This document shows, one piece after another, positions 1 to 64,000 of a DNA stretch of 64,000 nucleotides. A program made the translations under genes and the position numbers. Source of the DNA: Selenomonadales bacterium (GTDB lineage Bacteria > Bacillota > Negativicutes > Sporomusales > UBA7701); contig JARKPR010000003.1 of assembly GCA_029975165.1 (NCBI GenBank), forward strand, positions 62,001 to 126,000. The letters run 5' to 3'. Below the pieces are notes generated by a model. The model was not told the DNA's origin and ran no database searches. It saw nothing but the letters and a program-made list of their open reading frames with translations. How positions within the stretch are numbered: position 1 is the first letter of the stretch; each line of letters starts with the position of its first letter.

Positions 1-1129
1 GGATGGTGACGCCGATGAGGCGGCCGACGATGTAGGTGGCGGCGGCGGCGGCCAGGCCGAAGAGGGTCTGGCGGAGGCCGGCGAAGAGGACGGGTTTGCC
101 GGTGAAGAGGGTGATGGCGGCGCCGATGGCGAACAGGCCGGCGGCGCTGGCGGCGGCGCTTAGGGCGACGGCGGCCGTGCCGCCGAGGAAGAGGAAGGGC
201 AGGACGGGGACGACGGCGCCGACGGCGAAGAGGAGGAAGGAGGTGACGGCCGCTTCCCAGGCGTTGCCGCCGAGTTCGTCGGGGTCGAGGCCGAGTTCGT
301 CGCGAGCGAGGGCGTCCAAGGCGGTGGCGGGGTCGGACATGAGGCGGGCGGCGAGGAGGCGGGCGGTTTGTTCGTCGAGGCCGCGGGCCTGGTAGATGAG
401 GACGAGTTCTTCGGTTTCTTCCTCCGGCATGGCGGCGATTTCGTAGCGTTCGGTGCCGAGCTGTTTTTCGTAGAGTTCGCGCGAGCTCTGGACGGAGATC
501 CATTCGCCGAGGGCCATGGAGATGGCGCCGGCAAGGAGGCCGGCGAGGCCGGTGAGGAGGATGCCGCCGCCGGCGATTTCGGCGCCGGCGACGCCCATGA
601 CGAGGTTGAAGTTGGAGACGAGGCCGTCGCTGGCGCCGAGGACGGCGGCGCGCAGGGCGTTGCCGCCGGCGGCGCGGTGGCGGCCTTCCATTCTGGCGAG
701 GAAGCTGCCTTCGGCGCCGGCGCCGTGGCCGGCGCGGCTCATCTGCCGGAGGACGACGGCGTGGGAGCGTTCTTCGGCGATCATGCCGCCGGCTTCGGGC
801 TGGGCGGCGTAGCCGGCCGAGGCCTGGCGCTCGGTGTCGGCGAGGGTGGGGATGACGAGTCCGGGACCAAATTTGCCGGCCAGCCAGATGAGGGTGCGGG
901 TGCGCCAGTCGGGCCGGAAGGCGGGAACGGCGCCGCCGGCGGCGATGATGCGCCGCTCCCATTCGGCGGCGTGCCTGGTTTCGGTGGCGGCGAGGCGGCG
1001 GTAGACTTCGGCGAGCCGGGGGTCGGCCTCTTTGTCCGCGAGGGCGGCGTAGAGGGCGGCGCTGTTGCGCTCGTCGGCGAGGTTGTCGAGGTAACGGGCA
1101 AGGTCGGGTTTATCATGGGTTGCGGTCAC
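1..1129 (-). CDS. Ferritin-like domain fused to VIT1/CCC1 iron-manganese transporter (partial, 3' end outside window)
   Basis: Reading starts at a GTG (1129-1127) preceded by GGAGG about 6 nt upstream, and stays open to the left edge, so the C-terminus is missing. The first ~140 residues form a rubrerythrin/ferritin-like four-helix domain: Glu20, an ExxH pair (Glu50-His53) and a second E..H motif near residue 118 are the expected diiron ligands. The rest is a hydrophobic VIT1/CCC1 domain containing the family's GASDGLVSNFNLVMGV-type stretch. In known relatives (membrane-bound ferritin, MbfA-like) the soluble domain senses or oxidises Fe2+ and the membrane part exports Fe/Mn. The role here is inferred from domain order. 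It is a single gene with an A-family repeat lying between it and the DUF523 gene. Confidence 0.85.
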   Translation of the reverse strand, partial: MTATHDKPDLARYLDNLADERNSAALYAALADKEADPRLAEVYRRLAATETRHAAEWERRIIAAGGAVPAFRPDWRTRTLIWLAGKFGPGLVIPTLADTERQASAGYAAQPEAGGMIAEERSHAVVLRQMSRAGHGAGAEGSFLARMEGRHRAAGGNALRAAVLGASDGLVSNFNLVMGVAGAEIAGGGILLTGLAGLLAGAISMALGEWISVQSSRELYEKQLGTERYEIAAMPEEETEELVLIYQARGLDEQTARLLAARLMSDPATALDALARDELGLDPDELGGNAWEAAVTSFLLFAVGAVVPVLPFLFLGGTAAVALSAAASAAGLFAIGAAITLFTGKPVLFAGLRQTLFGLAAAAATYIVGRLIGVTI

Positions 1130-1178
1130 TTATCATTCCTCCGTAAGTAAAGCGTCCCTCCGTCTTCTTGAACTGTGC

Positions 1179-1340
1179 GCAGGCCGTTCAGGGCCGCCAG
1201 ATGCAAGGCGCACCGGAAGGGCGAGCCGCGCCGCGTACATGGAAGTACGCAAGCAATCGCCCTGATAAGTCAGACGCACGACGCTTCAGCGACGATGCGG
1301 CCGCTTACAACGCCGCAGATGGCGGTCATCAACGGCCTGC
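1179..1340 (-). repeat. Family A palindromic element, copy A1
   Basis: Imperfect long hairpin with arms GCAGGCCGTT (1179-) and AACGGCCTGC (-1340). Inside are the family landmarks AGATGCAAGGCGC near the left arm and AACGCCGCAGAT near the right arm, plus an internal GTAC-containing stem. The right arm overlaps the last codons and the TGA stop of the DUF523 gene. Other copies: A2-A6 in this list. Confidence 0.75.
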
Positions 1341-1811
1341 CCCCAATATCTGCGATATCACCTCTTCGGTGAGGTCGAGTTCGGTGTATAACTGTATGCC
1401 TATTGCGGCGAGGGCAGCGGCAAGCACTCCGTTCCCTGGTATTTGGCGGTGGGTGAACGTACCGTCGTAGATGCGGCCGACGCCGCAGGAGGGGCTGCGG
1501 GCTTTGAGGATGGCGGCGGCGACGGCCTGGGCGCCGGCGAGGCGGGCGAGCTGTTCGGCGCCGCGGACGAAGGGGACGGTGAGGTCGGTGCCTTGGGGGT
1601 CGATGACTTTGGCGCGGCCGGCGAGGACGTCCGCCCCCGTGCCGCCGAGGATTTCGCACGGCTGGCGGGGGGTGGGCAGGCCGCCTAGCTGCTCGGGACA
1701 GACGGGGAGGCAGCGGGCGGCGACGCCGGGGGCGAGGAGGGACGGACAGAGGTTGTGGCCGCCGTCGTAGCGGGTGCAGAGGCCGAGGAGGCAGGCGCTG
1801 ACGAGTATCAT
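1329..1811 (-). CDS. DUF523 family protein
   Basis: A 160-aa protein starting MILVSACLLG, the hallmark N-terminus of DUF523. It has further conserved cysteines (LCTRYDG, a VCPEQLGG block and the SPSCG motif around residue 115). The start is the ATG at 1811, with GGAAAGGAA just upstream; longer in-frame extensions run into repeat B1 and are unlikely. Biochemical function is unknown; conserved Cys residues suggest metal or Fe-S binding. The last codons, including TGA, lie within the arm of repeat A1, and repeat B1 ends about 130 nt upstream of the start, so this gene is bracketed by both repeat families. Confidence 0.85.
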   Translation of the reverse strand: MILVSACLLGLCTRYDGGHNLCPSLLAPGVAARCLPVCPEQLGGLPTPRQPCEILGGTGADVLAGRAKVIDPQGTDLTVPFVRGAEQLARLAGAQAVAAAILKARSPSCGVGRIYDGTFTHRQIPGNGVLAAALAAIGIQLYTELDLTEEVISQILGAGR

Positions 1812-1944
1812 TTTGGTTTCCTTTCCGGAGCGAGTTTCCTTTTCCAGATTATTCCCATGCCGGCCGGCAAAATCCTGCCGGCGGAAGAAATGTTTGTTTC
1901 GCCGGGAAACAAAAAAAGAAGCAGACGGTGCTGCTTCGGGGTTT

Positions 1945-2162
1945 TGCGAGCGGAGAACGCAGGCGTACTGCGCCCATGCTCCGGCCAAACGCGCCGTAGG
2001 CTTGGGCCGACACTGCCGCACCGTCGCCAACAGTCTCCATGACTGATGGCTCCTCGCCCGGCCGTCCATGGCCGGGCGTGCGTTGTGTTACCGGCCTCTG
2101 CGCCAACGGCGCGTAACGGCCTCCGCAACGGCTCCGTACGCCTGCGTTCTCCGCCGCCTGCG
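1945..2162 (-). repeat. Family B structured element, copy B1
   Basis: The outer stem pairs GGAGAACGCAGGCGTAC on the left with GTACGCCTGCGTTCTCC on the right. The core from about 2021 to 2083 is almost identical to copies B2 and B3 (one inserted base) and contains the hairpin CGCCCGGCCgtccatGGCCGGGCG. The stem sequences differ from B2 and B3 but remain complementary. It lies upstream of the DUF523 start when read on the minus strand. Confidence 0.75.
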
Positions 2163-2206
2163 GCATGAAGTGTCAGGACATTCGTTCCTAAAAATCATGA
2201 ACTGCC

Positions 2207-2388
2207 GCGGCCGGTCATAAGCGAAACTTGGCTTGGACGCTTTTTGTCCGAGCCTTAGTTGAGCTATCCGCGCCCCAAGGCGCGGGGAAGTGCCCAGATG
2301 CTAGGCGTCTCGCCTGGCGTGCCGCGACGCGTACTCGGAACGTACGCTAGCAAGCGCCAGGCGGAACAACAACGCAGATGGGGGCTTA

Positions 2389-2399
<11 letters not shown>
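2207..2399 (-). repeat. Family A palindromic element, copy A2 (longest)
   Basis: Arms GCGGCCGGT (2207-2215) and ACCGGCCGC (2391-2399) enclose an enlarged interior with extra hairpins (GCTTGGACgctttttGTCCGAGC and GCGCCCCaaggcGCGGGG) before the family landmarks CAGATGCTAGGCG and AACGCAGATGGGGGC. The last codons and TGA of ogt are part of the right arm. Confidence 0.7.
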
Positions 2400-2857
<458 letters not shown>

Positions 2858-2865
<8 letters not shown>

Positions 2866-3421
2866 CGGCGGGCCTCCTTTGCTGCGTCCAGGCGCGCGGC
2901 GAGCTGCCGGTGCCGGCCCGGAAGGCGGCGAAGAAGCGGCCTGGGGTGTTGAAGCCGACTTCGTAGGCGATGCCTGTGCCGCTCATGGCGCCGGCGAGGA
3001 GGAGGTCCTGGGCTTTGGCGATGCGGACGGCGCGGAGGTATTGGCGGAGGGTGAGGCCGGTGTGGCGCTTGAAGAGCCGGGCGAGATGGGAGCGGCTGAG
3101 GCCGATGCGCCGCGGCAGGCCGGCGAGGAGGGCGGGGTCGCGGTATTCGCTCTCTAACAGGCGGCAGGCGGCCTGGACGGTGGCGGGGTCGGGGGCGGTG
3201 GCGGCGTCGGGGCGGCAGCGCTTGCAGGGGCGAAAGCCCTGGGCGAGAGCGGCGGCCGCGTCGGGGAAGAAGAGGGTGTTTTCGCGGCGGGGCGGCCGCG
3301 ATTTGCAGGAGGGGCGGCAGAAGATGCCGGTGGTTTTTACGCCGTAGCAGAAGATGCCGTCGTAGCGGGGGTCGGAGGCGGCGACGGCCTGCCACATGGT
3401 TTCGTCGGTGAGGTTGGGCAT
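2858..3421 (-). CDS. adaA: Ada-type methylphosphotriester repair/AraC transcriptional regulator
   Basis: 187 aa. The N-terminus is the Ada zinc domain that takes methyl groups from DNA phosphotriesters, with four zinc-ligand cysteines in the pattern FCRPSC...PCKRC (Cys about 35, 39, 68, 71). The C-terminus is an AraC-type double helix-turn-helix (SRSHLARLFKRHTG and AYEVGFNTPGRFFAAFR). This split arrangement, Ada-AraC plus separate Ogt, matches the Bacillus adaA/adaB layout, in which the methylated protein activates its own operon. The start is the ATG at 3421 with AGGTG upstream. Another ATG farther upstream would add a low-complexity leader and is less likely. Confidence 0.92.
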
Positions 3422-3595
3422 GGTGGCACCTCGCGTTGTGTGTCGTTGTTTTTCTATGTATAGCATATCACATGGCGGCGGTTTTTTCGTCCCGATTTGT
3501 GCTGTGTAATTCGCCGCCGCCGCGGGCAGGATTTGTCGCAACGGGGCCGAATAGCGAACAATGTGCAATGATTTTCCACTAGCGGAGGAAGGTTT

Positions 3596-5146
3596 ATGGG
3601 CAGATTTGCGGTTGTGTTCGTTTTAGCGGCTGTGCTTTTGGGGGCGGCGGTTCCCGCCGCGGCGCAGACGATCGTGTATGTGCCGTTCGATAACCGCCCG
3701 GTGAGCCTGGATTATGTGGTGGATACGGCGAGGGCGGCCGGGCTGGAGGTGGTGACGCCGCCGGCGGATCTGCTGGGCAGCCGCACGGCGCCGGGCAATC
3801 CGGAGCTGCTGTGGCGGTGGCTGCTGGAGAACAGCAATACGGCGGATGCGGTGGTGGCGTCGAGCGATGCTTTGCTGTACGGAAGTCTGGTAGGGTCACG
3901 GACGCATGAGCTGAGCGAGCAGGTGATCGAGGAGCGGCTGGCGGGGTTCGCGGTGCTGAAGGCGCTGCGGCCGGGCCTCAGGCTGTATGTTTTCGGGACG
4001 ATCATGCGCACGCCGCGGGCGAGCGCGGGCGGCACGGAGCCGGGGTATTACGAGATGTACGGCCCGAGTATTTTCCGGATCACGGCTTTGCAGGACAAGG
4101 GGGAGACGGCCGGGCTGACGCGCGGCGAGGAGGCGGAGCTGGCGGCGCTGCTGGCGGCGGTGCCGGAGAGGGTGCTGGCGGATTGGTTTGCGCGGCGGGA
4201 TAAGAATTACGCGGCGAATGTTAAGCTGCTGTCGTATGCGCGGGACGGGACGCTGGCGTATTTCCTGCTGGGGCGCGACGATTGCGCGCCCCATTCGCAG
4301 TCGCACCGGGAGTGGCGCCATATCGCCCGCGAGACGGAGGGGCTGCCGGCGTCCAAGTTCGTTTCGTTCCCAGGGGCCGATCAGCTGGGAATGCTGATGG
4401 TGGTGCGGGCGACGAACGACGCGGCGGTGCGGATGCCGCTGGTGCAGGTTTTTTATGCGCCGGGGGCGGGGCCGGAGACGGTGGCGACTTATGAGGATAC
4501 GGCGGTGGGCACGAATGTGGCCGAGCATGTGGTGGCGGCCGGGGGTCTGCTGATGACGGGCCGGCGGCCCGATCTGGTGCTGGCGGTGAATACGCCGGAG
4601 GCCGGGACGACGCATGAGGCGGGCAGCGCGCGGAACGGCCGGGCGATGACGGCGGCGCGGTATGTTTTCGCCGGGAAGGTGGCCGGGGCGGTGGCCGGGG
4701 GGCAGCAGGTGGCGGTGGCCGACGTGGCGTTCGCGAACGGGGCGGATAACGCGCTGATGGCGGAGCTGGCCCGGCGCGGCCTGCTGTTTAGGCTGGCGGC
4801 TTATTCGGGCTGGAATACGGCGAGCAATACGCTGGGGTATGCGATCGGCCAGGGGCTGCTGGCGCCGCGGATGACGGCGGCGGCCAAGGACCGCCTGCTG
4901 GCGACGAGGCTGCTGGATGATTGGGCGTACCAGGCGAATGTGCGCGGGGCGGTCGGCCGGGAGGTGCTGTTCCCGGCGGGCGGGAGCTGGTTTTATCTGA
5001 ACGGTTTGGCCCCCAGGGTGACGGCGGAGACGGAGCGGCGCCTGCGGGCGTTCGCGGCGGCGAGTTTCCCGGAATATGAGTTGGGCAGGATGCGGGTGTC
5101 GTTCCCGTGGAACAGGATGTTCGAGGTGGATGTGAAGCTGCCGTAG
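3596..5146 (+). CDS. DUF4127 family secreted protein
   Basis: 516 aa with a clear signal peptide (hydrophobic residues 5-20, cleavage likely after AAAQ). The mature part begins IVYVPFDNRPVSLDY, the characteristic opening of DUF4127 proteins. Function is not established. The start ATG follows GGAGGAAGG at ideal spacing. It is a single gene, divergent from ada-ogt, followed by a GC-rich hairpin at 5161. Export, and probably a periplasmic or surface location, are inferred from the signal peptide only. Confidence 0.85.
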   Translation: MGRFAVVFVLAAVLLGAAVPAAAQTIVYVPFDNRPVSLDYVVDTARAAGLEVVTPPADLLGSRTAPGNPELLWRWLLENSNTADAVVASSDALLYGSLVGSRTHELSEQVIEERLAGFAVLKALRPGLRLYVFGTIMRTPRASAGGTEPGYYEMYGPSIFRITALQDKGETAGLTRGEEAELAALLAAVPERVLADWFARRDKNYAANVKLLSYARDGTLAYFLLGRDDCAPHSQSHREWRHIARETEGLPASKFVSFPGADQLGMLMVVRATNDAAVRMPLVQVFYAPGAGPETVATYEDTAVGTNVAEHVVAAGGLLMTGRRPDLVLAVNTPEAGTTHEAGSARNGRAMTAARYVFAGKVAGAVAGGQQVAVADVAFANGADNALMAELARRGLLFRLAAYSGWNTASNTLGYAIGQGLLAPRMTAAAKDRLLATRLLDDWAYQANVRGAVGREVLFPAGGSWFYLNGLAPRVTAETERRLRAFAAASFPEYELGRMRVSFPWNRMFEVDVKLP

Positions 5147-5160
5147 GAGTTAGATGAAAA

Positions 5161-5190
5161 GGCGGCCGGCGGGATGCCGGCCGCCGTCTT
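5161..5190 (+). terminator. Probable terminator of the DUF4127 gene
   Basis: Ten-base-pair hairpin GGCGGCCGGC/GCCGGCCGCC starting 15 nt after the stop codon; the following tract is only weakly T-rich. Confidence 0.55.
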
Positions 5191-5490
5191 CGTCGCCGTA
5201 GCCGTTGTCGTTGCGGTCCGTAGCGAATCCTTCCTGCGGAAAATAATACAAATCATCGAGGTATTGTACTTATGCGGCCGTGAGCCCCGGCGAATGGCTC
5301 ATCACCGGCGCTGGCGAGGCCAGGGGGGCGACGTCTGCGGCGGCGGTGAATTGGCGTTGCGCTTATTTTACCACGGCGCGGCTTGGCGATGAATTTCACG
5401 TCGCCAGGCCTTTTATTTATAAGACCCATGAGTCCGTTTGCATATTTTGTCCGGCAAGACGATTGTATTACTATTATTGTAATTACAGTA

Positions 5491-5519
5491 TATATTGTTT
5501 ATGCTTATTGGCTTGTCAA
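5491..5519 (-). promoter_or_regulatory. Promoter-like sequence reading left
   Basis: TTGACA, a 17-nt spacer and AATATA on the minus strand. The likely transcript start is followed by TGTAATTACAATAATAG. No annotated gene is in a position to use it. Confidence 0.4.
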
Positions 5520-5619
5520 GTTGGCGATGGCCCCTCCCCTGCTTTCATCCTGCGCCAGACGGCGATAATTTTCGCGCAACCGGACGGGTTACTGCTGTCA
5601 AGGCCCGGATTTGTTGGGT

Positions 5620-5650
5620 TTGTCAAAAAGCGGTCGGAACGGCATATAAT
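5620..5650 (+). promoter_or_regulatory. Promoter-like sequence reading right
   Basis: TTGTCA, a 19-nt spacer (18 if TGTCAA is used) and TATAAT on the plus strand, followed by TACAATAAC and TTACAATAAAC repeats. There is no identifiable gene before the oppositely oriented dehydrogenase. Confidence 0.35.
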
Positions 5651-5859
5651 TACAATAACTACAATTATTACAATAAACACTAGTCAATTTTGGTTTGTTG
5701 TTGTCGGGGATCGATTTTGTCTTTGGTGGCGGCCGGTATTTTCCTGTTTATTCCAGTTGTCTCAGCCGGAAAAGAGGCGGCAGGAGGCCCCAGGAGGCAC
5801 AAAATCGCCGGCCTGCGACAGAAGCCTTTGCGGCCGCTTTCAACGCCTTCTGGGGGCTG

Positions 5860-6804
5860 TCAGGCGGTACGGCAGTCGAAGATGCCTTTGAGGCCGTTGG
5901 GCGGGGCGAAGGCGGCCGGGAAGTCGGCCAGAGGGTAGGGGCCGCCGACGAGGGGGGCGACGTCGACGAGGCGCCGCTCCAGGAGGCGGAGGGCGGCGGC
6001 GAGCGGGCCGCAGCGGGAGCCGACGAGGGTGAGTTCGTTGACCACCCACAGGGTGGAGGACAGGGTGGCGTCGCCGGCGAAGGTGCTTTTGAGGACGATG
6101 CGGCCGCGGGGCTTGACGAGGTTCTGGGCGAGGGCGAGGCCGCCGGGGTTGCCGGTGCATTCGACGACGAGGTCGCAGGGGGCGAGGGTGCCGGCCTGGC
6201 CTTCGAGGACGGTCTCGGCCCGGCCGGCGAGGAGGGCGAGCTTGGCGGCGTGGCGGCCGACGACGGTGAGGTGGCAGCCGGTGAGGCTGAGGACGCGGGC
6301 GACGAGCTGGCCGAGTTTGCCGTCGCCGAGGACGGCGACGCGCTCGCTGGGCCGGATGTGGCATTGATCGCAGATTTCGAGGGCGGCGGCCAGCGGCTCG
6401 GCGAAGACGGCTTCGAGGTCGCCGACGCCCGGCGGCACGGCGCGAAGGTTGGCGAGGGGGACTGTGAGCCAGTCGGCGAAGGCGCCGTCTTTGCCGCTGA
6501 TGCCGAGGACGCGGCGGCCCTCGCAGTGGTTGGGGAGGCCGGCCAGGCAGCGGGGGCAGCGGCCGCAGCCGAGGTTGATGTCAGCGACGACCCGTTGGCC
6601 TTCCCACCCCGCCCCTTGTTCGACGACGCCGACGAATTCGTGGCCGAGGATGCCGGTGAAGCCTTTGTAGCCGGCGAGGATTTCGCGGTCGGTGTTGCAG
6701 ACGCCGGCGTAATGGACGCGGACGAGGGCCTCGCCGGGGGCGGGCCGGGGGGCCGGGTGGTCGTCGCGGCAGCGAAGCTGGCCGTCGAAGTAGAGGCAGC
6801 GCAT
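5860..6804 (-). CDS. Zinc-dependent medium-chain alcohol dehydrogenase family protein
   Basis: 314 aa, slightly short for the family (usually 340-350). It has the catalytic zinc region (CNTDRE, GHEF), the four-cysteine structural zinc lobe (CGRCPRCLAGLPNHC, around residues 78-92), and a Rossmann motif VLGDGKLGQLVA in place of the usual GxGxxG. Substrate cannot be read from the sequence; it probably oxidises a secondary alcohol or polyol with NAD(P). The start ATG has AAAGGAGG upstream. The gene stands alone, separated from the rhomboid operon by a terminator hairpin. Confidence 0.85.
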   Translation of the reverse strand: MRCLYFDGQLRCRDDHPAPRPAPGEALVRVHYAGVCNTDREILAGYKGFTGILGHEFVGVVEQGAGWEGQRVVADINLGCGRCPRCLAGLPNHCEGRRVLGISGKDGAFADWLTVPLANLRAVPPGVGDLEAVFAEPLAAALEICDQCHIRPSERVAVLGDGKLGQLVARVLSLTGCHLTVVGRHAAKLALLAGRAETVLEGQAGTLAPCDLVVECTGNPGGLALAQNLVKPRGRIVLKSTFAGDATLSSTLWVVNELTLVGSRCGPLAAALRLLERRLVDVAPLVGGPYPLADFPAAFAPPNGLKGIFDCRTA

Positions 6805-6824
6805 GGGGGACCTCCTTTAGAAAC

Positions 6825-6857
6825 GGCCCGCCCTGGAGGGGGCGGGCCGACCTTTTT
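6825..6857 (-). terminator. Hairpin between rhomboid operon and dehydrogenase
   Basis: GGCCCGCCC/GGGCGGGCC stem just after the rhomboid stop codon. On the plus strand it is followed by a run of five T, and on the minus strand by GTTTCT. It most likely ends the rhomboid transcript. Confidence 0.55.
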
Positions 6858-6862
6858 ATGGA

Positions 6863-8311
6863 TTATTTCGCTGCGGGGCGGAGGGCGCGGAGGCGGGCTT
6901 CGGCGAAGCGGATTTCGGCCAGCCAGGCGGAGCGGTCTTTGTTGGCGTCGCTGATGAACAGGGAGTAGCGGTTGGTGGCGTCGGCCTTATGGCCCTGACG
7001 TTCGGACCGGAGGGCGGCGATGAGGTTGTCGAGCACTTTCTGCGAGGCGTCCATGGTGCGCGCTTTGGCGAGCAGCTCGATGGCCTGGGGGTAGTCGCCT
7101 TGGTAGGCGCGGATGAGGCCGAGGTTGCCGTAGGCGGGAGCGTAACCGGGGTCGATCGCGATTATGGCGTCGAAGTCGGCGCGGGCGGCGGCGTAGTCGC
7201 CGACGAGGATGGCGGCGTAGCCGCGGCTGTTGAGGAGGTTGACGTCGCGGGGCGCAAGAGCGAGGGCCTGCGAGTAGTGTTCGATGGCCTTGGGGAACTG
7301 CTCGCGCCCGTAGTATATTTGGCCGACGACGTAGAAGGCGTGGGCGCTCCGCGGGTTCAGGCGCAGGTAGGCGTCAAGGTCGACGAAGCCGGCGTCAAAT
7401 TGGCCGTTACTGGTGTATAGCAGGCCGCGGATGTAAAGCATGTAGGTGTTGGCGGGGTTTTTCTCGATGGCGCGGGTGGCGGCGGCGATGGCGGCCGGCC
7501 GGTCGCCGTAATGGAACCAGGCCTGGGCTTCGGCGGCGGCGAGGTAGCCGGCGGCGAACAGCCACAGGGCGGCGGGGAGGGCGAAGGCGGCGGCGAGCAG
7601 GCCTTTGACGGCCGGGGAGTAGGTGCGGCTTTCCTGGCCGAGGACGGGGCGGATGACGAGGACGGCGGCCGCGCCGCCGAGGCAGCCGCCGAGGTGGGCC
7701 CAGTTGTCGACGAACGGTTGGGTGAAGCCGATGAAGATCTGGTAGACGGCGAGCAGGCCGACGAAGGCGCCGATGGCCCGGTCGCGGACGTAGAAGTCGG
7801 CCCGGCGGCGGTAGAAGACGACGGCCAGCGCACCCATGAGGCCGAAGATGGCGCCGGAGGCGCCGACGGCCGGGCCCGGCGACATGGCGAGGCTGAGGAG
7901 CGAGCCGGTGAGGGCGGCGAAGAGGTAGATGGCGGCGGTGCGCGCCAGGCCGAAAGCGTGCTCGGTGCCGAGGCCGAGGATGTAGAGGAAGATGCTGTTG
8001 CCGAGGATGTGGTCGAAGCCGCCGTGGAGGAAGGCGGCGGTGAAGAGGCGCCACCACTCGCCGGCAAGGACGCTGTCGCGGTGGAGGGCGCCGGCGGCGA
8101 TGATGGCTTGCTGGTCGGCGAGGGCGCCGGTGGCGATTTCCCACAGGAAGGCGGCGGCGTTGGCGAGGAGGAGGAGGACGACGAAGAGGGGGAAGTAGGA
8201 CATGCCTTTTTCGAAGGGGACGCGGGGGTCCTGGGGGCGGGCGGGGACGAGCATGTCGGGGGTGATGAGGAGGGGCCGCTCCTCGGGCGGGGCGGGCGGC
8301 TGGTATTCCAT
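6863..8311 (-). CDS. Rhomboid family intramembrane serine protease with C-terminal TPR repeats
   Basis: 482 aa. The membrane part (residues about 40-280) has the rhomboid catalytic serine in GASGAIFG (about residue 150) and the catalytic histidine in NWAHLGG (about residue 205). The HGGFDHILGN loop-1/TM2 motif is also present. The C-terminal ~190 residues are tetratricopeptide repeats (AHAFYVVGQIYYGREQFPKA and two more), probably a cytosolic partner-binding module. Its ATG overlaps the TAA of the upstream gene in a TAATG junction, so the two are co-translated. Substrate is unknown; other rhomboid-TPR fusions (for example YqgP/GluP) act in membrane protein quality control. Confidence 0.9.
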   Translation of the reverse strand: MEYQPPAPPEERPLLITPDMLVPARPQDPRVPFEKGMSYFPLFVVLLLLANAAAFLWEIATGALADQQAIIAAGALHRDSVLAGEWWRLFTAAFLHGGFDHILGNSIFLYILGLGTEHAFGLARTAAIYLFAALTGSLLSLAMSPGPAVGASGAIFGLMGALAVVFYRRRADFYVRDRAIGAFVGLLAVYQIFIGFTQPFVDNWAHLGGCLGGAAAVLVIRPVLGQESRTYSPAVKGLLAAAFALPAALWLFAAGYLAAAEAQAWFHYGDRPAAIAAATRAIEKNPANTYMLYIRGLLYTSNGQFDAGFVDLDAYLRLNPRSAHAFYVVGQIYYGREQFPKAIEHYSQALALAPRDVNLLNSRGYAAILVGDYAAARADFDAIIAIDPGYAPAYGNLGLIRAYQGDYPQAIELLAKARTMDASQKVLDNLIAALRSERQGHKADATNRYSLFISDANKDRSAWLAEIRFAEARLRALRPAAK

Positions 8312-9132
8312 TAGCGTCCCTCCCCGGTGTCGAGCAGCACGCCCAGGGCGAGGGCGATGCGCCGGTCGATCGTGCGGTCGGCGTCTTCGCTCATGTCGAG
8401 GGTATAGCGGTCGAAGATAGTGAGCTTGCGGTTGAATTCGCCCAGGACGCGTTCGCCGTCGGGGGCGTAGAGGACGAAGTTGGTGCGGAAGGCGGCGAAG
8501 TCGATGAGGAGGCCGGTGAGGCGGCGGAGCAGCGAGAGGATGATGGAGTCCTCGCGGGCGAACATTAGCAGGGCGCCGTCGGGGCCGTAGACCCGCCAGC
8601 GCTTGCGGAGGAAGTCGGTGAAGCGGTTTTTTTTGTAGGTGGCGAGGACGTGGCCGGCGGGGTCGCGGAGGGTGAAGCGGGTGGTGGGGAACTGGACGAA
8701 ATAGTCTTGGGTGACGGTGAGGAGGACGGCCTGTTTGCGGTCGTCGGGGTAGAAGAAGATGTCCCGCCGGGGGCCGATGAAGTAGGCGGCGAGGACGACG
8801 AACCAGCCGATGCTGAGGTTGGGCGCGACGATGGCGAAGACGATGAGGATAGTAAAGTAGATGGTGATGGCGGCCACGATTCTCTGCCCGATGAGCGCGG
8901 GGCGCTGGACGTACATGAGGGGGACGCCCTCGTCGTCGCGGATGTAGTATTTGGTGCTGATGGCAAAGTGCTTTTCGCGCAGTTGGAAGATATCGCGGTC
9001 GAACAGGATCGGGAGCGTTTTTTCCGGCGCGCGGAAGACGCTGCCGCACGCCGGGCATTCCAGCAGGCGGCCGGCGTACTGGTCCTTGAGGTTGTAGCGG
9101 ATGCCGCAGGCGCAGTCGACAGGCACGGACAA
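8311..9132 (-). CDS. Zinc-ribbon membrane protein with LURP-one/scramblase-like domain
   Basis: 273 aa, TTG start at 9132 after a GGGGGAG site. An N-terminal zinc ribbon (CACG...CPACG, residues about 8-30) is followed by repeated beta-rich segments (FQLREKHFAISTKYYI, VLLTVTQDYF, TFDRYT-like). These resemble the LURP-one-related/tubby-like barrel fold, with a two-helix hydrophobic insertion around residues 85-125. That fold assignment is by eye and tentative. The stop codon overlaps the rhomboid start by one base, so it may be a regulator, substrate or adaptor of that protease. Confidence 0.6.
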   Translation of the reverse strand: MSVPVDCACGIRYNLKDQYAGRLLECPACGSVFRAPEKTLPILFDRDIFQLREKHFAISTKYYIRDDEGVPLMYVQRPALIGQRIVAAITIYFTILIVFAIVAPNLSIGWFVVLAAYFIGPRRDIFFYPDDRKQAVLLTVTQDYFVQFPTTRFTLRDPAGHVLATYKKNRFTDFLRKRWRVYGPDGALLMFAREDSIILSLLRRLTGLLIDFAAFRTNFVLYAPDGERVLGEFNRKLTIFDRYTLDMSEDADRTIDRRIALALGVLLDTGEGR

Positions 9133-9194
9133 AGCCGTCTCCCCCCCTCCCCCGCCCCGCCGAAGCGGGGCGAATCAAAAATGTTGAAATGCGC

Positions 9195-9317
9195 ATGGCC
9201 GTTCAGAAGCCCCCAGATACAAGGCGCGACGAGGCTGACACCGAAAGCGTACACGGGACGTACGCTGAGGATGGCAGCCGAGGAACAACGCCGTAGATGG
9301 GGGCTGCTGAGCGGCCA
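9195..9317 (-). repeat. Family A palindromic element, copy A3
   Basis: Arms TGGCCG.TCAG and CTGA.CGGCCA, with landmarks AGATACAAGGCGC and AACGCCGTAGATGGGGGC. The inner stem AGCGTAC/GTACGCT sits in the middle. It starts 7 nt after the stop codon of the GGDEF gene. Confidence 0.75.
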
Positions 9318-9323
9318 CAAACT

Positions 9324-10262
9324 TTAAGGCGCTTGCTTTACGTTGTTGCGGCCGGATATTTTAGCGAGGTACACCGCATGGTCGGCTTTGGCGATGAGGG
9401 CTTCGGGGGTGAGCGTCTCGTCGGGGATGACGGTGGCGGTGCCGACGCTGACGGTGAGGTGGCGATGGATGGCAGAGGCCCTGTGGTCGATGGCGAGGGC
9501 GGCGATGCCGACGCGGATGGCCTCGGCGACGACGAGGGCGCCGAGTTTGTCGGTGCCGGGCAGGAGGACGGCGAATTCTTCGCCGCCGTAGCGGGCGGCG
9601 AGGTCGCCGGCGCGGGCGACGGCGGCGGCGAGGACGCGGGCGACTTTTTTCAGGCATTCGTCGCCGGCGAGGTGGCCGTAGGTGTCGTTGAAGGCTTTGA
9701 AGTAGTCGATGTCGAGGAGGAGGAGGGAGAGGCGGGTGCCGTCGCGGAGGGCGCGGCGCCATTCGGTGGCCAGGGCCTCGTCGAAGTGGCCGCGGCCGGC
9801 GATGCCGGTGAGGCCGTCGCCGGCGGCGAGGCGGCTGAATTCCCTGTTTTTTACCTGGAGCTCGCGGGTGAGGGTGTCGAGCGTCTGCTGGCATTCGAGG
9901 AGGCGGCGGCCGGTGGCGAGCCGGGCGCGCAGCATGGCCGGGTTGACGGGCTTGGCGACATAGTCGTCGGCGCCGGCGTGGAGGCCGCGGTCCATTTCGT
10001 CCTGGTCGCCGGCGCTGGTGAGGAGGATGACGTAGCGCTGGCCGGCGGGCCTTTCTTTTTTGAGCCGGGCGCAGAGTTCGAGGCCGCCGAGGCCGGGCAT
10101 GGCCCCGGCGAGGACGGCGAGGACGGGCCGGGGTTCCCCGCGGAGGGCCTGCCACGCTTCCTCGCCGCTGCCGGCGGCGGCGACTTCGTAGCCCCAGTCT
10201 TTCATCAGCGTTGCCAGGCTGTCCCTGGTGGTTGCTTCGTCGTCGACGATTATCGCTTTCAT
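9324..10262 (-). CDS. Response-regulator-like diguanylate cyclase with degenerate receiver
   Basis: 312 aa. A CheY-like domain (1-120) is followed by a GGDEF domain with an intact RYGGEEF signature (about residue 225) and an RxxD inhibitory site (RAGD) five residues before it, so it should make and sense cyclic-di-GMP. The receiver keeps the acidic pair (VDDE) and the conserved Lys (AKP), but the phosphoacceptor position before MPG reads LAGAMPG. Ala therefore replaces Asp at about residue 51, and it cannot be phosphorylated in the usual way. The conserved DGLTG start of the GGDEF domain is present. It is a single gene; no histidine kinase is adjacent. Confidence 0.9.
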   Translation of the reverse strand: MKAIIVDDEATTRDSLATLMKDWGYEVAAAGSGEEAWQALRGEPRPVLAVLAGAMPGLGGLELCARLKKERPAGQRYVILLTSAGDQDEMDRGLHAGADDYVAKPVNPAMLRARLATGRRLLECQQTLDTLTRELQVKNREFSRLAAGDGLTGIAGRGHFDEALATEWRRALRDGTRLSLLLLDIDYFKAFNDTYGHLAGDECLKKVARVLAAAVARAGDLAARYGGEEFAVLLPGTDKLGALVVAEAIRVGIAALAIDHRASAIHRHLTVSVGTATVIPDETLTPEALIAKADHAVYLAKISGRNNVKQAP

Positions 10263-10350
10263 GCGTCATCCCGCCTTCCATATATACCCTTATACCCTGT
10301 TGGCAAATTTCTACAGCAGGCGACGATTCTCCTGCTGGCGGCGGGCAGGA

Positions 10351-10923
10351 TCAGGCGGGGATGACGGCGAGAAAGTTGGCGATGAGGGTGGCGCCGTCGG
10401 GGGTGAGGACGGATTCGGGATGGAACTGGACGCCTTCCACGGGGTAGCGTTTGTGCCTGAAGCCCATGACGAGGCCGTCGTCGCTCTCGGCGGTGACGGC
10501 GAGGCAGGCGGGAAGGGTGGCGCGGTCGACGACGAGGGAGTGGTAGCGGCCGGCGGTGAAGGGCTGAGGGAGGCCGCGGTAGAGGCCGGCGCCGCTGTGG
10601 CTGATGGCGGAGGTTTTGCCGTGGACGGGGGCGGGGGCGCGGACGACGCGGCCGCCGAAGGCTTCGCCGATGGCCTGGTGGCCGAGGCAGACGCCGAGGA
10701 TGGGCAGCCGGCCGGCAAAGCGCCGGATGAGGGCGGTGCTGATGCCGGCGTCGGCGGGGCGGCCGGGGCCGGGGGAGATGATGACGGCCCGGTAGCCGCC
10801 GGCGGCGACGTCGGCGAGGGCGATGCGGTCGTTGCGGACGACGCGGACGGGGTGGCCGAGGTGGGCGACGCACTGGTAGAGGTTGTAGGTGAAGGAGTCG
10901 TAGTTGTCGAGGAGGAGGATCAC
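10351..10923 (-). CDS. trpG: Anthranilate synthase component II (glutamine amidotransferase)
   Basis: 190 aa. The class I amidotransferase triad is visible: Cys in GVCLGHQAIGE, and His and Glu in VQFHPES. It supplies ammonia from glutamine to TrpE for anthranilate synthesis; the same subunit could also serve PabB. The start is a GTG at 10923, overlapping the trpE stop in a GTGA junction with GGGAGG upstream. It is the last gene of the trp operon. Confidence 0.94.
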   Translation of the reverse strand: MILLLDNYDSFTYNLYQCVAHLGHPVRVVRNDRIALADVAAGGYRAVIISPGPGRPADAGISTALIRRFAGRLPILGVCLGHQAIGEAFGGRVVRAPAPVHGKTSAISHSGAGLYRGLPQPFTAGRYHSLVVDRATLPACLAVTAESDDGLVMGFRHKRYPVEGVQFHPESVLTPDGATLIANFLAVIPA

Positions 10924-12380
10924 GGCTGGTCGCCTCCCAGTATCTGAAATAGGGCGCCGGCTTTGTGGAGTATTTCCTGGTATTCGGTGGCAGGAACGGA
11001 GTCGGCGACGATGCCGGCCCCGGACTGGGCGACGATTTCGCCGCCGGCGGCGACGAGGGTGCGGATGGTGATGCAGGTGTCCAGGTTGCCGCGGAAGTCG
11101 ATGTAGCCGACGGCGCCGCCGTAGGGGCCGCGGGGGGTGGTTTCGAGGCCAGCGATGATTTCCATGGCGCGGACTTTGGGGGCGCCGCTGAGGGTGCCGG
11201 CGGGGAAGCAGGCGGCGAGGACGTCGGCGGGCCGGTAGCGGGGGTCGAGCGTGCCGGTTACTTCGGAGACGATGTGCATGACGTGGGAGTAGTTTTCGAC
11301 GTCCATGAGGCGGCGGACGGCGACGGTGCCGGGGAGGCTGATGCGGCCGAGGTCGTTGCGGCCGAGGTCGACGAGCATGGCGTGTTCGGCGCGTTCTTTG
11401 GCGTCGGCGAGGAGCTCGGCGGCGAGCCGGGCGTCGTCGGCCGCGTCGCGGCCGCGGGGCCGGGTGCCGGCGATGGGGCAGGTGGTAACCTGGCCGTCCT
11501 GGAGCTTGACGAGCATTTCCGGGGAGGCGCCGACGAGCTGGCGGGGCCCGAAGTTGAGGTAGAACATGTAGGGGGAGGGGTTGAGCTGGCGGAGCCGCCG
11601 GTAGAGGAGGAAGGGCTGGTCGGCGAGCGGGCGGCGGAAGGGCCGCGAGAGGACGACCTGGAAGATGTCGCCGGCGGCGATGTGTTCTTTGGCGGCGCCG
11701 ACGGCGGCGAGGAAGTCTTCGCGGCCGTCGGCGGGGGCGGCGGCGCCGGGCACCGGGGGCAGGACGGCGGGCAGGACGGCGGGGCGCCGCAGGCGGGTGG
11801 CAAGGGTGGCGAGCAGGTCGCCGGCGGCCTGGTAGGCGGCGGGGGCGGCGGACGCCTCTTCGATGGGGACGAGGCGGATGAGGCGGGCGGTGTGGGTGAG
11901 GTGGTCGAGGACGACGATGGTCTGGCAGATGAGGTATTCGCCGAGGAGCATGTCGTCGGGGACGGCGAGGCCGCGGATGCGTTCCCAGGTGGCGGCGGCT
12001 TCGTAGGCCAGGTAGCCGACGGCGCCGCCACTGAAGGGGGGCAGGCCGGCGAGGGCGGGGAAGGCGAAGGTGTCGAGGGTGCGCTGCAGGATGGCCAGCG
12101 GCGGGCCGGCGAGGTCCGTGCGCGCGCCGCCGCGGGTGACGGCGGTGTGGCCGGCGAAGGCGGCGAGGGTGACGAGGGGGTCGGCGCCGATGAAGGAGTA
12201 GCGGCCGAAGGTTTTGCTGCTGTCGGCGCTCTCGAGCATGAAGCCGGGGCGGTCGCCGACTGTTTTGTAGTACAGGGATACGGGGGTGTCGAGGTCGGCG
12301 GGCAGGTCGGTCCATACGGGGAGGATGTTGTGGCCGGCCGCCAGGCGGCAGAATTCTTCCCGGCCGGGATAGAGGTTCAT
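10920..12380 (-). CDS. trpE: Anthranilate synthase component I
   Basis: 486 aa, the usual length. It converts chorismate plus ammonia to anthranilate. The chorismate-binding C-terminal half is well conserved: IAGTRPRG, DLGRNDLGR, HIVSEVTG, FPAGTLSGAPK, GAVGYIDF and a QSGAGIVADS motif. The N-terminal part is variable, as expected for the feedback-inhibition domain. Start ATG and the upstream trpA stop overlap as ATGA. It lies near the 3' end of the operon, whereas trpE normally comes first. Confidence 0.95.
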   Translation of the reverse strand: MNLYPGREEFCRLAAGHNILPVWTDLPADLDTPVSLYYKTVGDRPGFMLESADSSKTFGRYSFIGADPLVTLAAFAGHTAVTRGGARTDLAGPPLAILQRTLDTFAFPALAGLPPFSGGAVGYLAYEAAATWERIRGLAVPDDMLLGEYLICQTIVVLDHLTHTARLIRLVPIEEASAAPAAYQAAGDLLATLATRLRRPAVLPAVLPPVPGAAAPADGREDFLAAVGAAKEHIAAGDIFQVVLSRPFRRPLADQPFLLYRRLRQLNPSPYMFYLNFGPRQLVGASPEMLVKLQDGQVTTCPIAGTRPRGRDAADDARLAAELLADAKERAEHAMLVDLGRNDLGRISLPGTVAVRRLMDVENYSHVMHIVSEVTGTLDPRYRPADVLAACFPAGTLSGAPKVRAMEIIAGLETTPRGPYGGAVGYIDFRGNLDTCITIRTLVAAGGEIVAQSGAGIVADSVPATEYQEILHKAGALFQILGGDQP

Positions 12381-13167
12381 GGCCGCTCCCCTGCCCCGTC
12401 GAGGGCGCGGCGGAGGGCGGCGACGAGCTGGCCGACGGCGGTCGGGCCGCTGGTGGCGAGGCGTTCGACGACGGCGCTGCCGACGATGACGGCGTCGGCG
12501 TGGGCGGCGGCGGCGACGGCGGCTTCGGGGCTGCCGATGCCGAAGCCGATGGCGACGGGGACGGCGGTGGCCTGCCGGGCGGCGGCGATGAGGGGGGCGA
12601 GCAGGCTGTAGTCGACGGCGCGCACGCCGGTGACGCCGGTGGTGGAGACGCAGTAGAGGAAGCCTTCGGCCTGGGCGCAGATGCGGGCGATGCGCTCCGG
12701 GGGGCTGGTTGGGGCGATGAATTTGATGAGGTCGAGGTTGTGGCGGCGGCAGATGTCCTGGAGGGGGGCGGCTTCTTCGAGGGGGAGGTCGGGGACGATT
12801 ACGCCGGCGGCGCCTTTTGCGGCGGCGGCGGCGACGAAGCGTTCGGGCCCGAACTGGAGGATGGTGTTGATGTAGGTCATGAGGGCGACGGGGCCGGCGG
12901 CAGTTATTTCGCCGGCGGCGTCGAGGACGGCGGCGGTTTTGAGGCCGCCTTTGAGGGCTTCGGCGGCGGCTTTCTGGATGACGGGGCCGTCGGCGATGGG
13001 GTCGGAGAAGGGGATGCCGATCTCTACTATGTCGGCGCCGGCGGCGAAGGCGGCGCGGGCGGCCTCGCGGGTAGCGGCGAGGTCGGGGCAGCCGGCGGTG
13101 AGGTAGACGATGAGGCCTTTGCGGCCGGCGGCGAGGGTGGCGGCGAGTTTAGCGCGCAGTGCGGACA

Positions 13168-13168
<1 letters not shown>
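12377..13168 (-). CDS. trpA: Tryptophan synthase alpha chain
   Basis: 263 aa. It cleaves indole-3-glycerol phosphate to indole, which is channelled to TrpB. Catalytic Glu lies in ADIVEIGIPFSDP and Asp in VPDLPLEE; the phosphate-binding GFGIGSPE and TGVTGVR loops are present. The start codon overlaps the trpB TAA stop (TAATG) and the stop overlaps trpE (ATGA), so it is tightly coupled on both sides. Confidence 0.95.
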
Positions 13169-14346
<1,178 letters not shown>

Positions 14347-15126
14347 GGGGAATTCCTCCTTTTCGGGTGCTAGGGCAAGTTCGCGGGTGCGGGCGGGGAT
14401 GTCGGCGGCGGTGACGAGGGCTTCGCCGACAAGGGCGCCGCGCACGCCGGCCGCCTTCAGCCGCCGGGCGTCGTGGCCGCTGTTTATGCCGCTTTCGCTG
14501 ATGATGAGGCGGCGGCCGTCGGTGTGGGGCAGGAGGGCGAAGGTGGCGGCGAGGTCGGTGGTGAAGGTGGCGAGGTCGCGGTTGTTGATGCCGACGATGG
14601 GGGCGGCGGTGCGCTGGACGCGCTGCAGCTCTTCCAGGCTGTGGACTTCGACGAGGGTGTCGAGGCCGAGGGAGCCGGCGAGGGCGAGGTAGCGGGCGAG
14701 CTGGCCGTCGGTGAGGATGGCGGCGATGAGGAGGACGGCGTCGGCGCCGGCGAGGCGGCTTTCGTAGAGCTGGTATTCGTCGATGATGAAGTCTTTGCGG
14801 AGGATGGGCAGGGGGCTGACGGCGCGGACGGCGGCGATGTCTTCTATGCGGCCGCGGAAGGGGGCGCTGGTGTGGACGGAGAGGGCGGCGGCGCCGGCGG
14901 CGGTGAAGAGGCGGGCGAGGTCGGGGACGGTGTGTCGCTCGCAGAGGGCGCCTTTGGCGGGGGAGGCGAGCTTGCATTCGGCGATGAGGGCGAAGGGCGC
15001 GGCGCGGACGGCGGCGGCGAAGGTTGGCCGGCCGGGGGTGGCGGCGGCGCGGAGGGCGGCGAGGGGGCGGGTTTTTTTGAGGGCGGCGATGTCGCGCCGC
15101 CTTTGGGCGACTATTGTGGCGAGCAT
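14347..15126 (-). CDS. trpC: Indole-3-glycerol phosphate synthase, reading through into trpB
   Basis: About 260 aa, beginning [12 protein letters not shown] at the ATG 15126 with GGAAGGAG upstream. Family motifs: [57 protein letters not shown] and GALVGEAL. It closes carboxyphenylaminodeoxyribulose phosphate to indole-3-glycerol phosphate. The domain ends where expected, at [10 protein letters not shown], but no stop codon follows; the frame continues as EFP-M into TrpB. The listed end is the boundary before the trpB ATG. The product may be a natural fusion, or partly separated by internal initiation. Confidence 0.9.
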
Positions 15127-15746
15127 GGCTGTCTCCTTCCCTGGGCCGCGCGGGCGGCGGCGACGAAGGCGTGGATTTTTTCCGGGTCTTTGGCGCCGCC
15201 CGTTTCGACGCCGCCGGAGACGTCGACGCCGGCGGGGGCGAGGAGGCGGACTGCTTCGCCGACATTGGCGGCGGTGAGGCCGCCGGCGACGATGTAGGGG
15301 GTGGGCAGGCGGGCGGCGGTGGCCGCGGCTTGCCGCCAATCGAAGGCGATGCCGGTGCCGCCGGCCTGGCCGGGGACGAGGGTGTCGAGGAGGAGGAAGG
15401 CGGCCGGGTAGGCGACGGCGGCGGCGGGGTCGAAGCCGGGGCCGACGGGCAGGGTTTTGATGATCGGCCGGCCGACGGCTTTGCAGTAGGCGGGGGGTTC
15501 GCCGCCGTGGAGCTGGACGTAGTCGAGGCGGCAGCGGCGGGCGATGTCGCGGACGAGGGCGAGGGGCTGGTCGACGAAGACGCCGACGCGGCCGATGCCT
15601 GGTACCTGGCGGGCGATGGCGGCGGCGTCTTCGACGTTTATCCGCCGCCGGCCGGGAGCGAAGACGAAGCCGATGAGGTCGGCGCCGGCGGCGTGGGCGG
15701 CGCGGGCGGCGGCGAGGGTGGTTATGCCGCAGATTTTTATGATAAT
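15111..15746 (-). CDS. trpF: Phosphoribosylanthranilate isomerase with non-ATG (probable ATT) start
   Basis: 211 aa from an ATT at 15746-15744. The protein opens IIKICGIT, the family's signature N-terminus, so the start must lie here, yet no ATG, GTG or TTG exists nearby in frame. GGGGAGGG sits 7 nt before the ATT; the neighbouring ATC and ATA codons are alternatives. Other motifs: [40 protein letters not shown] and AGGLTAANV. The frame is intact, stops at TAG 15111, and overlaps trpD by 10 bp and trpC by 16 bp. Automated callers restricted to ATG/GTG/TTG may miss or truncate it. Confidence 0.88.
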
Positions 15747-16768
15747 GGCGATCCCTCCCCTGTTTCTGCGCCGAAGCGGCGGAGGGCTTCGAGCTTGGCG
15801 AGGGCGGCGCCGCCGTCGATGCTGGCGGCGGCGAGGGCCAGGCCTTCGCGGAGGTCGGCGGCTTTGCCGGCGACGACGAGGGCGGCGGCGGCGTTGAGGA
15901 GGACGATGTCCCGCCGGCCGCCCTGTTCGCCGCCGAGGATGGCGAGGATGATGGCGGCGTTGTCGGCGGGGGCGCCGCCGCGGTAGAGGGCGCTGTCGCC
16001 GTGGAAGCCGTAGGCGGCGGGGTCGAGGAGGTAGGATTTTACTTGGCCGTCAACGACTTCGGCGATTTTGGTGGGGGCGGCGGCGGAGATTTCGTCGAGG
16101 CCGTCGAGGCTGTGGACGACCATGGCCCGCTTGGCGCCGAGCCTGAGGAGAACTTCGGCGACTTTGCCGGTGATGGCGGGGTCGTAGACGCCGACGAGCT
16201 GGCGGGGGGCGCCGGCGGGGTTGGTGAGGGGGCCGAGGAGGTTGAAGACGGTGCGGAAGCCGAGCTCGCGCCGCGATTTGGCGACGTGGCGCATGGCGGG
16301 ATGGTGGCGGGGGGCGTAGAGGAAGCCGATGCCGATCGTGTCGATGGCGCGGGCGACGGCTTCTTTGGGGAGGTCGATGCGGACGCCGAGGGCTTTGAGG
16401 ACGTCGGCGCTGCCGCAGGGGCTGGACATGCCGTGGTTGCCGTGCTTGGCGACGGCGACGCCGCAGCCGGCGACGACGAGGGCGACGGCGGTGGAGATGT
16501 TGAAGGTTTTGCGGCCGTCGCCGCCGGTGCCGCAGGTGTCGAGGACGTCGCCGCTGCGGCAGTCGACGCCGACGGCGAAGTGGCGCATGGCGCCGGCGAA
16601 GGCGGCGATTTCTTCGCTGGTTTCACCTTTCATTTTGAGGGCGGTGAGGAAGGCGCCGATCTGGGTATCGCTGACTTCGCCGGACATGATGGCGGCCATG
16701 GAGCGGCCGGCTTCGTCGGGGGAGAGGTTGTCGCCGGCGGCCAGGCGGCCGAGGGATTCTTTAAGCAT
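15737..16768 (-). CDS. trpD: Anthranilate phosphoribosyltransferase
   Basis: 343 aa, first gene of the operon. It transfers the phosphoribosyl group of PRPP to anthranilate. The CGTGGDG PRPP loop and the [10 protein letters not shown] motif are standard. The KHGN loop reads [17 protein letters not shown], where most family members have KHGNR.VSSKSGSADVL, so a usually conserved Arg and a Lys/Ser are replaced. The rest of the protein looks normal and the frame is intact. The start ATG lies 38 nt downstream of repeat B2, itself downstream of a Trp T-box. Confidence 0.94.
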
Positions 16769-16805
16769 GGTTTTTACCTCCCTGTTTTCGATATGTAAAA
16801 TAAAG

Positions 16806-17061
16806 ACTCTGTTCGTAGCCGGTGCCTATGTGAGAGACAGCAGACTCCGGCTCCGTAGCTCCGGAAGCACGCGCCATAGGCTTGGGTCTTGCGCCGCTGG
16901 CACCGTCGCCAACAGTCTCCTGACTGATGGCTCCTCGCCCGGCCGTCCATGGCCGGGCGTGCTGCAGCGCTAAGACCGCTTCGCCAACGGCGCGTAGCTT
17001 CTTCCGCAAAGTCGCCGGAATCTGCTGTCTCTCACAGATCGACGGCGCTTACGAATAGAGC
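16806..17061 (-). repeat. Family B structured element, copy B2 (trp operon leader)
   Basis: The outermost stem pairs CTCTGTTCGTA with TACGAATAGAG; the next stem pairs GTGAGAGACAGCAGACTCCGGC with GCCGGAATCTGCTGTCTCTCAC. Inner stems GGTCTT/AAGACC and GGAAGC.ACGCGCC/GGCGCGTAGCTTC surround the conserved core. It lies between the T-box terminator and trpD, so any trp transcript that reads through carries it. Confidence 0.8.
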
Positions 17062-17062
17062 T

Positions 17063-17354
17063 AAAATAAAAAGCCATTTCACCCGTAGGGGCGAAATGGC
17101 TCGCGGTACCACCCTGTTCGGAAAGCATGGCTTTCCCTCGGTTCGGATACGGGACAGGCGTCCTTATATCCTAGCCGGGTAACGGCGGCGGCCGGCTCTT
17201 CCTACTTGCCGAGGCGTTCGGGGAGCAATTCCCAGGTCCATTCGCTGCGCTTTTCCGGCCGGTCGTCACACCCCCGGTCGCCCGGTCACCGGCTCGCTGG
17301 ACGGAAGGCTGCACAGGTACTCGTCCTGTTCATCACTGTTGGTTGTTTGGATTT
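17063..17354 (-). ncRNA. Tryptophan T-box leader of the trp operon
   Basis: On the minus strand the T-box sequence TGGTACCGCG (17111-17102) is followed by a terminator hairpin AGCCATTTCG/CGAAATGGCT and a T-rich run. Upstream lies stem I with the AGCGAGCC element and a specifier loop containing GAATGGACC (UGG at 17240-17238, the Trp codon). T-box leaders sense uncharged tRNA and antiterminate, here in response to tryptophan starvation. Boundaries are approximate. Confidence 0.92.
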
Positions 17355-17360
17355 AGGCTA

Positions 17361-17389
17361 ATTTTAGCGCAGGCGGCGGCGGTTGTCAA
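17361..17389 (-). promoter_or_regulatory. Promoter of the trp operon T-box leader
   Basis: TTGACA (17389-17384), a 17-nt spacer and TAAAAT (17366-17361) on the minus strand, a near-consensus sigma-A promoter directly before the leader. Confidence 0.8.
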
Positions 17390-17422
17390 GAAGAATCATC
17401 CAGGGTTTTTGCGTTATTGTTG

Positions 17423-18778
17423 TCAGGTTTGCGGCAGTTCGGCGAGGTAGGCGGCCAGTTGTTTTTCGTCGCAGGGGGTGTCTTGGGTTTGGCCGGCGAG
17501 GTAGGCGTCGTAGGCGGCCATGTCGAAGTGGCCGTGGCCGGAGAGGCTGAAGAGGATGGTCCTCCCCTGCCCTGCTTCGCGCGCGTCGAGGGCTTCGACG
17601 ATGGCGCCGCGGACGGCGTGGGCCGATTCGGGGGCGGGGATGATGCCTTCGCTGCGGGCGAAGGTGAGGGCGGCGGCGAAGATTTCCCGCTGGTCGAAGG
17701 CTTTGGCTTCGATGAAGCCGTCGTGGTAGAGCTGGCTGACGAGGGGCGATTCGCCGTGGTATCTGAGACCGCCGGCGTGGATGCCGGAGGGCATGAAGGT
17801 GTGGCCGAGGGTGTACATTTTGACGATGGGGGTGAGTTTGCCGAGGTCGCCGTAGTCGTAGGCGAAGATGCCGCGGGTGAGCGTGGGGCAGGCGGTGGGC
17901 TCGACGGCGAGGGCGCGGACGCTCTGGCCGGCGAATTTGTCGTGGAGGAAGGGGAAGGCGATGCCGCCGAAGTTGCTGCCGCCGCCGCAGGCGCCGATGA
18001 CGACGTCGGGGTAGTCGCCGGCTTTGGCGAGCTGGGCTTTGGCTTCGAGGCCGATGACGGTCTGGTGGAGGAGGACGTGGTTGAGGACGCTGCCGAGGGC
18101 GTAGTTGGTGTCGGTGCGGCCGGCGGCGTCTTCGACGGCTTCGGAGATGGCGAGGCCGAGGCTGCCGGGGGAGCCGGGGTCTTTGGCGAGCATGGCGCGG
18201 CCGGCGGCGGTGCGGTCGGAGGGGCTGGGGATGACTTCGGCGCCGTAGATTTGCATGAAGGAGCGGCGGTAGGGCTTCTGTTGGGCGCTGATTTTGACCA
18301 TGTAGACGACGCATTCGAGGCCGTACATGCTGCAGGCGAGGCTGAGGGCGCTGCCCCACTGCCCGGCCCCGGTCTCGGTGGCGAGGCGGGTGATGCCGGC
18401 GGCTTTGTTGTAGTAGGCCTGGGGGATGGCGGTGTTGGCTTTGTGGCTGCCGGCCGGGCTGGCGCCTTCGTATTTGTAGTAGATTTTGGCGGGGGTGTCG
18501 AGGGCTTTTTCGAGTTCGTAGGCGCGGATGAGGGGGGTGGGCCGCCAGATGCGGTATTTGGCGACGACTTCTTCGGGGATGTCGATCCAGCGCTCCTGGC
18601 TGACTTCCTGTTTGATGAGTTCCAGGGGGAAGATGGGGGCGAGGTCCTCCGGGCCTATGGGCTGCTTGGTGGCCGGGTGGAGGGGCGGCGCCATTTTGGT
18701 GGGCATGTCGGCCTGGATGTTGTACCAGCGCCGCGGGATCTCCTTTTCTTCGAGGGTGATTTTTTTGTCCGTCTGCAT
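17423..18778 (-). CDS. trpB2: TrpB2-type tryptophan synthase beta chain
   Basis: 451 aa, longer than TrpB1 and of the TrpB2 (TrpB-like) class. It has the typical N-terminal extension ([11 protein letters not shown]), PLP lysine in [11 protein letters not shown], the [11 protein letters not shown] loop and GGGSNFGG. TrpB2 enzymes join indole and serine without depending on TrpA, and are thought to salvage indole or back up TrpB1. The start is the ATG 18778 with AAAGGGG upstream. It is transcribed alone behind its own Trp T-box, showing that its expression follows tryptophan supply. Confidence 0.93.
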
Positions 18779-18805
18779 AGCTGCTGCCCCTTTCTTTTGG
18801 GAATG

Positions 18806-19097
18806 TAAAAAACCCCTCGCCCCGATAGGGACGAGAGGTTGACTCGCGGTACCACCCTGTTTGGCCGCAAGGCGGCCCAGCTCAATGGGGCACGGGCGGC
18901 GAAAGCCGGCGATGCCCTTCCCCTGGTAACGGCGGGGCTGTTCCCGGCGGCGCCTACCCCGCAGAAATGCGGCTCGGGCCGCGTTTCCCGGGCCCATTCA
19001 CCGTGTCGAGCAATGCCGGCCTCCCACCGCCGCCGGCTCGCTGTGATCCCCTACCACGGCTACTCTTCCCGTTCATCAACGCTGATGATGTGATGTT
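18806..19097 (-). ncRNA. Tryptophan T-box leader of trpB2
   Basis: T-box TGGTACCGCG (18854-18845) with terminator hairpin AACCTCTCGTCC/GGGGCGAGGGGTT and a T run. Stem I carries CAGCGAGCC and a specifier loop GAATGGGCC (UGG at 18996-18994). The specifier region closely matches that of the trp operon leader, so both answer to uncharged tRNA-Trp. Confidence 0.92.
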
Positions 19098-19103
19098 GGC
19101 CTG

Positions 19104-19133
19104 ATTATAGCAACAAATGGGCGGATCTGTCAA
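19104..19133 (-). promoter_or_regulatory. Promoter of the trpB2 leader
   Basis: TTGACA (19133-19128), an 18-nt spacer and TATAAT (19109-19104) on the minus strand. Confidence 0.8.
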
Positions 19134-19146
19134 GCGGGGGATGCGG

Positions 19147-19569
19147 TCAGTCGGTGAAGCCTTTTTCCCGCAGGGCGGCGGGGCGGACGAAGCGGGCCAT
19201 GCCGGTGAGGAGCTTGGCGAAGCCGAGTTTGCGGTAGAAGTTTTCCCGCCCCGGCATGGCGAAGAGGATGACGTCCATGCCGGCGAGGCCGGCCATGAGG
19301 GTGTCGACGATGAGGGTGCCGATGTTTCGGCCCTGGCATTCGGGGCGCACGGCGATGTCGTAGAGGACGGCTTCGTAGGCGCCGTCGGAGATGGCCCGGC
19401 CGAGGCCGAGCAGCCGGTCGCCGTCGTAGACGAAGACGACGCGGTAGCTGTTTTCGAAGGCGAGCCGCACTTCGGCCAGGGGATGGGAGGCCATGCGGAC
19501 GCTGTCGAGGATGCTGTAGGCTTCGTCCCAGTCGATGCCGGCGGAGGTTACCTGGATGCGGTATGTCAT
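19147..19569 (-). CDS. GNAT family N-acetyltransferase
   Basis: 140 aa, a complete single GNAT domain. The acetyl-CoA pyrophosphate loop is RPECQGRNIGTLIVD (motif A, residues about 95-110), and FYRKLGF is the usual C-terminal strand and helix. The acceptor is unknown. It follows the DUF362 gene by 9 bp, so they probably share a transcript. Confidence 0.85.
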   Translation of the reverse strand: MTYRIQVTSAGIDWDEAYSILDSVRMASHPLAEVRLAFENSYRVVFVYDGDRLLGLGRAISDGAYEAVLYDIAVRPECQGRNIGTLIVDTLMAGLAGMDVILFAMPGRENFYRKLGFAKLLTGMARFVRPAALREKGFTD

Positions 19570-19578
19570 ATGGCCTCC

Positions 19579-20748
19579 CTAGGGCCGCAGCAGGCGCCGC
19601 AGGCCAGGGACGAGTTCGGGGTCGGGGCAGGGGTTGATTTCGGCGACGGTGTATTCGGTGTCGGCGGCGCTGTTGTGCCGGAGATAGGTGGCGATGGCGG
19701 CGTGGCTGTAAATGCCGCCGGGCCGGGAGGCGGGCATTGCGGGTACGCGGTCGTCGGCGAGGTCCCAGACGATTTTGCAGAAGCTCCTGTTCCGGGCGGT
19801 GCGCGTTTCCATGAAGTCCCAGAGGTTGCCGAAGTCGGGGAGGGAGGCGTCCGGCGGGGTGAGGCGCTCGCGGGCGTACTGGAGGCAGGCGTAGGCGAAG
19901 AGGTCGTGGGCGAGCAGGTCTTCGGAGGCGAAGACGGGGCCGGCGGGAGGTTCGAGGACGTGGCCGTCGTCGGGGCCGAAGAGGGTCATGATTTTGCGGG
20001 CGGCGGTGACGGTGAGGCGGAGCTTGGCTTTGATTTCGGGTATTTCGTTGAGTTCGGCGTACATGGCGGCGAAGTCGGCCCCGCCCTGGTGGAGGAGGCG
20101 GCGGCTGTCTTCGCGCAGGAAGCCGACGCCGATTTTGAGGCCGGCGGTGATGTCGGCCATGATGTGGGAGCCGAGGCGCGGCAGGTAGACGATGTGGTCG
20201 ACGTCTTTGACGAGGGTGGTGAGCTGCGGGGGCTCGGGCCAGTGGTGCTCGCCGGCGGGGCGGCCGGGGAAGTAGGCGTCGTAGCCGCGTTCTTCGAAGA
20301 AGACGGGGGTGGCGCCGTGGGCTTCGATGACGGGGAGGAGGCCGGTGTCGGCGGCGAAGGCCCGCGAGGAGCCGCGCTGCTGGCCGGCGGCCGTCCAGTA
20401 GACGTTGCGGACGCCGGATTGGTCGCCGACGTAGATTTTGCCGGCGCCGCGCTCGGTGAGGATTTGCAGCAGGCTCTCCAGCGCCCAGGGGTCGGTGACG
20501 GCGGGGTGTGGTTTGCCGGAGTTCATGGCGGGTTTGACGAGGACGCTGTCGCCTTTTTTAAGCCAGGCGAAGTCGCTGGCCCGTTCGACGACGCGCTTGA
20601 ACAGGGGGTAGGAGGTTTCCCCCGGCGCCAGCCAGCCGGCGGCGACGAGGGCTTTTTGGGCCGGGGCCGAAGGTTTGCCGACGGCGAGGCCGCCGGCGGC
20701 GGCGATGGCGGAGAGGGTGCCGATGGTCCAGGAGGTTTCGCGGTTCAT
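19579..20748 (-). CDS. DUF362 domain-containing protein
   Basis: 389 aa. It contains the DUF362 pattern VLVKPAMNSGKPHPAVTDP (residues about 75-95) and YVGDQSGV. Function is unknown; relatives are often tied to Fe-S proteins and anaerobic redox metabolism. The start chosen is the second of two close ATGs (20748), which has AAAGGAG at proper spacing; the first overlaps the ribosome site. No ferredoxin cysteines are visible. The Fe-S aldo/keto reductase gene precedes it, separated by a hairpin. Confidence 0.8.
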   Translation of the reverse strand: MNRETSWTIGTLSAIAAAGGLAVGKPSAPAQKALVAAGWLAPGETSYPLFKRVVERASDFAWLKKGDSVLVKPAMNSGKPHPAVTDPWALESLLQILTERGAGKIYVGDQSGVRNVYWTAAGQQRGSSRAFAADTGLLPVIEAHGATPVFFEERGYDAYFPGRPAGEHHWPEPPQLTTLVKDVDHIVYLPRLGSHIMADITAGLKIGVGFLREDSRRLLHQGGADFAAMYAELNEIPEIKAKLRLTVTAARKIMTLFGPDDGHVLEPPAGPVFASEDLLAHDLFAYACLQYARERLTPPDASLPDFGNLWDFMETRTARNRSFCKIVWDLADDRVPAMPASRPGGIYSHAAIATYLRHNSAADTEYTVAEINPCPDPELVPGLRRLLRP

Positions 20749-20793
20749 TGGTTGCATCTCCTTTTGTGTGCCGGTTGGATGTTGATGTTGAGA

Positions 20794-20820
20794 AGCCCCG
20801 CGGTTATGCTCCGCAGGGCT
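20794..20820 (-). terminator. Hairpin downstream of the aldo/keto reductase
   Basis: AGCCCTGCGG/CCGCGGGGCT stem in the 88-bp gap, not followed by a strong T run. It may terminate weakly or reduce read-through into the DUF362 gene. Confidence 0.4.
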
Positions 20821-20836
20821 CCGGACCATACTCGCT

Positions 20837-21871
20837 TTAGGCCTGCTGGCCGAGTTCGCGGCGGTGCGCAAGGTAGAGGTCGTGGTTCTTGCGGATGAGT
20901 TCGGGGATGGGCAGCTGGTAGGGGCAGCGGGTGAGGCAGACGCCGCATTGGGTACAGTTCTCGACCGATTCGATGGCTTTTTTGGAGAAGTTGACGGCGA
21001 CTTGCTTGGACATGCGGTGGGCGATGATGGGGTAGCTCATGGCGGCGGTGATCATGACGCCGTTGGGGCAGGGCTGGCAGTATTCGCACCGCCGGCAGAA
21101 GCGGCCGCCGACCCGGTCGCGGAAGGCGGCCATGGCGGCGAGGTCTTCGCCGGTGACGGCGTTGGGCTGGTCGTAGAGGGCGACGACTTCGTCGACGTAT
21201 TGGACGGAGTCGAAGCCGGGGATGGGCACGATGTCTTCGTGCTGGCGGAGGAATTTGAAGGAGAGGCCGGCGTTGTCGATGACGCCGCCGCCGAAGGGCT
21301 TCATGGCGATGATGCCGAGGCCGAGGGAGCGGGCGACGACGTGGAGTTCGTCGGCGGCCGCGGGTTCGAGGAAGCTGAAGGGGAACTGGATGGTTGCGAA
21401 GAGGCCGGTTTTGATGAGTTTGACGGCCATGGGGATGCTGTGGGAGGTGACGCCGAGGTGGCGGACTTTGCCCTGTTCTTGGGCTTTGACGAGGGCTTCG
21501 AGGGCGCCGCCGGGGCCGGAGATGGCCTGCCAGTCTTTTTCCTGGGCGACCTGGTGAAGTTGGAGGAGGTCGATGCGGTCGGTTCTGAGGAGGCGGAGGC
21601 TGGTGTCGATGTGTTCGGCGGCGCCGGCGGCGTCGCGCTTCATGGTTTTGGTGGCGAGGATGATTTGGTCGCGCAGGCCGGCGAAGGCCCGGCCGATTTT
21701 GTCTTCGCTGCCGAGGTAGGCGTTGGCGGTGTCGTAGAAGGTGATGCCTTTGTCGAAGGCGCGGCGCAGGACGGCGACCGCTTCGTCTACGGTGAGGCGG
21801 ATGATGGGTATGCCGCCGAAGCCGACTTCGGATACTTTGAGCCCGGTTTTGCCGAGAACTACGTAACGCAT
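20837..21871 (-). CDS. Aldo/keto reductase with C-terminal iron-sulfur domain
   Basis: 344 aa. The N-terminal 270 residues are an AKR barrel with catalytic residues in DTANAYLGSEDKIG (Asp, Tyr), LATK (Lys) and LLQLHQV (His). The C-terminus has a ferredoxin-like cysteine set, CTQCGVCLTRCPY, and an additional CRRCEYCQPCP cluster upstream, so it should bind Fe-S clusters. This class is common in anaerobes, but its substrates are undefined. The start is the ATG 21871 following a GGAGG-type site. Confidence 0.9.
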   Translation of the reverse strand: MRYVVLGKTGLKVSEVGFGGIPIIRLTVDEAVAVLRRAFDKGITFYDTANAYLGSEDKIGRAFAGLRDQIILATKTMKRDAAGAAEHIDTSLRLLRTDRIDLLQLHQVAQEKDWQAISGPGGALEALVKAQEQGKVRHLGVTSHSIPMAVKLIKTGLFATIQFPFSFLEPAAADELHVVARSLGLGIIAMKPFGGGVIDNAGLSFKFLRQHEDIVPIPGFDSVQYVDEVVALYDQPNAVTGEDLAAMAAFRDRVGGRFCRRCEYCQPCPNGVMITAAMSYPIIAHRMSKQVAVNFSKKAIESVENCTQCGVCLTRCPYQLPIPELIRKNHDLYLAHRRELGQQA

Positions 21872-22010
21872 GGTGTCCCTCCATGATTGTAGTCTTTACC
21901 AGGATATTCTAGCGCCGCGGGCCGGTTTCCTGCCCGGCAAGTTGTATCTGGGCCGAAAGAGTGTTAGTATATATTATATCTAAATTGTCACTGAGCACGC
22001 GGAGGGTAGG

Positions 22011-22766
22011 ATGAGGTTATTCGGTTCGAAGGGCGACGGCAATTACCAGAAGTGCATCGGCGAGGCGCGCAAGTGGTTCGAGCGGGAGGACCGGGAGAAG
22101 GCTTGCTATTGGTACACGAAGGCCGGGGTGGCCGATCGCGCCGACGCGGATATGCGGGATCTGGGGGATTATCTGGTGGTCGCCACGGAGTACCGCCCCG
22201 ATATAGCGGTGGATATCGCCCGGCTGATTTTGAGCCGCAGCGGTCCCATCCCGGCGATGTATGTGCAGGATGTTTTCTGCTGCGCGCTGTTCGTGCCCGA
22301 CCGGGCGTTGGAGCAGGAGGCGGTGCGCCGGGTGCTGGCCGATAAGCTGAACCCGACGCTGTGCGTGCGGATCGCGGATATGTATTTCGAGTATGCCGCC
22401 GACCGGCGGGATAGCGTGCAGGCGGTGCTGTGGGTGCAGCGGGCGGCGCAGGCCGAGGCGGCGAATTTCAGCGATTGGTCGGCGAAGGCGTATGCGCTGT
22501 ATCTGCTGGTGGACGACGACGAGAAGGCGAAGCTGGCGGTGCTGGGCTGCGCCCAGAAGGCGCTGGAGTTGGCGGAGACCGATTCGGATGTCAATGTGGA
22601 CGCGCTGGAGGACCTGCTGGACGCTTTGGGGTTCCTGGAGTACGACGGCAGCCTGATAGCCAAGTATTTGTACGAGAAGCTGCTGGCGAACAATAATATC
22701 GCCCTGCCGGAGAAGCACCGCATCTGGCAGGACCTGAAGGAGCTGCAGGAGCACTTGAAGGGGTGA
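22011..22766 (+). CDS. Hypothetical alpha-helical protein
   Basis: 251 aa, no signal peptide or membrane segment, strongly acidic and helical. Segments such as EARKWFEREDREKACYWYTKAG and YADRRDSVQAVLWVQRAA resemble TPR/Sel1-type helical repeats, but I cannot assign a family. The start ATG follows GGAGGG. AT-rich promoter-like sequence (TATATATTATAT) lies 30 nt before it, and a clean terminator follows, so it is monocistronic. Confidence 0.75.
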   Translation: MRLFGSKGDGNYQKCIGEARKWFEREDREKACYWYTKAGVADRADADMRDLGDYLVVATEYRPDIAVDIARLILSRSGPIPAMYVQDVFCCALFVPDRALEQEAVRRVLADKLNPTLCVRIADMYFEYAADRRDSVQAVLWVQRAAQAEAANFSDWSAKAYALYLLVDDDEKAKLAVLGCAQKALELAETDSDVNVDALEDLLDALGFLEYDGSLIAKYLYEKLLANNNIALPEKHRIWQDLKELQEHLKG

Positions 22767-22777
22767 CGCAAGAGATG

Positions 22778-22810
22778 AAAAGCCTGAAACCGGGAGGTTT
22801 CAGGCTTTTG
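22778..22810 (+). terminator. Rho-independent terminator
   Basis: AAAGCCTGAAAC/GTTTCAGGCTTTT hairpin with a T run, 12 nt after the helical-protein gene. Confidence 0.85.
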
Positions 22811-22870
22811 TGCCGTTTGTGGGGAGCGGGGGCAATCAATGTACTATTGTTAGAAACCGAGCCGGAGATG

Positions 22871-23542
22871 CTATGGCTTCTGGGGATAACCAGATGGGCT
22901 AAATTGCAGTCTTGTACCAGCAGGAAATGTTATGCCGTTGACAGTTAATTGATCGGCTATTGTTCCTCTAACTACTTCGCCATTAGGACCGAATGTAATT
23001 TCGGTAACTGCTTTAAATTTGACAAAACCAGCGTAATTATCTTTTGGCATAAAATTCTGCCAGCCAACAGGACGTAAATAAGTATCAGATTTCGGAAATC
23101 CACTGAGTAAATTGCCATTTTTATCGATTGCAAAGGGAGTTTCATATTTTAATGAAATTTTTTGTGCCTTATTATTCACTATAATTAGTTCGGCGTCTTC
23201 ATTCAGCGTTCCAGAAATGACACTTCCCTGTTCATCAAATGTTGTGACAGCGTCTCCTCCCTTTATTCGAATACAACTAAAGCCCAAAATTGTGTCGTAC
23301 AGTTTTATTAGTGTATACGAACCGCTTCTGCAATACACTTCCTGATTTGATTTTAGAACACCGGAGATTACTTCTCCTCTTTCGTTCAATTCAACTGTAG
23401 TACCTTGTTTAAACGTGACTAATCCAGTAACGGACCCTTGAATAGGCAAATCGGTATCCCTGTCTAACACCTTGGTTGTTGAGCAAAGCGCGATTGTCGG
23501 AACAAGCATGATTAACAAAAAAATAATCAATGCTTTTTTCAT
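22871..23542 (-). CDS. Secreted protein with degenerate internal repeats (unknown function)
   Basis: 223 aa with a standard signal peptide (KKALIIFLLIMLVPTIALC). The mature region contains four copies of a short beta motif spaced about 45 residues apart: LNERGEVISGVL, FDEQGSVISGTL, IDKNGNLLSGFP and FGPNGEVVRGTI. This suggests a repetitive beta fold on the outside of the cytoplasmic membrane. Base composition is far more AT-rich than the neighbours and codon use differs, which points to recent acquisition. I do not recognise the family. Confidence 0.75.
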   Translation of the reverse strand: MKKALIIFLLIMLVPTIALCSTTKVLDRDTDLPIQGSVTGLVTFKQGTTVELNERGEVISGVLKSNQEVYCRSGSYTLIKLYDTILGFSCIRIKGGDAVTTFDEQGSVISGTLNEDAELIIVNNKAQKISLKYETPFAIDKNGNLLSGFPKSDTYLRPVGWQNFMPKDNYAGFVKFKAVTEITFGPNGEVVRGTIADQLTVNGITFPAGTRLQFSPSGYPQKP

Positions 23543-23730
23543 AATAAACCGCCCACCTCATTTCATTGGTTGTTTTATATGTCAAATTTACCACTATATT
23601 CCTGTAAAAACAATCATATTTGCAAAACGAGAAAGGAGATTCATAGCTAAAAGCGAGAGCACCGGGAAATAGTATAGCACATTTACCGCTACCTCCTCTC
23701 CCCCGTTTCCTAAAAAAACTTAGAACTGCC
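23543..23730. other. AT-rich intergenic region
   Basis: The promoter region of the repeat-containing secreted protein (minus strand) lies here. The first half is AT-rich with no coding frame that has a ribosome site; the second half leads into repeat A4. Confidence 0.4.
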
Positions 23731-23804
23731 GAGGCCGTTCAGAAGGCCCTAGATGCAAGCGCTCTGAGGAGCAACGCCGCAGATGGGGCCTTATCAACGG
23801 CCTC
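23731..23804 (-). repeat. Family A palindromic element, copy A4 (short)
   Basis: Arms GAGGCCGTTCAGAAGGCCC and GGGGCCTTATCAACGGCCTC, with landmarks TAGATGCAAGCG and AGCAACGCCGCAGATGGGG. The central GTAC stem found in longer copies is missing. It abuts the TAA of the 51-aa gene. Confidence 0.75.
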
Positions 23805-23805
23805 C

Positions 23806-23961
23806 TTAGTGTGCGAGATCAAACCGCGAAGGGCAGATGGTACGGCACCGGTTGCACGCCAACACCCACCCGCCGTCGGGCGTGGTGCGGCTTGATACGG
23901 TGCGGCATTTTTTCTGCAGGCCGGCGGCCAGGTCTTTTACGGCGGCGGCGGTGACGGTCAT
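23806..23961 (-). CDS. Small cysteine-containing protein (51 aa)
   Basis: The ATG at 23961 has an excellent GGGAGGAATT ribosome site. The 51-residue product has a Cys at about residue 20 and a CNRCRTIC cluster near residues 37-44, suggesting metal binding; no family is recognised. Family A elements elsewhere in the window abut stop codons of clearly real genes, and A4 abuts this stop, which supports the call. It is monocistronic. Confidence 0.55.
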   Translation of the reverse strand: MTVTAAAVKDLAAGLQKKCRTVSSRTTPDGGWVLACNRCRTICPSRFDLAH

Positions 23962-24085
23962 GACCAATTCCTCCCGCAAGAAGCATTTCCACATATATCC
24001 TATCACGCCGGCGTTTAGGGGTAAACGTCGCAGAAGGAGGTATTATTTTTCCGTTATTCACATACAAATAAATATGCTACTCTAC

Positions 24086-24115
24086 TTGCAGTGAGAAAAT
24101 CAATTGTGCTATACT
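24086..24115 (+). promoter_or_regulatory. Promoter of gapB
   Basis: TTGCAG, an 18-nt spacer and TATACT on the plus strand, about 25 nt before the leader peptide start. Confidence 0.6.
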
Positions 24116-24138
24116 ATTATTGCAAAGGGAGTTAATTG

Positions 24139-24171
24139 ATGCGTATCATTTGGGAGTGTGATGGGGTTTGA
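24139..24171 (+). CDS. Ten-residue leader peptide translationally coupled to gapB
   Basis: ATG at 24139 preceded by AAAGGGAG at good spacing. It encodes MRIIWECDGV and stops with a TGA that overlaps the gapB TTG start (TTGA). The ribosome site is better than that of gapB itself, so ribosomes probably reach gapB by re-initiation. It is too short to judge by family resemblance. Confidence 0.4.
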   Translation: MRIIWECDGV

Positions 24172-25211
24172 AGGCCAGAATCGCCATCAACGGCTTTGGC
24201 AGGATCGGCAGGATGTGCCTGCGGGCCTCCCTGGCCCGCGAGGATGTGGAGGTCGTCGCCGTCAACGGGACGATGGACGCGCCGTCGCTGGCCCGCCTGC
24301 TGAAGTACGACTCGGTCCACGGTATCCTCGACCGTACGGTGGTGGCCACCGACCGGGAGATCGTGGTCGACGGGCAGGCGATCCGGGTGCTGTCGGACCG
24401 CAACCCGGCCAATCTGTCCTGGGGCAGCCTGGGGGCCGATATCGTGATCGAGGCGACCGGCAAGTTCAACTCCGGCCGGGATTGCCAGGTCCACCTGGAC
24501 AACGGGGCGGGCAAGGTGATCATCACCGCGCCGGCGAAGGATGCCGTACCGACGTTCGTGGTGGGGGTGAACGACGGCGATTACAGCCATCATAAGCATC
24601 ACATCGTTTCGACGGCTTCGTGCACGACGAATTGCCTGGCGCCGGTGGTGAAGGTGCTGCATGAGCGGTTCGGCGTGGTGAGCGGGTTCATGTCGACGGT
24701 CCACGCGTTCACGACCGATCAGCGCAGCCTGGACAACAGCCATAAGGATCCGCGGCGGGCGCGGAGCTGCGTGCAGTCGATCATCCCGACGACGACCGGC
24801 GCGGCGCGGATGATCGGCGAGGTGATACCGGCGCTGAGGGGGAAGCTGAACGGGATCGCGATCAGGGTGCCGGTGCCGAATGTGTCGCTGACGGATCTGG
24901 TGGTGCAGGTGAGCCGCAGCGTGACGGCGGAGGAGATCAACCGGGCGCTGTGCGCGGCGGCCCGCGGGCAGCTGCGGGGCATCCTCGATTATTGCGAGGA
25001 GCCGCTGGTGTCGATCGATTTTCTGAAGAACAGCCATTCGGCCATCGTGGATGCGCTGTCGACGATGGTGGTGGGCCCGGATACCGCGAAGGTGCTGGCC
25101 TGGTACGACAATGAATGGGGCTATGCCAGCCGGGTGATCGATTTCGCCGGCCTGATGGCCCGCCAGGCGGCGGAGAACGAAACATTGCCGACCCGCAAAG
25201 CGGCCGGCTGA
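24168..25211 (+). CDS. gapB: Glyceraldehyde-3-phosphate dehydrogenase, predicted NADP-type
   Basis: 347 aa from TTG 24168. Catalytic Cys152 lies in STASCTTN and the partner His in STVHAFT; the NAD(P) fold starts with INGFGRIGR. It interconverts glyceraldehyde 3-phosphate and 1,3-bisphosphoglycerate. At the three positions known to decide cofactor choice, the NAD-type residues are absent: the acidic residue after the second strand is Gly34 (VNGTMD instead of VNDLTD), and the LeuPro pair of the S-loop is Asn190-Ser191 (LDNSHKD). This is what NADP-using enzymes show, so a GapB-like gluconeogenic role is inferred. No other glycolytic gene is adjacent. Confidence 0.9.
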   Translation: MKARIAINGFGRIGRMCLRASLAREDVEVVAVNGTMDAPSLARLLKYDSVHGILDRTVVATDREIVVDGQAIRVLSDRNPANLSWGSLGADIVIEATGKFNSGRDCQVHLDNGAGKVIITAPAKDAVPTFVVGVNDGDYSHHKHHIVSTASCTTNCLAPVVKVLHERFGVVSGFMSTVHAFTTDQRSLDNSHKDPRRARSCVQSIIPTTTGAARMIGEVIPALRGKLNGIAIRVPVPNVSLTDLVVQVSRSVTAEEINRALCAAARGQLRGILDYCEEPLVSIDFLKNSHSAIVDALSTMVVGPDTAKVLAWYDNEWGYASRVIDFAGLMARQAAENETLPTRKAAG

Positions 25212-25227
25212 GGGAGGAATTTATATC

Positions 25228-25428
25228 ATGTCTGCCCAATGTCCCGCTTGCGGCGGCCGGGGAACGGTCGCCAGCGATTGTCCCTACTGCCGGGACAGCG
25301 ATTCGTTCGAGCATCATGACTTGAATGAAAAGGGTTGCCCGAGCTGCGGCAGCGCAGGCTATGTGGAAGAGGCTTGTCCGCTTTGCGGCGGGAGGGGGTC
25401 GGCCGGCCACTTTCTTAGGGTGAGCTGA
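25228..25428 (+). CDS. Small zinc-finger protein with DnaJ-like CxxCxGxG motifs
   Basis: 66 aa with four CxxC pairs (CPACGGRG, CPYC, CPSCGSAG, CPLCGGRG), the pattern of a DnaJ-type zinc-binding region without the J domain. It probably binds two zinc ions; role unknown. The start ATG follows GGAGGAATT, and the gene lies 16 bp after gapB, so it is co-transcribed and shares its terminator. Confidence 0.8.
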   Translation: MSAQCPACGGRGTVASDCPYCRDSDSFEHHDLNEKGCPSCGSAGYVEEACPLCGGRGSAGHFLRVS

Positions 25429-25440
25429 CCGGCAAGAGGA

Positions 25441-25470
25441 AACCGGGCCTGGTTGGCCCGGTTTTTTCTT
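25441..25470 (+). terminator. Rho-independent terminator of gapB operon
   Basis: AACCGGGCC/GGCCCGGTT hairpin with a TTTTTT tract, immediately after the zinc-finger gene. Confidence 0.9.
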
Positions 25471-25477
25471 TTGGCGA

Positions 25478-26104
25478 TTATTGGATTATGAAGGTGTATT
25501 CGCCGGCCTCTTCGCCGTCGAAGAGGATTTTGACGGTGTGGCGGCCGCTCGGCCAGGCCCCGGGCTTGTAGGCGTCGAGGACGGTGGCGAATTTGGCCGA
25601 CGCCCATTCTTTTTTCGGCTGGGCGGTTTTTTTGATTTCGGCGGTCATGCGGCCGGCGGGATCGATGTGCCGAATGACGAGAGGGATGGTGGCGTCGGCG
25701 ATGTTGTAGGCGTTGTTTTTGAAGTTGATTTCGAGGTAGATGTTGCCGGCCGGGTGGATGAAGGTGTCGGCGTAACGGCGTTCTTGCACCGGCGAGAGCC
25801 TGTCGCCGGCGAAGAAGCGGACGGCAGTGATTTGGCCTTTTGCGGCCGGCGGCGCCGGCTGGGGCGCGGCGGCGGGCGGCGGGGCCTTCGGTTTGGGGGC
25901 CGGCATGAGTTGGGCGGTAATTTCGCGCAGGGCTTTTTCGACGGCGTCCATGGTGAGTTCGTCGGCGGCCGCGGGGGCGCCGTCGAGGGAGCGCACGGCG
26001 ATGTAGACGTTGCGAACGGCGAAGCCTGCGGCGGCGAGCAGCAGGACGGCGACGAGGAGGACGGTGACGAGTTCTTTCATGATGGCTGTCCGGTTGTCGT
26101 CCAT
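25478..26104 (-). CDS. Membrane-anchored protein of unknown function
   Basis: 208 aa. A short cytosolic N-terminus is followed by one transmembrane helix (LVTVLLVAVLLLAAAGFAV, residues about 11-30), a Pro/Ala-rich linker (about 75-95) and a C-terminal beta-rich domain ending in a DGEEAGEYTFIIQ-type strand. The domain looks like an Ig-like extracytoplasmic module; no family assigned. The start ATG has GGGGGAA upstream. It lies 37 bp after the SDR gene and may share its transcript. Confidence 0.7.
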   Translation of the reverse strand: MDDNRTAIMKELVTVLLVAVLLLAAAGFAVRNVYIAVRSLDGAPAAADELTMDAVEKALREITAQLMPAPKPKAPPPAAAPQPAPPAAKGQITAVRFFAGDRLSPVQERRYADTFIHPAGNIYLEINFKNNAYNIADATIPLVIRHIDPAGRMTAEIKKTAQPKKEWASAKFATVLDAYKPGAWPSGRHTVKILFDGEEAGEYTFIIQ

Positions 26105-26141
26105 GGTTTTTCCCCCTTTCCGGCGGTCGGCCGGGGTGTGT

Positions 26142-26879
26142 TTAGAGGATGGCGCCGCCGTCGACGATGACGGTCTGCCCGGTTATCATGTTGGCGGACA
26201 GCAGCAGGGGGACGACGACCTGGGCGACGTCTTCGGGGCCACAGCAGCGGCCCAGGGGGGTGGCGCCGCCGAGGCGTTTGACGTGGTCTTCGCGGCCGGC
26301 GCACCAGCGGGTGAGGACGATGCCGGGGGCGACGCTGTTGACGCGCACTTCGGGGGCAAGGACCTGGGCGAGGGATTTGGTGACGCTGATGGCGGCGGCT
26401 TTGGAGGCGGCGTAGGCGATGGAGCTGCCTTTGCCGGTGATGCCGGCGACGGAGGTGATGTTGACGATGGCGCCGCCGGTTTTTTTGAGGTGGGGGGCGG
26501 CGGCCCGGCAGGCGAAGAACAGGCCTTTGACGTTGACGCCCATGATGTCGTCCCAGTATTCACCGGCCATGCCGTCGAGGTCGGCGGCGGCGACGAAGTG
26601 GGTGGTGCCGGCGGAGTTGACGAGGTAGTCGAGGCGGCCGAAGCGGCGGACGGCGCTCGCCACCAGGCGCTTGACCTGGGTGTCGTCGGCGACGTCGGCT
26701 TGCTCGACCAGGCAGCCGACGCCGGTTTTTTCGATCGCTGCGGCCGTTTCCTGGGCCTCCTTGGCCGAGCGGGAGTAGTTGATGACGATGTCGACGCCTT
26801 GGGCGGCGAGGCTGAGGGCCACCGCCCTGCCGATGCCGGTGGCGCCGCCGGTGATGAGGGCCACTTTGCGGTTGTCCAT
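26142..26879 (-). CDS. Short-chain dehydrogenase/reductase (FabG-like)
   Basis: 245 aa classical SDR: cofactor loop TGGATGIGRA (residues about 11-20), NSAGT, catalytic Ser in NITSV, and YAASK with catalytic Tyr/Lys. A basic residue after the second strand (NYSRSAKE) suggests NADP(H). Substrate unknown; it resembles 3-oxoacyl-ACP reductases and sugar/alcohol SDRs equally. Start ATG with AAAGGAGG upstream. Confidence 0.88.
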   Translation of the reverse strand: MDNRKVALITGGATGIGRAVALSLAAQGVDIVINYSRSAKEAQETAAAIEKTGVGCLVEQADVADDTQVKRLVASAVRRFGRLDYLVNSAGTTHFVAAADLDGMAGEYWDDIMGVNVKGLFFACRAAAPHLKKTGGAIVNITSVAGITGKGSSIAYAASKAAAISVTKSLAQVLAPEVRVNSVAPGIVLTRWCAGREDHVKRLGGATPLGRCCGPEDVAQVVVPLLLSANMITGQTVIVDGGAIL

Positions 26880-27204
26880 GGGGATGCCTCCTTTTTATAG
26901 TAAAAAAATGATCCGCGCTGTTTTTTGTTTATTTTCTACGTCGGCCGGTCTTTCCCTGTAGCGGCGTGAAAAAAACGAGGGTTGTCATGGGTTTGTCACA
27001 TTTGGCTGTTATTTTAAGGGTGTGGCCGAGAAGTCCGGTCGGCACGGCACCGGTTTTCAGCTCTGATAATTGTTTTTCCCGGTGCAGCCGACCGTTCAAA
27101 TATATTTTGCGGGGTTGGTTATTTTTGTGTGTTGACGCTTGGGTTGCGCCGCCGGTATATTAAGGTTGGAACAAGTATACATAATACGGATTGGAGGTTT
27201 TGTT
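26880..27204. other. Intergenic region with promoters and a stem-loop
   Basis: The 325-bp gap between divergent SDR and outer-membrane protein genes. It is AT-richer near both starts (TTTTTATAGTAAAAAAATG on one side, TATATTAAGG and ATACATAATAC on the other). It holds one strong stem-loop, listed separately. No coding frame is supported. Confidence 0.45.
27037..27093. other. Long stem-loop of unknown role
   Basis: GGTCGGCACGGCACCGG pairs with CCGGTGCAGCCGACC (two unpaired bases) around a 25-nt AT-rich loop. It lies about 110 nt before the outer-membrane protein start and is not followed by a T run on either strand. Confidence 0.5.
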
Positions 27205-27690
27205 TTGAAGAGAATCGTACTTGCTATCGCTGCCTTGCTCGCCATGAACGCCGCCACCGTTTTCGCGGCCCCGATCAACGACCTGGGGCGCGGCCAGACC
27301 GCGCTCGGCGCCGGCAGCGACGTTTTCTACCTGGAGCATAAGCTCACCGACAGCTTCACTCTCGGGTTCCAGAATGTCGACCGCGACGGCGACATGAACG
27401 ATATTTACGGCCAGTTCGACCTGACGGGCAATCTGAGGGGGATCGTGGGCAGCCGCGATCTGTGGTCGGGCTCGGAGATGTACCTGGGGCTGGCGGTGCA
27501 TGCGCCGCTCGCGCCGCAGTGGGACGGCTACGCGTCGCTGATCGGCGGCAACAGGTTCAGCGAGGTGCAGGTGGGCGCCAATATGCATTTGGCGAGCAAT
27601 CTGGATTTAAACGTGGATTACCATTCGTTCTCGCCTGACGGCGGCCGGACAAGGTCCGGCGTGGGGGCGGGGATGACGCTGCGTTTCTGA
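27205..27690 (+). CDS. Small outer-membrane beta-barrel protein
   Basis: 161 aa from TTG 27205, with GGAGG 7 nt upstream. A signal peptide (KRIVLAIAALLAMNAATVFA) is followed by alternating hydrophobic strands and a final strand ending GMTLRF. A C-terminal Phe is the recognition signal for outer-membrane assembly. The strands and length suggest an 8-stranded barrel. Proteins of this type are familiar from Negativicutes, supporting a two-membrane cell. It is monocistronic with its own terminator. Confidence 0.78.
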   Translation: MKRIVLAIAALLAMNAATVFAAPINDLGRGQTALGAGSDVFYLEHKLTDSFTLGFQNVDRDGDMNDIYGQFDLTGNLRGIVGSRDLWSGSEMYLGLAVHAPLAPQWDGYASLIGGNRFSEVQVGANMHLASNLDLNVDYHSFSPDGGRTRSGVGAGMTLRF

Positions 27691-27720
27691 TGTGTCGACG
27701 CCAACCCCTGGCAACCAGGG

Positions 27721-27762
27721 CATGGCCTGCCGGATTATCCATCCGGCAGGCCATGTTTTTTT
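27721..27762 (+). terminator. Rho-independent terminator of the outer-membrane protein gene
   Basis: CATGGCCTGCCGGAT/ATCCGGCAGGCCATG perfect stem with a seven-T tract. Confidence 0.93.
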
Positions 27763-27846
27763 CCGCGGCTTGTAGGACTATCGGCGCGGGCAGAGAAGTA
27801 TTCATAGGTATGTTATCCGGGCTCGAATCGGAGGTTCTCGTTCGGG

Positions 27847-29061
27847 ATGTCTTCTGTATTTCTTATTTGCGCTACGCTCGCGGCAATCGTTTTTCTCCTC
27901 AACCGGAAAGTGAATATGTGCCTTTCGATGCTGGCCGGCTCGGGGATTATTTTTTTTGCCACGGGGCCCACGCCGGCGAAGCTGCTGGCTGTCGTGCGGG
28001 AGACGGCGTCCGCCGCGGCGACGTGGGAGATCATGCTGGCCTTGTATTTCGTGATGTGCCTCGAGTTCCAGCTGCGTACGGGCGGGATAATCGACGGCCT
28101 GATGGCGGCGGCGCGGAGGCTGTTCCGCAGCGACCGCGTCCTTCTCGCGCTGATGCCGGCTTTTTTGGGTTTTTTGCCGTCCCTGGGCGGGGCGATTTTT
28201 TCGGCGCCGCTGGTGGAGAATGCCGCCAAGCCGTATGGCCTGAGCCCGGAGAGGAAGACGGCGATCAATTACTGGTTCCGCCATGTGTGGGAGTTCACGA
28301 ACCCGATTATGACCGGCATGCTGCTCGCCAGCCAGCTTTCCGGCATCCCGCTCGGCGAGTTGTCGTTCAAGATGTTGTGGGCGACGGGGCTGTCGATCGT
28401 CATCGGCTGGCTGCTGCTGATCGCTCCGCTTGAGGCCAAGGCCGGGGAAGGCGCCCGGCTGGCCGGGGCAGGCGCTGCCGACGGGGACAGCAGGCGCCAT
28501 CTGGCGCTGGCCGTCGGCCCGATTGTAGCGAATTTCGTGCTGGTGGTCTTTTTCCGGCAGAGCGCGGCGTTGTCGATGGCGCTGGTGGTGGCGGCGATGG
28601 CGTTCTTCCTGCGCCAGAACGCGGCGTCGCTGCGGGCGATGCTGGCCCACGCGCTCGACGGCCGGCTGCTGTGGGGCATCGCCGGCATCCTGCTTTTCCA
28701 GCGTATTTTGAGCGGCGCGGGCGTTATCAGCGATGTGACGGCGCTGCTGAACGACCTGGCTGTGCCGACGGTGGTGGTGATCAGCGTGATCGGCTTTCTG
28801 GGCGGCCTGCTGACGGGTACGTCGCAGGGGTTCGTGGCGATTTCTTTCCCGTTCATTACGCTGATGGCGCCGGGCGATATCGATGTGGTGATGGCTTGCT
28901 TCGTGATGGGGACGGGGGGGCAGATGCTTTCGCCCGCCCATTTGTGCCTGCTGGTGACGATCGATTATTTCAAGGCGGATTTCCTGCGGTCGCTTCGCCC
29001 GGTTGTGGCGCTGGAGGCGGTGATGATCGCCGCTTGCGCGGCGGTGGTGCTGTGGGGATAA
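27847..29061 (+). CDS. DUF401 family permease
   Basis: 404 aa, about 10 transmembrane segments. It has the family's FLPSLGGAIFSAPLVENAA motif (residues about 100-120), a WEFTNPIMTG stretch, and GTGGQMLSPAHLCL near the C-terminus. DUF401 proteins resemble GntP/ion-transporter permeases; substrate unknown. It lies 39 bp upstream of a DapA-family lyase gene, so it may import that enzyme's substrate. Start ATG has only a weak ribosome site. Confidence 0.85.
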   Translation: MSSVFLICATLAAIVFLLNRKVNMCLSMLAGSGIIFFATGPTPAKLLAVVRETASAAATWEIMLALYFVMCLEFQLRTGGIIDGLMAAARRLFRSDRVLLALMPAFLGFLPSLGGAIFSAPLVENAAKPYGLSPERKTAINYWFRHVWEFTNPIMTGMLLASQLSGIPLGELSFKMLWATGLSIVIGWLLLIAPLEAKAGEGARLAGAGAADGDSRRHLALAVGPIVANFVLVVFFRQSAALSMALVVAAMAFFLRQNAASLRAMLAHALDGRLLWGIAGILLFQRILSGAGVISDVTALLNDLAVPTVVVISVIGFLGGLLTGTSQGFVAISFPFITLMAPGDIDVVMACFVMGTGGQMLSPAHLCLLVTIDYFKADFLRSLRPVVALEAVMIAACAAVVLWG

Positions 29062-29100
29062 AGTGGTTAATATAAGCCAAGTCAAGGAGTGATTATCGTC

Positions 29101-29979
29101 GTGAGCGATTTCAAGGGGGTTTTTCCTTATCTGGTGTCGCCGGTCAATGCCGACGGTTCGGTGAGGGAGGCGGTGCTGCGCGAGCTGGTCGAGCATTTGA
29201 TCGCCAAGGGTGTGCACGGTTTGACGCCGCTGGGCAGCACAGGCGAGTTTGCTTATCTGACGTGGCCGCAGCGCCGCAAGGTGGTGGAGGTGGTCATCGA
29301 CGCCGCCAGGGGCCGGGTGCCGGTCGTCGCCGGGGTGAGCCACGCGTCGACGGCCGAGGCTGCGCGGCAGGCGCAGGAATTAGCGGCGCTCGGGGCCGAC
29401 GGCGTGCTGGCGGTGCTGGAGACGTATTTCCCGCTGAAGGATGGCCAGGTGTACGAGTATTTTGCCGCCATCGCCCAGGCGGTGAAGTGCCCGGTGGTTT
29501 TGTATACCAATCCCAGTTTCCAGCAGACCGAACTTAGCCTGCCCGTGATCGAGCGGTTGGCCGAGATCCCCAATATCGAGTACATCAAGGATGCGTCGGG
29601 GAATACGGGCAAGCTGCTGACGATTGCGAGCAAGCTGGCCGGCAAGATTAAGATTTTCAGCGCTTCGGCCCATATCCCGTTGTTCGTGATGATGCTCGGC
29701 GGGGTGGGCTGGATGGCGGGGCCGGCCTGCATCATTCCGGCGCAGAGCGTGAGGCTGTATGAGCTGGCGCGGGACCGGAGATGGGACGAGGGGCTGGCGT
29801 ACCAGAAGCAGTTGTGGGATATCAACCGGTCGTTCCAGAAGTTCGGTCTGGCGCCGTGCATCAAGGCGGCTCTTGAGATTCAGGGGTTCGCGGTCGGCGA
29901 CCCCATACCGCCGCTGAAGGCTTTGAGCCCGCAGGAGAAGGAGGAGCTGGGGAGGATCTTGCAGGCGGTTGCGGAGTAG
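29101..29979 (+). CDS. DapA-family (dihydrodipicolinate synthase/N-acetylneuraminate lyase type) aldolase
   Basis: 292 aa TIM-barrel lyase: [10 protein letters not shown] motif, catalytic Tyr in VVLYTNP and Schiff-base Lys in YIKDASGN (about residue 161). The superfamily condenses or cleaves pyruvate with an aldehyde; the exact substrate is not readable. The GTG 29101 is preferred because it sits 11 nt after AAGGAG; an earlier GTG overlaps the ribosome site. The adjacent permease suggests a catabolic lyase rather than lysine biosynthesis. Confidence 0.88.
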
Positions 29980-30015
29980 CGAAAAAAGACACGGCCGGGC
30001 TGAGGAGAGGATTGC

Positions 30016-30510
30016 ATGAGCGGTTTGTCGCGGTTTGTCGCTTTGGCGAAGGAGTACGGCGCTCACGACGCCAAAGTCATCGACGCCGCAACGGTCAGGA
30101 CGGCGGCCTGGGTGCAGATGAGGTGCCTGTACGGCTGCGGCATCAGGGGCATACATTGTCCGCCCAATACGCCGACGTACAAGGAGACCCGGGAGATGCT
30201 GGATTGTTATCAGGCCGCGCTGCTCATCCACTGCAAAAGGACCGCCCGCCCTTCTTCGTTTATTGTCAAGCTGGAGCGGGAGGTATTCTTGTCCGGCTAT
30301 TATAAGGCCTTCGCCTTCAAGGACGGCCCCTGCCAGTTATGCACCGCCTGCAACGGGAGGGAGTGCGTCCAGCCGAAGGAGGCGCGGCCGTCGATGGAAG
30401 CTTGTGGCATCGATGTCTTCGCAACGGCCAGGACGAACGGCTTTCCCATCGAGGTGGTAAGGGACCGCAGCGACGATAGGAATTTTTACGGCCTGCTGCT
30501 GATCGAGTAG
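30016..30510 (+). CDS. DUF2284 cysteine-rich putative metal-binding protein
   Basis: 164 aa. Cysteine pattern: Cys in RCLYGCG, IHCPP, IHCKR, then CQLCTACNGRECVQP and MEACG. The second half resembles a ferredoxin-like cluster site, typical of DUF2284. Function unknown, probably Fe-S or other metal binding. Start ATG follows GGAGAGG. Probably co-transcribed with the lyase gene 36 bp upstream; a terminator follows. Confidence 0.87.
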   Translation: MSGLSRFVALAKEYGAHDAKVIDAATVRTAAWVQMRCLYGCGIRGIHCPPNTPTYKETREMLDCYQAALLIHCKRTARPSSFIVKLEREVFLSGYYKAFAFKDGPCQLCTACNGRECVQPKEARPSMEACGIDVFATARTNGFPIEVVRDRSDDRNFYGLLLIE

Positions 30511-30540
30511 GCGGGGCGAGAGGGTAAGATTCGATATTAA

Positions 30541-30566
30541 AACACGGCCGATGGCCGTGTTTTTTG
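30541..30566 (+). terminator. Rho-independent terminator
   Basis: AACACGGCC/GGCCGTGTT hairpin with a T run after DUF2284. Read the other way it can also end the convergent HD-GYP gene transcript. Confidence 0.88.
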
Positions 30567-30573
30567 TTTGGCG

Positions 30574-31623
30574 TTAGTTTTCCTGCACGATTTCCACGAT
30601 GCTGAGCCCTTCTTCGCGCAGGTCGAGCATGCGGCCGTCGGCGCTGCGGACGACGGGCTTGGTCCAGTAGCGGTCCCGGCCGCCGAGGACGACGATTTTC
30701 GCCCGCTGGCCGTCGCTGAGAATGACGTCGCTGCCGGTGAAGCAGTCGCGCATGTTGTCGAGGAAGGTGACGCCTATTTCGGGGTCGAGCTTGGCGCGCA
30801 TGTCTTCGGCGATGACTTCGATGGCGGCCAGCGGCGTGAGCCTGCGGCGGTAGGCCCGGTCGGCGGTCATGGCGCAGTAGATGTCGGCGATGGCGATGAT
30901 TTTGGCGTAGTCGTGGATGGCGTCGCCGGCGAGCCCCGCCGGGTACCCGCTCCCGTCCCGCCGCTCGTGGTGCTGGATGACGCCGAGCTTGACGCCTTCG
31001 GCAATTTGCGGGCTGGCTGCGATCAGCCGGTGGCCTTCGCCGGGATGGCGGCGGATGTATTCGTATTCGGCCGGCGTGAGGACGCCGGGTTTGTCGAGGA
31101 TGGCCGGGGGAACGAACAGTTTGCCGATATCGTGAAGGAGCCCGGCGAGGATAAGGTCGCCGAGCTCTTTGCCTTTGATGTGGCGCCAGCGGCCGATGAC
31201 GGCGGCGGTGATGGCTACGCTGAGCGAGTGTTCGAAGGTGTGGTCGCTGTGGAGCCTGATCTGGTAAAGGTAGTCGAGCACGCCGACGGTGTCGGCGAGC
31301 AGGGCTATGCGCTGGTTGGCGAGTTCCTCCATCTCCAGGACGGGGACTTCGCGGAAGAGGCTGATGTGTTCGAAGGTGTGGCGGATGACGTCGACGGTTT
31401 TGACGTAGTCTTCGAGAAAGGAGCCGGGCACGCGGGCGGGCCGGGTGGCCGACGCTTCCGCGGCGGCGATGTCGACGGCCGGGATGCGCCAGTTGTGCAG
31501 GTTGGTTATTTGCCAGGCGGTGAGGACGGTGCCGCTCTCCAGGAGTACTACACCGTCGTCAGTCACTACTTCCCGGCCGATGACCATTCCTGGTCGCAGG
31601 TCTTGCGTGGCTACTTTCGTCAC
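30574..31623 (-). CDS. HD-GYP domain cyclic-di-GMP phosphodiesterase
   Basis: 349 aa. The N-terminal ~130 residues are a small beta-rich domain (LRPGMVIGREV) common in HD-GYP proteins. The catalytic domain follows, with HD in LLHDIGKLF (about residue 164), HPGEG, HHERRDGSGYP (GYP at about 226) and ADIYCAMTADRAYR, so metal ligands and the GYP signature are intact. It should hydrolyse cyclic-di-GMP and is a potential counterpart to the GGDEF protein at 9.3 kb. No receiver or membrane segment. Confidence 0.92.
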   Translation of the reverse strand: MTKVATQDLRPGMVIGREVVTDDGVVLLESGTVLTAWQITNLHNWRIPAVDIAAAEASATRPARVPGSFLEDYVKTVDVIRHTFEHISLFREVPVLEMEELANQRIALLADTVGVLDYLYQIRLHSDHTFEHSLSVAITAAVIGRWRHIKGKELGDLILAGLLHDIGKLFVPPAILDKPGVLTPAEYEYIRRHPGEGHRLIAASPQIAEGVKLGVIQHHERRDGSGYPAGLAGDAIHDYAKIIAIADIYCAMTADRAYRRRLTPLAAIEVIAEDMRAKLDPEIGVTFLDNMRDCFTGSDVILSDGQRAKIVVLGGRDRYWTKPVVRSADGRMLDLREEGLSIVEIVQEN

Positions 31624-31770
31624 GGCGTGTCCTCCCGCGATGATGCAGAATGCACTGGTGCAAAGGACGGCGCGCCTGAGAGGCGCTTTTTCAGCTACGT
31701 CCTTCGACCGTATACGGCAACGTTCTACAAAATTCTACAGAAATTGTATCGTGTTCCCATCCTGCCAGCC

Positions 31771-31811
31771 AGGGACTATAGTCCTATTTATTTAGTGCAA
31801 AAGTCCTATTT
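31771..31811 (-). promoter_or_regulatory. Operator-like repeats upstream of the HD-GYP gene
   Basis: A perfect 12-bp palindrome GGACTATAGTCC (31773-31784) overlaps the first of two direct repeats GTCCTATTT (31781 and 31803). The repeats are 22 bp apart, two helical turns. They lie 150-190 bp before the HD-GYP start, between it and the end of the M20 gene. Confidence 0.45.
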
Positions 31812-31832
31812 GTGCCGGTCATCCGATGGACG

Positions 31833-32993
31833 TCAGCGGCAGAAGTCGACGACCGTGGCGGCCAGGACGGCGGCGGTGTCGGCCACGGAGGCGAAGTCGA
31901 CGTGTTCGCTGGCGGCGTGCAGGCCTTCGCCGGCCGGGCCGAAGATGACGGTGGGGATGCCGGCGGCGGCGAGGAGGGAGGAGTCGAGCCAGCCGCTGAA
32001 GCCCATGTGGCGGGGGGCGGCGCCCAGCACTCGCCCGCCGGCTTTGGCGAGGGCGGCGGCGATGGGCGCGTCGGGGGCGATTTCGAAGGGGTGGCGGTGG
32101 AAGAAGATGTGCCAGTCGGCCTTGAATTGGCTGTCGCGGGCGGTTAGCCCGGCAATGAGGGCGGCGAGTTCGGCGGCGACGGTTTGTTCGTTTTCGCCGG
32201 GGATGGTGCGCCGCTCGATTTTGATCTGGCAGTGGTCGGGGTAGGTGCTGAGTTCGCTGCCGCCTTGGATGAGGGAGGCGTGGACGGAGGGCGGGCCGAG
32301 GAGGGGATGGGTGCGGGCGGCGAGGGTTTGGCCGAGGTCTTCGAGGGCGACGAGGAGTTTGCCGGCTTTGACGATGGCGTCGATGCCGAGTTCGGGTTTG
32401 CTGCCGTGGGCGGCCAGGCCGTGGATGTCGATGGTGGCCCAGGCGAAGCCTTTGTGGGCGATGCCCAGTCCGAGGCCGGAGGGTTCGCAGACTACGGCGG
32501 CGTCGGCGGTGTATTCGGCGACGAGGGCTTCGGTGCCGATGCTGGCGTATTCTTCGTCGGCGACGCAGGCGAGGATGATGTCGCCGCCAAGTTCCGTCCC
32601 GGCGGCGGCGATGGCCCGCACGGCGGCGATGGCGGCGGCGAGGCCGCCTTTCATGTCGAGGCTGCCGCGGCCGTATACCCGGCCGTCTTTGTAGACGGGG
32701 TCAAGGGGGTCGATGGCCATTTTGTCGAGGCCGACGGTGTCGGTGTGGCCGTTGAGGATGATGCTGCGCCCGCCGCCGCGGCCTTTGCGGATGCCGATGA
32801 TGTTGACGCGGCCGGGGGCGATTTCCCGCCGATGGACGGCGAGGCCCATGGCCCGGAGGTAGTCGCCGAGGTAGCGGGCGATGGCCCCTTCCCCCCTGCC
32901 GCCGGGAACGAGCGAGGGGTTGACGGAGTCGATGCGGATCATGGCTTGCAGGTTGGCGAGCAGGGCGGCGCGGTCGATGTGGATGGGGTTCAT
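31833..32993 (-). CDS. M20 family metallopeptidase (ArgE/DapE-like)
   Basis: 386 aa. Metal and catalytic motifs: NGHTDTV (His, Asp), GRGSLDMKGG (bridging Asp), ADEEYASIGT (Glu pair) and a terminal SEHVDF (His). The dimerisation domain is present (AAHGSKPELG). It hydrolyses an N-acyl or peptide bond; substrate undetermined. It starts 2 bp after dpaL, the same arrangement as M20 peptidases paired with diaminopropionate ammonia-lyase in other bacteria (ygeY-ygeX). Confidence 0.9.
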   Translation of the reverse strand: MNPIHIDRAALLANLQAMIRIDSVNPSLVPGGRGEGAIARYLGDYLRAMGLAVHRREIAPGRVNIIGIRKGRGGGRSIILNGHTDTVGLDKMAIDPLDPVYKDGRVYGRGSLDMKGGLAAAIAAVRAIAAAGTELGGDIILACVADEEYASIGTEALVAEYTADAAVVCEPSGLGLGIAHKGFAWATIDIHGLAAHGSKPELGIDAIVKAGKLLVALEDLGQTLAARTHPLLGPPSVHASLIQGGSELSTYPDHCQIKIERRTIPGENEQTVAAELAALIAGLTARDSQFKADWHIFFHRHPFEIAPDAPIAAALAKAGGRVLGAAPRHMGFSGWLDSSLLAAAGIPTVIFGPAGEGLHAASEHVDFASVADTAAVLAATVVDFCR

Positions 32994-32995
32994 TG

Positions 32996-34225
32996 TCAGG
33001 CCTCCAGTCTTGCGAGGGGGGATGCGAGCTGGCCGTCCCAGACGATGCGGCGGTAGCTGTCGGGGTCGGTGTCGCCTTCGGTGCTGAAGAGGAGGATGCG
33101 GGAGCCGGCGCCGAGCCCGAGGTGCCGCCTGAGGCCGCCGAGGCTGCCATCGCGGACGAGGGCGAGCAGCAGGCCGGCGGTGACGGCGCCGGATTCGCCG
33201 GAGATGATCCGGGGGTCGCCGGCAAGGGGAGCGCCGAGGAGGCGCATGCCGAGGGCGGCGACCCAGTCGGGGCAGGAGGCGAAGGTTTCGCTGTGGCTGC
33301 GGAGGATGTTCCAGCCGAGCGGGTTGGGTTCGCCGCAGGCCAGGCCGGCCATGACGGTGTCGAGGTCGCCGCCGACGCTGCGCGGCCGGCCGTCGCCGGC
33401 GAGCGCCGAGCGGTACAGGCAGTCGGCTTGGGCGGCTTCGACGACGACGGTGTGCGGCCGGGCGTCGGGGAGGAGGTTGGCGAGGTAGCCCTGGACGGCG
33501 CCGGCGAGGGCGCCTACGCCGGCCTGGACGAAGACGTGGGTGGGCGGCGGGGCGCCGAGGGCCCGGAGCTGGTCGAGGGCTTCGGCGACCATGGTGCCGT
33601 AGCCCTGCATGATCCAGGCGGGGATGTCCTGGTAGCCTTCCCAGGCGGTGTCCTGGACGAGGGTCCAGCCGTGCCGCCGGGCGTCGTCGGCTGCCAGGCG
33701 CACGGCGTCGTCGTAGTTGAGGGGGGTGACGATGGCTTCGGCGCCTTCGGCGCGGATGGCGTCGACACGGTGGCGGGCCGCTCCTTTCGGCAGGTAGACG
33801 ACGGCCCGGCAGCCGAGGCGGCGGGCGGTCCAGGCGACGCCCCGCCCGTGGTTGCCGTCGGTGGCGGTGGCGAAGGTGAGCGGCCCGGCGGCCGCGGCGG
33901 CCGCGGCGAGCCGGCCGGGGGACAGTTCCCCGGGGGCGAGGGCGAGCTGCCGGCCGAGGTGGCGAGCGATGGCCCAGGAGCCGCCGAGGGCTTTGAAGGC
34001 GTTAAGGCCGAAGCGGTGGGCTTCGTCTTTGATGTATAGGCCGCCGATGCCCAGGCGGGCAGCGAGGCGTTCCAGGCTGCGGAGGGGGGTGGGGGCGTAT
34101 TCGGGGAAGCTGGCGTGGAAGCGCCGGGCGGCGGCGAGGTCTTGGCTGCCGAGGAAGGCGGTGGCGGCGGTGTCCGTTGCCGGCCGGGCCAGGTTGTTGG
34201 CTACCCATTTGATGGTGTCGTCCAT
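32996..34225 (-). CDS. dpaL: Diaminopropionate ammonia-lyase
   Basis: 409 aa PLP enzyme of the YgeX/DpaL family: FGLNAFKALGG carries the PLP lysine, followed by TATDGNHGRGVAW and GVGALAGAV for phosphate binding. It breaks 2,3-diaminopropionate into pyruvate and ammonia. The motif order and length match the family. Second gene of an SDR-dpaL-M20 operon, 36 bp after the SDR. Confidence 0.9.
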   Translation of the reverse strand: MDDTIKWVANNLARPATDTAATAFLGSQDLAAARRFHASFPEYAPTPLRSLERLAARLGIGGLYIKDEAHRFGLNAFKALGGSWAIARHLGRQLALAPGELSPGRLAAAAAAAGPLTFATATDGNHGRGVAWTARRLGCRAVVYLPKGAARHRVDAIRAEGAEAIVTPLNYDDAVRLAADDARRHGWTLVQDTAWEGYQDIPAWIMQGYGTMVAEALDQLRALGAPPPTHVFVQAGVGALAGAVQGYLANLLPDARPHTVVVEAAQADCLYRSALAGDGRPRSVGGDLDTVMAGLACGEPNPLGWNILRSHSETFASCPDWVAALGMRLLGAPLAGDPRIISGESGAVTAGLLLALVRDGSLGGLRRHLGLGAGSRILLFSTEGDTDPDSYRRIVWDGQLASPLARLEA

Positions 34226-34261
34226 TGTTCTCTCTCCTTGCCGTCAGGTGCTGGACGGGCG

Positions 34262-35107
34262 CTATACGCCGGCGTAGGCCATGAAGCCGCCGTCGACGGG
34301 GACGACGATGCCGGTGACGAAGCCGGAGGCTTGTTGGTCGACGAGCCAGACGAGGGTGCCGAGGAGTTCTTCGGGCCGGCCGAAGCGGCGCATTGGGGTG
34401 TGGGCGAGTATTTTGTCGGCTCTGGGGGTGAGCGAGCCGTCGGGGTTGGTGAGGAGGGTGCGGTTTTGCTCGGTGAGGAAGAAGCCGGGGGCGATGGCGT
34501 TTACGCGGATGCCGGCGTCGGCCATGTGGACGGCGAGCCAGTAGGTGAAGTTGGTGACGGCGGCTTTGGCGGCGCTGTAGGCGGGGGTCTTGGTGAGCGG
34601 GCTGTAGGCGCTCATGGAGGAGATGTTGACGATGGCGGCGCCGGGGCGGCCGATCATCTGGGCGGCGAAGACCTGGCAGGGGATGAAGGTGCCCATGAAG
34701 TTGAGGCGCAGGACGTAGTCGAAGCCTTCGGTGGCCATGTCGAAGAAGGTGCGGACGGAGTCGTCTTTGTGCAGCAGATCGGCGGGCTGGAGGGTTTCTT
34801 TGCTGGTGGTGCCGCGCGGGTCGTTGCCGCCGGCGCCGTTGACGAGGATGTCGCAGGGGCCGAGTTCGGCGGCGATGACGGCGGCGGCCTCGGTCACGCT
34901 GTCGCGGCTGAGGACGTCGCCGGCGACGCCGATGGCGCGGCCGCCGTCTTTGACGATGCCGTCGGCGACGCGTTGGGCTTTTTCCCGGCTGCGGCCGAGG
35001 ATGGCGACTTTGGCGCCCAGGCGGGCGAGCTCGCGCGCCATGGGGGTGCACAGTATGCCGCTCCCGCCGGTGATGACGGCGACTTTTCCTTGCAGATCGG
35101 TTGTCAT
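34262..35107 (-). CDS. SDR family oxidoreductase (D-mannonate/fructuronate reductase-like)
   Basis: 281 aa. Cofactor loop [20 protein letters not shown], Ser in NISSMSAYS, Tyr/Lys in YSAAK, and an insert of about 25 residues after NGAGG ([13 protein letters not shown]). That insert is characteristic of the SDR-type mannonate oxidoreductases (Bacillus UxuB/YjmF-like). Start at ATG 35107, with GAGGGGG upstream. Leads the dpaL-M20 operon, where a sugar-acid role would not be expected, so the exact substrate is open. Confidence 0.82.
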
Positions 35108-35220
35108 GGTTTTTCCCCCTCGCTTTGCCTCTTTTTCCCAAGGAGATTCTACCATGCTGCCAGGGCAGTGTAAATGGCGGCGGCGAATGTTTCGTCTTTT
35201 GGAACGGGCACCGGCAACAC

Positions 35221-35256
35221 AAAAAAGACGCGCCCCTTGCGGAGCGCGTCTTTTGT
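35221..35256 (-). terminator. Terminator downstream of the TRAP transporter genes
   Basis: AAAAGACGCGC/GCGCGTCTTTT hairpin with T runs in both directions, between dctM and the SDR gene. Confidence 0.85.
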
Positions 35257-35271
35257 GGCAGTCAACTTAGA

Positions 35272-35330
35272 CCGGCGAGAGAGGTCCAGGTGCGAGCAAC
35301 GCGCAGATGGGGCCTTCTAGGCAACCGCCG
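35272..35330 (-). repeat. Family A palindromic element, copy A5 (degenerate)
   Basis: About 59 bp, with the right-arm landmark GCGCAGATGGGGCCTTCTAGG and a reduced left arm (CGGCG...AGAGGTCCAGGTGCGAGCAACG). It abuts the dctM stop codon directly. Confidence 0.6.
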
Positions 35331-36620
35331 TTATTTGGGGATGAACCAGCTCATGGGTACGAGGACGAGGTCCGGGAAGAAGGTGAGCAGCAGGAGGAGG
35401 ACGATTTCGATCCACATGTACGGCAGGACCTTGGCGATTATTTCTTCCATCGAGACTTTGCCGACGCCGGCCGCCACGTTGAGTACGGTGCCCACCGGCG
35501 GGGTGAGGACGCCGATCATGTTGTTGAAGACGAACATGAAGCCGAAGTAGATCGGGTTGATGCCGGCCTTCTCGATGATGGGCATGAGCACGGGCGTGAG
35601 GATGAGGATGGTGGGCGTGGCGTCCATGGCGGTGCCGACGAGGAGGACGATGATGTTGATGACGAACATGAGGAAGATCTTGTTGTCCATGACCGGCGCC
35701 AGCATGCCGGCGATCCACGCGGGGATGTTGGCGACGGCGATGAGCCAGGACGAGACCATGGCCGCCGCGCACAGGAACATGACGATGCTGGTGACTTTGG
35801 CGGCCGCGACCAGGACGTCGCAGATGTGGTTGAGCTTGAGTTCGCGGTAGACGAACACGCCGACGAACAGGGCGTAGAAGACGGCGATGGAGGCGGCCTC
35901 GGTGGGGGTGAAGACGCCGCCGCGCAGGCCGACGATGATGATGCCGGGGAGGATGAAGGCCCAGATGGCGTCGCGGGCCGCTTTGAGGACGACGGACGTC
36001 GGCTGCTTGGGCTGGGTCTTGAAGTGTTTCTTGCGGGCCAGCCAGGTCCAGGTGCCGGCCAAAAACAGGCACAGCATCAGGCCGGGCACGATGCCGGACA
36101 TGAAGAGCTTGGGGATGGAGACGTTGCCGGTGACGCCGAAGATGATCATCGGCACGCTGAGGGGCATGATGGGCGGAATGATGGCCGCGGCCGCGATGAG
36201 GGCGGCCGACATTCCCCGGTCGTAGCCGGCTTCGACCATGATCGGGATGAGGATGGCGCTGAGGGCGGCGGTGTCGGCGACCGCCGACCCGGACAGGCCG
36301 GCGAAGATGAGGCTGGCGAGGATGGCGACGTAGCCGAGGCCGCCGCGGACATGGCCGACAAGGGCCATGGCGAAGGCGATGATGCGCTTGGAGACGCCGC
36401 CGGCGTTCATGAGCTCGCCGGCGAGGATGAAGAAGGCGATGGCCATGAGGGGGAAGTTGTCGGCGCCGTCGACGAGGGTGGCGGCGAGGATCTGGGTATC
36501 GAACATGTTCATCTGAACCAACAGGCAAACGCCGCTGATGATGAGCGAGTGGGCGATGGGGATGCCCAGGGCCATGGCGGCAAGGAGCGAACCCAGGAAT
36601 ACGACCATTATCATCGTCAT
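35331..36620 (-). CDS. dctM: TRAP transporter large membrane subunit
   Basis: 429 aa, about 12 transmembrane segments. The family motifs FFILAGELMNAGGVSKRI and FAGLSGSAVADTAALSAI lie in the first third. It carries out sodium-coupled import of a carboxylate or sugar acid delivered by DctP. Starts with an ATGA overlap with dctQ. Confidence 0.94.
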   Translation of the reverse strand: MTMIMVVFLGSLLAAMALGIPIAHSLIISGVCLLVQMNMFDTQILAATLVDGADNFPLMAIAFFILAGELMNAGGVSKRIIAFAMALVGHVRGGLGYVAILASLIFAGLSGSAVADTAALSAILIPIMVEAGYDRGMSAALIAAAAIIPPIMPLSVPMIIFGVTGNVSIPKLFMSGIVPGLMLCLFLAGTWTWLARKKHFKTQPKQPTSVVLKAARDAIWAFILPGIIIVGLRGGVFTPTEAASIAVFYALFVGVFVYRELKLNHICDVLVAAAKVTSIVMFLCAAAMVSSWLIAVANIPAWIAGMLAPVMDNKIFLMFVINIIVLLVGTAMDATPTILILTPVLMPIIEKAGINPIYFGFMFVFNNMIGVLTPPVGTVLNVAAGVGKVSMEEIIAKVLPYMWIEIVLLLLLTFFPDLVLVPMSWFIPK

Positions 36621-37177
36621 GGTTTTTTCGCTCCTTCCCCGGCTTCGCCGACTGCCTGATCTATGAATTGCTTGTCCTCGGTATCGGTCATCATTACCAG
36701 TTCGTCTTCAGCCACCTTGTTGGTGAACAGCCGGTAGAGGTTGACCAGGGAGATGAGCACCATCGCGGTGCTGCAGATAAACCCGGAGACATACACCAAG
36801 GACATCGGTATCTGCATCGACGACGACACCTGGTCGCTGGTGAGGACGGTCATTTTCCAGGTTCCGTCGACGCACAGGCCCATGGTGACCACCAGGATGA
36901 TGTTGTTGATTATGAAGAGGATGCGTTTGCTTTTAACGGACAGTCTGTTCACAAGTGTGTCGACGCCCAGGTGGACATTTTCCTGGTAGGCTACGATGGC
37001 TCCCAGGAAGATAAGCCAGATGAACAGATAACGGGAGGCTTCCTCCGCCCAGGTGAGTCCCTGATTGAAGAAGTAGCGCAAGATAACGTTGGCAAAGACA
37101 AAAGTGGCCATGCAGGTCAGGCAGACTGCTATCGCTGCGTGGAGCAGGCGGTTGATCTGTTTGCTCAAGCTGCCCAT
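36617..37177 (-). CDS. dctQ: TRAP transporter small membrane subunit
   Basis: 186 aa, four transmembrane helices with the DctQ pattern FFNQGLTWAEEASRYLFIWLIFLGA and HLGVDTL. Pairs with DctM. The start is ATG 37177 with GAAAGGAAG upstream; longer starts run into the preceding hairpin. Separated from dctP by 155 bp containing a strong stem-loop. Confidence 0.92.
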   Translation of the reverse strand: MGSLSKQINRLLHAAIAVCLTCMATFVFANVILRYFFNQGLTWAEEASRYLFIWLIFLGAIVAYQENVHLGVDTLVNRLSVKSKRILFIINNIILVVTMGLCVDGTWKMTVLTSDQVSSSMQIPMSLVYVSGFICSTAMVLISLVNLYRLFTNKVAEDELVMMTDTEDKQFIDQAVGEAGEGAKKP

Positions 37178-37259
37178 ATTCCGGCTTCCTTTCGTGGGAT
37201 TGTGTATCCCCGCTTTCATTTGCGCACGGCGACAGAGACCGCGGCCGTGCGAAAAAACG

Positions 37260-37312
37260 GGCGGGACTGTTGAAAGCAGGCGCTTCCACGGATACTTGCC
37301 AACAGTCCCGCC
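37260..37312 (-). promoter_or_regulatory. Intercistronic stem-loop between dctP and dctQM
   Basis: GGCGGGACTGTTG pairs with CAACAGTCCCGCC around a 27-nt loop. There is no T run, so rather than ending transcription it probably stabilises the dctP message, giving more binding protein than permease. That pattern is known in other transporter operons. Confidence 0.6.
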
Positions 37313-37332
37313 TGGTACCACTAGACTAAGCT

Positions 37333-38370
37333 TTATTTAACCTTGGCGATTTCCGCTCTTACTTCGGCGATAACGTCTTTACCGATGTCACCTTCGAACT
37401 GGGCGGCGATGTCCTTGGTGGCGTCCTGGAAGGCTTTCGTCTGTTCCGGGGTCAGTTTGGTGACGGTCATGCCGGCTTTGCTCAGGCCTTCGAGGGCTTC
37501 GGCGTCAACCTTGCGGTTGTATTCGCGCTGCCACTTGCTGGCTTCCTTGCCGGTCTTGAGGAGGAGAGCCTGGTCTTCCTTCGGCAGGGTGTCCCACAGC
37601 TTCTTGCTGTACATGATGACGAACGGCGTGTAGACATGGTTGCTTATGGTGGTGTATTTCTGCACTTCGTGGAATTTCTGCAGGAAGTTGGTGGTGTTGG
37701 GGTTTTCCTGGCCGTCGATGGTCTTCTGCTGCATGGCGTTGAAGACTTCGCTGAACGGCATCGGGGTCGGGTTGGCGCCGAGCTTGCGCCAGGCGGCGAG
37801 GTGGACGGGGTTTTCCATGGTCCTGATCTTCAGGCCCTTGATGTCGTCGGGGGTTTTGATCTCGCGCTTGCTGTTGGTGACTTGGCGGTAGCCGTTTTCC
37901 ATGTACATGAGGCCCACCAGGCCATGGGAGGACAGCGAGTCGAGCATTTTCTGGCCGAAGGGGCCGTCGAGAACGGCGTCAACTACTTTCTCGTTGGCAA
38001 AGAGGAACGGCAGGTCGAAGACCATCCATTTCTTGTCGATGGTGGCTATCGGCGAGCTCGAGGGACCGGACATTTCCAGCGTGCCGGCCCTGAGGGCCGT
38101 CATGGTTTTGATGTCGTCGCCCAACTGGGCGCTGGAGAAGATCTGGACTTCGAGACGTCCGTTGGATTCCTTGGCAACGAGTTCTTTCCACTTTTCGAGG
38201 CCCTTGTATTCCGGACTGGCTTCATTCAGGCCGATCGAGACTCTGATGACCTTTTTCTCGGCCTTCTGTTCGGCCGCGGGCTTTTTGTCGCCGCCGCCGC
38301 AGCCGGCCAGCAGGGTGGCGGCCAACGCGACCACTGCCAACACACTGACGATTCTGAGAATTTTACCCAT
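37333..38370 (-). CDS. dctP: TRAP transporter substrate-binding lipoprotein
   Basis: 345 aa. Lipoprotein signal (LLAGC lipobox), then the DctP domain with GLKIRTMENPVHLAAWRKLGANPTPM and FNAMQQKTIDGQENP. The conserved Arg of GLKIRTM binds the substrate carboxylate. Start ATG 38370 after TAGGAGGG. First gene of dctPQM, next to transketolase and dehydrogenase genes, suggesting a sugar-derived acid or polyol-related substrate. Confidence 0.93.
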   Translation of the reverse strand: MGKILRIVSVLAVVALAATLLAGCGGGDKKPAAEQKAEKKVIRVSIGLNEASPEYKGLEKWKELVAKESNGRLEVQIFSSAQLGDDIKTMTALRAGTLEMSGPSSSPIATIDKKWMVFDLPFLFANEKVVDAVLDGPFGQKMLDSLSSHGLVGLMYMENGYRQVTNSKREIKTPDDIKGLKIRTMENPVHLAAWRKLGANPTPMPFSEVFNAMQQKTIDGQENPNTTNFLQKFHEVQKYTTISNHVYTPFVIMYSKKLWDTLPKEDQALLLKTGKEASKWQREYNRKVDAEALEGLSKAGMTVTKLTPEQTKAFQDATKDIAAQFEGDIGKDVIAEVRAEIAKVK

Positions 38371-38604
38371 CGCTTTTCTTTTCCCTCCTATTTGTTTTAT
38401 ACAAAATACCAGGTCCCGGAAACCCCCCGGCATTTCGCACCTTGGTCGGTGCCGGCCCGACGGCCGGTAAACGCGGAGCCAGTCGGAAGTCTTTCGATAC
38501 GCGGTTGGCGTTGCCGGACGGAGGAAAACAATTGGACTATTCTTGAAATAGACCCCTTTTTCCTGCAAAATATTGTATATTCTGAAATGTTGGCCGCCGG
38601 GCGG

Positions 38605-39540
38605 CTAGCGCCGCCCGAGCATTTTCCTGACGCGCGCGGCGATGGCGTCGGCGGTCAGGCCGTAGCATGCGAGGAGTTCGTCGTAGCCGGTGGCCGAGGT
38701 GCCGAAGCGGTCTTCGATGCCGACCATGCTCAGGGGAACGGGGGCTTCGCTCATGGCTTCGGCGATGGCGCCGCCGAGGCCGCCGATGACGCTGTGCTCT
38801 TCGGCGGTGACGATGGCCTTGAAGCCTGCGGCCATGGCGAGGACGGCCTGTTTGTCGAGGGGCTTGACGGTGGGGACGTTGACGACTTTGACGGCGATGC
38901 CTTCCTTGGCGAGGCTGTCGGCCGCTTCGAGGGCTTTGGAGACCATGACGCCGTTGGCGAAGACGAGGATGTCGCCGCCGTCGCGGACGGGGTAGAGTTT
39001 GCCGATTTCAAAGTCGCCCTGTTCGGCGGTGACGAAGGGCAGTTCGTTACGGTTGATGCGTATGTAGCAGGGCCCGGGACGTTTGGCCATGGCCCGCACG
39101 GCTTGGCGGGTCTGGTGGGCGTCGACGGGGACGAGGACGGTCATTTTGGGGATGGCCCGCATGATGGCCATGTCTTCGACGGATTGGTGGGTGGAGCCGT
39201 CGCCGTAGTCGGACAGGCCGGCGCTGGAGCCGCAGATTTTGACGTTGAGGCCGGCGATGGAGATGGTCTGGCGGAGCTGGTCGAAGCAGCGGCCGGTGGA
39301 GAAGACGGCGAAGGAGTTGATGAAGGGGATTTTGCCGGTGAGGGCGAGGCCGGCGGCCGTGGAGGCCATGTTGGCTTCGGCGATGCTCATTTCGAAGTAG
39401 CGGTCGGGGAATTCTTTCTGGAAGAGGATGGACATGGTGGATTTGCCGAGGTCGGCTTCGAGCACGACGATGTTTTTATTTTCGCGGCCCAGTTCGACGA
39501 GGGTTTCGCCGTAGGCCTGACGCAGGCTTTTCGTTGTCAT
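38605..39540 (-). CDS. Transketolase, C-terminal subunit
   Basis: 311 aa: pyrimidine-binding and C-terminal domains of a split transketolase. Catalytic Glu lies in SIAEANMAS (about residue 55); DYGDGSTHQSVEDMA and FGTSATGYDELL are family motifs. It pairs with the N-terminal subunit encoded 7 bp upstream. The stop codon lies inside a GGGCGGC/GCCGCCC hairpin. Confidence 0.92.
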   Translation of the reverse strand: MTTKSLRQAYGETLVELGRENKNIVVLEADLGKSTMSILFQKEFPDRYFEMSIAEANMASTAAGLALTGKIPFINSFAVFSTGRCFDQLRQTISIAGLNVKICGSSAGLSDYGDGSTHQSVEDMAIMRAIPKMTVLVPVDAHQTRQAVRAMAKRPGPCYIRINRNELPFVTAEQGDFEIGKLYPVRDGGDILVFANGVMVSKALEAADSLAKEGIAVKVVNVPTVKPLDKQAVLAMAAGFKAIVTAEEHSVIGGLGGAIAEAMSEAPVPLSMVGIEDRFGTSATGYDELLACYGLTADAIAARVRKMLGRR

Positions 39541-39547
39541 CTTCAGT

Positions 39548-40384
39548 CTACCTCCGCAGTTTCTGTAAGTCGGACTTGGCGATTTCCATCTGTTCGGCGG
39601 TCATGGCGCCGTTGTGGAAAGCGGCGTTGTGCTCGGCGAAGGAGATGCATTTGCCTTTGACCGTCGCGGCGATGATGGCGATGGGTTTGCCTTTGATCTG
39701 GTCGGCTTGGTCGAGGGCGGCGAGGATGGCGGGGATGTCGTGGCCGTCGATTTCGATGGTTTCCCAGCCGAAGGCGGCGAATTTGGCGGCGACGGGGCCG
39801 ATGTCCATGCGCTCGGCGATGGGGCCGGTGGCCTGGATTTGGTTGTTGTCGATGATGGCGACGAGGTTGTCGAGCTTGTAGCTGGCGGCGGCCATGGCGG
39901 CTTCCCAGATCTGGCCTTCGGCGAGTTCGCCGTCGCCGACCATGACGTAGACTTTGCTGGCGATGCCGTCGAGGCGCAGGCCGAGGGCGATGCCGCTGCC
40001 GATGGACAGGCCCTGGCCCAAGGAGCCGGTGTTGGCTTCGATGCCGGGGGTCTTGGTCATGTCGGGGTGGCCCTGGAGCATGGCGCCAAGGGTTTTGCAT
40101 TTGCCGAGTTCTTCTTTGGGGAAGTAGCCGGCTTCGGCGAGGGCGGCGTACTGGACGAGGGCGGCATGGCCCTTGCTCAGGAGGAAGCGGTCGCGGCCCT
40201 CCCAGGCCGGGTTGTTGGGGTCGTGCTTCATTTTATGGAAGTAGAGGGCGGCGACGAGCTCGGCGCCGGAGCAGGAGCCGCCGAGGTGGCCGGCTTTGCC
40301 TACGCCGATGAGGTCGGTGACGATGTGTTCCCTGAGGGTCAGGGCTTTTGCTTGCAGTTTTTCTACTGTTGCCGGCGATGCCAT
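39548..40384 (-). CDS. Transketolase, N-terminal subunit
   Basis: 278 aa thiamine-diphosphate-binding half: KAGHLGGSCSGAELVAALYF, SKGHAALVQYA, TGSLGQGLSIGSGIA and VGDGELAEGQIWEA followed by NNQIQATG. The start chosen is ATG 40384 with AAGGGGG upstream. The split form is common in anaerobes and in catabolic clusters. The operon reads dehydrogenase, then these two genes. Confidence 0.92.
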   Translation of the reverse strand: MASPATVEKLQAKALTLREHIVTDLIGVGKAGHLGGSCSGAELVAALYFHKMKHDPNNPAWEGRDRFLLSKGHAALVQYAALAEAGYFPKEELGKCKTLGAMLQGHPDMTKTPGIEANTGSLGQGLSIGSGIALGLRLDGIASKVYVMVGDGELAEGQIWEAAMAAASYKLDNLVAIIDNNQIQATGPIAERMDIGPVAAKFAAFGWETIEIDGHDIPAILAALDQADQIKGKPIAIIAATVKGKCISFAEHNAAFHNGAMTAEQMEIAKSDLQKLRR

Positions 40385-40404
40385 GTGATTACCCCCTTGT
40401 CGTT

Positions 40405-41451
40405 TCAGTCGATGGGCGTGAGGACGATCTTCAGGCCCTGTTTGGATTCCATGAGTTCGAAGCTTTCGGCCCATTTGTCGAGCGGCAGTTCGTGGGTGAC
40501 GAGTTTGTTGACGTCGATGAGTTTTTTGCTCATGAGGACGAGGCTCTTTTCCCAGACGTCCCAGTTGTGGCTGAAGGTGCCCTGGAGGGTGACGGCTTTG
40601 GCGATGAGGGGGTCGAGGGAGAAGCCGACCGGGGCCGGGCCCCAGCCGATCTTGGTGATCTGGCCGCAGGGGCGGACGATGTCCATGGACAGCTTGAGGG
40701 TCGGGGAGAAGCCGGCGGCGTCGATGACGGTGTCGGCGCCGTAGTTGTCGCGCATGCCCATGATGATGGGCACGGGGTCCTGGCGCGAGCTGTTGATGGT
40801 GAGGGTGGCGCCGTATTCTTTGCCGAGGGCGAGGCGGTCTTCGTCGCCGTCGGTGCCGATGAGGACGATGTCGGCGGCGCCCATGACGCTGGCCATCTTG
40901 GCGCAGAGGATGCCGATAGGGCCGGGGCCGATGATGACGACGAAGTCGCCGGGGGCTATTTTGGATTGTTTCGCCAGGGCGTTGTAGGCGACGCAGACGG
41001 GCTCGGTGACGGCGGCTTCCTTGAGGCTGACGCCGGCGGGGAGCTTGTGGAGGATGCGGCTGGGCACTTTGACGTATTTGGCGAAGGCGCCGTCGGCCTG
41101 GAAGCCGAAGCCTTTGCGCTCGCGGCAGACGTGGTAGCGGTTGGTGCGGCAGAGGACGCATTTGCCGCAGTAGTCGGCGTGGGTTTCGCAGGTGACGGCT
41201 TCGCCGGGCTGGTAGCCCTGGACGTTGGCGCCGATTTTTTCGATGGTGCCGGAAAATTCGTGGCCGAGGATGAGCGGTACGTTGACTTTGTAGGATACCT
41301 GGTTGTGGTGCATGTGGGGATCGCTGCCGCAGACGCCTATGTAGGCCACTTTGACGAGGACGTCGTCGGGGCCGATCTGGGGTACGGGCACTTCTCTGAT
41401 TTCGGTGGCGCCGGCCACGTTGTCGTACTTTACGACGGCTTTCATTTTCAA
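40405..41451 (-). CDS. Zinc-dependent alcohol/polyol dehydrogenase (MDR family)
   Basis: 348 aa. Catalytic zinc CGSDPHMHH and GHEF; structural zinc CGKCVLCRTNRYHVC (four cysteines); Rossmann loop GPGPIGILCA. It resembles sorbitol/threonine-type dehydrogenases; the probable substrate is a sugar alcohol or hydroxy acid used by the adjacent transketolase. The start may be TTG 41451 or the ATG 6 nt later; GGGGAG lies upstream of both. Confidence 0.88.
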   Translation of the reverse strand: MKMKAVVKYDNVAGATEIREVPVPQIGPDDVLVKVAYIGVCGSDPHMHHNQVSYKVNVPLILGHEFSGTIEKIGANVQGYQPGEAVTCETHADYCGKCVLCRTNRYHVCRERKGFGFQADGAFAKYVKVPSRILHKLPAGVSLKEAAVTEPVCVAYNALAKQSKIAPGDFVVIIGPGPIGILCAKMASVMGAADIVLIGTDGDEDRLALGKEYGATLTINSSRQDPVPIIMGMRDNYGADTVIDAAGFSPTLKLSMDIVRPCGQITKIGWGPAPVGFSLDPLIAKAVTLQGTFSHNWDVWEKSLVLMSKKLIDVNKLVTHELPLDKWAESFELMESKQGLKIVLTPID

Positions 41452-41547
41452 GAGGAACTCCCCTTTCGCTGATTGTTCGCGCCAGATGCCGCCCCGGATT
41501 CCGGGGCGGCAAATGCAAATAGGGTACCGGCCGCGTATCCTCGCGGC

Positions 41548-42213
41548 TTATATGCGGATGGCGCCCCTGTCGAACACGTCCATGATATGGTTCTTGATGG
41601 CCGCTTGGGCCTTGTCGACGTCCCGCTCTTCGAGAATGCGCAGCAGGTGCAGGTGTTCTTCGAAGACCTGGGCCTGCTTGTTTTCGATCCGGGGATGGAC
41701 GATGTTGATGAAGCGGCGCACATGGCCGTTGAGCATCGACCAGATGCGGTTGTAGGCCTCGATGCCGGCCCAGCTGACGATGGTGCGGTGGAATTCGATG
41801 TCGAGGGCGGAGATGGCCGAATAGTCGGCATGGGCCTGCTGGTTGGCATCCATGGCGTCGACGATGTCGTGGAGGGCGCCGAAGTCTTTTTTCGACAGCG
41901 TGGGCAGGGTGATTGCGATGGCCGAGGTTTCTATGTAGGACCGCAGAAGGTGCATATGGTACATTTCCCGGTTGTCGATGTCGGTGACGAACGAACCGGT
42001 GTATTTGACCGATTTGATGAGCCCTTCTTCCTCCAGGCCGCACAGCGCTTCGCGCACCGGTATCTGGCTGACCTGAAGTTCGCGGGCGATTTCGGTTTCG
42101 ACGACCCTTTGCCCGGGTTGGAGCTTGTTTTCGATTATTTTCGTGCGGATGATCTGTTTTATCGTTTCTTTTAGGGAATTCGCCGCGCCGTTGCCGCGTT
42201 CCGATTGTTTCAT
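41548..42213 (-). CDS. GntR family regulator, FCD (FadR) subfamily
   Basis: 221 aa. An N-terminal winged helix (ETEIARELQVSQIPVREALCGLEEEGLI) is followed by the FCD effector domain with metal-ligand His/Asp residues in LDIEFHRTIV and HLHLLRILEERD. It lies directly upstream of the dehydrogenase-transketolase genes, in the same direction, so it most likely controls that cluster. A large AT-rich inverted repeat in its own promoter suggests autoregulation. Confidence 0.92.
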   Translation of the reverse strand: MKQSERGNGAANSLKETIKQIIRTKIIENKLQPGQRVVETEIARELQVSQIPVREALCGLEEEGLIKSVKYTGSFVTDIDNREMYHMHLLRSYIETSAIAITLPTLSKKDFGALHDIVDAMDANQQAHADYSAISALDIEFHRTIVSWAGIEAYNRIWSMLNGHVRRFINIVHPRIENKQAQVFEEHLHLLRILEERDVDKAQAAIKNHIMDVFDRGAIRI

Positions 42214-42225
42214 TGCGACGCTCCT

Positions 42226-42293
42226 AGTATATATAATGTCGTTTATTATATATTATCAAGTTGATTATATATACGATTTCCGATACTTGTCAA
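42226..42293 (-). promoter_or_regulatory. Promoter of the GntR cluster with flanking inverted repeat
   Basis: TTGACA (42293-42288), an 18-nt spacer and TATAAT (42269-42264) on the minus strand. The -10 lies within GTATATATAATC, which is repeated in inverted form (CATTATATATAC) about 40 bp downstream, a plausible GntR operator pair. Confidence 0.65.
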
Positions 42294-42384
42294 TGACTAA
42301 TTTGTGCGAAAATTCGGCTTGTACTGAATTTTTCGCACTATGAAATGGAGCAGGCGTAATTTTGCGGCGCTTTCGGGAATCGCC

Positions 42385-42423
42385 AAAAAAGCCCTCGTTG
42401 TCTTGGCAGACAAAGAGGGCTTC
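42385..42423 (-). terminator. Rho-independent terminator of dctP2
   Basis: GAAGCCCTCTTTGTC/GACAACGAGGGC hairpin followed by TTTTTT on the minus strand, 13 nt past the stop. Confidence 0.9.
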
Positions 42424-42436
42424 GGTTCCCGGTCGG

Positions 42437-43447
42437 TTATTTGCGGGCTTTGTCGATACCGTCCAGCACTTCTTTAAAGTCGCCGCCGTATTTGTCGATT
42501 ACCGGCTTAACGGCCGCCTGCCACGGTTTGAGGTCTTTTACGGCGATGATTGTCACGCCGCTGGCGCGAACTTTGTCTTCGGCTTCTTTTTCTGTTTTCG
42601 TCCAGATTTCTCTTTGATAGGCTACCGAGTCCAAAGCGGCCTGTTTAATAAGTTTCTGATCGTCGGGCGAGAGCTTATCCCAGGCGATCTTGCTGATCAA
42701 CAGCACTTCCGGGATCCGCTGGTGGGCGTCGACTATATAGTGCTTGGCGACCTGATTGTGGTTTTGGGTAAGAAAGGTGGGATAGTTATTTTCGGCGCCG
42801 TCAATCACGCCGGTTTGCAAGGCGCTGAATATCTGGCCGGCCGGCATCGGCGTCGCGCTGCCGCCTAAGGCGGCGACCATTTCCATGTTGATCCTGTTTT
42901 GCATGACGCGGATTTTCAGGCCCTTGATGCTGTCTATGCCGGTAAGCGGCTTGACCGCGTAGAAGCTGCGGGCCCCGGCGGTATAATAGGCCAGGCCTTT
43001 CATTTTGGATTGTTGCAAGCCGTCCAGCATTTTCTCGCCCATTTCGCCTTGGAGGAATTTCCACATGTGCTCTTCACTGTCGAAAATGTAGGGCAAGGAA
43101 AATACGCTCATTTGTTTGTTGAATTCGCCTAAGGGCGAGGAGCTTACGCGGGTGAACTCGAGGGCGCCCAGTTGTATTTGCTCGAGGACGGCTTTTTCTT
43201 CCCCCAGTTGCGCGTTGGGGAAGACGTCGACGGTAATGCGGCCATTGGAGCGTTGCGCCACCAGTTCGGCGAATTTCTTGTCGCCCAGGGTTACCGGATG
43301 GTCGGCCGGGTTGCTTTCCGCCAGGCGGAATTTGTACTGCGGGGCGCCGCCGGCTGGTTTGGCGTCCTTTTGCCCACAACCGGCCAGCAGCAGGGAACCG
43401 GCTACGGCCAGACATAGTGCCGCACCGAAAAGTTTTTGGGGATTCAT
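42437..43447 (-). CDS. Solitary TRAP transporter substrate-binding lipoprotein
   Basis: 336 aa with a lipobox (LLAGC) and DctP motifs GLKIRVMQNRINMEMVAALGG and FSALQTGVIDGAENN. It is distinct in sequence from the DctP at 37.3 kb and has its own promoter region and terminator. No dctQ or dctM gene adjoins it, so it may feed another TRAP permease or act as a sensor. Confidence 0.9.
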   Translation of the reverse strand: MNPQKLFGAALCLAVAGSLLLAGCGQKDAKPAGGAPQYKFRLAESNPADHPVTLGDKKFAELVAQRSNGRITVDVFPNAQLGEEKAVLEQIQLGALEFTRVSSSPLGEFNKQMSVFSLPYIFDSEEHMWKFLQGEMGEKMLDGLQQSKMKGLAYYTAGARSFYAVKPLTGIDSIKGLKIRVMQNRINMEMVAALGGSATPMPAGQIFSALQTGVIDGAENNYPTFLTQNHNQVAKHYIVDAHQRIPEVLLISKIAWDKLSPDDQKLIKQAALDSVAYQREIWTKTEKEAEDKVRASGVTIIAVKDLKPWQAAVKPVIDKYGGDFKEVLDGIDKARK

Positions 43448-43715
43448 TGTTATTTACCTCCTTTTGCATCCAATATTTAGGTGAGTATTTATAGGAGGCC
43501 CATAGAATCCCCTTTCCCGGCTGTTTCAGGTAGCGAATTATTTATAGGGCGCAATTCGCTGTGCATTTAATAAGCACCGGGCAGATATGGACTGGGGCCG
43601 GCGGCCGGGGGCATAATATCTTCCAGCGGGGAGAGGCTGATTAGGCATTGATTTATTATAGATAATATTTTATAATGTCTATTAGTTTCCTAGATGTATT
43701 TAAGGAGTGTTTGTT
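43448..43715. other. Divergent promoter region
   Basis: 268 bp between dctP2 (minus) and the DUF2087 gene (plus). It contains a plus-strand promoter (listed separately) and an AT-rich stretch near the dctP2 start; no coding frame is supported. Confidence 0.45.
43648..43676 (+). promoter_or_regulatory. Promoter of the DUF2087 operon
   Basis: TTGATT, a 17-nt spacer and TATAAT on the plus strand, 40 bp before the start codon. Confidence 0.65.
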
Positions 43716-44480
43716 ATGAATGATGTGTCCGAGCTTTTCTGGCAGGCATCGCTGGCGGAGATAAAGCAGGGCTACCGCTACGACGAAGCAGCCGGCGAGT
43801 TCATTTGCCTCATCTGCGGCCGGACGTTCGCGGACGGGGTGGTGTATCCCCACGGGGAGACGCTGTACGAGGCGCGGCGGTACGTCGCCGTGCATATCGG
43901 CGAGTGCCACCGGTCGGCGTTCCATTTCCTGCTTGATCTGGATAAGAAGCTGACCGGGCTGACCGAGCACCAGAAGACCATCCTCGAGCTTTTTTACGCC
44001 GGCATGGCGGACAGCGAGGTGGCGAAAGCGCTGGGGGCGGGCAGCACGTCGACAATCCGCAACCACCGCTTCGCGCTGCGCGAGCGGCAGAAGCAGGCCA
44101 AGGTTTTCCTGGCGGTGATGGAGCTGCTGGCGGAAAGGGCGCCGAAGAAGAGCAGCTTCATCGAGCTGCCGCGGGCGGCGCAACATGTCGACGAGCGGTT
44201 CGCGATCACGGAGGAGGAGAACGCTCGGATTCTCGCCGCTTGCCTCCCGCAGGGGCCGGACGGGCCGCTCGGGCATTTCCCGGCGAAGGAGAAGAAGCGC
44301 CTGGCCATCTTGCGGCATGTGGTGAAGTATTTCGACCCGACGGCGACGTATACGGAGAAGGAGGTCAACGCGATCCTGAAGAGGTTCTATGACGATTACG
44401 CGTTGCTGCGCCGTTATCTGATCGATTACGGCTTTATGGACCGCACGACGGACGGCAGCGCGTACTGGCTCAAACCATGA
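43716..44480 (+). CDS. DUF2087 domain regulator with LuxR-type helix-turn-helix
   Basis: 254 aa. The N-terminus has a Cys pair (CLICG) and later His/Cys residues (HIGECH), resembling a small zinc finger. Residues about 85-135 form a LuxR-like HTH (LTEHQKTILELFYAGMAD). The C-terminal ~75 residues are DUF2087 (FPAKEKKRLAIL, YTEKEVNAIL, LRRYLIDYGFMDR). Probably DNA-binding; target unknown. ATG 43716 is preferred over an upstream in-frame GTG because AAGGAG lies 8 nt before it. Confidence 0.85.
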   Translation: MNDVSELFWQASLAEIKQGYRYDEAAGEFICLICGRTFADGVVYPHGETLYEARRYVAVHIGECHRSAFHFLLDLDKKLTGLTEHQKTILELFYAGMADSEVAKALGAGSTSTIRNHRFALRERQKQAKVFLAVMELLAERAPKKSSFIELPRAAQHVDERFAITEEENARILAACLPQGPDGPLGHFPAKEKKRLAILRHVVKYFDPTATYTEKEVNAILKRFYDDYALLRRYLIDYGFMDRTTDGSAYWLKP

Positions 44481-44881
44481 CGAAGGAGCTGAAAAAGATG
44501 AATCGCAAGGAGATAATCAGGGAGTATAAGGAGACGCCCCGCCCGATGGGGGCGTACGCGATCAGGAACAACGCCACCGGCAAGGTGCTGGTGGGCGGGA
44601 GCATGAATCTGCCGGCGTCGTTCAACGGCCAGCACTTCCAGCTGCGGATGGGCAGCCACCGCAGCCCGGCGCTGCAGGCGGACTGGGACAGGTACGGCGG
44701 CGAGGCGTTCGCGTTCGAGGTGCTGGAGACGGTGGATACGGCGAAGGTGCCGGCGGAGGAGCGGCGGGCGGCGGTGGCGGCGCTGGAGGACAAGTGGCTG
44801 GCGGCGCTGCAGCCGTACGGCGAGAAGGGCTACAACGCCCGCAGGAAGGAGAAGGGTCCACGAAACGGAGAGACGGCCTGA
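44477..44881 (+). CDS. GIY-YIG family protein
   Basis: 134 aa. The GIY-YIG-like core begins GAYAIRNNATGKVLVGGS (residues about 25-42), with AFEVLE and a catalytic-region Glu in ALEDKWLAAL. The second Tyr of the motif is replaced (LVGG instead of YVGS), so nuclease activity is uncertain. Starts in an ATGA overlap with the DUF2087 gene, showing the two are co-translated. Confidence 0.8.
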   Translation: MTKELKKMNRKEIIREYKETPRPMGAYAIRNNATGKVLVGGSMNLPASFNGQHFQLRMGSHRSPALQADWDRYGGEAFAFEVLETVDTAKVPAEERRAAVAALEDKWLAALQPYGEKGYNARRKEKGPRNGETA

Positions 44882-44907
44882 ATTACATTCAGGCCGTCTC
44901 TTTATTC
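44870..44907 (+). terminator. Bidirectional terminator
   Basis: GAGACGGCCTGAA/TTCAGGCCGTCTC hairpin with T-rich tail on the plus strand, between convergent genes; the stop codon of the GIY-YIG gene lies within it. Confidence 0.85.
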
Positions 44908-44914
44908 GTGGCGC

Positions 44915-46387
44915 TCAGTTGTCCTGCGGCGGGAGGAGGAGGCGCTTGAGGATTTTGCCGGTCTGGCTTTTGGGCAGGGCGTCGAGCTGGATGAATTCGC
45001 GGGGGATCTTGTAGGCGGCGAGCCGGTCGCGCAGGTGGTTCTTGAGGGCTTTGGGGTCGAGGGTCTGGCCGTCCTTCATGGCGAGGTAGGCGCAGGCGAC
45101 CTGGCCGCGGAATTTGTCGGCGACGCCGATGACGGCCGCTTCGGCGACGCCGGGGAAGGTGTAGATCTGTTCTTCGACTTCGCGCGGGTAGATGTTTTCG
45201 CCGTGGGTGATGATCATGTCTTTGAGGCGGTCGACGATGAAGAGGTAGCCTTCTTCGTCGGCGTAGGCGAGGTCGCCGGTGTGGAGCCAGCCGCCGCGCA
45301 GGGCGCGGGCCGTTTCCGCCGGCAGGTTGTGGTAGCCGCGCATGACGTTGGGGCCGCGGACGACGAGCTCGCCGACCTGGTTGGACGGCAGCGGGTTGTC
45401 GTCGGGGTCGACGATGCGGACTTCGACGCCGGGGATGGGCAGGCCGATGGAGAGGAGCTTGGCGCGGAACTGGGGGTTGGTGGCGACGACGGGGGAGGCT
45501 TCGGACAGGCCGTAGCCTTCGGTGATGCCGAGGCCGAATTTGGCGGCGAAGTCGGCGGCGACTTGCTTGGGCAGCGACGCGCCGCCGGACATGAACAGCC
45601 GCATGCCGGCCAGGTCGGCGGGGGCGGCGGTCCTGAGGAGGAGCATGTAGACGGACGGCACGCCGTACATGACGTTGACGCGGTATTGTTTGATGGCTTC
45701 GATGACTTCCTTGGGGACGAGGCTGTCGAGGATGGTGACGGAGGCCTGGTGGAGGAAGCCGCTGAGGATGATGCACGTGAGGGCCAGGCAATGGTATAAG
45801 GGCAGGATGCAGAGGATGTTGTCGGCCGCCGATACGGGGATGGCCCGGGAGAAGCATGCGGCGTCGCTGACGAGGCTTTTGTGGGTGAGGACGGCGCCTT
45901 TGGGGTTGCCGGTGGTGCCGGAGGTGTAGATGATGGTGCAGGGGCGGTTTTCGTCGAGCTGTTCGCCGGCCGGCGGGGCAGCGTCGGCCGGGAGGACGGC
46001 GGCCTCGATGGCGGCGGCGAGGTGCTGGGCGACTTGGCTTCCGCAGCCCTGCTGCCGGAGGGGGGCGGCCAGGTCGAGCGCGGCGCCGGCGACGAGGTTT
46101 TTCATGCCGGCGTCTTTGGCGATGTAGGCGATTTCGGCGGGAGTGAGCTGGTAGTTTATGGGCACGACGACGGCGCCGAGGCTGACGATGGCCATGTAGG
46201 CGTAGACGAAGGCCGGCGAGTTGCGGAGCAGCAGGCCGACGTTTTCGCCGGGGCGGACGCCGGCCTGGTAAAGGTAGTTGCGGTAGTGGGCCACTTGTTC
46301 CTGGAGCTGCCCGTAGGTGACCGGCGCGGGGCCGTGGAAGGCGATGCTGTCCGGCCGCCCCTGGAAGATGAGCTGATGAACGAGCAT
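44915..46387 (-). CDS. Long-chain-fatty-acid--CoA ligase-type AMP-binding enzyme
   Basis: 490 aa. AMP-binding motif YTSGTTGNPKGA (residues about 152-163), EGYGLSEASP, the hinge DRLKDMI and the C-terminal catalytic Lys in SQTGKILKR. It activates a carboxylic acid with ATP and transfers it to CoA; chain length cannot be judged. It is monocistronic, with a start ATG 46387 and a GGAATT site. Confidence 0.9.
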   Translation of the reverse strand: MLVHQLIFQGRPDSIAFHGPAPVTYGQLQEQVAHYRNYLYQAGVRPGENVGLLLRNSPAFVYAYMAIVSLGAVVVPINYQLTPAEIAYIAKDAGMKNLVAGAALDLAAPLRQQGCGSQVAQHLAAAIEAAVLPADAAPPAGEQLDENRPCTIIYTSGTTGNPKGAVLTHKSLVSDAACFSRAIPVSAADNILCILPLYHCLALTCIILSGFLHQASVTILDSLVPKEVIEAIKQYRVNVMYGVPSVYMLLLRTAAPADLAGMRLFMSGGASLPKQVAADFAAKFGLGITEGYGLSEASPVVATNPQFRAKLLSIGLPIPGVEVRIVDPDDNPLPSNQVGELVVRGPNVMRGYHNLPAETARALRGGWLHTGDLAYADEEGYLFIVDRLKDMIITHGENIYPREVEEQIYTFPGVAEAAVIGVADKFRGQVACAYLAMKDGQTLDPKALKNHLRDRLAAYKIPREFIQLDALPKSQTGKILKRLLLPPQDN

Positions 46388-46513
46388 GGCAACAATTCCT
46401 TTCGCTGGAAAGTTTTATGTAGTCAATTTTACTCGACTGGCGCCGGTTTGTCCACAATTTTGTTCGGTCGACGGAAACGGAACCCCGCCGCCGGGCTGGC
46501 GGTGGGGTTGGGT

Positions 46514-46816
46514 TTATAGCGAGAGCGCTATATAGGCGGCGACGATGGCGGCTATGACCGACGACACCAGCCCGCCGCCGCAAAAAGACGCGGCGGCGGC
46601 CACGGTTACGCCGGCGAGGGTGGCGGGAGCCAGGCCGGCGGCGCTGTCGGCGATGCCGCGGATGATGAGGGCGCCGAGGGCGGCGTAGGGTATGTAGGCG
46701 AGGAAGCGCCTGAGGTACGGCGGCAGGCGGCGCTGCGAGAGGGTGAGCAGCGGGAAGAGGCGCGGCAGGTAGGTGACGAGCAGCATGCCGAGGATGAGGG
46801 GCAGGTAGGTTGTCAT
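46514..46816 (-). CDS. azlD: Branched-chain amino acid exporter small subunit
   Basis: 100 aa, four hydrophobic helices, with the family's TYLPRLFPL motif near the N-terminus. Partner of AzlC for export of branched-chain amino acids or analogues. Overlaps the azlC stop codon (ATGA). Confidence 0.9.
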   Translation of the reverse strand: MTTYLPLILGMLLVTYLPRLFPLLTLSQRRLPPYLRRFLAYIPYAALGALIIRGIADSAAGLAPATLAGVTVAAAASFCGGGLVSSVIAAIVAAYIALSL

Positions 46817-47520
46817 GCGTCCCCCTCCCTTTCTTCGTCCTGGCGGACGAACAGGCCGGCGGCAGCGGCGGCGATTATCGCCGCGATGAGGCTCCAGCCG
46901 GAGGAGAGCAGGCCGAGGCGGCTGAGGAGGAGGTAGGCGAGGCCGGCGAGGAGGGCGACGAGGAGGGCGACGGGGCGTTTTTTGATTTCGGGGACGAGGA
47001 TGGCGGCGAACAGGGCGTAGAGGCCGATGCCGAGGCTGCTTTGGATGGCGGCCGGCAGGACGGCGCCGACGAGGTAGCCGGCGACGGTGCCGCCGAACCA
47101 GGCGGCGTAGGCGACGCCGTTGAGGGCGAGCATGTAGGGGGCGGTGAGCTTGCCGGCCTTGAGGGCGGCGACGGAGAAGGATTCGTCGGTGACGCCGAAG
47201 GCGATGAAGGGCAGGAGGCCCCGGCGGACTTCGCGGAGGCGGACGGCGAGGGCGGCGCTCATCATCAGGTGGCGCAGGTTGAGGAGGAAGGTGGCGAGGA
47301 TGATGTCGGCGGTGGCGATGCCGGCTTTGATGAGGTCGAGGGCCATGAACTGGCTGGCGCCGGCGAAGACGACGAGGGAGAACAGGCAGGCGTCGGCGAA
47401 GGTGACGCCCGTCGTTTTCGCCAGCAGCCCGAAGGCCATGGCCACCGGGAAGTAGCCGACGACGATCGGGAAGCCGTCGGCCGCGCCTTGGCGCAGGCCG
47501 GGTGGGTGGTTGTCGGGCAA
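46813..47520 (-). CDS. azlC: Branched-chain amino acid exporter large subunit
   Basis: 235 aa, AzlC family: GYFPVAMAFGLLAK, VFAGASQFMALDL and LNLRHLMMSAAL motifs with about seven membrane helices. The start codon at 47520 follows GGGGAGGG. Forms a two-gene operon with azlD. Confidence 0.93.
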   Translation of the reverse strand: MPDNHPPGLRQGAADGFPIVVGYFPVAMAFGLLAKTTGVTFADACLFSLVVFAGASQFMALDLIKAGIATADIILATFLLNLRHLMMSAALAVRLREVRRGLLPFIAFGVTDESFSVAALKAGKLTAPYMLALNGVAYAAWFGGTVAGYLVGAVLPAAIQSSLGIGLYALFAAILVPEIKKRPVALLVALLAGLAYLLLSRLGLLSSGWSLIAAIIAAAAAGLFVRQDEEREGDA

Positions 47521-47557
47521 GCCCTCCCCTCCCCTTTCTTAGTTCTGTAGACCAGCT

Positions 47558-47684
47558 CCAGGTTGGTTAGAAAGCCCTAGATGCAAGGCGCACCGGAGGC
47601 TGACACCGGAAGCGTACGCGGACGTACGCTGAGGATGGCAGCCGAGGAGCAACGCCGCAGATGGGGCTTTATCGCCAACCTGGG
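47558..47684 (-). repeat. Family A palindromic element, copy A6 (most complete)
   Basis: Arms CCAGGTTGG and CCAACCTGG; next AGAAAGCCCT/GGGGCTTT; landmarks TAGATGCAAGGCGC and GCAACGCCGCAGATGGGG. A central GGCTG/CAGCC stem encloses AGCGTAC/GTACGCT. It begins directly after the TAA of the exported-protein gene (47685), with no spacer. Confidence 0.8.
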
Positions 47685-48248
47685 TTATTTATTTTCGAAT
47701 TTGAATTTGTAGGTTTCAGGATGCCAGCTGCTGCCGCCGTACCAGATTTGGTTGCGGGGCAGGCCGCGGCCGTCCATTTGCAGGTCGAAGCCGATGTAGG
47801 TGGCGTTGCCGGAGACTTGGAACCAAATGCCGTCGGCGGCGTCGGCGGTGGTGAATTTGAAGAAGATTCTGCTCGGGGAGCACTCGGCTTCCCGCCCGGG
47901 GGCGACGAAGCCGGCCTCGCCGGCGGGGTGGGCGACTTCGAACCACGGGCGGCCGCTGATCTCGGGATAGGACTGGAAGGATTCGGCGCCGTCGAGATGG
48001 TGGCCGCGGATGCCGACGAAGCGGCCGTCGGTGCGGATGGTGCCCATGAAGGTATGGCTGCCGCTGCCGGGGAGCATCCACAGGTGGAAGCCGTGGGCGT
48101 CGTGCCAGGCGTAGTAGCCGGGCGCGCCGCCGCCGGACGCGAACCGGAACGGCCGGTCCTCGATCTCGGAGGGCCAGGCGCCGGCGGTGCCGCCGAATGC
48201 GGCCAGGAGGAGGACGGCCAGGGCGATTGCCAGCAGGTTTCTTTGCAT
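47685..48248 (-). CDS. Exported hypothetical protein
   Basis: 187 aa with a signal peptide (QRNLLAIALAVLLLAAFGGTAGA). The mature part is rich in aromatic and Gly residues, with motifs HGFHLWMLPGSGSHTFMGTIRTDGRF and WYGGSSW; the fold looks all-beta. No family assigned. The ATG 48248 is preferred to an earlier GTG because AGGAAGG is better spaced. Its stop codon is immediately followed by repeat A6. Confidence 0.75.
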   Translation of the reverse strand: MQRNLLAIALAVLLLAAFGGTAGAWPSEIEDRPFRFASGGGAPGYYAWHDAHGFHLWMLPGSGSHTFMGTIRTDGRFVGIRGHHLDGAESFQSYPEISGRPWFEVAHPAGEAGFVAPGREAECSPSRIFFKFTTADAADGIWFQVSGNATYIGFDLQMDGRGLPRNQIWYGGSSWHPETYKFKFENK

Positions 48249-48293
48249 CTGCACACACCTTCCTCTGTCCGTGGTGCCGGGGAAATGCCGTTA

Positions 48294-49595
48294 TTATTTG
48301 CCGTCGAGGGGGAATTGCCGGTCGAGCCGGCGGTGGGTGAACCGCTTGGTGTGGGCGGCGTAGTCGCCGACGAGCTGGCCGTGGCCGATGAGTTTGTATT
48401 TGTAGATGACGAGCCCTTCGAGGCCGACCGGGCCGCGGGCGTGGATTTTGGCGGTGCTTACGCCGACTTCGGCGCCGAAGCCGTAGCGGAAGCCGTCGCT
48501 GAAGCGGGTGGAGCAGTTCCAGAAGACGTTGGCCGAATCGACGTATTGCATGAAGTGCGCCGCCTTGGCCTGGTCGGCGGTGACGATGGCGTCGGTGTGG
48601 CGCGAGCCGTAGGTGTTGATGTGGCCGATGGCGGCGTCGAGGTCCGGGACGATTCTTATCGCCAGCTTGTAGTCGAGGTATTCGATTTTCCAGTCTTGTT
48701 CGCCCGCCGGGGCCACGGGGATGATGGCCGCGGTCCGCGGGCAGCCGGCGAGCTCGACTTTGCCGGCCAGCCGCGCCTGGAGCGCGGGCAGGAAGGCGGG
48801 GGCGACGCTTTCGTGGACGAGGAGGGTTTCGAGGGCGTTGCACACGGCGACGTACTGGGTTTTGGCGTCGGCGACGATGGCGGTCGCCATGGCGATGTCG
48901 GCGTCGTCGGCGACGTAGCAGTGGCAGATGCCGTCGGCATGGCCCATTACGGGGATGCGGGAGTTGTCCATGATGTAGCGGACGAATTCGTTGGAGCCGC
49001 GGGGGATGATGAGGTCGATGTGTTTGTCTTCTTTTAGCATGGCGCCAACGTCGGCGCGCGTCTCGAGCAGGGATATCCAGCCGTCGGGGAGGCCGCATTC
49101 CGCCGTGGCGGCGGCGATGATGTCGGTGAGGATGCGGTTGGTCTCGCGCGCTTCGGAGCCGCCCTTGAGGAGGACGCTGTTGCCGCTTTTCAGGCAGAGG
49201 GTGGATATCTGGACGAGGGCGTCGGGGCGCGACTCGAAGATGACGCCGATGACGCCGATCGGACAGGTGACTTTGTAGAGTTCGAGGCCGGTGTCGAGCT
49301 CGGTGGATAGCAGCGTTTTGCCGACAGGGTCTTCGAGGCCGGCGAGGCTGGCGATGCCGTCGCAGGCGTCGGCGAGCTTGGCTTCGTCGAATACGAGGCG
49401 CTTGAGGAGGGGCGCGGGCAGCTTCTCCTGTTCGCTGCGCTGCCGGTCGGCCAGGTTGGCGCGGAGGATGTCCTGCTGCCGCTCTTTAAGGGCGGCGGCG
49501 ATCCGCTCCAGGGCCTTGTTCTTCCGTTCACTGCCGGCGCCGGCGAGCCTGACGCTCGCGTCCCGCGCCCGGCGGGCCAGTTCGTTCATGTCCAT
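48294..49595 (-). CDS. proA: Gamma-glutamyl phosphate reductase
   Basis: 433 aa, second step of proline biosynthesis (reduces glutamyl-5-phosphate). Active-site Cys in YVAVCNALETLLVH (about residue 252), cofactor region IGVIFESRPDA and LKGGSEARETN; HINTYGSRHTDAI and the C-terminal RGPVGLEGL are typical. Full length. No proB kinase gene is adjacent. Confidence 0.95.
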   Translation of the reverse strand: MDMNELARRARDASVRLAGAGSERKNKALERIAAALKERQQDILRANLADRQRSEQEKLPAPLLKRLVFDEAKLADACDGIASLAGLEDPVGKTLLSTELDTGLELYKVTCPIGVIGVIFESRPDALVQISTLCLKSGNSVLLKGGSEARETNRILTDIIAAATAECGLPDGWISLLETRADVGAMLKEDKHIDLIIPRGSNEFVRYIMDNSRIPVMGHADGICHCYVADDADIAMATAIVADAKTQYVAVCNALETLLVHESVAPAFLPALQARLAGKVELAGCPRTAAIIPVAPAGEQDWKIEYLDYKLAIRIVPDLDAAIGHINTYGSRHTDAIVTADQAKAAHFMQYVDSANVFWNCSTRFSDGFRYGFGAEVGVSTAKIHARGPVGLEGLVIYKYKLIGHGQLVGDYAAHTKRFTHRRLDRQFPLDGK

Positions 49596-49717
49596 GCGGC
49601 TGTCACCTCTCTATGATATGGCAGGGTCGCTATCCCCTGCCTGCCGATATTATTTTCCATTATACTATTTTCCGCCGCGGTTTCAAAGGAGTTCCGGGCG
49701 GGCCGGCAGCGGTCCCT

Positions 49718-49745
49718 TTGCGCCGGGCCGTTTTTCTACTATAAT
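49718..49745 (+). promoter_or_regulatory. Promoter of the lipase gene
   Basis: TTGCGC, a 16-nt spacer and TATAAT, 41 bp before the start codon. Confidence 0.55.
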
Positions 49746-49786
49746 GTAGGTATGAGTCTCCGAATTGGTTTGCTAGGAGGCGGATT

Positions 49787-51136
49787 ATGAAGAGGGTATG
49801 GAAAACCGCGGTTGTCTGCCTGCTGCTCGTGGCGCTGGCGGCCGCGGCCCAGGCGCAGCCGCTGCAGGATTACGCGGAGGCGCGCGACGTTTACGACGCG
49901 GCGCTGGCGTGCATGGCGGCGTACAGCAACCGGCTGGGCTATATCGGCGTCTCCCGCCTGGAGCAGGACAGCTGGCAGGTGAAGTATTTTGATATCGAGA
50001 AGGACGTGGCCGACGCCAGGTTTCTCTTCCTGCAGAAGCAGGACCCGGCGAGCGGGAAGGTGACAGTGATGCTGGCGGTGGCCGGGACGGAGTCGGCCAA
50101 GGATGTGGCCAATGACCTGACGGTCGGCCAGGTGTACTTCGCCGGCGGCAGCTACGACGAGTTCGCGGCCGCGGCCGGGGAGAAGGATGTCGACAACACG
50201 CTGCCCAAGGTGCACAAGGGCTTCAATCTGGTGACGCAGACGGCGCTGACCGCTGACATTTTGGAGGGGCCGGGCGAGCTGTATATCGCCGATCATCTGC
50301 TGGCCCATCCCGAGCATAAGATAATCCTCACCGGCCATAGCCTGGGCGGCGCGGTGGCGACGCTGTACGGCGCCAGGCTGCTGAGCATGGGGGTGCGCCC
50401 CGAGCAGGTCAGGATCATCACGTTCGGCGCCCCGGCGGTGGGCAACGCGGCGTTCGCGGCCGCGTTCCAGGACCGGCTGGACCTGACGCGCGTCGTGGTG
50501 AGCGGTGACCAAGTCACGAGCATCCTCCAGGATGCCGTGGGCGGGTACATCCAGACCGGCGCGGCGACCCACTGGGAGGCGCCGCAGAATATCGTGATGC
50601 ACCCCCACCGTATCCCGGTGTATCTGAGCGCCGCCGCCTGGAATTTTTACGATGAGCGGGGCCGGGCAGTGAAGGCCGGGACGATGAGCGTGCCGCGGCG
50701 GACGGCGGACCATGGCGCCAGGGTGTATGCCGCGGCGGTGAGAAACCGGCTGCCGGCGGCGCTGCAGGCCGAGTTCCCTTATCTGCGGGAGGCGCTCCGC
50801 GACGAGTACCGCGCCATGTTCGGCTCGTACGTCCTGGCGGAGGACGAGGTGCCGCTGAACGTGGCGCTGGCCAGGGCGGCGGCGGCCGGCTGCGAATGGC
50901 TGGTGGCCGCCGAGATCGAGGGCCGGGCGTCGCGGACCGAGGAAGGCGTGTATTTCGTCAGCCTGCAGCAAGCGGTGTACCGGGTGAAGGACCGGACGCT
51001 GGTGAATATGTACGGCTACAGCGACAGCACGGAGCGCCTGACGCCGTTCGGGGCGTTCCTGAACGGCATCAGGAAGATGCACGCCGAGTTCCCCCTGAAC
51101 CGGACGGAGGCCGCGGCGGCCGGGAGAAGCGAATAA
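49787..51136 (+). CDS. Secreted class 3 lipase family alpha/beta-hydrolase
   Basis: 449 aa with a signal peptide (VVCLLLVALAAAAQA). The nucleophile elbow is TGHSLGGAVA (Ser about residue 187), with catalytic Asp probable in VVSGDQVTSI and His in MHPHRIPVYL. An HxGF-type oxyanion segment, KVHKGFNLVT, precedes it. The C-terminal ~170 residues beyond the hydrolase fold are unassigned. Substrate may be a lipid ester. Start ATG after TAGGAGG; monocistronic. Confidence 0.85.
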   Translation: MKRVWKTAVVCLLLVALAAAAQAQPLQDYAEARDVYDAALACMAAYSNRLGYIGVSRLEQDSWQVKYFDIEKDVADARFLFLQKQDPASGKVTVMLAVAGTESAKDVANDLTVGQVYFAGGSYDEFAAAAGEKDVDNTLPKVHKGFNLVTQTALTADILEGPGELYIADHLLAHPEHKIILTGHSLGGAVATLYGARLLSMGVRPEQVRIITFGAPAVGNAAFAAAFQDRLDLTRVVVSGDQVTSILQDAVGGYIQTGAATHWEAPQNIVMHPHRIPVYLSAAAWNFYDERGRAVKAGTMSVPRRTADHGARVYAAAVRNRLPAALQAEFPYLREALRDEYRAMFGSYVLAEDEVPLNVALARAAAAGCEWLVAAEIEGRASRTEEGVYFVSLQQAVYRVKDRTLVNMYGYSDSTERLTPFGAFLNGIRKMHAEFPLNRTEAAAAGRSE

Positions 51137-51143
51137 GCGACGC

Positions 51144-51177
51144 AAAGCCTCAACCTGTACGGGTTGAGGCTTTTTTT
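51144..51177 (+). terminator. Rho-independent terminator of the lipase gene
   Basis: AAAGCCTCAACC/GGTTGAGGCTTT hairpin with a seven-T tract. Confidence 0.92.
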
Positions 51178-51224
51178 GCCGCTGCCGTAACCGGGTCTTG
51201 CCGCGGGGGGCCGCAAACTCCGGC

Positions 51225-52205
51225 TCAGTTGCTCGAAACCCTGTGCAAATGACAGGCGAGGCAGTGGCCGTTGCCTACGTCGGTCAATTCCGGTTCCGCT
51301 GCGGCGCAGACGGGTAGCTTGAAGCGGCATCTGGTCTGGAAGCGGCAGCCGGGCGGCAGGTCGACGGGGTTGGGGACGTCGCCGGCCAGGAGGATGCGCT
51401 CTTGGGCGGCGTCGGGGTCGGGGACGGGGATGGCGGACAGCAGCGCCTGGGTGTAGGGGTGGAGCGGCCGGGTGAACAGCTCGGCGGTGGCGGCGGTTTC
51501 GACGACGCGGCCGAGGTACATGACGGCGATGCGGTCGCAGATGTGCTTGACGACGGCCAGGTCGTGGGCGATGAAGATGTAGGTGAGGCCGTAGCGCTGC
51601 TGCAGGTCCTGGAAGAGGTTGACGATCTGGCTCTGGATGGAGACGTCGAGCGCCGAGACGGGCTCGTCGAGGAAGAGCAGCTCGGGCTTGACGCTGAGCG
51701 CCCGGGCGATGCCGATGCGCTGGCGCTGGCCGCCGGAGAATTCGTGGGGGTGGCGGCCCATGTGGGCGTCGCTGAGGCCGACCGTCCGCAAAAGGTCGCG
51801 GATGAGTTCGCGCCGTTCGGTGCCGGCGGCAATGCCGTGGACGCGGAGGGGCTCGGCGACGATGTCGGCGACCGTCATGCGCGGGTCGAGGGAGGCGAAG
51901 GGGTCCTGGAAGACGATCTGCATCCGCCGCCTGAGCTGGCGCAGTTCGCGGGCGTCCATGGCGAAGATGTCGCGGCCGCCCAATAGCGCCTCGCCGGCGG
52001 TCGGCTCGATGAGACGGAGGATGACCCGGGCGGTGGTCGATTTGCCGCAGCCCGATTCGCCGACGATGCCGAGGGTCTCGCCTTTGGCGACGGCGAAGCT
52101 GACGCCGTCGACCGCCTTGACATGGCCGTACGTTTTGCCGAGCAGGCCTTTTTTGAGCGGGAAGTATTTCTTGAGGCCGGTTACGGCCAGCAGGACGTCA
52201 CTCAT
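51225..52205 (-). CDS. dppF: Oligopeptide/dipeptide ABC transporter ATP-binding protein
   Basis: 326 aa. Walker [10 protein letters not shown], signature [14 protein letters not shown], Walker [13 protein letters not shown] and a His switch. The C-terminal cysteine motif [14 protein letters not shown] is specific to the Opp/Dpp ATPases. Energises uptake with DppD. Overlaps dppD by 8 bp; last gene of the operon. Confidence 0.92.
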
Positions 52206-53187
52206 CGCCGGCCACCCCCTTGTCCGCCAGCCAGCAGGCCACCCGCCGGCCGGGCCCGGCCGCGACGAGCGGCGGCTCCTGGGCGACGCATTGCGCCGCT
52301 GCGCGGGGACAGCGGGGCTGGAAGCGGCAGCCGGCCGGATAGTGGAGCGGGTTGGGCACGACGCCTTCGATGGTGCTGAGGCGGTCGACGGTGGCGTCGA
52401 TGCGGGGGATGGAGGCCAGCAGGCCCTGGGTGTAGGGATGGAACGGACTTTTGAATATATCGCGCACCGGGGCTTCTTCGACGATTTTGCCGGCGTACAT
52501 GACGATGACCCGCTGGGCGGTCTCGGCGACGACGCCGAGGTCGTGGGTGATCAGGAGGATGGCGGTGCCGAGGGTGGTTTTGATGCTTTTGAGCAGTTCG
52601 AGGATTTGGGCCTGGATGGTGACGTCGAGGGCGGTGGTGGGCTCGTCGGCGACAAGCAGCTGGGGCTGGCAGGTGAGGGCCATGGCGATCATGACCCGCT
52701 GGCGCATGCCGCCGGAGAGCTGGTGGGGGTAGTCGTCGATGCGCCGCTCGGGGGCGGGGATGCCGACCTGTTTGAGGGCCTCGATGGCCCTGGCGCGGGC
52801 CTCCGGCTTCGCCAGGCCGCGGTGGAAGCGGAGCGGCTCCATGAGCTGCATGCCGACGGTGTAGACGGGGTTGAGGGAGGTCATGGGCTCCTGGAAAATC
52901 ATGCTGATCTTGTTGCCGCGAATTTTCCGCCGTTCGTCGGCCGGCAGGGCGACGAGGTCCTGGCCCTGGAAAAGGATTTCGCCGCCGACGATGCGGCCGG
53001 GCGGGTCGGGGACGAGGCCGAGCAGGCTGAGGGCGGTGACGCTTTTGCCGCAGCCCGATTCGCCGACCAAGCCGACGGTCTCGCCTTTGTCGAGGTGGAA
53101 GCTGACGCCGTCGACGGCCGGGAAGACGCCTTCGCTGGTGCGGAAGTATGTTTTGAGGTCGTTGACCGTGAGCAGCCGGTCCGTCAT
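52198..53187 (-). CDS. dppD: Oligopeptide/dipeptide ABC transporter ATP-binding protein
   Basis: 329 aa. Walker [10 protein letters not shown], signature [14 protein letters not shown], Walker [13 protein letters not shown] and the C-terminal [14 protein letters not shown] cluster. Start ATG 53187 overlaps the M14 peptidase stop codon (ATGA), which fixes the peptidase as part of the transport operon. Confidence 0.92.
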
Positions 53188-56159
53188 TTGTTCCCCTCCC
53201 CTGCCGTCATTTCCTGGATGCGTTGCCGCTTGCGCCAGCGGCGGATGAGGCCGGCGGCGGTGGTCGCCGCCCGCTCCTCGCTGCCGACCGGCGCGGCGGC
53301 CAGCCAGTCGAGGACGGCCTGCATGGCGACGCCCTGGGCGCGGGCGCAGAGGTCGAGGTATTCGCCCTGGGCCGTCTCGTCGGCCACTTCGGTTACGCAG
53401 TGGACGGCGGTGACGTCGGGCCGCCGCCAGGTGAAGCTGATTTTGCGCTCGGCGGCGTCCTGGCGGTAGAAGATGGCGTCGTTCATCAGCTCGACGGGGA
53501 ATTTGCCGGGGAGGATATCGCTGCCCCAGCGGCGGTAGCGCGCGAGCCATTGTTTGTTGAGGCCGTCGATCTCGCCGTCGGCGGCGAAGGCCGCGGACAT
53601 GGCGCGGGCCAGGTCCTCGCCGGCGGCGACGTTGCCGGCGTGGTCCCGGGGCTCGTAGAGGATGCCGTAGATGAGGGCGTTGGGCAGCCAGATGGACATG
53701 CTGAAGCGCGGCGGGCTGCCGTAGCCGGAGAAGCATTGTATCCATTCGTGGGAGGGCACGCCGTGGGCGTCGAGGACGACGTCGGGCAGCCACTGCCGCC
53801 ACAGGCGCGCGAGCGCCCGGGCTTCGCCGTAGGGGGTGGCGGGGTTGAAGTATTCGCCGTAGTATTCAAAGCCGTCGCGGTTGTAGCGGGCGGCGTGGTG
53901 CTTCCAGCGCGGGTTGTCCCGCTGCATGCGGTCGTGGAGCTCGGCCCCGTCGGCGTTTTCCAGCGGGACGATGACGATGTTGGCTTTATTGCGCAGCGCC
54001 GGGTCGCGCGCCAGGCGGCGGGCGAGGGCGAGGGCGGCCGTGGTGCTGGCGACCTCGTTGGCGTGGTGGCGGGCGTTGATGAGCAGCGTGGGGTGGCGCA
54101 GCGAGGCCCCGGCGCCGAAGGTGCCGGCGCGGGCGGGGAGCTCGACGGCGAAGACGGGCCGGCCGCCGGTGCTGCGGGCGGCGACGCGGACGCGGACGCC
54201 GGCCGCGGCGAGTTCGCCGAGCTCGGCGACGAGCGTGGCCATATTGACCGGGCCGGGCGCCCTCTCCCCTGCCGGGACGGCGAGGGGCGGCGCGGGGATA
54301 ACCCGGCCGCCGGCGATGACGTGGCCGCCTAAGTGGACGCCGGTTATGGCGATGTCGACTGCTTCGCGCTTTACGGGCCGCGTGAGCGTGACGCGGGCGC
54401 GGGGCGGGCGGCCGGGCGCGGCCTTGAGCCAGGGCAGGATGGCGCCGGGGGCGTTGTAAGGTTCGCCCCGCCGGGCTTTGCCGAGGCTGGCGAAGCGGTC
54501 GAGGGTGGTGAAGTAGAGGTCTTCGTGGAGGGCTTCGAGCGGGGCGGCCATCTCCTCCCCCGCCCCGAGCGGTTCGTCGGGCTCGCTGCCGGCGTATTCG
54601 ACGGCCAGCGTGCCGAACAGCGGCTCGGCCGCGCCGGTCATGGCTTCGATGCGCGCGAGCACGCCGGCGCTGTACCACTGCCAGAAGAGTTCGAGGTCAG
54701 TGGCGAAGGGCTGCGCGATTACGGCGCCCTTGGCGGGATGCCGGGCTTCTATCCGGCCCGCCGGGTGGCAGGCCAGGCCCGCGGCGGGGTCGTTGTCGAG
54801 ATAGGGGCGCCGCCCGCTGGCCGGCGTCATGGCGGCGGCGAACACCTGGCGGCCGCTACGCCAGGCGCGGACTTCGAGCGCCTCGGGGCTGGCGGGCGGC
54901 AGCTCGGCGAGCTCGACGGCCGCGCCCAGGCGGGCGGCCAACACTTCGTCGGCCGGGTAGACTTCCTGCAGCCAGCGGATGGGCAGGTCGCGCACGCCGG
55001 GTTCGGTGAAGGGGCGCCAGCCGATGACGACGCGGTCGGGCCGCAGGTCTTCGAGGACCGGCAGCGTTTCGTCGACCAGCCAGTAGTAGCCCTGCTTGTA
55101 GGCGGGGCGGACGATGACCTTTGCTGCGGGGCAGCCGGCGGCGGCCAGCGAGGCGGTCAGCTCGGCGGCCAGGGCCTTGCGCATCTCCCTGGGCTCGGAG
55201 AGGGTGACGGCGACTTGCCAGCCTTCGGCGGGGCCGGCGGCGATGATCCCGGGCAGTATTTCCCCTTGCCAGGCGGCACGGAGGCGGGCCGGCTCGCCGG
55301 TGTCCTGCCAGGTTTCGTCGAGGATGATTTCGGGCGGCCCGTCGCCGCGGTGGCCGAGGATGTCCTTGACGGCCCAGAGGTCGCGGTCGGGCCAGCCCTG
55401 GCCGCCGGGCAGGGACGGGAAGGTGCGCGCCAGGTAGGTCAATACTTGGGCCAGGCTGGGGCCGGCGCCGATCGACAGGCCGCCGTCAATAAGCTTTATC
55501 CAGCCGTCGCCGGCGTCGCCGCCGACCCTGACGACCGGGCCGGCGCCTTTGGCCAGGGGGAAGTTGAGGCCGGTGCTTTCGGCGCCGACTCTAGCGGCCA
55601 GGTCTAATACGGCGGCGAATTCTTCGCCGGTGAGGCCGGGCGCCAGGTCGAACCGGACGGACGTGTCGTCGGGGAAGGCGCCGTCGCGCGCGGCGAGCAG
55701 CCCTTCGGGAGAAAAGGTTTGGCTGAGGCAGCGGTATACGCCGCGGGGCGGCCAGGCCGGGGGCGGCGGGGCGGCTTCGTCGGCCGGCAGGTTGGCAAGG
55801 TCGGCGGCGATGACGAGGCGTTCGCCGTCGAGACGCCCGTCCCAGCAGGCGGCGGCCCACAGGCAGGCGAGCGCCTCGCCGGCGGCGTCGGCGCCGCGGA
55901 CGAGGACGGCGCGGCCGCCGACGGGGGTGAGGGCGCCGCAGCCGGGCGCGAGCGGGGACAGGGTCAACCCGGCAGGCAGGCGGGGGTTGGCGGCGCCGAC
56001 GAGCAGCAGGGACCGGCCGGCCGGGATGTCGCCGCCGGCGGCGACGGCCGCCGGCCACGTAAGCTCGGGGGCGGACAGGCCGATGCGGGCGGCGAGGTCG
56101 AGGGCCGCCGGCTGGACGGTATGGAAGACGAGCAGGGGTTGGTCGCGAAAAAAGTCCAT
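53184..56159 (-). CDS. Large M14 family zinc carboxypeptidase-like protein within the peptide transporter operon
   Basis: 991 aa with no signal peptide or membrane helix, so probably cytoplasmic. The M14 domain occupies the last ~320 residues: zinc ligands His and Glu in RHHANEVAS (about 695), His in [11 protein letters not shown] (about 796) and a candidate catalytic Glu in CVTEVAD (about 923). The first ~650 residues are unlike known M14 prodomains and I could not assign them. The gene replaces ordinary spacing between dppC and dppD, suggesting it processes imported peptides. Repeat B3 fills the gap before it. Confidence 0.82.
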
Positions 56160-56179
56160 GGCGCTACCTCGCTAAAGTT

Positions 56180-56446
56180 GGCTCTGTTCGTAGCCAGTGT
56201 TGGTTTTGCCTCTGTGAGGGACAGCCGACTCCGGCTCCGTAGCTCCAGAAGCACGCGCCGTAAGGCTTGGGTCTTGCGCCGCTGCACCGTCGCCAACAGT
56301 CTCCTGACTGATGGCTCCTCGCCCGGCCGTCCATGGCCGGGCGTGCTGCGGCGCTAAGACCGCTTCGCCAACGGCGCGTAGCTTCTTCCGCAAAGTCGCC
56401 GGAATCTGCTGTCCCTCACAGGTCAACAACGTTAACGAACAGAGCC
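56180..56446 (-). repeat. Family B structured element, copy B3 (longest)
   Basis: Outermost stem GGCTCTGTTCGT/AACGAACAGAGCC, then CTGTGAGGGACAGC/GCTGTCCCTCACAG and CTCCGGC/GCCGGAA. The core of about 63 nt is identical to B2. The element begins one base after the dppC stop codon and ends 20 bp before the M14 start, so it occupies the whole gap inside the operon. Confidence 0.8.
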
Positions 56447-57283
56447 TTACAATTTCATCCGCGGGTCGAGGGCGTCCCGCAGGCCGTCGCCCAGCAGGTT
56501 GAGGCCGAGGACGGTGATCATGATGGTGAGGCCGGGGAAGGTGACGATGTGGGGGGCGTTGCGGATGAAGGTGCGGCCGCTGGAGAGCATGGCGCCCCAT
56601 TCCGGGGTGGGGGCCTGCGCGCCGAGGCCGAGGAAGCTGAGGCCGGCCGCCCACAGGATGGCGGTGGCGATCTGGAGGGTGGACTGGACGATGAGCGGCG
56701 ACAGGAGGTTGGGGATGATGTGGCGGACGATGATGCCGGCGTTGGAGAGGCCGATGGCCCTGGCGGCCTGGACGTATTCGATGTCGCGCAGGACGAGCGT
56801 GGTGCCGCGCACGAGGCGGGCATAGACGGGGATGGAGACGACGCCGATGGCGATCATGGCGTTTTCGAGGTTGACGCCGAGTGTGCTGACGAGGACGATG
56901 GCCAGCAGCATGGCCGGGAAGGCGAGCATGATGTCGATGAGCCGCTGGATGACCAGGTCGGTGCGGCCGCCGAAGTAGCCGGAGATCGCCCCGAGGGGGA
57001 CGCCGATGCCGGCGCCGATGACGACGGTGATGAGGCCGACGGTGAGCGAGATGCGGGCCCCGTAGATGAGGCGGCTGAGGACGTCGCGCCCCAGTTCGTC
57101 GCGGCCTAAGAGGTGCTGGGCGCTGGGGGTCTCGCCGGCGCGGGCGATGCTCTGGGCGAGCGGGTCATGGGGGGCGAGGAGCGGGGCGAAGAGGGCGACG
57201 GCGATGAAGAAGGCGACGATGACGAGGCCCAGCAGGGCGAGACGGTTGCGTTTGAGTTGCCGCCAGACGGCTATCCAGGTCAT
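56447..57283 (-). CDS. dppC: Dipeptide/oligopeptide ABC transporter permease
   Basis: 278 aa, six membrane helices. The inner-membrane permease loop EYVQAARAIGLSNAGIIVRHIIPN contacts the ATPases, and HLLGRDELGRDVLSR is the typical DppC segment. Ends in DPRMKL, immediately followed by repeat B3. Starts 12 bp after dppB. Confidence 0.93.
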   Translation of the reverse strand: MTWIAVWRQLKRNRLALLGLVIVAFFIAVALFAPLLAPHDPLAQSIARAGETPSAQHLLGRDELGRDVLSRLIYGARISLTVGLITVVIGAGIGVPLGAISGYFGGRTDLVIQRLIDIMLAFPAMLLAIVLVSTLGVNLENAMIAIGVVSIPVYARLVRGTTLVLRDIEYVQAARAIGLSNAGIIVRHIIPNLLSPLIVQSTLQIATAILWAAGLSFLGLGAQAPTPEWGAMLSSGRTFIRNAPHIVTFPGLTIMITVLGLNLLGDGLRDALDPRMKL

Positions 57284-57295
57284 GATGCCACCCCC

Positions 57296-58216
57296 TCAGT
57301 CGAAGCGGACGCGCGCGTCGAGGTAGACGTAGAGCACGTCGATAAGGATATTGATGAAGACGAAGCAGACGGCGATGAAGAGGACGGTGCCCTGCACGAC
57401 CGGGTAGTCGCGGGCGAGGATGGAGTCGACCATGAGGCGTCCCAGGCCGGGCCAGGCGAAGACGTTTTCGGTGAGGACGGCGCCGCCGAGGAGGTTGCCC
57501 ATCTGCAGGCCGACGACGGTGATGATGGGGATAAAGGCGTTCTTGAGGGCGTGGACGGCGATGACGACGCGCTCGGGGAGGCCCTTGGCCCGGGCGGTGC
57601 GGATGTAGTCCTGGCCCATGACTTCGAGGACGCACGATCTGGTCATGCGGCTGATCATGGCCAGCGGGACGGTGGCCAGGCAGACGGTGGGCAGGACGAG
57701 GTGCAGCCAGGTGCCCGTGCCGGCGGCCGGCAGCAGGCCGAGCTGGACGGAGAAGAGGAGGATGAACATGAGGCCGAGCCAGAAGACGGGCATGGAGACG
57801 CCGATGAGCGAGACGAGCATGGCGAGGCTGTCGAACAGCGAGTAGGGCTTGACGGCGCTGATGACGCCGGTGGCGACGCCGATGACGGTGGCCAGCAGCA
57901 GCGAGGTGAACATGAGGACGACGCTGTTGCCCAGCCGGGCCCCGATTTCTTCGCTGACCGGGGCGTGGGTGCGGGGCGAGCGGCCGAGGTCGCCTTTGGC
58001 GAGGTCGTGCATGAAGAGGCCGAACTGCACGGGCAGCGGCTTGTCGAGGTGGAGCTCGGCGCGGATGGCGTCGACCTGCTCGGCGGTGGCCTGCTCGCCG
58101 GCCATGACGACGGCCGGGTCGCCGGGCACCATCCGGACCATGAGGAAGACGAGGATTATCACCCCCAGCAGGACGGGGATGGACATGAGGAGCCGTTTCG
58201 CGATGTATACGCCCAT
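57296..58216 (-). CDS. dppB: Dipeptide/oligopeptide ABC transporter permease
   Basis: 306 aa from ATG 58216 (GGGAGGG upstream). N-terminal IAKRLLMSIPVLLGV and the coupling loop QDYIRTARAKGLPERVV are family hallmarks. Heterodimer partner of DppC. A strong stem-loop lies between dppA and this gene. Confidence 0.93.
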   Translation of the reverse strand: MGVYIAKRLLMSIPVLLGVIILVFLMVRMVPGDPAVVMAGEQATAEQVDAIRAELHLDKPLPVQFGLFMHDLAKGDLGRSPRTHAPVSEEIGARLGNSVVLMFTSLLLATVIGVATGVISAVKPYSLFDSLAMLVSLIGVSMPVFWLGLMFILLFSVQLGLLPAAGTGTWLHLVLPTVCLATVPLAMISRMTRSCVLEVMGQDYIRTARAKGLPERVVIAVHALKNAFIPIITVVGLQMGNLLGGAVLTENVFAWPGLGRLMVDSILARDYPVVQGTVLFIAVCFVFINILIDVLYVYLDARVRFD

Positions 58217-58253
58217 AGTGCGCCCTCCCGGCGAAGTACTTCGCCAGGCCAAA

Positions 58254-58292
58254 AAGTGACCTTAAGACCCCGGCGTGGGCTTAAGGTCACTT
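58254..58292 (-). promoter_or_regulatory. Intercistronic stem-loop between dppA and dppB
   Basis: Perfect 13-bp stem AAGTGACCTTAAG/CTTAAGGTCACTT with a 13-nt loop and no T run. Probably protects dppA mRNA or reduces read-through so that binding protein exceeds permease. Confidence 0.65.
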
Positions 58293-58324
58293 GCGGCCCG
58301 GTCAACAGGTCAAAGGGGTGCGGG

Positions 58325-59881
58325 CTACTGCGCCCACTTGGCGCCGGCGAGGCGGAGCTGCTCGATGGGCAGCACGACGACGCCGTCGAGGTTTTTCTTC
58401 ATGGCGACGATCTGCATTTCGGAATGGAGGAAGATCCAGGGGGCGTCCTTCATGATGAGCTCCTGGGCTTTGCCGTAGGCGTCGGCCCGGTCTTTCTCGA
58501 CGGTAGTGGAGGTGCCTTTCTTCAGCAGGGCGTCGACTTCGTCGTTCTTGTAGAAGCCGTAGTTGTTGCCGCCGGGCGGGAATTCGCCGGAGACGAACAG
58601 CGGGTAGAGCATCTGGTCGCCGTCGAGAATCCACGGGCCCCAGCCCATGAGGAAGAGCTGCGTTTCGGCCTGATCGGCCGGTTTGCGGACGAAGGTCAGG
58701 TAGGCGGCCCATTCCATGGTTTTGAGCTCGGCGTCGATGCCGACGTTCTTGAGGTAGCCCTGGATGGCTTCGACGAGGCGTTTGTCTTCGAGGTAGCGGC
58801 CGACCGGGTGGTGGATGGTGAGCTTGAAGCCGTTGGGGTAGCCGGCCTCGGCGAGCAGTTGCTTGGCTTTGGTCGGGTTGAATTCGTACGCGCCGACTTT
58901 CTTGTAGGGGAACATTTCCTGCAGCAGCGGGGAGTCGACCGCCTTGCCGGCGCCTTTGAGGATGCCGTTGACGATCTCTTCCTTGTTGACGGCGTAGTTC
59001 AGGGCCTGGCGGACGCGGGGGTCCTTGAGGTACTGGTTGTTGACGTTCATGACCATGTAGATTTCGCGGGTGCTGTTGGAGCGGACGACTTTGACGTTGG
59101 CGTTCTTGCTGAGGCGGTCGTATTCGACCGGCGGGACGCGGACGATGATGTCGGCGTCGCCGGCTTCAAGCATGGCCAGGCGGGTGTTGTTGTCGGGCAC
59201 GGGTTTGAAGACGACGGTCTTGATGGCCGGTTTGGCGCCCCAGTATTCTTCGTTGCGCTCGAGGACGAGTTTGTCGCCCCTGACCCATTCCTTGACCTTG
59301 TACGGGCCGGTGCCGACCGGGTTGCGGCCGATGTCGGCGCCGTATTTGGCGACCGCCGCCGGGCTGAGCATGGCGTTGGAGGCGCTGGACAGGCGGGCCA
59401 GGAAGGGGGCGTGCGGGTATTTGAGGATCATTTTGACGGTGTATTCGTCGACGACTTCGACCTTGGCCACCTGGTCGATGTAGCCGCGCAGCAGCACTTT
59501 GACCTTCGGGTCGAGTAGGCGCTCGATGTTGAATTTGACGACTTGGGCGTTGAACACGGTGCCGTCGGTGAACTTCACGCCCTTGCGGAGCTTGAAGGTC
59601 CATTCCTTGCCGTCGGGCGAGGACTGCCAGGATTCGGCCAGCCGGGGCACGATCTTGAAGTCTTTGTCGAGGGTGACGAGGGTGTCGAAGATGTGCTCGG
59701 TGACGATGGCCGAGGGGGTGGAGGCGATGCCGTGGGGGTCGAGGTCCTCGATGTCGGTGCCTTGGGCAACGACGATGCTGTCTTTGACCGCGGCGGGTTT
59801 CTGGCTGCTGCCGCCGCCGCAGCCGCTCGCCAGGGCGGCGAACATGACGGCGACTACCAGCAGGGCAATCCATTTTTTCAA
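58325..59881 (-). CDS. dppA: Peptide-binding lipoprotein of ABC transporter (SBP family 5)
   Basis: 518 aa. Lipoprotein signal KKWIALLVVAVMFAALASGC, then family-5 motifs AESWQSSPDGKEWTFKLRKGVKF, NPVGTGPYKV and RVRQALNYAVNKEEIV. The TTG start (59881) is preferred; an earlier GTG sits only 2 nt from the ribosome site. First gene of the dpp operon. Confidence 0.92.
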   Translation of the reverse strand: MKKWIALLVVAVMFAALASGCGGGSSQKPAAVKDSIVVAQGTDIEDLDPHGIASTPSAIVTEHIFDTLVTLDKDFKIVPRLAESWQSSPDGKEWTFKLRKGVKFTDGTVFNAQVVKFNIERLLDPKVKVLLRGYIDQVAKVEVVDEYTVKMILKYPHAPFLARLSSASNAMLSPAAVAKYGADIGRNPVGTGPYKVKEWVRGDKLVLERNEEYWGAKPAIKTVVFKPVPDNNTRLAMLEAGDADIIVRVPPVEYDRLSKNANVKVVRSNSTREIYMVMNVNNQYLKDPRVRQALNYAVNKEEIVNGILKGAGKAVDSPLLQEMFPYKKVGAYEFNPTKAKQLLAEAGYPNGFKLTIHHPVGRYLEDKRLVEAIQGYLKNVGIDAELKTMEWAAYLTFVRKPADQAETQLFLMGWGPWILDGDQMLYPLFVSGEFPPGGNNYGFYKNDEVDALLKKGTSTTVEKDRADAYGKAQELIMKDAPWIFLHSEMQIVAMKKNLDGVVVLPIEQLRLAGAKWAQ

Positions 59882-60153
59882 TGCGCTCACTCTCCGTTCG
59901 AAAAATGGGGCCCGCCTCCGCAGTCAGCCGGGAGGATACCCGGAGCAGCCGCGCGTCGTCATGGCCCTATAGCATTTACAGATTCTGCATTGATGGCAAC
60001 TTTCCTTTTCCGGAAATGACAAATTATCGGCCGGGAAGCAGGAAATTTGTCTGCGCCGGGAGCACGGCCGTTTACCCGTGCCGGCGGCGGAGACGCGCGA
60101 AGCCGGAAGGAAAATCTTCCGGCTTCTTTATTGGAATTTGTCCGCAAAGCAGC
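59882..60153. other. Intergenic region upstream of dppA
   Basis: 272 bp. AT-rich patches around 59968-60030 probably hold the dppA promoter. A hairpin GAAGCCGGAAG/CTTCCGGCTTC lies at 60100-60125, downstream of the symporter gene; its T-rich side faces the plus direction. No coding frame supported. Confidence 0.45.
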
Positions 60154-61626
60154 CTATCCTTCGATAGCCCTGACTTTCCGGCTGACGGTGGCGTCGGTGC
60201 TGGTGAGCAGGCTTACCGCGACGAATACGGCCATGTTCACGGCCAGGGCCACGAAGCCGGCGTTGAGGTTGAGCCCCCAGATCGCCAGGGGATCGAGCTT
60301 CGCCAGTATCAGGTAGAAGACTATGGCCTCGCCGACCAGCAGGCCGCAGAAGGCGGCGATCTTGGTGGCCCGCTTCCAGAAGAGGCCGAGGACGATCATC
60401 GGGAAGAATTGGGTAACGCCGGAATAGCCGGTGAGCAGCAGGTTGACCAGCATGCTCGGCGCGTATATCGCCAAGGCGAGCGCCGTCGCGGTGAGCAGCA
60501 GCACGACGACTCTGGCGATTTGGGCCTGGGTGCCTGGCGCGAGGTCCCGGCCGACGGCCGGGCGGAGGATGTTGCGGGTGAAGAGCATCGAGGTGGACAG
60601 GAGCAGGTCGGCGGCCGGGATCATGCAGGCCAGGGCGCCGGCGCCGCCCACCATGCCGAGCACCCAGCCGGGGAAGACCGTTTGCACGATGGTCATGAAG
60701 GACATGTCGGGGACCTTCAGCGCCGGCGTGATGACCAGCAGGGCGGTGAAGCCGACGAGCATCGGGAAGAGCATGCAGATCTGGTAGAAGGGCAGGTAGA
60801 CGGCGTTGTGCCGCAGTACGTCGGGGTCTTTGGCGCTGAAGCTGTTGGCGGTCAGGTGCGGCCACATGTAGAAGCCGAGGCTGGTGAGCACCAGGGTGGA
60901 CATTACCCAGCTGACGTCGAGGTTCTTTGTGCCGCCGGGCAGGGCGAGAAAGCCCGGTTTGGCCGCGTCCAGGGCCTCGAACATGTTGCCCACGCCGCCG
61001 AAGAAGTGGTAGGGCAGGTATAGGCCGAAGAAGCCTACGGCGAGGATCATGACGATGTCTTTGACGACGGCCGTGGTGGCGACGCCTTTGAGGCCGCTGA
61101 GGTAGACGAAGGTCGCGACCAGGGTGAAGGCGATGAGCATCGCCTGTGTGCGGGTGACCGCTCCGTAGGTGCAGGTTTCGATGATTATGCCGAGGCCGGT
61201 CAGCTGAAGCTGCAGGTAGGGCAGCATGAAGGCGACGCCTACGCAGGCGGTGAGGATGCCCAGCGAGCGGCTTTCATAGAGGTGCTCGACGAAGTCGGGC
61301 TGGGTCACGAGGCCGTGCCGGCGGCCGATGGGGGAAATCTTCGGCAGGACGTAGAAACCGACCACGTACGCCAGGGTGCAATAGCCGAGTATGTAGAAGG
61401 TCGGGCCGCCCCGGGCATAGGCCCAGCCGCTGGCGCCGAGAAAGGCGAAGGCGGTGTAGATCTCGCCGGCCAGGATGAACCAGTTCAGCGTGCGGCCGAA
61501 GCTGCGGCCGCCGACCGCCCATTCTTCGAGGGACAGGGTCTTCCTCAGGCCGGGGATCATGCCGATGATGGTCGCACCGATGACGAAAACCGAAATTACG
61601 ATAATAGCAGCTACTTCATTGCTCAT
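60154..61626 (-). CDS. Sodium:solute symporter family protein
   Basis: 490 aa, about 13 membrane helices, with the SSS-family segments EEWAVGGRSFGRTLNWFILAGE and GGAGALACMIPAADLLLSTSML (sodium-binding region). Substrate unknown; the M20 peptidase next door suggests an amino acid or small peptide derivative. Overlaps the DUF3311 gene (ATGA), which is the usual small partner. Confidence 0.92.
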   Translation of the reverse strand: MSNEVAAIIVISVFVIGATIIGMIPGLRKTLSLEEWAVGGRSFGRTLNWFILAGEIYTAFAFLGASGWAYARGGPTFYILGYCTLAYVVGFYVLPKISPIGRRHGLVTQPDFVEHLYESRSLGILTACVGVAFMLPYLQLQLTGLGIIIETCTYGAVTRTQAMLIAFTLVATFVYLSGLKGVATTAVVKDIVMILAVGFFGLYLPYHFFGGVGNMFEALDAAKPGFLALPGGTKNLDVSWVMSTLVLTSLGFYMWPHLTANSFSAKDPDVLRHNAVYLPFYQICMLFPMLVGFTALLVITPALKVPDMSFMTIVQTVFPGWVLGMVGGAGALACMIPAADLLLSTSMLFTRNILRPAVGRDLAPGTQAQIARVVVLLLTATALALAIYAPSMLVNLLLTGYSGVTQFFPMIVLGLFWKRATKIAAFCGLLVGEAIVFYLILAKLDPLAIWGLNLNAGFVALAVNMAVFVAVSLLTSTDATVSRKVRAIEG

Positions 61627-61835
61627 TTCGTCCCACCTGCCTCTTTGTCGTCATGTTCTTCCTTCTGTACGATGCCATAAAGGAGATACAGGCAGATGAA
61701 CGTCACCGGGATGCCGGCCACCGGCCAGAACGCCAGGAGCGGGAGCCCCAGGACGAGCGGCTTGACCTGGTTGATGAAGGGGACGCAACCGATGATCCAG
61801 ATAAACGGGATGAGAGTTAAAACGATTTTTACCAT
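61623..61835 (-). CDS. DUF3311 small membrane protein
   Basis: 70 aa, two transmembrane helices (LTLIPFIWIIGCVPF and LPLLAFWPVAGIPVTFICLYLLYG region). DUF3311 proteins regularly precede sodium:solute symporters and are presumed accessory subunits. First gene of the two-gene operon. Confidence 0.88.
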   Translation of the reverse strand: MVKIVLTLIPFIWIIGCVPFINQVKPLVLGLPLLAFWPVAGIPVTFICLYLLYGIVQKEEHDDKEAGGTK

Positions 61836-61916
61836 ATTATCACCTCGCTGTAAAGTCTGGTAAAGGTCGGAGCTTGGCAGCCCCTACCGTTACGCCGTGC
61901 CTCGGCCCGCGAATTT

Positions 61917-61973
61917 ACAAAAAAAAGCTCGATAACGGGATAATATCTCGTCATCGAGCTTTGATAGTATAGT
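61917..61973 (-). terminator. Rho-independent terminator of the M20 gene
   Basis: AAAGCTCGATGACGAG/... with CTCGAT partner: stem AAAGCTCGAT/ATCGAGCTTT, then a long T run on the minus strand. Confidence 0.88.
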
Positions 61974-62038
61974 ATTGATAACATTATACTCATCGCCGAA
62001 AAAATTGGCAATAGATAAATGAAAATAACGAATTGGCG

Positions 62039-63349
62039 CTAATCGACGCGGAACGCTTCGCGGGGCAGTTCCATCATTTTGAGGAAGCCGGCCGCGTAGC
62101 CGGCGATGCTTTGCGTCATATAATCGGTGCGCAGCATTTCGGCGGGCGTATGGATGAGCTGCTCCTGCCCGGCGCCGTAACCGACGGCCGGCCGGCGGTC
62201 GTCGCCGACCACCTTCGACAGGTCGGTGCCGAAATACCAGTACTTGTATCTCACTTCCTGGCCAACGGCTTCCAGGCCTGCCGCCATCGCCCGGACGAAG
62301 GGATGCTCCCGGGGTATCTTCCAGGCGCTCTTCTTATTGGCGATGGTGACCGTTTTTCCGGTGTAGAAGGTCCGCACTTCCTCGGCAATCCTGACCTCGG
62401 CGCGAAATTCCGGGTCGGCCGCGGCCAGCTCGTCGATGATCGCCTGCAGTTCCCGGATACAGCTTTCCGGGGTTTCGCCGGGCACGAACCGGCGGTCGAA
62501 GTTTATGTCGCACCGTTCCGGAACGATGCACAGCTCGCCAGGGCTGGCCTTGATGATCGTCAGGGCGATGCTGGAGCGGCCGAGGTCGGGGTCGGCGGGA
62601 AAGCGTTGCGGCAGCTCGTTGGCCACTTTGTCGATGAACTTGCTGGCTTTGTATACGGCGTTGATCCCGAGCCAGGGGGCGCTCCCGTGGCTGATTTTGC
62701 CGTGGACGCTGACAACCGGCTCCACCCGGCCGCGATGGCCGAGGGCGATATCGAGCGACGACGGCTCGGCCGATATGAGGCCGTCGTAGTCCCAGCCCAG
62801 CTTTTTGAAGGTATCGTCGATAAGCTGGATGGTCCCCACCTGATCGCCGGGCTCCTCCAGGCAGACGGCGGTAACGATGTACCGGCCCCTGAGCTGTACG
62901 CCCGCGTCTCTCAGGGCGAGCAAAAGCTTCCCGGCGTATATCTGGCAGGCCAGCCCGCCTTTCAGGTCGGCCGCGCCCCGCCCGTGTATGGCCTGGACCG
63001 TTTCTTTTCCGCTCGCGTCCCGGTTGTCGACCTCGACGACATCCACTTCGCCGCCATAGGGCCGATATTTGCCCCACAGGGAAAGCTCGCCAGGCGGCAC
63101 ATGGTCGAGGTGGCCGTTGTACAGGATGGTCGGGCCCGGCTCCTGGCCGTTGATCACGCCGATGACATTGCCCCATTCGTCGCGCAAGGTCTCGTCGTAG
63201 CCCAGTTTGCCCATCTCGGCGAGGCATATATCGGCCGCGCCTTTTTCGTCCCCGCCCAGGGAAGGGCAGCGCACCAGGCGCTGGGTGAATTCGATCGCCG
63301 CCGGCAGCAGTTCGTCCGCCAATTGCCGTACCTTTTGAAACCGGTCCAA
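62039..63349 (-). CDS. M20 family metallopeptidase
   Basis: 436 aa from TTG 63349, chosen because GGAGGGC lies 8 nt upstream; an ATG a few codons earlier has no ribosome site. Motifs: NGHLDHV, GRGAADLKGG, CLEEPGDQVG (Glu pair), HGSAPWLGIN and a late HTPAEM His. Similar to acetylornithine/succinyl-diaminopimelate deacylases; substrate undetermined. Lies between the GntR regulator and the symporter genes. Confidence 0.9.
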   Translation of the reverse strand: MDRFQKVRQLADELLPAAIEFTQRLVRCPSLGGDEKGAADICLAEMGKLGYDETLRDEWGNVIGVINGQEPGPTILYNGHLDHVPPGELSLWGKYRPYGGEVDVVEVDNRDASGKETVQAIHGRGAADLKGGLACQIYAGKLLLALRDAGVQLRGRYIVTAVCLEEPGDQVGTIQLIDDTFKKLGWDYDGLISAEPSSLDIALGHRGRVEPVVSVHGKISHGSAPWLGINAVYKASKFIDKVANELPQRFPADPDLGRSSIALTIIKASPGELCIVPERCDINFDRRFVPGETPESCIRELQAIIDELAAADPEFRAEVRIAEEVRTFYTGKTVTIANKKSAWKIPREHPFVRAMAAGLEAVGQEVRYKYWYFGTDLSKVVGDDRRPAVGYGAGQEQLIHTPAEMLRTDYMTQSIAGYAAGFLKMMELPREAFRVD

Positions 63350-63469
63350 GGCTTCGCCCTCCATTTGCTGTAAGTGTTTGGTATTTATTTCGCCAAGCCG
63401 GGGGCAAATCCTTTGGCGCAATGCATAATTGGCGCTGTTCGCAGGCACGGTCGCTGTAGGGGCCGGACG

Positions 63470-64000
63470 TCAGGAGATTTCGGCGGCGAGGAATTTGTCG
63501 ATGCTGCTGATGGTGGTGGCGAGGTGGGATTTGACGGCTTTTTTGATGCGGCTCTCACTGCCGGACTCGATGGCTTTGATGATTTCGAGGTGGTCGTGGT
63601 GGCGGGCCGCGAGGGAGATGGGCACGGCGTTGATGTTGGCGAAGGCTTTGCGCCAGGTGGCCTCGATCTCCTGGTGGAAGTCGTGCAGCAGGGGGTTGTT
63701 GAGGAAGGAGGTTATCAACCGCTCGAGGTTGAGGTTGGGGATGGCGGGGCCGTCGCCGTTCGTGCTTTCGAGCAGTTGGGCATTTTCGCGCGCCTCGTGG
63801 TCGTAGAGCAGCTTGAGCTGGTCTTTGGTGATGATCTTGGCGACCTCGACGGCCGTGTACGTTTCCAGCATGACCCTGGCGTTGGCGACATGCTTGACGA
63901 GCTTGAGGTTCTCCTGGCCGTCGCGGCTGCTGCTGTACTGGGAGAGGAGCACGCCGCTTAAGGAGGCGACGAAGATGCCGCTGCCGTGCCTGATGGTGAT
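63470..64000 (-). CDS. GntR family regulator, FCD subfamily (partial, 5' end outside window)
   Basis: About 176 codons are visible. The frame is open to the right edge, where it encodes the end of the winged-helix domain (RHGSGIFV, the typical GntR wing). The rest is the FCD effector domain with ligand residues in EIEATWRKAF, ARHHDHLEII and KAVKSHL. Probably controls the M20 gene directly downstream. Confidence 0.82.
   Translation of the reverse strand: MTIRHGSGIFVASLSGVLLSQYSSSRDGQENLKLVKHVANARVMLETYTAVEVAKIITKDQLKLLYDHEARENAQLLESTNGDGPAIPNLNLERLITSFLNNPLLHDFHQEIEATWRKAFANINAVPISLAARHHDHLEIIKAIESGSESRIKKAVKSHLATTISSIDKFLAAEIS

Follow-up and report, generated by a model that had tools for sequence, protein, structure and literature searches.

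The three large structured elements in the window, a 64,000-nt stretch of a Selenomonadales genome, are by sequence and model score copies of the catalogued TwoAYGGAY RNA (RF01731), and the mobility of this family in the studied genus is well supported. The best reading, to which we give about an even chance, is that of a mobile, multi-copy TwoAYGGAY RNA that binds CsrA.

The initial annotation had described three copies, B1 (1945-2162), B2 (16806-17061) and B3 (56180-56446), with a core of about 63 nt and flanking stems that differ but still pair. Sequence comparison located all three copies, although the start of B2 shifts by one base when its outer arms are included. The core is near-identical among the copies, B1 departing through a single additional base in its second loop. 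B2 and B3 share 66 identical bases and are 94% identical over a 162-nt block; the identical bases common to all three copies number 42. The flanking stems were found in B1, B2 and B3 and their pairing holds, with one mismatch in the outer stem of B2. The element as a whole is a hairpin of roughly 256 nt.

All three copies reach or exceed the gathering score of RF01731, so the annotation was wrong in recognising no known class. It had named a match to a known Rfam family as evidence against its own reading; RF01731 is such a match, and the element also acts as a dispersed repeat. The match lies on the minus strand in each copy, opposite to the strand read before, and the loops described in the annotation are thus the reverse complement of the RNA loops. 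Across the window's genome the RF01731 model gave 17 matches, 12 of them above the gathering score. A novel class of structured RNA outside the known families would be in keeping with the strong covariation described below, but it is already refuted by the Rfam scores of B1-B3 and of those 12 matches and keeps next to no probability. A CRISPR repeat (RF01322) at the core hairpin was rejected at 22.8 bits against a threshold of 45. The window's copies have the same two-hairpin core within an outer stem as the Rfam family; they differ in a shorter second loop and in a stem that runs past the part covered by Rfam, and the genus stands apart through its 21-42 copies per genome and its insertion polymorphism.

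Table 1 Features of the three TwoAYGGAY copies and their surroundings, in window coordinates
Feature	Position	Strand	Basis and remarks
B2, whole hairpin element including outer arms	16805..17061	-	Sequence and fold; sited in the leader between T-box and trpD
B2, part under Rfam RF01731 (TwoAYGGAY)	16856..17009	-	cmscan 52.9 bits, gathering score 43
B1, part under Rfam RF01731	1976..2128	-	cmscan 59.0 bits; outer arms at about 1945-2162
B3, part under Rfam RF01731	56240..56393	-	cmscan 57.4 bits; outer arms at about 56180-56446
B2 hairpin 1, loop AUGGAC with C-G closing pair (CsrA-type ANGGAN hexaloop)	16936..16959	-	Fold, coordinates checked
B2 hairpin 2, loop AGGA, shorter than AYGGAY	16908..16931	-	Fold, coordinates checked
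Candidate target-site duplication, left copy, 9 bp, TAAAATAAA	16796..16804	.	Direct repeat flanking B2
Candidate target-site duplication, right copy, 9 bp, TAAAATAAA	17062..17070	.	Direct repeat flanking B2
T-box leader, neighbour upstream of B2 and trpD, outside the element	17084..17342	-	RF00230, 97.3 bits
trpD-like gene (anthranilate phosphoribosyltransferase), 3' neighbour of B2	15737..16768	-	Pfam PF00591 and PF02885, context
Terminator-like hairpin just 3' of B1 in RNA direction	1918..1937	-	Pattern scan, 1 against a shuffle mean of 0.9, not significant alone

Folding of B2 on the minus strand (16795-17066) predicts one long hairpin of -163.7 kcal/mol (z -12.3 against 200 shuffles) with two hairpins close to its tip, looped by AUGGAC and AGGA. 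Since the plus strand folds nearly equally well (z -11.8), the strand is not decided by folding alone. The structured RNA family that the annotation had proposed is supported by covariation. In an alignment of 93 related copies from 86 chosen loci (E ≤ 1e-20), fitted to the structure and hence favouring covariation, 93.1% of cells were paired and 22 of the 40 modelled pairs had changed on both sides. Such changes filled 338 cells compared with 101.8 in shuffles, and none of 500 shuffles was as high on any of five measures. Sliding the partners by 1-3 columns lowered pairing in this alignment to 29-40%. An unfitted MAFFT alignment of 32 copies had changes on both sides in 34 of 50 predicted pairs.

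The strand was addressed by aligning the arms of the outer stem under a score that makes no difference between G-U and A-C, in 91 of the 92 copies that have at least 100 bits (from 149). G-U outnumbered A-C by 89 to 46 (two-sided p 0.0003, pairs taken as independent) and, counted per copy, by 38 to 17 (one-sided p 0.003), both values being optimistic because the copies are related. Counts were 22 and 6 in the 30 ungapped, well-paired stems, 18 and 9 in the next helix inwards and 7 and 2 in the GGA hairpins. Split by genome, the ratios are 25:7, 24:11, 14:10 and 16:8, and 10:10 in the window's own genome. This bias, more weakly established than family membership, covariation or copy number, lends moderate support to selection on RNA of the Rfam strand, though not in the window's genome alone.

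Copies were counted with a model of our own, for which 31 copies were used, including two of G069. At E ≤ 0.01 it found 156 copies in five genomes of the genus: 21 in the window's genome (G000), 23 in G087, 39 in G054, 31 in G131 and 42 in G079. We analysed 149 of them further. A search of 300 genomes of the class with RF01731, in which 9 candidates were scored per genome so that copy counts are lower bounds, gave a match in 10 genomes. Six of these, five of the studied genus and G069 of the same order, scored above the cut-off; the other four (G033, G279, G285 and G286) scored below it and may not be true carriers. The exact core pattern, in a search of genome contigs that may omit the window's own records, occurred in 11 stretches, all from the uncultured Selenomonadales SL1-B47 and D110_maxbin.017. 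A second dispersed repeat, GCGTACGTTCCGAGTACGC near CGCCTNGYATCTGGGGGCTTCTGAACG, lies on the minus strand of the window at 2329-2347 and 9200-9265, where it gave no Rfam match at the gathering score. This repeat sits 5' of some TwoAYGGAY copies, and a 17-mer taken from it occurs in 16 of 214 loci, with some overlap among the loci.

As evidenced by the trpD site, copies differ in position between close relatives. B2 lies between the T-box and the start codon in the window's genome, while the four congeners (G087, G079, G054 and G131) and the outgroup (G091) lack a copy at this site. Our model found nothing at the trpD site of these five relatives, its sole other hit in the loci being one of 13 bits elsewhere in L158. 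Two T-box leaders precede trpD in the four congeners and the outgroup (L156-L160), compared with one in the window's genome. B2 is flanked by a candidate target-site duplication (Table 1), and the empty sites carry a T-rich stretch that is similar, not identical, to its left copy. The ends of B2 form imperfect inverted repeats, and the exact pattern of this motif was found only in B2 and B3 among the fetched loci. No target-site duplication was seen at B3, and the gene next to B3 was not found in relatives. Common ends were not found among the other copies aligned, and the flanks at other pairs of filled and empty sites are too diverged to fix the ends precisely. Elsewhere along a syntenic stretch, several further sites hold a copy in one genome and are short in a second. 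Opposite the copy at G087 C1:3175109, the short site of G079 keeps one stem arm and is therefore a deletion remnant rather than an original empty site; loss contributes too.

Sites were also compared through shared flanks, with more than 200 bases of flank and matches of at least 250 bases required on both sides, so that copies near contig ends were missed. For 39 of the 149 copies the site is occupied in the same orientation in another genome; including 14 opposite-orientation pairs brings the total to 48 copies at 17 distinct sites. Core identity reaches 83% or more in only 8 of the 30 same-orientation pairs, so that different subtypes often occupy one and the same intergenic site. In the window's genome a single copy of the 21 was found at a site shared with another genome. 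At one site shared by G079 (C4:101587) and G087 (C1:3162677) the core is 98% identical and the flanks 84-87%, hinting at strong constraint or gene conversion. Different subtypes also lie close together in opposite orientation, as in L098 (G131 C42:37409- and 37636+), L149 and L143.

Bacterial MITEs and REP-like repeats are short, mostly intergenic, multi-copy and polymorphic. TwoAYGGAY copies resemble them in all four respects, in the inverted repeats of B2 and B3 and in the candidate duplication at B2. Insertion polymorphism among close relatives, as expected of a MITE, is present at the trpD site, whereas inverted repeats together with a duplication were not found in most copies, whose ends are resolved in part. 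An ISL3-type MITE, which we take to be marked by an inverted repeat and an AT-rich 8-bp duplication, fits B2. We rejected this label for the family since B3 has no duplication and the exact inverted-repeat motif occurs in no other fetched copy. More generally, the element may be purely selfish, MITE-like or mobilised as a hairpin, its structure and GGA loops kept for a mobility machinery acting in trans and not for CsrA. Copy number, a near-random orientation (see below), filled and empty sites, the shared use of 17 intergenic sites with its 14 opposite-orientation pairs, the terminal inverted repeats of B2 and B3 and the 9-bp candidate duplication all fit such an element. Less easily fitted are the restriction of the inverted-repeat motif to B2 and B3, the lack of common ends in the other aligned copies and the fact that no transposase was tied to the family, an incidental result and not one of a dedicated search. 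The family also differs from MITEs in that no parent element was recognised and in its strand-biased pairing, as the excess of G-U over A-C suggests selection on RNA, yet the same excess would be expected if movement involved an RNA step. We regard the purely selfish element as unlikely on balance, if a serious contender.

Most copies lie between genes: 7 of the 149 share more than 30 bases with a predicted gene, and the other 142 do not. For the 107 copies with both neighbours called by a simple codon-usage gene caller, 48 are sense to both, 33 antisense to both, 19 lie in convergent and 7 in divergent intervals; for copies of at least 100 bits these numbers are 32, 23, 11 and 4. Sense against antisense gives p 0.12, which is near random, so many copies may be silent. 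The three copies in the window have neighbours on their own strand. B1 is flanked by an O6-methylguanine-DNA methyltransferase-like gene and a 2-thiouracil desulfurase-family gene, and B3 by an oppC-like permease gene and an M14 peptidase-like gene. Since these genes, trpD and the RNA are all on the minus strand, all three copies could be transcribed by read-through. A scan for sigma-70-like promoters found none at B1 or B3; for B2 the minus-strand candidate that ranks highest is situated upstream of the T-box, and the plus strand offers two weaker ones.

Rfam files RF01731 under the type 'Cis-reg', and a leader or 3' UTR element acting in cis to control a neighbouring gene would suit this label, the position of B2 between T-box and trpD and the slightly higher number of sense copies. 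However, the sense bias is not significant, divergent intervals, where promoters lie, are the rarest class (7 against 19 convergent), and trpD has no element in five relatives. Weinberg et al. (2010), in the part of their report that lists the motif, give TwoAYGGAY as a probable RNA and mark it 'n' (probably not) for both cis-regulatory and riboswitch function (PMC2864571). Control of the neighbouring gene in cis is therefore improbable as the family's role.

The reading in which the RNA binds CsrA draws on the two loops. In the model alignment GGA is present in loop 1 of 92 of the 93 copies, in loop 2 of 87 and in both of 86, and both loops are exactly AYGGAY in 60. Three rows have an insert in the loop 1 stretch, and in four of the loop 2 misses the loop is shifted. 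Of the 93 rows, 83 allowed the distance between the two GGA to be measured, and it is 25-27 nt in every one. In the window, loop 1 is AYGGAY in all three copies, and loop 2 is AUGGA in B1 and AGGA in B2 and B3. In some copies (e.g. L142:2001-2222 and L099:2001-2221) hairpin 1 contains or is preceded by an additional module of about 55 nt, and two of these copies carry CTCTTAGCGCTT...CCCCTTGCGGG.

A link between TwoAYGGAY and CsrA was reportedly proposed by Gardner and Eldai. TwoAYGGAY contains matches to the CsrA-binding motif, and CsrA-binding sRNAs were proposed for Clostridia in 2014, with validation then in progress according to the relevant passage (PMC4333381). In the literature checked, which includes sources available in part, we found no experimental test of this proposal, and a later one may exist. 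As summarised in a section of a CsrA review, the RNA bound by RsmE presents an ANGGAN hexaloop, and one CsrA dimer bridges sites 10-63 nt apart, best above 18 (PMC7652899), a range that includes the spacing observed here. Judging from this resemblance and geometry, TwoAYGGAY would bind CsrA. Against this stands hairpin 1, whose stem in the window's copies has 8-9 GC-rich pairs, compared with at most 4 in most SELEX hairpins, and the same section considers very stable structure perhaps a disadvantage (PMC7652899). The reduced loop 2 of the window's copies and the equal numbers of G-U and A-C in the window's genome also argue against a CsrA-binding RNA. The family shares with the CsrA-sequestering sRNAs CsrB, RsmY and RsmZ the GGA in hairpin loops and two sites at bridging distance. 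It differs from them in that its copies are dispersed and mobile with two sites each and stable stems, in that no promoter of its own was found at B1 or B3, and in that its CsrA binding is a prediction.

The window's genome has a single csrA gene with fliW adjoining. FliW protein antagonises CsrA in other bacteria, as stated in part of one report (PMC4894983), so that an RNA antagonist of CsrA would not be required. We found csrA in 8 of the 10 genomes with an RF01731 match, the window's genome counted, and in the non-carrier G091; as 163 of the 300 class genomes have it, this co-occurrence is hardly informative. Neither csrA nor fliW was found in G054 (39 copies) and G131 (31 copies). In G054 flgL, the gene before fliW-csrA by the order in the window's genome, runs off the contig end at base 1. 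G131 is listed as 87% complete and gave no close flgL match (best 32% identity), and flhA is present in both genomes. The absence of csrA from these two assemblies was therefore dropped as counter-evidence.

Taken as a mobile, CsrA-binding RNA, TwoAYGGAY would have multiplied in the genus as a mobile but non-autonomous repeat that inserts between genes. Its Rfam-named strand would most likely be transcribed when neighbouring genes are read through, the trpD leader being an example. Once transcribed, a copy would fold into a long hairpin and expose two GGA loops, whose separation of about 26 nt could be bridged by a single CsrA dimer. The likely effect would be that CsrA is bound and titrated and, locally, that a CsrA site is placed in the UTR of the host transcript. 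Further observations that do not sit easily with this scheme are the near-random orientation of the copies, the promoters not found at B1 and B3 and the duplication seen at B2 and not at B3.

The function of TwoAYGGAY was not known when it was described in 2010, as far as the portion of that paper on the motif goes (PMC2864571). In the literature searched we did not find in print the scale and mobility seen in this genus together with a retained two-loop geometry. The 156 copies in five genomes amount to a natural mutational scan, in which the stems vary while most copies retain the GGA loops and the distance between them. A family filed as 'Cis-reg' can thus act as a mobile repeat, which bears on the annotation of its copies. 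A further step, which we consider doubtful, would be that a regulator-binding RNA has turned into a mobile repeat whose copy number (21-42 per genome) sets the capacity to titrate CsrA and which introduces CsrA sites into UTRs of the host, for instance the T-box-controlled trpD leader. If true, this would be a bacterial counterpart to the spread of regulatory RNAs through SINE-like elements.
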